Shown one piece after another: positions 1 through 33,223 of a DNA stretch of 33,223 bases; positions within the stretch are counted from its first letter, which is position 1, and the number at the start of each line of letters is the position of its first letter. Source of the stretch: Thermococcus sp. (GTDB lineage Archaea > Methanobacteriota_B > Thermococci > Thermococcales > Thermococcaceae); the NCBI GenBank assembly GCA_027074805.1, contig JALTCK010000045.1:1-33223 (forward strand), in the 5' to 3' direction. Position numbers and translations under genes: made by a program. A model generated the notes under the pieces. The model was not told where the DNA came from and searched no databases. It saw only the letters and a list, made by a program, of their open reading frames with translations.

Positions 1-297
1 CCTGAAGGTCCCGACCTCATCGAGCGAGCGAACGCCATCTATAACCACGAGCGGGTTCGATTTCAAAAGTTCCCTCACCCTCTCAACGGCGAGCTTTGCA
101 ACGGCGTTCTGGCCGAGCTCCTGGCGGAGCCTTATACTGACCTTGGCCACGTTCTCCTTCGTCAGCTCCAGACCCCTCTTAACGGTCTCCTCCCTGACGA
201 GATCACCCATAGAAACGCTTGGAAATCCTCTTCTCTCGAACTCCTTCACGATTTTGCTCTTCCCAGAGCCGGGCATTCCCGTTACGATGACTATCAT
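1..297 (-). CDS. UPF0200-type P-loop nucleotide kinase-like protein (truncated by window start)
   Basis: Minus-strand reading from the ATG at 297: MIVIVTGMPGSGKSKIVKEFERRGFPSVSMGDLVREE...; Walker A GMPGSGKS; open to base 1. Confidence 0.8.
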   Translation of the reverse strand, partial: MIVIVTGMPGSGKSKIVKEFERRGFPSVSMGDLVREETVKRGLELTKENVAKVSIRLRQELGQNAVAKLAVERVRELLKSNPLVVIDGVRSLDEVGTFR

Positions 298-398
298 TGT
301 GCCCACCCCGAGTAGGGACCGGGGCTCTTAAAAACCTTAGGGTGTTAGGGGGGCAAAATTTTTTAAGGTTCGCCTACCAAACTTTGAGGGTGAGAACC

Positions 399-731
399 AT
401 GAACGCCACGTGGTTCGTAATAGGACTCATCGTTACTTTCCTGGTTAACGTGCCCTTCGGATTCTGGAGAACACATGCCAAGAGGACCGGCAACAAAGTC
501 GAGTGGGCATTAGCCGTTCACCTTCCCGTTCCCCTCGTGGTGGTCATGCGATACCTCTCGGGGCTCCGCTGGACTTCGAGCGACGTTCCCTTCATACTCG
601 TCTTCGTCCTGGGTTATTTCCTTGGGCAGAGGACCGGAGGGAAGCTCTACGTCAGGGCACACGAGCGCGGCCTTAACCCCGGCAGGAGCATAGCGGTGCT
701 GTGGAGGAACGTCGAGGGCGAGGCAGTGTAG
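399..731 (+). CDS. Small hypothetical membrane protein
   Basis: ORF 297-731; likely start MNATWFVIGLIVTFLVNVPFG at 399; hydrophobic segments. Confidence 0.65.
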   Translation: MNATWFVIGLIVTFLVNVPFGFWRTHAKRTGNKVEWALAVHLPVPLVVVMRYLSGLRWTSSDVPFILVFVLGYFLGQRTGGKLYVRAHERGLNPGRSIAVLWRNVEGEAV

Positions 732-2921
732 TCACTTGAAGAAATCGTCTAAAGTCCCCCTCTTGCCCTTCTTTTCCATTTTCTGAACACCTTTGACCTC
801 GCCGGGCATCTCGACGCCGAAGTACTTGAAGAGCCCCTCGATGACTTTGCTTCCAATTCCCTCCACCCTCATCAGCTCGCCCACCTTCGCCCTCATTATG
901 TCCTCCTGAGTCCTGAAGCCCGCGTTGTAGAGCGCTCTCGCCCTCTTTCTACCGATGTTCGGCAGTTTAACCAGCTCGAGGAGCTCTTCCCTGACGCCGT
1001 GCTTCAGTCTTAGATGCAGGTCTCTCAGGTAGTTCAGGACTTCTTCCTTCGGCTCGAAGAGCTTGTAGAGCTCTATCAGCGAATACATCAGCCAGTCCGC
1101 GAGCTCGAGGATTCTGTAAAGGTCGCCAGGGTCTATGCCATAGGTTTCGTAAATTCGCGCCTCGGGCACCTCGTTTATCCAGTCAATGAGAACCTTGGCC
1201 GTTTTTATCTGGCTCAGGAAGCTCTGGAAGCGGTACTCCTCGTAGTAGGGGATGTTGGTGTAGAGCTTTTCCTCCATCTCATAGGCGAAGTCCAGGTAGT
1301 CCTCGAGCTCCCTCCTGCGGGCGTTTAGAACCGCCATGTCCGGCGTTGATGCTATCAGCTGGAAGATTCCAAGGGGGTTAGGGTTCCTCTCCAGTGCCGG
1401 AAAGGCGTCCTTGAACTTCTTGGCCGTCATGGGGTCTATGTAAAGGTGGGAGGTTCTCTTTCCAAAGGGCAGGGGGATGAACTCGTCCTCGGTTGAGAGG
1501 TCTATGAACTCGTTCTCGATGAGGAAGTAGACGATCTCCTTGGCCTTCCGCTCTATCGAGGCGGTGTCCTCCCTCTGGTGAAAGTAGAAGGTCTTTTCCA
1601 GGAACTTGAAGAGTTCCGGAAAAGTTCTTATTCCAAAGTTCGTTATGAGCGCGAGCATCTGACTCCTGAAGGCCTGCTCGTTTGCCAGCATTGAGAACAG
1701 CTTCTCGGGCTTCCCGTGAACGTAGCGCTCTATGATCTTCTCCGGGTCCTCCGTTCGGGCAACGATTATGGCTTCGCCGACTTTGTCATACTTCGGCCTT
1801 CCCGCTCTGCCCATCATCTGCTGGATTTCGAGGACCGGGATGTCGGTCCATCCGAAGTTGGAGTAGCGCTTTGTGTCGCGGATTATAACGCGGAAGGCGG
1901 GGAGGTTTATTCCGGCGGAAAGGGTCGGCGTCGCCGTTATCACCTTGACCAGCCCCTCCCGGAAGGCGTCCTCTATCAGCGTCCTCTCGACCCTGCTCAG
2001 ACCCGCGTGGTGGAAGGCGACGCCGCCCTTCAGGGCCCTCTTCAGCTTTTCCGTTGTCGGATTGTCCTCTATCTGGGAAATCAGCTCCTCCAGTTGCCTC
2101 GTCTCGGGCTTGGTGAGGAGCTTTGCTATTTTTGAGGAAAGTGATATCGCTTCCTTCTCCGCTGAACGCCTCGTGTTGACGAAAACCAAAGCCTGCTTGC
2201 CCCTCTTAACGGCATCAATTGCTAAGCTTTCCCAGTTTGCGGGATACTTGTCTACCATCCCGTCCTCCCAGAAGAGCTCGCCGTGGGAGAAGACGCCCTT
2301 TCTAAGCTCAACAGGCCGCCAGTCGCTCACTATTAGCTCCGCGTCAAGCCACTCCGCCAGCTCTTCAGCGTTTCCAACCGTCGCGCTTAACGCTAAAATC
2401 TGCGCTCTCCCGAGGAGGTGGCTGAGTATCATCTCAAGGGTAGCACCTCGGTCGTAGGAGCCGATTAGGTGGACCTCATCCGCGACGACGAGCTTGACGT
2501 CCCTTATCCACCCGGAGCCGTGCCTCAGGAGGGAGTCGAACTTCTCTGCCGTTGCCACTATGATGTCATACCTCCCGAGCCACTCATCCGTTGAGTCGTA
2601 GTCGCCTGTCGTTGCCGCGACCCTTATTCCAAGGCTCTCCCATTCCCTGAACTCGCGGTACTTCTCCTCGGCGAGGGCCTTCAGGGGAACCAAATAGACA
2701 GCTTTGCCGCCCTCCCTCAAAAGCTTGTTAACCATGACTATCTCGCTCACCAGCGTCTTCCCGCTCGCGGTTGGAATGGCCAGGACGAGGTTTTTGCCCT
2801 CCAGAACGCCGCTTTTGAGGGCTTCAGCCTGGGGTGGATAAAGCTCCTCTATGCCCCTCTCGCGGATGATCCTCTTTATTCTCTCGTCCACCGGAAGCTC
2901 ATCGACCTTCATATCCCTCAC
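732..2921 (-). CDS. hel308: ATP-dependent DNA helicase Hel308 (Ski2-like)
   Basis: Helicase motifs AIPTASGKT, ADEVHLIG, ALSATVGN, QQMMGRAGRP; C-terminal HhH-like LPNIGRKRARALYNAG. Start may be M4 (2912). Confidence 0.95.
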   Translation of the reverse strand: MRDMKVDELPVDERIKRIIRERGIEELYPPQAEALKSGVLEGKNLVLAIPTASGKTLVSEIVMVNKLLREGGKAVYLVPLKALAEEKYREFREWESLGIRVAATTGDYDSTDEWLGRYDIIVATAEKFDSLLRHGSGWIRDVKLVVADEVHLIGSYDRGATLEMILSHLLGRAQILALSATVGNAEELAEWLDAELIVSDWRPVELRKGVFSHGELFWEDGMVDKYPANWESLAIDAVKRGKQALVFVNTRRSAEKEAISLSSKIAKLLTKPETRQLEELISQIEDNPTTEKLKRALKGGVAFHHAGLSRVERTLIEDAFREGLVKVITATPTLSAGINLPAFRVIIRDTKRYSNFGWTDIPVLEIQQMMGRAGRPKYDKVGEAIIVARTEDPEKIIERYVHGKPEKLFSMLANEQAFRSQMLALITNFGIRTFPELFKFLEKTFYFHQREDTASIERKAKEIVYFLIENEFIDLSTEDEFIPLPFGKRTSHLYIDPMTAKKFKDAFPALERNPNPLGIFQLIASTPDMAVLNARRRELEDYLDFAYEMEEKLYTNIPYYEEYRFQSFLSQIKTAKVLIDWINEVPEARIYETYGIDPGDLYRILELADWLMYSLIELYKLFEPKEEVLNYLRDLHLRLKHGVREELLELVKLPNIGRKRARALYNAGFRTQEDIMRAKVGELMRVEGIGSKVIEGLFKYFGVEMPGEVKGVQKMEKKGKRGTLDDFFK

Positions 2922-3034
2922 ATCCCACCCAATTGGGGGCGGCGGTTTTATATGCTTATCCCAGGGGGGCTACGAAAAGCTTAAATGACATGGAGGGCTA
3001 AATAGGGGTGTAAAGGATTTCAGCGGTGGTGAAC

Positions 3035-3277
3035 ATGGTCAGGTCGTATGTTTTGTTAACTGTTGAGATTGGCAAGGTTGAGAGCGTTATAGAGGCGCTC
3101 AAGCAGATCCCAGGTGTAACAAAGGCCGACGCCGTTACAGGACCCTACGACGCCATAGTCCACATAGAAGCCGGAGACCTCGGGGAACTGACGAGAAAGA
3201 TACTCCACGACATCCACAACATCGACGGAGTTATAGACACCACAACGGCCATAGTCGTTGAAATGGAAGAAGAGTGA
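3035..3277 (+). CDS. Stand-alone Lrp/AsnC ligand-binding (RAM) domain protein
   Basis: MVRSYVLLTVEIGKVESVIEALKQIPGVTKADAVTGPYDAIVHIEAGD...; no HTH domain. Confidence 0.85.
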   Translation: MVRSYVLLTVEIGKVESVIEALKQIPGVTKADAVTGPYDAIVHIEAGDLGELTRKILHDIHNIDGVIDTTTAIVVEMEEE

Positions 3278-3278
3278 G

Positions 3279-3626
3279 CTACCTCTTTTTCCTCTTAGAC
3301 TTGCGCTTTTTGGATTTGGACTGCTTAGCTCTGGTTTTCCTGATTTCTCGTATCTTCTGGGAGATCAGCCTGAGGCTCTTGGTCTTCCCGTGGGGGCTCT
3401 CTATCCTGGCCATCCCCCTCAACCTGTACCCCTCTTCAAGGGCACTGAGGCGCGGGTTCATCTTCTCATCCTCAATTTCTACCACCTTCATGCCAATGGA
3501 TTCGGCAGCCTCGATTATCTCATGGATCGAGGGTTTCTCCACTGCAAGATCCCTTCTTATGACCCTGCCGTACTTCCGCGGCAATCTTGCGTCAATCTCA
3601 GAGGGCCACACAATGAACTTCCCCAT
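3279..3626 (-). CDS. srp19: Signal recognition particle 19 kDa protein
   Basis: MGKFIVWPSEIDARLPRKYGRVIRRDLAVEKPS..., basic C-terminal tail; internal start of the 3279-3803 ORF. Confidence 0.92.
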   Translation of the reverse strand: MGKFIVWPSEIDARLPRKYGRVIRRDLAVEKPSIHEIIEAAESIGMKVVEIEDEKMNPRLSALEEGYRLRGMARIESPHGKTKSLRLISQKIREIRKTRAKQSKSKKRKSKRKKR

Positions 3627-3670
3627 TAGACCACCTGAAAAGTTTAAAAGAAAGACGTTTAAAAACCCTT

Positions 3671-4315
3671 TTGGTGGGCCTGATGGTGATGTCATCACTC
3701 GAGGAATACCTTTTAGGTGAGGTTGAGAGGGGGGAGATAATTCTCGTTGAATATTCTCCGCGGGTTCCCCTTGAGGAGTTTGCATGGGAAATCCTTGCCC
3801 CATCCCTCGCCGAGAGGGGGGAGGTTGTCGTCGTGGACTTCCTTGGTGTCGGAAGCATTCTCTTCAGAAACTACGAGAGAAAGACCCCAGGAAAGGAGTA
3901 TAGAAGACTTCTAGAGCTTATGAAAAAACTGAAAGTCGTCCAAATCGGACCAAGCATTTCTAACTACGGTGAAGTCATAGAGAGCCTCGTTCCAAGCGAG
4001 GATTCCAAGAGCTTCCTTAAAAACTACCATACGCTCATTAACAGGATTGCAAAGCTGCCCAGCAAACCAGACTACATGCTCGTATTTGGCTTCGCTGAGC
4101 ATCTCTACTTTGGGGGAGATGTGGTACTGAAGAACCTTCTAACCGCATTGGCAACGATACCCATAGAGGACTGGATAGTGGTGGCCTTCATCAACTTTGA
4201 GGTTCTAAAACCAGAGCAGGTTGCAATTCTGGAGGGGGTATCTTCGGCGGCCTTCCGCCTAACGAAGGAGGGTATTGAAATCAGGAAGGTGAAGGGACGT
4301 GGAGAAGGGGAGTAA
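3671..4315 (+). CDS. DUF257 family protein
   Basis: MSSLEEYLLGEVERGEIILVEYSPRVPLEEFAWEILAPSL... resembles the Thermococcales DUF257 family; true start probably near 3689. Confidence 0.75.
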   Translation: MVGLMVMSSLEEYLLGEVERGEIILVEYSPRVPLEEFAWEILAPSLAERGEVVVVDFLGVGSILFRNYERKTPGKEYRRLLELMKKLKVVQIGPSISNYGEVIESLVPSEDSKSFLKNYHTLINRIAKLPSKPDYMLVFGFAEHLYFGGDVVLKNLLTALATIPIEDWIVVAFINFEVLKPEQVAILEGVSSAAFRLTKEGIEIRKVKGRGEGE

Positions 4316-5057
4316 TGTTCTCTTGATAGACAGAAGAGGAAAGAAGTACCTCGTAACAGTCGAGGAGAGAGAGTTTCATACTGATCTTGGGATAGTGAAC
4401 CTCAGCGAGCTCCTTGAGAAGGAGTATGGGGAAACGATAACCTCTCATAAGGGAGAGGAGTTCAGGATCCTACGTCCTAGCATCAGAGACTACATAGAGA
4501 AAATGAAACGCGGACCCCAGATAGTCCACCCCAAAGACGCTGGGATAATAATAACCTACGCTGGCATATCTCCAGGCGATTTTGTTGTAGAAGCTGGCGT
4601 CGGAAGCGGGGCACTCACAATATACCTCGCTAATGCCGTTGGACCGAATGGACAGGTGGTAAGCTACGAGATCAGGGAAGACTTCGCAAGGATAGCCGAT
4701 AGGAATATCCGCGGGATAGGCTTTGAGGATAGGGTTACAATAAAGCTCAAGGACATCTATGATGGTATAGACGAGAGGAACATTGACCATATCGTTCTAG
4801 ATCTTCCGCAACCAGAAAGAGTTCTACCGCACGCCATAGATGCCCTGAAATCCGGTGGCTTCTTCGTTGCCTACACACCCTGTGCAAACCAGGCCCACAG
4901 GTTTTACAAGGCCCTTGAAGAGTACAAACAGTACTTCTACCGGCCCCAGACCGTTGATGTTCTCGTCATAGAACATGAAATAAAACGGGAGTGCTTCAGA
5001 CCGAAAACCATGAATATACTTCATACTGGTTATATAACCTTCCTTAGGAAGCTGTAG
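4299..5057 (+). CDS. trmI: tRNA (adenine-N1) methyltransferase, TrmI/GCD14 family
   Basis: SAM motif VVEAGVGSGALTIYLANAV and catalytic-region VLDLPQPERVLPHA; GTG start overlapping the upstream gene. Confidence 0.92.
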   Translation: MEKGSNVLLIDRRGKKYLVTVEEREFHTDLGIVNLSELLEKEYGETITSHKGEEFRILRPSIRDYIEKMKRGPQIVHPKDAGIIITYAGISPGDFVVEAGVGSGALTIYLANAVGPNGQVVSYEIREDFARIADRNIRGIGFEDRVTIKLKDIYDGIDERNIDHIVLDLPQPERVLPHAIDALKSGGFFVAYTPCANQAHRFYKALEEYKQYFYRPQTVDVLVIEHEIKRECFRPKTMNILHTGYITFLRKL

Positions 5058-5244
5058 TCCCTTCTCCAGCATTTTCTTCGAAGTTTATGTATGCGAGTGT
5101 CCCAAAGAGTAGAACCCCAATCACAGCCTGTAATATAGGGTTTCCCGGTATACTCACCCACCTCGAAAGCGCGCTATACATCATGGGCCAGAAAAGGAAA
5201 ATCGCCGTTAGGATCACCGACACGGTGTATATAACCTTCTTCAT
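5044..5244 (-). CDS. Small hypothetical membrane protein
   Basis: MKKVIYTVSVILTAIFLFWPMMYSALSRWVSIPGNPILQAVIGVLLFGTLAYINF; two hydrophobic segments. Confidence 0.6.
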   Translation of the reverse strand: MKKVIYTVSVILTAIFLFWPMMYSALSRWVSIPGNPILQAVIGVLLFGTLAYINFEENAGEGTTAS

Positions 5245-5330
5245 GCCCCTCACCCTGTATCCCTTTTTTGTGAACGTTTTTTAAGATTTCCTTAGAGACC
5301 TCGAGGATTATTTAAGGCCTTAAACCTTTA

Positions 5331-5367
5331 GTTGACAACATCTTTATAAATACCCAATGTTGTAAAC
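5331..5367 (+). promoter_or_regulatory. Promoter with TATA box (TTTATAAATA, 5343-5352) flanked by two GTTn3AAC motifs (GTTGACAAC 5331-5339; GTTGTAAAC 5359-5367), candidate SurR sites
   Basis: Direct motif reading; GTTn3AAC is the published SurR half-consensus in Thermococcales. Confidence 0.65.
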
Positions 5368-5411
5368 CCAATTAGATGTTCAAATCTGATCGCATGTGCG
5401 GAGGTGTTCAT

Positions 5412-7734
<2,323 letters not shown>

Positions 7735-7754
7735 GTTTAGCCCTTTTTCTTTCC

Positions 7755-8852
7755 TTACTTGAAGCACGCCTCCAGTATCGGGTCGGGAATCACGTAGTAA
7801 ACGTTCCTCCCCTCGATCCTTTTCTCAAGGAAAGAGGAATCAACCAGTCCCTTAAGGAGCCTCGCTAGCACGCTGTCGGCTATGCTCTTGCCCTCCTTTC
7901 TTTCTAAGTGCTCCTTTATCTCCTCCCACGTCCGTTTTCCACTCGCTATAGCCCGCATTATCTCGACGTACCGATCCCTCGCCGCCGACCTTTTCATCAG
8001 GAAGTTCTCGAACTCGCTCATCGCGAGCGCCTTTGCCTCCTCGAAGACTTCATCTATGAGCCCCTGGGATATGCCCTTCTCCATCACCTTCCTCCCGAAG
8101 AGGACGAGCCAGCCGACTATACCGTCAAGCCTCTCAACGGCGTCTTCGATGAGCTTTTCCGGTGGGCTTATATCCACCTGCTCGAACCCCTTCAACAGGA
8201 AGTCCATGCTCTGCTCCGGGGTAAAACGGGACAGGCTCACCTCGTGGAAGTACCGTCCGTAGAGCGGCGCTTTGGGGTCATCGACCCCGAGGTAGTCGTG
8301 GAGCAGGCCCACTTCAGAACCCGGCATGACAATTCTCAGCTCAGAGTAGTCGTAGAGGTGTGCTATCAAACCCGCGAACTCACTGCCAACAGGCCCTCTG
8401 AGATACTGAACCTCATCGAAGGCCAGAACGACGTTGTATTTCTCCAGTTCCCTAAAGAGGGCTATTAGGTCGGTCTTCTCCTCTTTCCAGGAGAAGCTCA
8501 CACCAAAGCCGAGAAGCCGGAGGCCGGAGATGTTTTTGAGGTTCCCTTTGACCTCTTCCCAGATTCCACGGTTCTCGCGGAAGAACGTGTTGACGGCGCT
8601 CTCTATCCTCTTGTAGACGTCCATGCGGGAGTTCGGGTTCACGCCCCTAAAGTCCACGAGGATGTAGGGGAGGTCAAGCTCGTTGAGGCCAACGAGGAGG
8701 AGGGAGGTCTTTCCAAGCCTTCTTATGCCGGTGATGACCGTAAGCGGGTTGTTGGACTTCAGGGAGTTCTCAAACTCTCTCAGTTCACCTTCCCTGTCGT
8801 ACAAATCCTCCCGCCTTCTCTTCGGGCGGGTGTCGAAGTACACAACTACCAC
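7755..8852 (-). CDS. Archaeal ATPase (PF01637-type AAA/STAND NTPase) with C-terminal winged-helix-like region
   Basis: Walker A GIRRLGKTSLL, Walker B NVVLAFDEVQYL. Consecutive GTG codons at 8852 and 8843 make the start uncertain. Confidence 0.88.
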   Translation of the reverse strand: MVVVYFDTRPKRRREDLYDREGELREFENSLKSNNPLTVITGIRRLGKTSLLLVGLNELDLPYILVDFRGVNPNSRMDVYKRIESAVNTFFRENRGIWEEVKGNLKNISGLRLLGFGVSFSWKEEKTDLIALFRELEKYNVVLAFDEVQYLRGPVGSEFAGLIAHLYDYSELRIVMPGSEVGLLHDYLGVDDPKAPLYGRYFHEVSLSRFTPEQSMDFLLKGFEQVDISPPEKLIEDAVERLDGIVGWLVLFGRKVMEKGISQGLIDEVFEEAKALAMSEFENFLMKRSAARDRYVEIMRAIASGKRTWEEIKEHLERKEGKSIADSVLARLLKGLVDSSFLEKRIEGRNVYYVIPDPILEACFK

Positions 8853-8873
8853 CCCAGTAGTTAACTACTGGGG
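8852..8873. repeat. Perfect 22-bp palindrome CCCCAGTAGTTAACTACTGGGG
   Basis: Directly read; each half is the exact reverse complement of the other; abuts the ATPase start and the TATA-like TTATAA. Confidence 0.95.
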
Positions 8874-8907
8874 CAGAAGTTATAAGGGTTTCCACGTAAA
8901 TAACCCA

Positions 8908-8965
8908 CGGCGATGACGAGCCCTGGAGTGGCTGACCCGTGATGACGGGCATACTGGCCGAGCCG
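8908..8965 (+). ncRNA. Box C/D sRNA (candidate 1)
   Basis: Stem CGGC/GCCG; box C ATGACGA (8913-8919); 12-nt guide; D' CTGA (8932-8935); 3-nt spacer; C' GTGATGA (8939-8945); 12-nt guide; D CCGA (8958-8961). TATA-like TTATAAG ~25 bp upstream. Confidence 0.83.
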
Positions 8966-9001
8966 CTAGGCTTTTAACTCCCTTTTGGCGAGGATGAAAA
9001 C

Positions 9002-9069
9002 GAGCGATGACGAGCTCTAGGGTATCTGAACCGCGCGGGCGGAAGTGATGATAGAATAGAGCTGAGCTC
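9002..9069 (+). ncRNA. Box C/D sRNA (candidate 2)
   Basis: Stem GAGC/GCTC; box C ATGACGA (9007-9013); 12-nt guide; D' CTGA (9026-9029); 15-nt spacer; C' GTGATGA (9045-9051); 10-nt guide; D CTGA (9062-9065); followed by CTCTTTT. Confidence 0.83.
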
Positions 9070-9121
9070 ACTCTTTTCCAGAAACCCAGTGGGAATGAAT
9101 GGAATGAAAAGAGAGCCAGAA

Positions 9122-9526
9122 TCAGAGGCTCTTGAGGTACTCAGCGTAGGCTTCCGCATCCATGAGCTCCTTGAGCTCCTCGTCGAGGTTGCTCGGCTTG
9201 AGCTTGGCTATCCAGTTCTCGTAGGAGTCCTCGTTGAGAAGCTCCGGGCTGTCCTCAAGTTCTTCGTTGACCTCGACGACCTCCCCGCTGACCGGGGCGT
9301 AGACCTCGCTGACGGCCTTGACGCTCTCCAGCTCGCAGAGGACGTCGCCCTTGCTGAACTCGGTTCCGACCTCGGGGAGCTCGACGTACGCTAAATCACC
9401 CAGCTCCTTCTGGGCGTAGTCGCTTATTCCGACGAGAACCGTCCCGTCCTCAAGGACCTGGGCCCACTCGTGGTCCTTCGTGTAGTAAAGGCCCTCCTTA
9501 ACCTTGTATTCGCCGACTTCAATCAT
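9122..9526 (-). CDS. gcvH: Glycine cleavage system H protein
   Basis: MIEVGEYKVKEGLYYTKDHEWAQVLEDGTVLVGISDYAQKELGDLAYVELPEVG...; lipoyl region ESVKAVSEVYAPVSGEVVEVN. Confidence 0.95.
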   Translation of the reverse strand: MIEVGEYKVKEGLYYTKDHEWAQVLEDGTVLVGISDYAQKELGDLAYVELPEVGTEFSKGDVLCELESVKAVSEVYAPVSGEVVEVNEELEDSPELLNEDSYENWIAKLKPSNLDEELKELMDAEAYAEYLKSL

Positions 9527-9621
9527 GAACATCACCGATTCTCGTAGGAAGCGCAGGAATTTAAACCTTTCCATGAGCGCGGGGGTTTGAGCCTATCTCC
9601 CAGGGAATGGACATAAAATTC

Positions 9622-9643
9622 CAAGATTTTCGAGGAAATCTTG
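9622..9643. repeat. Inverted repeat CAAGATTT-TCGAGG-AAATCTTG upstream of the Mrp operon
   Basis: 8-bp perfect arms with 6-nt loop; flanked by AATTC / GAATT. Confidence 0.8.
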
Positions 9644-9718
9644 AAAGAATTTCACAGAAATCGGCGATTAGTTGTCCTTTGCAAAAGTGTTATAACCCTC
9701 TGCACCTTAAAATACCAC

Positions 9719-10324
9719 ATGAGCCGCGTCCCATTCTACCTAAAAGAAAGGCTCGAGGCCCTCAATGAGAAGGTTCTCAGGGAGAGGCTTGAGGCCTCTA
9801 ACCTGCCCTCTTGGGAGAGGGTGATTTTCACATGGGTTACGCTCATGGTTTTCTGGATCGTAATATCGACGAACGCAACCCCTGAGAACCTCAGCCTGGG
9901 CGCTGCAGTAACACTCCTGATTGCTCTCTTTATGAGAGACCTCCTGACGAAAGACATGAGGCGGAGCGGGCACGTGGTTGAGAAAATCCTATACTTCTCG
10001 CTGATATACCTCCCGCAGTACCTCGTGATAATGGCCTTCCGCCTGCTTGAGAGCAACCTGAAGGTGGCCAAGAACGTTATCTTCATGGACATCAACCCCG
10101 GGATAGTCAAGATAAAGACCGACCTGCACTCCGACACGGGGATAACAATTCTCGCCAACTCAATAACTCTCACGCCGGGAACTCTGACACTAGACGTCAA
10201 GAAGAAGCTCGGGGAAACTTATCTCTACGTCCACTGGATAGACCTCGAAACGCTCAACCGCGAGAAGGCAGGCGAAAAGATAAAGGGGGACATTGAGGAA
10301 TGGCTCAAGAAAGTCTTCTGGTGA
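9719..10324 (+). CDS. mrpE: Na+/H+ antiporter subunit E (MrpE/MbhA-like)
   Basis: MSRVPFYLKERLEALNEKV...; MnhE-like ISTNATPENLSLGAAVTLL and ITILANSITLTPGTLTLDV. Confidence 0.9.
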   Translation: MSRVPFYLKERLEALNEKVLRERLEASNLPSWERVIFTWVTLMVFWIVISTNATPENLSLGAAVTLLIALFMRDLLTKDMRRSGHVVEKILYFSLIYLPQYLVIMAFRLLESNLKVAKNVIFMDINPGIVKIKTDLHSDTGITILANSITLTPGTLTLDVKKKLGETYLYVHWIDLETLNREKAGEKIKGDIEEWLKKVFW

Positions 10325-10575
10325 GTGCATTCTACCTCCTCGTCTTCACCGCGGTACTGGTAACCTACCGCGTCCTTAGGGGACCGACCCTCCCGGACAG
10401 GGTGGTGGGCCTCAACACGATAACGACGAAGGTCGTCGTGATAATAGCCATCGTCTCGGTGATGAGGGGAGAGTACTACCTGATAGACCTGGGCATAGTG
10501 CTCCTCATGGTGAACTCCGTGGGAGGGCTGCTACTGGCGAAGTACATGGAGAGGGGGAGTCGGAGTGCGACCTGA
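10300..10575 (+). CDS. mrpF: Na+/H+ antiporter subunit F (MrpF/MbhB-like)
   Basis: YRVLRGPTLPDRVVGLNTITTKVVVIIAIVSV. Confidence 0.9.
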   Translation: MAQESLLVSAFYLLVFTAVLVTYRVLRGPTLPDRVVGLNTITTKVVVIIAIVSVMRGEYYLIDLGIVLLMVNSVGGLLLAKYMERGSRSAT

Positions 10576-10882
10576 GGTCTTGCTTTTACTCTTCGGAGAG
10601 AGCATCATGCTCTTCGGAGCATTGGGAATACTCCGTTTCCCCGATGTGTACACGAGACTCCAAGCCGCGAGCAAGTGCGACACCGGCGGTGCAATGAGCA
10701 TAATCCTCTACCTCGTCATAACCATGGACGCCCCGGCCTTGGTGAGGGCCAAGTTCCTGGTTCTGGCCTTCCTGATAGCGATGATGAACCCAATGGTGAG
10801 CCACGCCCTCGCGAGGGCTGCCTACAGGTACGGGGTGGTTCCGAAAGTGGTGGTGGACATGTATGCTTGGGACAATCCTTGA
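10565..10882 (+). CDS. mrpG: Na+/H+ antiporter subunit G (MrpG/MbhC-like)
   Basis: ALGILRFPDVYTRLQAASKCDTGG... typical MnhG signature. Confidence 0.9.
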   Translation: MRPEVLLLLFGESIMLFGALGILRFPDVYTRLQAASKCDTGGAMSIILYLVITMDAPALVRAKFLVLAFLIAMMNPMVSHALARAAYRYGVVPKVVVDMYAWDNP

Positions 10883-11093
10883 CGTGATTTTCATCGCGAT
10901 GACGCTCCTGGCACTGGCGGTGGTCGAGGAGGAAAACCTGGTCAGCGCCCTCGTCAAGTACTCTCTGCTCAGCCTGCTCTTCATTTTAGCACTCTTCGAG
11001 CTGAACGCCCCCGATGTTGCCCTCTCGGCCATAGTGGTCGGCGCCGTCGTCATAGGAATCTTCGTGTTCACCATCGAGGAGGTGTCGAGGTGA
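10863..11093 (+). CDS. MbhD-like subunit (DUF4040)
   Basis: LALAVVEEENLVSALVKYSLLSLLFILALFELNAPDVALSAIVVGAVV; operon position D. Confidence 0.85.
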   Translation: MLGTILDVIFIAMTLLALAVVEEENLVSALVKYSLLSLLFILALFELNAPDVALSAIVVGAVVIGIFVFTIEEVSR

Positions 11094-11332
11094 GGACGAC
11101 CGCGGTTCTGCTCACAGCCGCCCTCGGCTTCCTGCTCCTCTCCCTGACCTACTCGCCCCCCTACGGGGGGAGCTACACCTACTACGTCTCCCACTGGGGG
11201 GAGATGGGCGTCCCCAACCTCGTCTCAGCCATACTCGCCGGCTGGAGGGCCTACGACAGCCTCGGCGAGGCGAGCCTCCTCTTCACGGCGGTCATCGGCT
11301 TCTACATCCTCCTGGGAGGGAAGAAGAAGTGA
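11090..11332 (+). CDS. MbhE-like / MrpB N-terminal-like small subunit
   Basis: Hydrophobic ORF with PNLVSAILAGWRAYDSLGEASLLFTAVIGFYILL; overlapping stop/start with neighbours. Confidence 0.8.
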   Translation: MRTTAVLLTAALGFLLLSLTYSPPYGGSYTYYVSHWGEMGVPNLVSAILAGWRAYDSLGEASLLFTAVIGFYILLGGKKK

Positions 11333-11730
11333 AAATGAGCACAGTCGTGAGGACGACGACAAAGATGGTGAGTCCCTTCCTCGTCACCTACGCCGCCTAC
11401 CTGATGCTCTACGGCCACCTGAGCCCCGGCGGTGGCTTCCAGGGGGGAGTTATCCTGGCGGTGGCGGTTATACTGCTCATCACCTCCCACGGGTACGCAA
11501 AAGTCAGGAGGAGGTTCCACTTCAACTGGGCGAGCCTGATAGAGAGCTCCGCGGGTGCGCTGCTGGTGCTCCTCGGCCTGGCGGGGGTGGCCTTCGGGGC
11601 CTTCTACGCGAACTTCCTCCCGACCGAGGGCGGCATAGTGCTACCGTTCAACGTCATAGTCGGCCTCGAGGTCGGCGCCGCCTTCACCTTCGTGTTCTAC
11701 ATACTGCTGAGGTGGGTTGAGAGTGATTAG
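11329..11730 (+). CDS. mrpB: Na+/H+ antiporter subunit B (MrpB/MbhF-like)
   Basis: MLYGHLSPGGGFQGGVILAVAVILL is a hallmark MnhB motif. Confidence 0.92.
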   Translation: MKMSTVVRTTTKMVSPFLVTYAAYLMLYGHLSPGGGFQGGVILAVAVILLITSHGYAKVRRRFHFNWASLIESSAGALLVLLGLAGVAFGAFYANFLPTEGGIVLPFNVIVGLEVGAAFTFVFYILLRWVESD

Positions 11731-12013
11731 TCCGGAGCAGGCTGGGATAGCCATAATGCTCGTCGGGATATACGGCCTGATGGCCAAGAGGGAGCCGGTA
11801 AAGCTAGTCCTCTCGGTAAACGTGGTCTCCCTCGGGCTGGTGCTGTTCTTCGTCGGGCTGGCCTACTCCCCCGGGAAGGACGTCCCGATAATGCCCACAG
11901 ACCCCGTAGACCCCCTCCCGGCGACGCTCATGCTCACCACGCTCGTCGTCGATGTGGCCATAACGTCGCTGGCGCTCGCCATAATAATCCGAATGAGGGG
12001 TGATGGTGAGTGA
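11717..12013 (+). CDS. mrpC: Na+/H+ antiporter subunit C (MrpC/MbhG-like, NuoK-like)
   Basis: GIYGLMAKREPVKLVLSVNVVSLGLVLFFV...DPLPATLMLTTLVVDVAITSLALAIIIRM. Confidence 0.92.
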   Translation: MRVISPEQAGIAIMLVGIYGLMAKREPVKLVLSVNVVSLGLVLFFVGLAYSPGKDVPIMPTDPVDPLPATLMLTTLVVDVAITSLALAIIIRMRGDGE

Positions 12014-13530
12014 TACCCCTGATGGCGGCCCTCCCGATACTCTTCGCCTTCCTGATCGTGCTCCTGGACGTCCTCCGCCTGAGGGGACTGGCAGTCAGGG
12101 CGGTCTTCCTGCTGGGGGCCGTCATTCCGATCCCCGTGGTGTGGTTATCCAACGAGGGCAGCGAGGTGGTCGGTGGCTGGGCGAGAAAAGCTGGGATAGA
12201 GGTCGCACTGACGGAAACGAACGTCCCCTTCCTCATGGGTGAGCTCGTCCTCTTCGCCTTCGTGGCGGTTTACTCCCTGAGCTACTTCGACCCCCGCGAC
12301 AAGAAGACGCCCAAGGTCCTTGCCCTTCTCCTCCTGACCCACGCGGGTCTCCTCGGGGCCTTCATAGCGCGGGACCTCTTCAACTTCTACGTCTATATGG
12401 AGATAGCCTCCGTCTCAGCCTTCGCGCTGGTGGCGTTTTCCGGGGACAAGGGCGCAAAGGGGGCCGCTTTCAAGTACCTCATCCTCTCACTGCTGGCCTC
12501 TTACCTGTTCGTGTTCTCAATCGGCCTGGTGTACATGGAGACCGGCTACCTGAACGCTGACCTCGTCTCGGAAACGGCCGCCCCCTCGAGGGAGCTGTAT
12601 GCTGCAATCGCCATAGCGGCCGCGTCCCTCCTCCTGAAGGCGGGCATCTTCCCCCTCCACGGCTGGCTCCCGGATGCACACTCCCGTGCACCTACACCGG
12701 TAAGCGCCCTCCTGAGCGGCGCGGTCGTCAAGGCGCCGGCCTACGGAATGCTCCTGCTGTTCTCCTCCCTTCCAGTAGGCTTGACGCTCCGGACGGTGCT
12801 GATGGGCACGGCGATTGTGTCGATTTTCTTCGGGATAGGGAGAATGCTCATCGCGAACGATGCAAAGCGTTTCTTGGCGTACTCAACAGTCTCTCAGATG
12901 GGCTACGTGCTCCTTGGAATAGCGAGCCTCAACTTCGTCGGCGCGGCCTACTACGCGATGGCCCACTCCATCTTCAAGGGCGGCCTCTTCCTCGCGGTGG
13001 GTTCAATCTCGACCAAGAGCAGGAAGCTGGGGGAGTTCGGATACAGAAACGCGCCGGTGATAGCGGTTTCCATTCTCATGCTCAGCCTCGCCATAGGCGG
13101 CGTCTCGCCCTTCATCGGGGCCTACGCGAAGGGCCTCATCTCCTCGGAACTGGGGGGATGGTGGAAGCTCGCAGTCTACCTAAGCACCATCGGGACTCTG
13201 ACGTCCTTCACGAAGCTCAACTACCACCTCATGAGGAGGCTGAGCCCGTCATCAAAGGGGGCGTGGAAGCTCTCATCCTTCGGCCTGGCCCTCGCGGCAC
13301 TCCTCGCTGGGGTCCTCCTCGGCGCGGGGATTAACCCGAAGGACGCGCTCGGCATCGCCATCGCCCTTGGACTCTTCGCCGCGCTGAAGGCCTCGGGGGT
13401 GCTGGGGAGGAGCCACCCGGCACCATCCCGGGACGTTGGCAGGGAGGTGAACCTGATGGCCATGACCCTCGTCGCGGCCATCGTCCTCCTCATGCTCCTC
13501 GGGTGGTTCACTCCAGCGGGCGGGAGGTGA
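12010..13530 (+). CDS. mrpD: Na+/H+ antiporter subunit D (MrpD/MbhH-like, NuoN-type)
   Basis: KAGIFPLHGWLPDAHSRAPTPVSALLSGAVVKAPAYGML and HSIFKGGLFLAVGSI antiporter motifs. Confidence 0.93.
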   Translation: MIPLMAALPILFAFLIVLLDVLRLRGLAVRAVFLLGAVIPIPVVWLSNEGSEVVGGWARKAGIEVALTETNVPFLMGELVLFAFVAVYSLSYFDPRDKKTPKVLALLLLTHAGLLGAFIARDLFNFYVYMEIASVSAFALVAFSGDKGAKGAAFKYLILSLLASYLFVFSIGLVYMETGYLNADLVSETAAPSRELYAAIAIAAASLLLKAGIFPLHGWLPDAHSRAPTPVSALLSGAVVKAPAYGMLLLFSSLPVGLTLRTVLMGTAIVSIFFGIGRMLIANDAKRFLAYSTVSQMGYVLLGIASLNFVGAAYYAMAHSIFKGGLFLAVGSISTKSRKLGEFGYRNAPVIAVSILMLSLAIGGVSPFIGAYAKGLISSELGGWWKLAVYLSTIGTLTSFTKLNYHLMRRLSPSSKGAWKLSSFGLALAALLAGVLLGAGINPKDALGIAIALGLFAALKASGVLGRSHPAPSRDVGREVNLMAMTLVAAIVLLMLLGWFTPAGGR

Positions 13531-13915
13531 CCTCCTTCACCTCCGGGAGGGCCTTCAGCTCATCCATGAGCCCGTCCATGGTGCCGTTCATGCCCCCCAC
13601 ATCTATCACGGCCACTATGCCGGCCAGCCCTATCGAGGACAGCTCCTCGGACTCGCTGAAGAGTATGTTGGCCCCGTGCTTCCCTATGAGCCCGCTTATC
13701 CCTGCCAGAACGCCGGGTTTGTCCTCAACGACAAGCTCGACCTCGACGAGCTTCTTCCCTGGCAGCGCAACGCGCTCGACGTGGAGTTCCTTGAGGTCGG
13801 TGTCTATCTCGATCAGAAAGTAGGCCCCCTCGACGAGCCCGAGGTCGTAGGCGTAGTCGAGCGGCACCTCTATCTTCCCACTCTCCTTTATCCGGACTAT
13901 CTCGTAGTGCCTCAT
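13508..13915 (-). CDS. ACT-domain protein with N-terminal AbrB-like region
   Basis: MRHYEIVRIKESGKIEVPLDYAYDLGLVEGAYFLIEID then VEVELVVEDKPGVLAGISGLIGKHGANILFSES (ACT). Overlaps the mrpD 3' end by 23 bp. Confidence 0.75.
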   Translation of the reverse strand: MRHYEIVRIKESGKIEVPLDYAYDLGLVEGAYFLIEIDTDLKELHVERVALPGKKLVEVELVVEDKPGVLAGISGLIGKHGANILFSESEELSSIGLAGIVAVIDVGGMNGTMDGLMDELKALPEVKEVTSRPLE

Positions 13916-13976
13916 GTTCAAGGGTTCCCCCGAGACAATAAAAGCATTTTTAAAATGTGGGACATTATCTGGATTC

Positions 13977-15125
13977 ATGCAAATCATAGGCTACGTCTTC
14001 ATAATCATAGCCTTCGCAAGGCTACTCGCTGAGGGATTCGAGAGACTGGGTTATCCAGGATTCCTAGGAGAAATCACGGCTGGGATGGTATTGAGCGCCA
14101 TCCTAGTTAACATGCCTAGGGACCAGATGGAGCTACTTGCCGAACTGGGCCTGTTCTTTCTGATGATCTCAGCAGGGTTAGAGGTGACGCCTGAGGAGCT
14201 GCATTACGCCGGAAGGCTGACCCTCCCACTCTATGTCATTACATACGCCGTTATGTTCCTTGTCACACTTCCATTCACAGGCTGGACTGTAAGCTCAGAC
14301 AACATTATCTCGGCCGCGATACTCTCAATAGCCTCGGCCCCCATAGTGCTTCGCCTCAAGAGGTTCTTTGGAGATGAGTTCCTCCACGTTGCCCTGTCTT
14401 ACGCAGTGATAAGTGAAATCTTCGGTCTGTTCATAGTCTACATGGTAATACGCTTCCACGAGAGTCCTGGCGAGTACAGGCCCATAATGTCAAGCATATT
14501 AAAGGATCTCGCCTTTGTAGGTGTCCTCCTATATGCTAACTACCTTATCGGCATAAAACAGAAGGTAAAGATCATTCGATTTCTCCGCAGACTCAGAAGC
14601 GATGAAGCCGTTTTTGGTCTTTTCATGGTATTCTCCACATCGTTAGCATTTATCAGCGAGGAGATAGGGATGCACTTCAGCATCGGCGGTTTTCTGGCAG
14701 GTTTAATGATGCACAGCGACCTTATCGGAACCAAACAGTACGACAGGCTGACCACGATACTCAGCGGTGTCACCTACGGAATCTTCGCCCCCATATTCTT
14801 CGCTTGGCGCGGGCTGAACTTTGAAACGGAACTTTCCTTCGTTGTTGTAGAATTCTTTGTGACAATATACGTGGTAAGGCTACTCCTCTCAACCTTGATC
14901 GTGAGAAAGGTTGATATCCCCACCAGCATCGTCCGTGGAGCGGGTATAGCTAGTTTTGGTGTCCTCGGCCTTCTAATAGGTGAAATTGGCTTTGTCTCAG
15001 GGGTCCTCAGTGAGCACATGTATGCTATGTCCTCCCTCGCAAGCGTGCTTGGAATATTCACTTCGGCCACTCTAGGAAGGGTTGTGAATCACTACAAAGC
15101 AGGGAAGCCAAGCAGCAGCATCTAA
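13977..15125 (+). CDS. Cation/proton antiporter, CPA2/KefB-type
   Basis: MQIIGYVFIIIAFARLLAEGFERLGYPGFLGEITAGMVLS...LGLFFLMISAGLEV. Confidence 0.9.
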   Translation: MQIIGYVFIIIAFARLLAEGFERLGYPGFLGEITAGMVLSAILVNMPRDQMELLAELGLFFLMISAGLEVTPEELHYAGRLTLPLYVITYAVMFLVTLPFTGWTVSSDNIISAAILSIASAPIVLRLKRFFGDEFLHVALSYAVISEIFGLFIVYMVIRFHESPGEYRPIMSSILKDLAFVGVLLYANYLIGIKQKVKIIRFLRRLRSDEAVFGLFMVFSTSLAFISEEIGMHFSIGGFLAGLMMHSDLIGTKQYDRLTTILSGVTYGIFAPIFFAWRGLNFETELSFVVVEFFVTIYVVRLLLSTLIVRKVDIPTSIVRGAGIASFGVLGLLIGEIGFVSGVLSEHMYAMSSLASVLGIFTSATLGRVVNHYKAGKPSSSI

Positions 15126-15292
15126 TTCCCACATCTCCCCTAGCAATACGCTTGGACGGTGAATCTCCTCCATTAGACTTTCTTTCAGATGTAGCGAAAC
15201 TTTTTTAAGCCGCCCACAAATTAGCGAGTAAACGAACCGTTGCTTTCAATTATAATCGGCTGTTAAGTGAGAGAAGAAAGGAGGAATTTAGG

Positions 15293-15766
15293 ATGAGCTG
15301 GACTACCCCCAAGAGGGCTTTCATAGGCGCTGCTGCCGCCGAGGGCGGCACCAAGCTCAACGCATTTGACAACGCCCTGCTCAAGTTGGGCATAGGTAAC
15401 GTCAACCTCGTTAAGCTCAGTAGTGTTATCCCCGCTCACATAGAGTGGATAGAGGAGGTACACGACGTTCCGATTGGAATGCTCCTCCCAACTGTTTATG
15501 CCCATATAGAGAGCGACGAGCCTGGAATGACCATAAGCGCTGCCTTAGGAATAGGAATTAGCAAGGGTAACAAAGGGGGCCTTATCTATGAGTACAGCGG
15601 CTATTGCACTAAGGAAGAGGCTGAGGAAATGGTTCGCAAGATGGTAAATGAGGGATTCGCCCAGCGTGGTTGGGAACTTGCCGAATTCAAGGTTGCCAGT
15701 GCAGAAATAACCGTTAAGGACAAGCCTGCCGCAGCTATAGCCGCGGTGGTGATGTTCCCCTACTGA
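15293..15766 (+). CDS. pdaD: Pyruvoyl-dependent arginine decarboxylase
   Basis: AAAAEGGTKLNAFDNALLKLGIGNVNLVKLSSVIPAHIEWIE with the SS self-cleavage site. Confidence 0.95.
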   Translation: MSWTTPKRAFIGAAAAEGGTKLNAFDNALLKLGIGNVNLVKLSSVIPAHIEWIEEVHDVPIGMLLPTVYAHIESDEPGMTISAALGIGISKGNKGGLIYEYSGYCTKEEAEEMVRKMVNEGFAQRGWELAEFKVASAEITVKDKPAAAIAAVVMFPY

Positions 15767-15810
15767 TGGGTTTTTAAGCTCATTATCTTTCCTATTCCCG
15801 GGGTGAGAAC

Positions 15811-16671
15811 ATGGGATACAACGGGGAGGAAAGGGCTTTCATCGAGTGGTATCCCCGCGGATACGGTGTTGGCTTCAAGGTCAAGGATAGGCTTTTTGAG
15901 ACTCAGACCAAGTACCAGCGGCTTGAGCTGTACGAAACAGAGGGCTTTGGGAAGCTCCTCGTTTTGGATGGGACCGTTCAGCTCGTCGAGGTTGGTGAGG
16001 AGAGTTATCACGAGCCTCTCGTCCATCCAGTTATGCTCGCACACCCTACCCCGAGGAAGGTTCTGATAATCGGAGGCGGTGATGGTGGCACTCTGAGGGA
16101 GGTACTGAAGCACAAGAGCGTTGAGAAAGCCGTCATGGTCGAGATAGATGAGATGGTAGTAGAGGTCTCCAAAGTCTACATGAACGTTGAGAGGGGAGCC
16201 TTTGACGACCCGAGGGCAGAACTCATAATAGGAGACGGCGTTGAATACCTCAGAAACACCGACGAACGCTTTGATGTCATCATAGTGGACTCTACTGACC
16301 CTGTAGGTCCGGCGAAACTCCTATTCTCCAAGGATTTCTACCACAGTGCCTACGAGAAGCTAAACGAAAGGGGTCTTTACATAACGCAGGCCGGAAGCGT
16401 TTACCTTTTCACTAACGAGCTCCTCGATGCTTACAAGGCCATGAAGAGTGCCTTTGACCGAGTTTACTACTTCAGCTTCCCTGTTATAGGATACGCTTCC
16501 CCTTGGAGTTTCCTCGTCGGGATTAAAGGTGACGTGGACTTCAGAAAAGTCGACGTTGAAAGGGCCAAGGAACTCGACCTCTATTACTACGACCCAGAGA
16601 AGCACGAGACGCTTTTCCAGATGCCTCGCTATGTGAGACTTCTGCTTGAATCGGGGGATGAGGTGGAGTGA
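15811..16671 (+). CDS. speE: Polyamine aminopropyltransferase (spermidine synthase family)
   Basis: [52 protein letters not shown]. Confidence 0.94.
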
Positions 16672-17588
16672 GACTTTCCCACGGCTCCAAAAAGGCTCTG
16701 ACACTGCTCACTACGGCAGTAATAACGGGATATCTCATTTACAAGGTTTATACAGAGGCATCGGGCGTGGAACTAAGTGTCGGAGAGCTTATTTCCCCCT
16801 ATTTCCTTGCTGCGATTCTGGCGGGGCTCCTGGGTTACACGACATACACATTGATCTGGTACCTCTATCTCCACAACGTGACTAGAGTCAAGTACAGAAG
16901 GGTTCTGCTGACGAACTTGGCGGGCACGTATCTTTCCTTCTCCCTGAACGCCGCTATAGGTACTCTTGTCAAGGTGAAGTTCATTGGAGCTACATACTGG
17001 GATGTCTTAGCCACGAGTGTTCTCGGAATCTTGACGGAGTTTATAGCAGGACTAACACTTATAACGATCCTTGGGGGTGGTTATTGGGGGGTACTCCTAG
17101 CAGGAGTTCTTCTCCTCCCGATAATCCTCGACGAATGGGTTTTTAGAGCACTCCTTTTCATCTTCCGGCTTCTCCGTCTGGAAAAGGTTCTTAATGGCGT
17201 GTACTCCGGATGGAAAGATGCTACGGCAAATCCTCGTACGGTAATGCTTGCCCTCGCCTTGGGCTTTCTCCTAGTAACCCTAAACTCGACAACCCTCTAT
17301 CTCGTGGCCAAAACCTTCGGCCTCAACTATTCATTCCTGAGTACACTGAAGGGGACCGTCTATTCGAACTTCCTAGGAGGTGCCCTCGGAACTCCCGGGG
17401 GCATCGGGGCGAACGAGCTCGGTGTTATGATGGCCATCGGCCGAAGCGGGATGGACGTTGTAGTGGCATTTTTCTACAAGCTGATAAACCAGTACGTCTA
17501 CGCACTGATCGGCGCTCTGACCTTTTACAAGTTCGTTCTCCATGAGATTGAAGAGGAAGGTTCTTATGCATCTAACTCCCAACAGTGA
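16668..17588 (+). CDS. Flippase-like / lysylphosphatidylglycerol synthase transmembrane family (UPF0104/AglD-like)
   Basis: Multi-TM protein; [17 protein letters not shown] motif; GTGA overlap with speE. Confidence 0.82.
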
Positions 17589-17622
17589 ATGGAGTAATCC
17601 ATCACTAAGTTGAGGGATGTAA

Positions 17623-18267
17623 ATGCATGAGAGTGTCATTGAGGAGATCGAGAGGAGGGTAAAGCGGCTGGAGGCCGAGGTCGAGATACTGGAGAAGAGT
17701 CTGGAGAACCTCGAGAGCACCCCTCAAAAGTTAGCCCCGAAGCCAAGGAACAACGCACTCTATTACATTATCTTCATAGGTCTGTGGATGATCGTTGGAA
17801 TTGGCGTCCTGATGTATCTCTTGAACTCTGGAAAATTGCCGGGCACGGTAAACGTTCCGCTCCTTCCATATCTCCTTATAGCTATTGTGATCCTCCTGGG
17901 GGGTCTCTTTTATGTTCTCTGGGAGCGGAGAGAAGTGGAAAAGCTTGACCCGAAGAAAGAGCTGGAGGAGAGAATAAGGAGTGCAAACCTCGTTGTAAAA
18001 CTCTTCTATGAGCCCCTGAAGAAGGCACTGTTGGAAGAGGACAAGGCCGCCCTCAAGAGGTTAGGAGACAGACTGTTAGATGATCCCCTCCTCCCGAGCG
18101 CGATTGTGAGTGTCAACGAGGGTGATCCAAAGAAAATGGCATACGCTCTCTACCTTTACGCATCCTACACTCCCAAAATGAGAGATGAAGTGGAGGACCT
18201 ACTAAATACACTCAGAAACAAACCCATTAAGCTCCTTCTTGAGGAACTCCTCTCCGGAGGGTCCTAA
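17623..18267 (+). CDS. Hypothetical membrane protein with N-terminal coiled coil and two TM segments
   Basis: EEIERRVKRLEAEVEILEKSLENLES followed by two hydrophobic stretches. Confidence 0.7.
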   Translation: MHESVIEEIERRVKRLEAEVEILEKSLENLESTPQKLAPKPRNNALYYIIFIGLWMIVGIGVLMYLLNSGKLPGTVNVPLLPYLLIAIVILLGGLFYVLWERREVEKLDPKKELEERIRSANLVVKLFYEPLKKALLEEDKAALKRLGDRLLDDPLLPSAIVSVNEGDPKKMAYALYLYASYTPKMRDEVEDLLNTLRNKPIKLLLEELLSGGS

Positions 18268-18298
18268 AGGTTATAACCTGTGGGGAGTATTAACTCCG

Positions 18299-19120
18299 GT
18301 GACAGTATTGAAGCTGGAGGTTCTCACAAAGGAGGATATGAACACTCTCTCAAGGGAGCTCAGTAGGGCGGGCATAATGAACAGGACCAAGGAGGAGACG
18401 ACCTCTGAGGTTCAACACTACGTAGTCATCCGAGGGAAGTACGGCGAACTACTGAAGAAGGCAGCGGGAATACCTGTAGTTGAGGATGATCTTGAGGAGA
18501 TTAAGATTGCTTTTGAGGAGATGCTTGAGGACTGGGAAACCGGTGAGTCAAAGGACCTCCCGGAGCTCTTCGGCGACTCCGACCTAACAAGACTATTGCT
18601 AATCACTTCCATGATGGAGGGGGGGTTTCTTGAGGAGGATGACGGGACGCTGGTGCTTCTCGAGAAGCCTCTCCTGGAAGAGCTCACGGTGGAGCTCAGG
18701 TTTCCTATTGAAACCCTTGAAAACGATCTCGAAAGGATAGACGAGGTCTTCAATCCAGGCATGGTTACTGAGTTCACCCTAGAGAAGAGATACTACGTCG
18801 AGGTCATGGAAGTTGAGAAAGATCTCGTCGAGAATGCCCTCGAGATAGCCGAAGATTACGCGACGGAGGAAAGCCTCGTGGAGGCAATGTTCCAGGGAAT
18901 AGCCAGATCAACCCTTGCCGAGGTCGTACTCCAGCTCGCCGAGAAATACCGGAAGAAGAACGAGCTCATCGAAACCCTGATTTCCATGGAGCCTCTTACG
19001 ATTGAGACGGAGAGAGAGAGGATAAACGTATATTTTGACGAAGACGCCCTGGAGGACTTCCTCAAAGAACTCCAGACGCTCGGTTATCTAAAAGTTAAGG
19101 GCAACAGAATCTGGGTTTAA
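18299..19120 (+). CDS. Acidic hypothetical protein
   Basis: GTG start VTVLKLEVLTKEDMNTLSREL about 21 bp after the TATA-like GGTTATAACC (18269-18278); likely leaderless. Confidence 0.7.
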   Translation: MTVLKLEVLTKEDMNTLSRELSRAGIMNRTKEETTSEVQHYVVIRGKYGELLKKAAGIPVVEDDLEEIKIAFEEMLEDWETGESKDLPELFGDSDLTRLLLITSMMEGGFLEEDDGTLVLLEKPLLEELTVELRFPIETLENDLERIDEVFNPGMVTEFTLEKRYYVEVMEVEKDLVENALEIAEDYATEESLVEAMFQGIARSTLAEVVLQLAEKYRKKNELIETLISMEPLTIETERERINVYFDEDALEDFLKELQTLGYLKVKGNRIWV

Positions 19121-19193
19121 TTTTTATTATCCCTCTTCTCCCTCCATAAAATTTTAAAAGGAGTCTTCTTACCTAACGCCGGAGGTGGTGGAA

Positions 19194-19334
19194 GTGGCTG
19201 AGCTGAAGGCGGTTATATTCTACGACCGCGACGGCTCCCGCTACTACCGCTGCCCGCGCTGTGGAATGCTCTTTAAAAACTCAAAAGACTACACTAGGCA
19301 CGTCAACAGATCCCATGGCCATCTTTTCCCATGA
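19194..19334 (+). CDS. Small C2H2 zinc-finger protein (46 aa; not in ORF track)
   Basis: [47 protein letters not shown]; Cx2Cx12Hx4H; upstream ggaggtgg RBS and TATA-like AAATTTTAAAAG. Confidence 0.85.
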
Positions 19335-19342
19335 TTTCTGAC

Positions 19343-19400
19343 CCGGAATGAAGAAAAGCCCTAACTGATAAGTGATGAGCGGTTGGGGCTTACTGACCGG
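19343..19400 (+). ncRNA. Possible box C/D sRNA (candidate 3), or simple hairpin between convergent genes
   Basis: Stem CCGG/CCGG; C-like ATGAAGA (19348-19354); D' CTGA (19365-19368); 3-nt spacer; C' GTGATGA (19372-19378); D CTGA (19393-19396). The two guides are also mutually complementary. Confidence 0.42.
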
Positions 19401-19412
19401 TTCGAGCTTTGT

Positions 19413-20417
19413 TTATTCCCTGATGATTATTTCCTTCGCGAGCTTCACTATGAAAGTTTTCCCTACTTTTTCCCTCGTTACGAGCTGCTTTTTTTCGAGC
19501 TCCTGAATTATTCTGCTTATGGTTGGTCTCGAATACCCTGTCAGCTCAGGGAGCTCTTCCTGCTTAACTGTCCCCCCTTTTTCAAGTATTGCTTTAACAA
19601 CTATCCTCTCTTTTTCTGTCAGTACCTCAATGGGGACCTTGTTGGCAGACCACTTCTTCTTGGCATAGTACACCGTCACGGGCACCACAATAGCCACTGA
19701 GAGTATAACGGCCAAGATTACTAGACCCCAGTTTGTTTCCTTCTGAACGGGAGTTGTTGGAACGGTTATCGTCAGGTCCTTCCTTATCCAGTACGTCTGA
19801 TACCCCAAGGCCCTTATCTGTGACTCCAAATCCTCAGGGAGTCCAGCGCCGATGATCACTACAAGGGTGGGTCGAAGCCTCTGGAGAGCCTCTTTCGTTG
19901 AGTTTGAAAGGGTGTTGTTTTGGTTAAGAACCAGGGGATGGTGCTGGACCATCGCCCATCTGGCGGCAGCTAAGGCAGAACCGTAGTCACTTGAACTAGC
20001 CACGACAAGAACCTGATCGCCGTTGGGAAAAAACCTCTCTGCGAGCTTTACAGAGGTCTCGGTCCTATCCTTCCCGCCTATCCGCTCCACACTGAATCCA
20101 AGCTCAAGGAGCTGATCCTGAACTTTGTCACTTATTGCCTGAGAGTCACCTATGATAAGTATTCTCGTCCACCCAAGCTTGGCGTAGGACTCAAGCTGGG
20201 CTATGGTTCCAGGATCCAGCTCCTTGGGGTTCACGGGAAGTATCGGAATTCCAAACATGTGAGAGTAGGGAAGGGCCACTATGTAGTCTATCATGTTATC
20301 GTCCCTGACGAGTATCAGGTCGTAGGGAGAAGTATTGTTCTGGGCAGAGGCGAAGGGGAGGGTGAACGATAATGCAATCAGTAGAATCAATGGGAGAGCC
20401 AAGGCCCTTTTGTCCAT
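19413..20417 (-). CDS. Secreted cell-wall-binding-repeat-2-like domain + TM + cytoplasmic winged-HTH protein
   Basis: Signal peptide; RIGGKDRTETSVKLAERFF; TM GLVILAVILSVAIVVPVTVYY; HTH LTEKERIVVKAILEKGGTVKQEELPELTGYSRPTISRIIQELEKKQLV. Confidence 0.82.
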   Translation of the reverse strand: MDKRALALPLILLIALSFTLPFASAQNNTSPYDLILVRDDNMIDYIVALPYSHMFGIPILPVNPKELDPGTIAQLESYAKLGWTRILIIGDSQAISDKVQDQLLELGFSVERIGGKDRTETSVKLAERFFPNGDQVLVVASSSDYGSALAAARWAMVQHHPLVLNQNNTLSNSTKEALQRLRPTLVVIIGAGLPEDLESQIRALGYQTYWIRKDLTITVPTTPVQKETNWGLVILAVILSVAIVVPVTVYYAKKKWSANKVPIEVLTEKERIVVKAILEKGGTVKQEELPELTGYSRPTISRIIQELEKKQLVTREKVGKTFIVKLAKEIIIRE

Positions 20418-20462
20418 TCTATCACCTGAAAAGAAGGTGGAAAAAGCCCCTTAAAAGGTTTT

Positions 20463-21146
20463 TCAAAGGACGAGCTCCTCTCCAGGATTCAGGATAGCGA
20501 CTTCCGTCTTGCCTTCGACTAGCCTCTTAAACTCCTCTGGGTCAGCAGTGATGGGTTCCCAGGTGTTGTAGTGCATGGGGACCACTTTTCTGGGCTTGAG
20601 AAGATCTACAGCCTTTGCAGCTTCCCTAGGCCCCATAGTAAAATGACCGCCTATTGGGAGGAGTGCAACGTCTATCGGTCCGTAAAGCTCCGAGAAGAGC
20701 TCCATGTCCTTGAAGACGAAGGTATCACCAGCGTGATATATCGTCTTCCCGTCGAGCTTCACTATGAAGCCCGAAGCGTTTCCTATGGCGTGTATACCAT
20801 CGCTACTAGAATGCCAGGCCGGTACTTGGATTATTCCGACACCATCTATCTCTGTTGGCCCGTAGTTCATCCCAATCGTCGTTATCCCCTTTTCACTCTC
20901 CACGAGATAGTTAGCCACGTCATACATTGCAACGATTTTCGCCCCGGTCCTTCTCGCTATGACAGCTGCATCGCCGATGTGATCTCCGTGGGCATGGGTT
21001 ATGAGTATCAGGTCTGCTTCAACCTCTTCCGGCTTTGCGGCCGCCTTGGGATTACCCGTGAGGAACGGGTCTATCACTATTTTCCTGCTTCCCTCAATCA
21101 GGAAGGCTGCATGCCCGAGAAACTTCACCTTCACCATGGCATTCAC
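20463..21146 (-). CDS. UPF0173 metal-dependent hydrolase (metallo-beta-lactamase fold)
   Basis: KFLGHAAFLIEG...ILITHAHGDHIGDA...IYHAGDTFVF. Confidence 0.92.
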   Translation of the reverse strand: MNAMVKVKFLGHAAFLIEGSRKIVIDPFLTGNPKAAAKPEEVEADLILITHAHGDHIGDAAVIARRTGAKIVAMYDVANYLVESEKGITTIGMNYGPTEIDGVGIIQVPAWHSSSDGIHAIGNASGFIVKLDGKTIYHAGDTFVFKDMELFSELYGPIDVALLPIGGHFTMGPREAAKAVDLLKPRKVVPMHYNTWEPITADPEEFKRLVEGKTEVAILNPGEELVL

Positions 21147-21333
21147 CTCGGAATATAATAACCTGTGCTAACTTAAATGTTTCGGGGCAAGAATCCTCAA
21201 GCCTAACCTATCCATTGATGCCCGTTTTAGCCCATCAAAGCCGTTACATCGCCCCACCATGTCCATATCTACCTCAGTGACCGTTTTTAGGAAAGCTTAT
21301 ATAGAATCCTCTTAATTTTACTATGGTGATGGG

Positions 21334-22710
21334 ATGACATTTGACTACTTCTTCAAGCCAAAGGCTATAGCTGTTATCGGAGCCTCCAACGACCCGCTCA
21401 AGTTGGGTTACGAGGTCTTCAAGAATCTCAAAAGTTACAGGGATGGCAAGGTTTATCCGGTAAACGTAAAGGATGATGAAGTTCAAGGCGTTAAGGCGTA
21501 CAGAAACGTCAAAGATATACCTGACGACGTGGATTTGGCAATAGTGATTATCCCAAAGAGGTTCGTTAAGCAGGCCATAGTTGACTGTGGCGAAAAGGGC
21601 GTCAAGGGAGTCGTACTGATAACCGCAGGGTTCGGTGAAGTTGATGAGAAAGGGAAGAAAGAGGAAAGAGAACTCGTCGAGATAGCCCACAGGTATGGAA
21701 TGCGAATAATAGGTCCCAACTGCGTCGGCATAATGAACACCCACAACGACATGAACGCCAGCTTCGTAATGGATGCCAAGAGGGGAAGCATCGGCTTCAT
21801 AAGTCAAAGTGGAGCCCTGGGGGCGGGAATAATCTACAAGACCGTCAAAGAAGGTATAGGATTCTCAAAGTTCATAAGCATAGGAAATATGGCAGATGTT
21901 GACTTCGCCGAGCTCATGGAGTACCTCGCCGATACAGAGGAAGACAAGGCCATAGCACTCTACGTCGAGGGAATCAAGAATGGAAGGCGTTTCATGGAAG
22001 TTGCTAAACGCGTCACCAAGAAGAAGCCGGTGATAGTCCTCAAAGCGGGAAAAAGCGAGAGTGGCGCTAGAGCAGCATCGAGTCACACCGGTTCTCTCGC
22101 CGGAAGCTGGAAAATCTATGAGGCCGCATTCAAACAGAGTAACGTCATGATAGCGGACACGATAGACGACATGCTCAGCATGGCGAGAGCCTTCACCCAG
22201 CCACTGACCAGAGGGAATCGCGTCGCAATAATGACCAACGCGGGTGGCCCGGGTGTCTTGACGGCGGATGCTATAGACAAGAAGGGCTTAAAGCTGGCTA
22301 ACCTTGAGGGAAAGACTATTGAGGAACTCCGCTCGTTTCTCCCGCCGATGGCAGCGGTAAAGAACCCCGTTGACATGATTGCAAGTGCCCGCGGGGAGGA
22401 CTACTACAGAACGGCTAAGCTTCTGCTTGAAGATCCGAACGTTGACATGCTGATAAGCATCTGCGTCGTCCCGACCTTCGCGGGAATGACGCCCACAGAG
22501 CACGCCGAGGGTGTTTTGAGAGCAATAAAAGAGGTTGATAACGGTAAACCAGTTCTCGGCCTTTTCATGGCAGGTTACGTCAGTGAAAAGGCCAAAGAAC
22601 TCCTAGAGAGTGAGGGGGTTCCAAGCTACGAAAGGCCGGAGGACGTTGCTGCAGCCGCTTATGCGCTTGTTGAGTTTGCAAGGGCTAGAGGTGTTTTGAA
22701 GGATGAGTGA
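21334..22710 (+). CDS. ADP-forming acyl-CoA synthetase alpha subunit
   Basis: FKPKAIAVIGASNDPLKLGYEVFKNL; catalytic-His region SSHTGSLAGS; adjacency to iorAB. Confidence 0.9.
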   Translation: MTFDYFFKPKAIAVIGASNDPLKLGYEVFKNLKSYRDGKVYPVNVKDDEVQGVKAYRNVKDIPDDVDLAIVIIPKRFVKQAIVDCGEKGVKGVVLITAGFGEVDEKGKKEERELVEIAHRYGMRIIGPNCVGIMNTHNDMNASFVMDAKRGSIGFISQSGALGAGIIYKTVKEGIGFSKFISIGNMADVDFAELMEYLADTEEDKAIALYVEGIKNGRRFMEVAKRVTKKKPVIVLKAGKSESGARAASSHTGSLAGSWKIYEAAFKQSNVMIADTIDDMLSMARAFTQPLTRGNRVAIMTNAGGPGVLTADAIDKKGLKLANLEGKTIEELRSFLPPMAAVKNPVDMIASARGEDYYRTAKLLLEDPNVDMLISICVVPTFAGMTPTEHAEGVLRAIKEVDNGKPVLGLFMAGYVSEKAKELLESEGVPSYERPEDVAAAAYALVEFARARGVLKDE

Positions 22711-22721
22711 GGTGATTTTGG

Positions 22722-24668
22722 ATGGCAAAAGTTACTGACATGGTTTTATGGGATAAACCCGGGGAGAAGGTTCTGCTCCTCGGAAACCAGGCGATAGCTC
22801 GCGGAGCACTGGAAGCAAACATAGCAGTCTTCGCAGCTTATCCCGGAACACCCAGCTCAGAGCTCACGGATACCATGGCGACCGTGGCTCGGAAAGCCGG
22901 GATTTACATGGAGTACTCGACGAACGAAAAGGTCGCTTTTGAGACGGCCCTTTCAGCCGCCTGGAGCGGTCTGAGGGCAATGACTGCAATGAAACACGTT
23001 GGTCTCAACGTCGCAGCCGATACATTCCTTAGCTCCGTGGGAATGGGCGTTGAGGGCGGCTTTGTAATAATGGTGGCAGACGACCCGAGCATGTGGAGCA
23101 GCCAAAACGAACAGGACACCCGGGTTTACGCCAAGTTCGCCAACGTACCCGTCCTCGAGCCCACTTCCCCACATGAAGCCAAGGAGATGACGAAGTACGC
23201 CTTCGAGCTGAGCGAGAAATTCAAGCACTTTGTCATCCTCCGGACGACTACGAGGAGCTCTCACGCAAGGGGGGACGTGGTTCTTGGCGAACTGCCAGAG
23301 GAGATAAAAGGCGCCAAGAGAAAGTTTGGGGACTTTAAAAAGGATCCGAGCAGGTTCGTTGATATACCGGCCAACTCAAGGCGCTTCCACCCACAGATAC
23401 TCGAGAAGATAGAGAAGATCAGAGAAGAGCTCAATGACTGCCCCTTCAACTGGATTGAAGGCAATGAAGAGGCTAAGATCGGCATAATCGCTCCAGGCTT
23501 GAGCTACGCCTATGTAAAGGAAGCTTTGGCATGGCTTGGCATCGAAAACGCCAAGATACTCAAGCTTGGAACACCCTTCCCGGTGCCCTACGGCTTGCTT
23601 GAGAAGTTCCTAAGCGGGCTTGAGAAGGTTCTCATCGTTGAGGAGCTCGAGCCTGTGGTTGAAGAGCAGGTCAAGACCTGGGCCTACGATAAGGGTTTGA
23701 ACATTCCGATTCACGGCAAAGACCTCGTTCCACGCGTTTATGAAATGACTACAAGGAGGGCCGTTACTGCGATAGCCAAGTTCCTCGGTATCGAAACTCC
23801 AATAAACTTTGAGAAAATCGACGAGAAGTACGAAAAGGTGCAGGCCATCGTTCCTCCGAGACCACCATCGCTGTGCCCTGCGTGCCCCCACAGAAACACC
23901 TTCTACGCCCTAAGGAAGGTCGCAACACCGAGGGCCATATTCCCCAGTGACATAGGCTGCTACACCCTTGGTGTTCTGCCGCCACTGAAAACCGTAGATA
24001 CCACCGTTGCCATGGGAGGTTCCATTGGAGTTGCCCATGGACTCAGCATAGCCTTGAACGGGAGCATCGCCGAGGAACAGAGGAAGACAGGCAAGGAAGT
24101 GAAAGTAATAGCCGCCACAATAGGAGACTCAACCTTCTTCCACACGGGGCTTCCTGCTTTGACCAACGCAATATACAACCGCTCCAACGTGCTCATAGTG
24201 GTGGTCGACAACGAGGTAACGGCAATGACTGGCGACCAGCCTAATCCAGGAACTGGGGAGACGCCACACGGGCAAGGTAAGAGAATAAAGATTGAAGAAG
24301 TCGCCCAAGCCCTTGGAGCGGACTACGTTGCTGTTGTTGACCCGTACGACATAAAAGCCACTCAGAGGGTTCTCAAAGAGGCCCTGGCGGTTGAAGGCGT
24401 CAGCGTTGTTGTTGCAAGACGCGTCTGTGCCCTCTACAAGATAGGCCAGCTGAGGCGTGCAGGAATCCAGTGGCCCATTTATCAGGTCAACGAGGACAAG
24501 TGTACTGGGTGTAAGATCTGTATCAACGCCTACGGCTGTCCGGCAATCTACTGGGACGCCGAGACCGGAAAGGCAAAAGTCGATGAACTTATGTGCTGGG
24601 GCTGTGGCGGCTGTGCCCAAGTGTGTCCATTCGATGCTTTTGAGAAGGTTAGGGAGGGAGAGCTATGA
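22722..24668 (+). CDS. iorA: Indolepyruvate:ferredoxin oxidoreductase alpha subunit
   Basis: TPP-enzyme motifs ([30 protein letters not shown]) and C-terminal ferredoxin [14 protein letters not shown] / [16 protein letters not shown]. Confidence 0.95.
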
Positions 24669-25279
24669 TGCCAAAGGAGTATAACATCGTCATCACGGGA
24701 GTTGGCGGTCAGGGGATTCTAACGGCGGCAAACCTACTCGGGTGGGCTGCACTGAGGGCCGGTTACAAGGTACGCGTTGGGGAAGTCCACGGTATGAGCC
24801 AGCGCTTTGGTTCGGTCATAGCTTACGTACGCTTTGGCGAGGACGTCTACGGCGCTATGGTGCCTGAGGGAAAAGCAGATGTCCTACTGAGCTTCGAGCC
24901 CGTTGAGGCCCTCCGCTACATAAACTATCTCAAGAAAGGGGGTTTGGTCTTCACCAACGCCAGACCGATTCCGCCCGTCCAGGTTTCGATGGGACTCGCC
25001 AAGTACCCAACACTCGAGGAGATTAGAAAAATCGTCGAAGAAGACTTCGAGGCAAAGTTCATGGCCTTTGATGCCGAGGAGCTTGCAATGAAGGCAGGTC
25101 ACGTCATAACAACAAACGTTGTGCTTATCGGAGCACTAACTCAAACGCCAGACTTTCCGCTCTCAGCTGAACATGTGAAGGAAGTCATTCGCGTCAGTGT
25201 TCCAAAGAAGGCCATAGATGTTAACATGAAAGCCTTCGACCTCGGAATAGAGGCGGCAAAAGAAATGCTGGGGCTTTGA
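24665..25279 (+). CDS. iorB: Indolepyruvate:ferredoxin oxidoreductase beta subunit
   Basis: [46 protein letters not shown]. Confidence 0.95.
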
Positions 25280-25283
25280 GCCC

Positions 25284-26609
25284 CTAACTCCCTCTGGCTT
25301 TTTTAGCCTGCATCTTCCTGATCCTGTCCTCGACTGTCTCAGTCTCGAGGAGCACCTTCTTGAGGAGGGGAAGCCACAGGGTTTCGGTGACTATCGAGGT
25401 GAAGACCGTTATAACAGTCACCGCCAGGATAACCTCACCCCAGTGAACCGTCAGTGTCCCTCCCCCATATGTGGTTGCAAGGGTGAGGGGAAGGGAAGCC
25501 AAAGCTGATGGGACTATCCCCCTTGGACCCTCCAGCGATATGAAGACGTACTTCTTTGGATTCCACCATTTGAGTATCGGTAGGGCCGCTATCGGCCTAG
25601 CAACGAGCATTATAAAGTAGGCAATGAGAATGCCCTTAAGGAAGTTCCCCGTGAATATCCTGAGATCAAGGCTTGCCCCAAGGAGGAAGAATATGAACAG
25701 GGTCGCTATGGCAGAGATGCTCTCGTTGAAGTCTACTTCAGAACTAACGGCCTTGAGCACTTTATCCATCACAGCCAGACTGCGGAAGCGGCCAAGAACC
25801 TTGAAGTTTCCAAGGACAAGACCGGCAACCGTGGCCGCAAGGTAGCCGGATGCCTCGACCTTTTCTCCGGTGAGGAAGGTTAGGAACGCAAGGCCAAGGG
25901 CAAATATCTCTATCTCCGGGAATTCAAAGATCTCCGCCTTCTTTATGAACCAGTAACCAAAGAAACCCATCGCAACGCCTACAAGAATTGAAATCAAGAG
26001 CTCGTAGAGGAAGTAAAGGACACTCGCGCCGTATATTCCAACGTGGCCAGAGAAAACAGCAAACACTTTTGAAACGGCGTTTGGATATAGCATTGCTATG
26101 GCAACTGTGGTCAACACGATACCGAGCGGGTCGTTAAATATGGATTCAGTAACTATTGTGGTTTCTATATCCTGCTCAACCCTGTACTGGCGGAACAGCG
26201 GTATAAGTGTGGCCGGGTCTGTGGCACTTATTATGGCACCGAAGAGAAACCCAATAAGGAAGGGTGCATTGAACAACCACGCGAAGAACCAACCGGCGAG
26301 AAGAGCCGTCAGAAGAACGCCAACGGTATCTAAAAGGAGGATTGTCGCCGAGTTTCTTTTAAGGAGCCTCCAGCTTAGGTTGTGTCCCTCAGTAAATAGT
26401 ATTATGACCAGTCCAAACACCCTAAGATACTCAAAGAGCTCGTGGGAGAATGATCGGGGAATGAACTCAAAGACGGGGCCTATAAGGATTCCCAGAATTA
26501 TAAAGAGAGGTACGTACGATATGTTCAGCTTTCTTCCAACTACCATTGCAAGGACACCAAGCATGAGAACTGCTACCAAGAGTTCTGCTGCAATCTCTAT
26601 CGTTACCAT
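25284..26609 (-). CDS. Na+/H+ antiporter, CPA1/NhaP-type
   Basis: GAIISATDPATLIPLF, ESIFNDPLGIVLT, SLEGPRGIVPSALASLPL. Confidence 0.9.
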   Translation of the reverse strand: MVTIEIAAELLVAVLMLGVLAMVVGRKLNISYVPLFIILGILIGPVFEFIPRSFSHELFEYLRVFGLVIILFTEGHNLSWRLLKRNSATILLLDTVGVLLTALLAGWFFAWLFNAPFLIGFLFGAIISATDPATLIPLFRQYRVEQDIETTIVTESIFNDPLGIVLTTVAIAMLYPNAVSKVFAVFSGHVGIYGASVLYFLYELLISILVGVAMGFFGYWFIKKAEIFEFPEIEIFALGLAFLTFLTGEKVEASGYLAATVAGLVLGNFKVLGRFRSLAVMDKVLKAVSSEVDFNESISAIATLFIFFLLGASLDLRIFTGNFLKGILIAYFIMLVARPIAALPILKWWNPKKYVFISLEGPRGIVPSALASLPLTLATTYGGGTLTVHWGEVILAVTVITVFTSIVTETLWLPLLKKVLLETETVEDRIRKMQAKKARGS

Positions 26610-26735
26610 TTGTCAGCCCCCCTGTGCGTCCCGTTGGGAGAGGACTTTTTTAAGGTTCCTGTACATAATCCTCCAGTGAGAGACATAAGACGGCACGACT
26701 ACCCAGTTGGTGGAGAAGGGCTACAATCCCGTAAG

Positions 26736-27737
26736 CTACAACCCCCACCATGCCCTCTGCATCTCGATGACCCGTTGCACTGTGGATAGGGTTTCATAGC
26801 TGGGCTTCAGGGGCCTTTTCTCACTTTCTCCACTTAAATAGCCCTCTATGAAGGCAGGGAGTCCCCTTTCAATGCCCACGGAATAACCCCCCTCAAAAAC
26901 CACCACTAGGGGATAATCAGATAGTGAAACCCCAACTTCCCTGAAAAACACTTCTGTAAGGCGGAGAGTTGTCAGATTCTCTCCAACAAAGCCATCAAAT
27001 CCCGCCGAAATCACTGCGACCTTAGGGTCGAATTCTTCAATTATAGGAGCCACAACTTTCTCCCATGCAAAAAGGAAGTCATCATCCGTAGAGTAATGGG
27101 GCATCGGAAGGTTTACCTTTGTACCCTCAGACCCCCTTCCTCCCACCTCACCTTCATACCCACTCCAGGGATATATGTCCCGTTCGTGGAGGTCTATGTG
27201 CACTGCCTTGGGATCATCCCACAGTATCTCCTGGGTTCCGTTGCCGTGATGGGCGTCGAAGTCTATGACGAGAACTTTACCAACTTTCTCCTCCGCTATT
27301 TTGGTCGCATAGGCAGTGTTGTTGAAAATACAGAAGCCAAGTGTTGGGGCTCCGAAAGCCCTCCCAGACTTTCCCGCGTGGTGACCCGGAGGTCTGACCA
27401 GGGCAAAATACATTCCCTTCTTTTTCATGGCAAGATACGCTGCATTCCTGACTGCACCGAAGGCAGTTAAAGCTGCATGCCAAGTGCCAGGAGAAACGTA
27501 GGTGTCCGAGTCGAGGTGAGAGTGCCTCACACTCGCCTTCCTCACCCTCTCAACGTATTCTTTTGAGTGCACCTTGAGCAGCTCCTCATCGGGGACCGGT
27601 TCGGGTTCTATCGGCTCCCACAGGCGTAACTCCTCCAAGGTTTTTATCGCGGTGAGAAGGCGGGAGGGGTTCTCGGGATGATACGAAGGGGGTCGATGTT
27701 CTAGAAATAATGGGGAGTAGATAACCCCGAACCCCAA
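26736..27737 (-). CDS. Histone deacetylase superfamily (AcuC/HDAC-like) protein
   Basis: RPPGHHAGKSGRAFG, VIDFDAHHGNGTQEI, SAGFDGF; predicted TTG start 6 bp after the TBP stop. Confidence 0.92.
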   Translation of the reverse strand: MGFGVIYSPLFLEHRPPSYHPENPSRLLTAIKTLEELRLWEPIEPEPVPDEELLKVHSKEYVERVRKASVRHSHLDSDTYVSPGTWHAALTAFGAVRNAAYLAMKKKGMYFALVRPPGHHAGKSGRAFGAPTLGFCIFNNTAYATKIAEEKVGKVLVIDFDAHHGNGTQEILWDDPKAVHIDLHERDIYPWSGYEGEVGGRGSEGTKVNLPMPHYSTDDDFLFAWEKVVAPIIEEFDPKVAVISAGFDGFVGENLTTLRLTEVFFREVGVSLSDYPLVVVFEGGYSVGIERGLPAFIEGYLSGESEKRPLKPSYETLSTVQRVIEMQRAWWGL

Positions 27738-27743
27738 AGCCCT

Positions 27744-28307
27744 TCACCACTCTTCCTCTTCCTCGATTAAACCGTACTTTTCAAGCTCGCGGAGGAGTTT
27801 CCTAACGGCCTCCCAGGCGTCATGCTCGCTCTTCGCACCGGAGCAGACTATCTTGCCAGAGGAGAACAGCAGTATGACGGCCCTCGGTTCCTTGACGCGG
27901 TAGATGACACCGGGGAACTGCTCCGGCTCATACTCACAGTTCGGGAGGCTCAGGGCAACCGCGTCGAGGTTGAACTCCATTCCTATGTCACCGCTAAAGA
28001 CCATGTTCTGGATGTCGATCTGCGGTGCTCTTGAGAACTTCGCCCCAATCTTCTTGAGCATCTGGATGAGCTTGTTAACAGCCCTCTCGATGTCCTCGAC
28101 GCTCTTCGCTCCAGTTACAACGAGCTTGCCGGAGCTGAATATCAGGAGCGCCACCTTTGGTTCATCGAATCTGCAGATGATGCCAGGAAACTCCTCGGGG
28201 TTGTACTTCGAGTTTGGACATATTTCGATAACTTTCTCAAGATTCAGCTGGGTGAAGAGGTCCACAGAAGCGACAATGTTTTCAATTCTGAGCTTTACAT
28301 TGCTCAT
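27744..28307 (-). CDS. tbp: TATA-box-binding protein
   Basis: Two direct repeats ([30 protein letters not shown] / [30 protein letters not shown]), acidic tail. Confidence 0.97.
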
Positions 28308-28336
28308 GTCTACCAAGGCTTACACCTCCAGATGGT

Positions 28337-28350
28337 GGGTTTAAAAACCC
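28337..28350. repeat. Inverted repeat GGGTTT-AA-AAACCC adjacent to the tbp TATA box (TTTATAAA 28351-28358)
   Basis: 6-bp perfect arms directly read. Confidence 0.7.
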
Positions 28351-28487
28351 TTTATAAATGATACCGGATGAGTTTTTAAAGGTTTAGGTCACTACGTCAA
28401 AAATGGAGAAAACTCATGGGACACACAATCAACATAAAAACCGGGAAGCCTTAAAAGGAGCCTCCCCCACGTAGGAATGGTGAGAGC

Positions 28488-28898
28488 ATGAGAAACACGA
28501 TGGTTTTAGTGAGGACCGACAACTTCCAGAAGGCCATCATGGCCTTGGCTGATCTCGTTCGCTACGGAGGCATGAAGATACGCGGCGACCCGAGGATAAT
28601 CCCGCCGGCGCTATCGGACTGGGCCTTTGAACAGATAAGCAAGGAAAAGCCGAGGAGGAAGTTCAAGGCGCACGTTGTTGCCCAGATAGACCTCCCGCCG
28701 GCCAAGGCTATAGGCAGGCTGATGGACATACACCCGCCGGCCCACATTCTGGTTATCCCACCCGACACCGAGGCATGGGAGGAACTGATGCGCCTCTGGG
28801 GGACGTTCGAGAAGCTACGCGGCTTCCACCCGCCAAAGAGAACCAAAGCGGAGGAGCTCAGGAAGAAGAGAGAGGAAGAGGAGTTAGAGGGGATTTAG
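28488..28898 (+). CDS. Conserved hypothetical protein (possibly DUF356-like)
   Basis: MRNTMVLVRTDNFQKAIMALADLVRYGGMKIRGDPRIIPPALSDWAFEQI... Confidence 0.65.
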   Translation: MRNTMVLVRTDNFQKAIMALADLVRYGGMKIRGDPRIIPPALSDWAFEQISKEKPRRKFKAHVVAQIDLPPAKAIGRLMDIHPPAHILVIPPDTEAWEELMRLWGTFEKLRGFHPPKRTKAEELRKKREEEELEGI

Positions 28899-28899
28899 C

Positions 28900-29433
28900 T
28901 CACTTCTTCCTCTTCTTGATTCTGATGTTGGCTATGTCGCCGAGCGTCGGCTCGTAGTCCCTCGGTATGGTCCTCTTCTCGATGGGTTCCGCCTCAGAAC
29001 TCTCAATGAGCTTTATCTTGAAGTACTTCTCCAGCTTCTTGGCTTCCTTGATGGTCGGTTCGCGATAGCCGTGAGCTATAGCCCTCAAATCGTTCATTGA
29101 GAGTCCTATCTCGTGGGAAAGCTCCTCGTAGCTCTTACCGCTCCTCTGTATGGCCTTGTACACTCTCTCGGCGTAGTCTTCAACGATTTCCTCGGATATC
29201 AACGGCCTCTCCCTCTTCGGCCTTGGAGCCGGCTTCGGCCTTGGTCCGGAGTATCTCCTCCTCGGCTGCCTTCCCGTTGGCATTATGCTGAAGGTGCCGG
29301 GCTTTTTGCCACCGTACTTCTCGTAACAGCGGTCGCAGACGAGAACCTCCGCACCCTCTATCCTTATCCTGTGACCGGGTCCCCTTATCGGTGCGCCGCA
29401 TATCTCGCAGTACCTGGGTTTGGCCTTTCCCAT
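28900..29433 (-). CDS. Archaeal multiprotein bridging factor aMBF1 (Zn ribbon + HTH)
   Basis: YCEICGAPI...VLVCDRCYEKYG plus HTH YEELSHEIGLSMNDLRAIAHGYREPTIKEAKKLEKYF. Confidence 0.93.
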   Translation of the reverse strand: MGKAKPRYCEICGAPIRGPGHRIRIEGAEVLVCDRCYEKYGGKKPGTFSIMPTGRQPRRRYSGPRPKPAPRPKRERPLISEEIVEDYAERVYKAIQRSGKSYEELSHEIGLSMNDLRAIAHGYREPTIKEAKKLEKYFKIKLIESSEAEPIEKRTIPRDYEPTLGDIANIRIKKRKK

Positions 29434-29503
29434 TTCAATCACCTTCTTGCTCCACTTAAGGCTCGGAGTCAGGCTTTTTAAACCCCACGATGAGCTTATA
29501 TTG

Positions 29504-29995
29504 ATGGCGGAGGTAAAAATAGAACGGCTCAGGGGGCTTGACCAGGAGACCCTCGAGCGGCTGATAGAGATTTACATGCGCGGCTACGAGGGAATGCGCG
29601 AGTACGGCGGCGAGGGCGAGAGCTACGCCAAGCGCTACCTGAGGTGGTGCTGGAACAAAGCTAAAGACGGCTTCTTCGTGGCGAAGGTCGGCGATGAGAT
29701 AGCGGGCTTTATAGTCTGCGACAGTGACTGGTACAGCAAGTACGAGGAAAAGGTTGTAGGGGCGGTCCACGAGTTCGTTGTGGACAAAAAATATCAAGGA
29801 CACGGAATAGGGAGGAAACTCATGGAAAAGTGCCTTGAATACCTCGCAGATAAGGGGAGTATAGAACTTTGGGTCGGCGAGAAGAACGAAGGGGCGATAA
29901 GGTTCTACGAGGACTACGGCTTCAGAAGAGTTGGTCAGAGCGGGATATGGGTTCGGATGGTGAAGGATGTGCGAAAGGATGATAAAGGTTCATGA
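29504..29995 (+). CDS. GNAT family acetyltransferase
   Basis: VHEFVVDKKYQGHGIGRKLMEKCLEYLADKGSIELWVGEKNEGAIRFYEDYGF. Confidence 0.9.
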   Translation: MAEVKIERLRGLDQETLERLIEIYMRGYEGMREYGGEGESYAKRYLRWCWNKAKDGFFVAKVGDEIAGFIVCDSDWYSKYEEKVVGAVHEFVVDKKYQGHGIGRKLMEKCLEYLADKGSIELWVGEKNEGAIRFYEDYGFRRVGQSGIWVRMVKDVRKDDKGS

Positions 29996-30016
29996 GAAAG
30001 TTATGTGGGTGGAAAA

Positions 30017-30310
30017 ATGCCGTGTGTACGTCCGCCGCAGCCAGAGAAGGTGAAAGAAATGAAAGAAGAGAGCTTCATACGGGAAGGAAAGGGAAAGGTT
30101 AAGGTCACGATAGAGAGCGAAGGTGAAACCATAGAAACGACGATGAGCGGCTCACTCAAAAGCGTCAATGAGATAGCGGAGATGCTGGGCGCCAAAGCCG
30201 AGAACGGGATGATAAAGACAGTGGTTGACGGCGTGAAAGTCAAGATGCAACGTGGAGAGCTCGAGCTAGAGTTCGAGAACGGCGATAGGATGAAGATTGA
30301 GAGAGCCTGA
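30017..30310 (+). CDS. Small hypothetical protein
   Basis: MPCVRPPQPEKVKEMKEESFIREGKGKVKVTIESEGETIETTMSG... Confidence 0.65.
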   Translation: MPCVRPPQPEKVKEMKEESFIREGKGKVKVTIESEGETIETTMSGSLKSVNEIAEMLGAKAENGMIKTVVDGVKVKMQRGELELEFENGDRMKIERA

Positions 30311-31171
30311 TCATCCCCAGATTCCTATCACCATTATTCCGAGTGTCGTGAGGACTATAGCGTAGATCAACCTCCTCGTGAGTCTTTCTTTTAGGAAAAC
30401 CACCGCAAAGAGGGAGGCCATTATTGGACTTGACTCCGTTACCGGCGTTGCCACGCTTGAGCCGGCAACCTTCAGGGCTAGTGTGAAGAAGTATTGACCG
30501 AGTATCGTGCCAAAAAGCGTTATTAGGCCGACAAGTCCCCATCCCCTTCTGTTAAGCTTTTTGAAGTCGTCTTTAATCTTCGGCAGAAAAGCTAGGCCGG
30601 CGAGCGCCCCAAAACCTATCCTAAGCCCGATTATCGAGAAGGCACTCTCTCCAGCCACCAACCAGTCAGTGACTATTACCGCAAACGTCCACATAAGCTG
30701 GGCGAAGAAGACGTAGGCGACCCCTTTCCAACTACCCATCCTCCCCGGACCGCTCTCGGTAGTGACCAGAATTACGGCGAGAATTATTGCAAACGCACCC
30801 CCAACAAGTCCCGGAGTGAGGGGTCTTTCGAGGAGATAATGCGCCGTGAACATTGTGAGGACCGGATGAAACGTCACTAGAATTGCTGCCCTGGAAACTC
30901 CCATGAGTTGCATCCCCTCCAGGAAGAACCAGTCCGCCACCGTGAATCCGATGATTCCCGAGATGATAAGAACAGCCCATCTCTCTGGTGTGATTGTTGG
31001 GAGGCCGAGATAAAAGACGAGAGGAACATAAAAAGCCGAACTCAGGAACAGCCTGGCCACGTTAAGGGATAAGGGGTTGACCTTCTCCATGGAGACCTTT
31101 GAGAGAACTGAGGCGATGGCCCAAACGAGAGCCGCTGAGAAAGCGAGTATCACCCCGAGTATTACATCCAT
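30311..31171 (-). CDS. EamA/DMT family transporter
   Basis: Ten-TM pattern; two EamA repeats, FLKERLTRRLIYAIVLTTLGIMVIG. Confidence 0.9.
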   Translation of the reverse strand: MDVILGVILAFSAALVWAIASVLSKVSMEKVNPLSLNVARLFLSSAFYVPLVFYLGLPTITPERWAVLIISGIIGFTVADWFFLEGMQLMGVSRAAILVTFHPVLTMFTAHYLLERPLTPGLVGGAFAIILAVILVTTESGPGRMGSWKGVAYVFFAQLMWTFAVIVTDWLVAGESAFSIIGLRIGFGALAGLAFLPKIKDDFKKLNRRGWGLVGLITLFGTILGQYFFTLALKVAGSSVATPVTESSPIMASLFAVVFLKERLTRRLIYAIVLTTLGIMVIGIWG

Positions 31172-31241
31172 GGCAGGGGAGAGGACAAATTCTGTTATAA
31201 GATTAACGTTTCAAAAATCCTGAAAAAGAAAGATATGACAA

Positions 31242-31646
31242 TCACTTCAAAACGGGCCTAAACTTGTAGGAGTAGAGGATTATTCCATCCTCATCGAACT
31301 CTCTGACCTTCCTGGTGACCATCTCCACGTCCATTCCGAAGTCTATCCCCTCCGGATCAACATCGGTAAGTTGGGCAAGGACAACTGGTCCCTCTTCGAG
31401 CTGGACAAGGGCAAGCGGGTAAGGCTTGTAATACTCAAAGCCACTAGGCGGGTTCCTGACTATCGTCCAGCTTAGAACCTTTCCCTTTCCACTGAACTCG
31501 TACTCCTCAACGTTTCTCGAGCCGCAGACTGGGCAGACGTCACGCTTGGGGAACATCAGGTGACCGTTCTCACACTTTCCACCGATCAGCCTGTACTTTT
31601 CACGGAAGTGCCTCCAGTGCCTCGAAACTTGCATCGGTTTCCCCAT
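31242..31646 (-). CDS. Zn-ribbon OB-fold (DUF35) protein of thiolase/HMGCS complex
   Basis: GGKCENGHLMFPKRDVCPVCGSRNVEEYEFSGKGKVLSWTIV. Confidence 0.93.
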   Translation of the reverse strand: MGKPMQVSRHWRHFREKYRLIGGKCENGHLMFPKRDVCPVCGSRNVEEYEFSGKGKVLSWTIVRNPPSGFEYYKPYPLALVQLEEGPVVLAQLTDVDPEGIDFGMDVEMVTRKVREFDEDGIILYSYKFRPVLK

Positions 31647-31647
31647 T

Positions 31648-32823
31648 TCAGACCCTCCTGAAGACGTTAACCGTTATATTTGAACCCGTACCCCCTATGT
31701 TCTGGGTCAGACCTATCTCGGCATCGGGGACTTGTATCCCCTCAGGCGCCTCGCCACGGAGCTGAAGTACAGCTTCAACTGTCTGATAGACACCGGTGGC
31801 TCCAACCGGGTGCCCTCTGCTCTTCAGACCACCCATCGTCTGTATCGGGTAATCACCGTCTATGGCTATCTGCCCCTCCCTGGCCAGCTCGGCTCCCTTG
31901 CCCTTTTCCGCAACCCCCAGCGCTTCCAAGCTAAGAGCAGCCATAACCGTGAACGCATCATGCACCTCGAAGAAGTCTATCTCTTTAACCGTGACTCCAG
32001 CCATTCTGTAGGCCCTGTCAGCTGCAATCCTCGCTGCTTTGAGTGTGAGTAAATCATCACGGTTCGCGAGGTTTATGGTGTCTATGGCCCTTCCTACCCC
32101 TGCCACTTCTACCCACTTCTCCTTTGACACTCCAAGTTCCTGCGCCTTTTCTGGAGTAGTGATTATGACCGCCGCTGCACCGTCGCATACGGGAGACGCA
32201 TCGAATAGCTTGAGTGGATCGGCAATGTAAGGACTCTTCATGACGGTTTCAACCTTTATTGGACGTTTGAACATTGCATAGGGATTTCTGGCACCGTTAG
32301 CATGAGCATTCACTGCAAAAAGGGCCAGATCTTCCTCGGTGTATCCATAGCTCTTCATATAGTAACGCATTATAAGAGCATTCAGGGCGACGAAGCTTGC
32401 ACCATGGAAGAGCTCCCAGTCAGCATCGGCTGCGTAGGCCAGATAGCGAGTCGCGTCACTCGGCCATGCGTCGGTCATCTTCTCGACTCCCACAACAGCA
32501 ACAACGTCCTCAAGGCCGCTCAGAACTGCCTTCGTACCTTCCTGAACTGCTGCCCCACCACTGGCACATGCTGCTTCAATCTTGACCGCAGGAATGTTTC
32601 CGAGACCAGCCCAGTCCGCTATTAACGCTCCAAGGTTCTCCTGTTCGACAAACGATCCAGAGATCATGTTTCCAACGTAGAGGGAGTCAACCCTGTCGAT
32701 CCCAGCGTCGTCCATCGCGTTGAGTAGAGCTTCAACGGCTATGTCCCTGAGTGAGAGCCTCCAGTGCTCGCCAACCGGAACCATCCCGGCACCAATTATT
32801 ACCGCCTTCCTCATCTCAACCAC
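31648..32823 (-). CDS. Acetyl-CoA C-acetyltransferase (archaeal thiolase)
   Basis: VKIEAACASGGAAVQEG, HDAFTVMAALSLEALG, SRGHPVGATGVYQ. Confidence 0.94.
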   Translation of the reverse strand: MVEMRKAVIIGAGMVPVGEHWRLSLRDIAVEALLNAMDDAGIDRVDSLYVGNMISGSFVEQENLGALIADWAGLGNIPAVKIEAACASGGAAVQEGTKAVLSGLEDVVAVVGVEKMTDAWPSDATRYLAYAADADWELFHGASFVALNALIMRYYMKSYGYTEEDLALFAVNAHANGARNPYAMFKRPIKVETVMKSPYIADPLKLFDASPVCDGAAAVIITTPEKAQELGVSKEKWVEVAGVGRAIDTINLANRDDLLTLKAARIAADRAYRMAGVTVKEIDFFEVHDAFTVMAALSLEALGVAEKGKGAELAREGQIAIDGDYPIQTMGGLKSRGHPVGATGVYQTVEAVLQLRGEAPEGIQVPDAEIGLTQNIGGTGSNITVNVFRRV

Positions 32824-32824
32824 C

Positions 32825-33223
32825 TCAGACTATGTACTTCCTCCTGGCCTTCGCGTAGAGGGCGTAGTCTATGTACTTCTTCCTGTTCACGTAGTCCATG
32901 GTCTTCGGGGCCAGGTCTCTCTTCTCCTCAATCGCGTCCTGTACGACGAGGCTGAAGGCATCGCTTCCAGCACCGGAACCAAATGAGACCCAGAGGATCC
33001 TATCACCTGGTTTGGCTATGTCGAGAACCGCCGAGACGCCAACTAATGTAGCGCCGCTGTAGGTGTTGCCGATTATCCCGCTGAGGAGCCCAGGAAGGAC
33101 CTTCTCCTTCGGAATGCCCAGTATCTTGGCTGCCGTAAGCGGGAACTTAACGTTAGGCTGATGGAAGACGGCATAGTCAAAATCCTCCGGCGTATACTCC
33201 ATCTCCTCCATGAGAGTCTTAGC
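32825..33223 (-). CDS. Hydroxymethylglutaryl-CoA synthase, C-terminal part (runs off window end)
   Basis: [74 protein letters not shown]. Confidence 0.92.

Follow-up and report, generated by a model that had tools for sequence, protein, structure and literature searches.

The small RNA described here, sRNA2, lies in a 33,223-nucleotide stretch of Thermococcus sp. DNA (contig JALTCK010000045.1; the window), and it raises the question of whether a C/D box sRNA with 15 nt between boxes D' and C' can still use its internal guide. The symmetric placing of L7Ae and Nop5 in archaeal C/D RNPs is thought to depend on a compact internal k-loop, and a short C'/D' k-loop (about 3-8 nt) is usual for archaeal C/D sRNAs, though not strictly defining. 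The hairpin spacer of sRNA2 is longer than this, and the initial annotation of the locus had suggested that the internal unit might be inactive. The features of the locus are as follows:

8909-8963, +, neighbouring C/D box sRNA (candidate 1, sRNA1), Rfam sR51 (RF01305), 39.3 bits with a gathering cut-off of 38; D'-C' spacer 3 nt
8972-8977, +, TATA-like promoter element TTTTAA of sRNA2; centre about 27 bp upstream of the sRNA start
9002-9069, +, C/D box sRNA (sRNA2), ortholog of T. kodakarensis sR38
9002-9005, +, terminal stem, 5' half GAGC; pairs with GCTC at 9066-9069
9006-9013, +, box C GATGACGA; GATGA[C/A]GA in 73 of 80 orthologs
9014-9025, +, D' guide GCTCTAGGGTAT; positions 2-11 upstream of D' predicted to pair with 23S UACCCUGGGG
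9026-9029, +, box D' CTGA; in every ortholog found
9030-9044, +, D'-C' spacer ACCGCGCGGGCGGAA, 15 nt; CCGC 9031-9034, loop GCGG 9035-9038, GCGG 9039-9042
9045-9051, +, box C' GTGATGA; [AG]TGATGA in 79 of 80 orthologs
9052-9061, +, D guide TAGAATAGAG; not conserved, probably targetless
9062-9065, +, box D CTGA; CCGA or CGGA in 39 of 78 orthologs
9066-9069, +, terminal stem, 3' half GCTC; forms a 4-bp stem with GAGC

Anatomy and Conservation of sRNA2

Rereading of the sequence confirmed all four boxes, both guides, the spacer and the terminal stem at 9002-9069. Boxes C, D', C' and D follow each other in this order with guides of 10-12 nt, as expected of an archaeal C/D sRNA, and boxes C and D are joined by the terminal stem (GAGC/GCTC, 4 bp). 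The RNA is encoded between an ATPase_2 gene (7755-8852, minus strand) and a gcvH gene (9122-9574, minus strand), and a weak CTCTTTT tail is found 3' of it. When it comes to Rfam, sRNA2 is below the cut-off of every family, the best being sR1 with 16 bits against a gathering cut-off of 45; by gathering cut-off it is not a member of sR51, sR1 or RF00095. In the free RNA, AGCTCTA in the D' guide region (9013-9019) can pair with TAGAGCT (9057-9063), which comprises the end of the D guide and the CT of box D, and several orthologs retain a weaker CTCT/AGAG match.

The window contains three copies of the four-box pattern with terminal stem, and 200 dinucleotide shuffles did not produce a single one. 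An ortholog of sRNA2 could be parsed in 80 of 94 Thermococcaceae genomes by a DNA search, and transcripts of the T. kodakarensis ortholog have been published (see below); against these observations there is virtually no chance that the motif is a fortuitous match rather than an RNA. sRNA2, proposed as a C/D box sRNA in the initial annotation, is thus a real small RNA that is widely conserved in Thermococcus and its relatives.

The different parts of the RNA are not conserved to the same degree. All 80 parsed orthologs share an unchanged D' guide core, which the parsing pattern itself had demanded, and unchanged boxes D' and C', while the spacer, the D guide and box D vary. A looser search allowing up to three substitutions in 22 nt gave the same D' guide invariance, with the limit that orthologs with a guide changed beyond this would escape both searches. 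A collection-wide pattern scan gave mostly unrelated chance matches in bacteria, because the pattern was loose.

Promoter and Expression

The strongest conserved signal upstream of sRNA2, as judged from 79 orthologs, is a T/A-rich block at about -29 to -24. Expression data are available in the literature for T. kodakarensis, where sR38 (1167276-1167338, 63 nt) was seen by RNA-seq with 11,287 reads (PMC9014305, Table 1). The first base of the ortholog found in genome G024 is 1167338, which is exactly the published end coordinate of sR38. G024 was identified as T. kodakarensis KOD1 by coordinates, namely this end and the 16S and 23S rRNA genes lying inside the published rRNA interval. The ortholog is thus a stable small transcript in published RNA-seq, and 106 circular reads of sR38 were reported in the wild type versus none in an RNA-ligase knockout (PMC9014305). 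The boxes and the D' guide of sR38 are the same as those of sRNA2, but in sR38 the spacer is 6 nt long (TTGATA) and forms no hairpin, and box D reads CCGA, whereas sRNA2 has the 15-nt hairpin spacer and CTGA.

The D' Guide and Its Predicted Target

The conserved element of sRNA2 is the D' guide (CUCUAGGGUAU). Its positions 2-11 (CUCUAGGGUA) are complementary to 23S UACCCUGGGG over 10 bp, including two G-U pairs and with position 1 mismatched, and the duplex energy is -14.3 kcal/mol. The target was read in relatives, as rRNA is absent from the assembly of the window's own genome, and the site is present in six of the six LSU genes compared. Position 5 of the guide is G9021, which forms a Watson-Crick G-C pair with the rRNA, as required of a C/D guide, and which selects a predicted Cm2441 (E. 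coli numbering) in the 23S context CUAC[C]CUGGGG; the number was counted from A2451. The D' guide target is probably, but not certainly, the 23S site CUACCCUGGGG with Cm at about 2441 as the predicted product, and sRNA2 would most likely direct a methyl mark adjoining the catalytic centre of the ribosome.

The two G-U pairs and the mismatch at position 1 are reasons for caution, as is the fact that 19 of 300 shuffled guides match somewhere in rRNA as well as the D' guide does. The assignment therefore leans on the behaviour of positions 10 and 12 and on a dual guide in a sister genus. Among the orthologs, position 10 faces a G and varies between U and C alone, and thus obeys the duplex, while any of the four bases can occupy position 12, which lies beyond the duplex. 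In five genomes of the sister genus (g3, probably Pyrococcus) an sRNA matching Rfam RF00095 carries the same guide (CCCTAGGGTAT) with C at position 10, and hence has the 23S site in common with sRNA2. It differs from sRNA2 in using this sequence as its D guide and in having a short spacer, and its D' guide pairs with 23S CTAGCGAACC, 50 nt upstream, which is present in five of six compared LSU genes. Archaeal sRNAs typically carry dual guides to nearby sites (PMC7994747).

The target sequence predicted in the initial annotation was nearly right, but not in its exact form, ATACCCTAGAG; the likely site is the 23S sequence given above. Neither the window's genome nor most of the other genomes contain an exact match to ATACCCTAGAG apart from the complement of the sRNA itself. 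No ATACCC-like site was found in the tRNAs recovered from three relatives, a set that did not contain tRNA-Trp.

It is quite unlikely that the conserved segment instead targets another site, for instance UUAGAUACCC in 16S h24, or that it acts as a folding chaperone without methylation. A segment of sRNA2, GGGUAUCUGA, is complementary to 16S rRNA over 10 nt, but the pairing consumes box D' itself and was rejected for that reason. It also leaves the conservation of guide positions 7-11 unexplained, while the pairing with 23S lies in the expected register, respects the expected boundary and agrees with the dual guide of the sister genus. With the 23S site as the preferred target, sR38 of T. kodakarensis is now tied to a specific predicted position beside the peptidyl-transferase centre.

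The D Guide and Box D

Conservation does not extend to the D guide. It is A-rich or of the GGTCAA type in relatives and TAGAATAGAG in the window, and the sequence of box D in the orthologs is CTGA (39), CCGA (31) or CGGA (8). A target had been predicted for the D guide, but the prediction gained no support. The rRNA pairings obtained with TAGAATAGAG and with the older TGGTCAAAGC type were all weak or contained mismatches. This older type, GGTCAA followed by 3-4 nt and box D CTGA, is common to several genera (for example orthologs L102, L105, and L011), and no rRNA target was found for it. By sequence comparison the D guide of sRNA2 has drifted and probably lacks a target. CCGA is not by itself the mark of a dead D guide, because the sR51-like neighbour retains its D guide (GGGCATACTGG) in relatives despite having box D CCGA.

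The D'-C' Spacer

The spacer had been described as unusually long and as able to form a mini-hairpin, and both points were upheld. The 15 nt are real, compared with 3-4 nt in nearly all other genera, and they fold into a hairpin that has a 4-bp stem (CCGC/GCGG), the loop GCGG and an energy of -7.0 kcal/mol. Comparison of the orthologous loci, which the annotation had called for, gave spacers of 3-7 nt in 49 of the 80 orthologs and of 11-24 nt in the remaining 31. Other genera have spacers of 3-4 nt (7 nt in one case), while within the genus the range is 3-24 nt. The lengths found (3, 4, 6, 7, 11-16, 18, 19, and 21-24 nt) are not multiples of three, and the region is therefore not coding. For comparison, the D'-C' spacers of published T. 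kodakarensis sRNAs are, on a by-eye reading, mostly 3 nt and at most about 8 nt.

About a third of the genomes have a hairpin-type linker, and this is the one unusual trait of the RNA. A stem of 4-7 contiguous bp is formed in 22 of the 27 distinct spacers of at least 11 nt, and the other five have 2-3 bp. Three of six stem pairs have changed on both sides (C-G to U-A). The stem covariation score, which can be inflated by relatedness, is 0.36. Shuffles gave 0.20, with none of 500 reaching the observed score, and slid controls did not go above 0.18. When folded singly and compared with mononucleotide shuffles most, but not all, of the spacers are significant. The spacer loop is thus free to change, yet its long forms are usually closed into a hairpin. 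The stem is separated from D' by 0-2 nt and from C' by 0-7 nt, and canonical k-turn geometry is therefore not strictly kept.

Since archaeal D'-C' spacers are usually short, and mostly 3 nt in T. kodakarensis, the long spacer might have broken the C'/D' unit, so that sRNA2 acts only through the terminal C/D unit and the D guide. This is highly improbable. Even the 31 orthologs with spacers of 11-24 nt, which are mostly hairpins, retain the D' guide together with boxes D' and C', while it is the D guide that varies freely and box D that is CCGA or CGGA in half of the orthologs. The pattern of conservation suggests that the proposed inactivity of the internal unit probably had matters backwards.

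A different possibility is that the hairpin serves a separate purpose, as a protein site or a regulatory element, beyond joining D' and C'. In favour of this, the stem recurs as CCGCG or CTGCG and covaries. However, a gcvH tree of 30 genomes implies at least six switches between hairpin and short loop on branches with good support, while the rest of the RNA stays constant; gcvH is one short gene and may depart from the species tree. Supported sister pairs (G033/G044 and G026/G039) differ in having a hairpin or a short loop, and in the first pair the hairpin is cleanly present in G044 (23 nt) and cleanly absent from G033 (4 nt). One would not expect a needed function to be lost this readily, and a separate role for the hairpin is thus unlikely.

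A Proposed Natural Replacement of the Internal K-Loop

The best and simplest reading of the long spacer, judged from the sequence comparisons, is that a k-loop has been replaced by a k-turn-like element. A replacement of this kind has been engineered in P. furiosus sR26, where the apical k-loop was exchanged for a more stable k-turn (st-sR26) in order to keep the RNP stable, and the oligomeric state was unchanged (PMC7089733, eLife 2020). St-sR26 is a laboratory construct, while in the orthologs of sRNA2 the exchange seems to be natural and repeated.

We consider it likely that sRNA2 is a 2'-O-methylation guide with its own TATA promoter, that its D' guide acts on 23S at about C2441, and that the hairpin spacer preserves this activity. 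In the proposed mechanism sRNA2 would be transcribed from its own TATA promoter, would probably be circularised by RNA ligase, and would assemble with L7Ae, Nop5, and fibrillarin. Positions 2-11 of the D' guide would then pair with the 23S site, and fibrillarin would methylate the C opposite guide position 5 (about C2441 in E. coli), a few nucleotides from peptidyl-transferase residues. The D side would be a drifted guide, retained mainly to complete a symmetric RNP. The long spacer would be a natural swap of the short C'/D' k-loop for a hairpin-capped k-turn-like element that holds D' and C' together, so that guide activity is preserved.

A wider claim, which we regard as about evenly balanced, is that one orthologous guide RNA repeatedly and reversibly exchanges a 3-nt k-loop for a hairpin-capped k-turn at C'/D' within one genus, with the D' guide fixed and the D guide decaying. 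If true, the orthologs would make up a natural series of single-guide sRNAs for probing the needs of the internal site. The range from a 3-nt loop to a 24-nt hairpin with an unchanged target guide points to a natural flexibility of this site, and it provides variants for structural work.

Neighbouring C/D Box sRNAs

The initial annotation placed sRNA2 in tandem with a second C/D box sRNA, and this holds. The RNA at 8909-8963 is a member of sR51 (RF01305), which sRNA2 itself does not match at the cut-off, and an sR51-like RNA is found just upstream in 48 of the 80 sRNA2 orthologs; the pair thus occurs often, but not always, together. A shared precursor does not seem to be needed, since a conserved TATA-like box belongs to sRNA2 alone and sRNA2 is also found where sRNA1 is absent.

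A third C/D box sRNA candidate is found at 19343-19400 on the plus strand, with the order ATGAAGA-AAAGCCCTAA-CTGA-TAA-GTGATGA-GCGGTTGGGGCTTA-CTGA and a 4-bp stem. It adjoins the 3' end of a convergent gene, and partial matches to it are present in 3 of 20 genomes of the genus.
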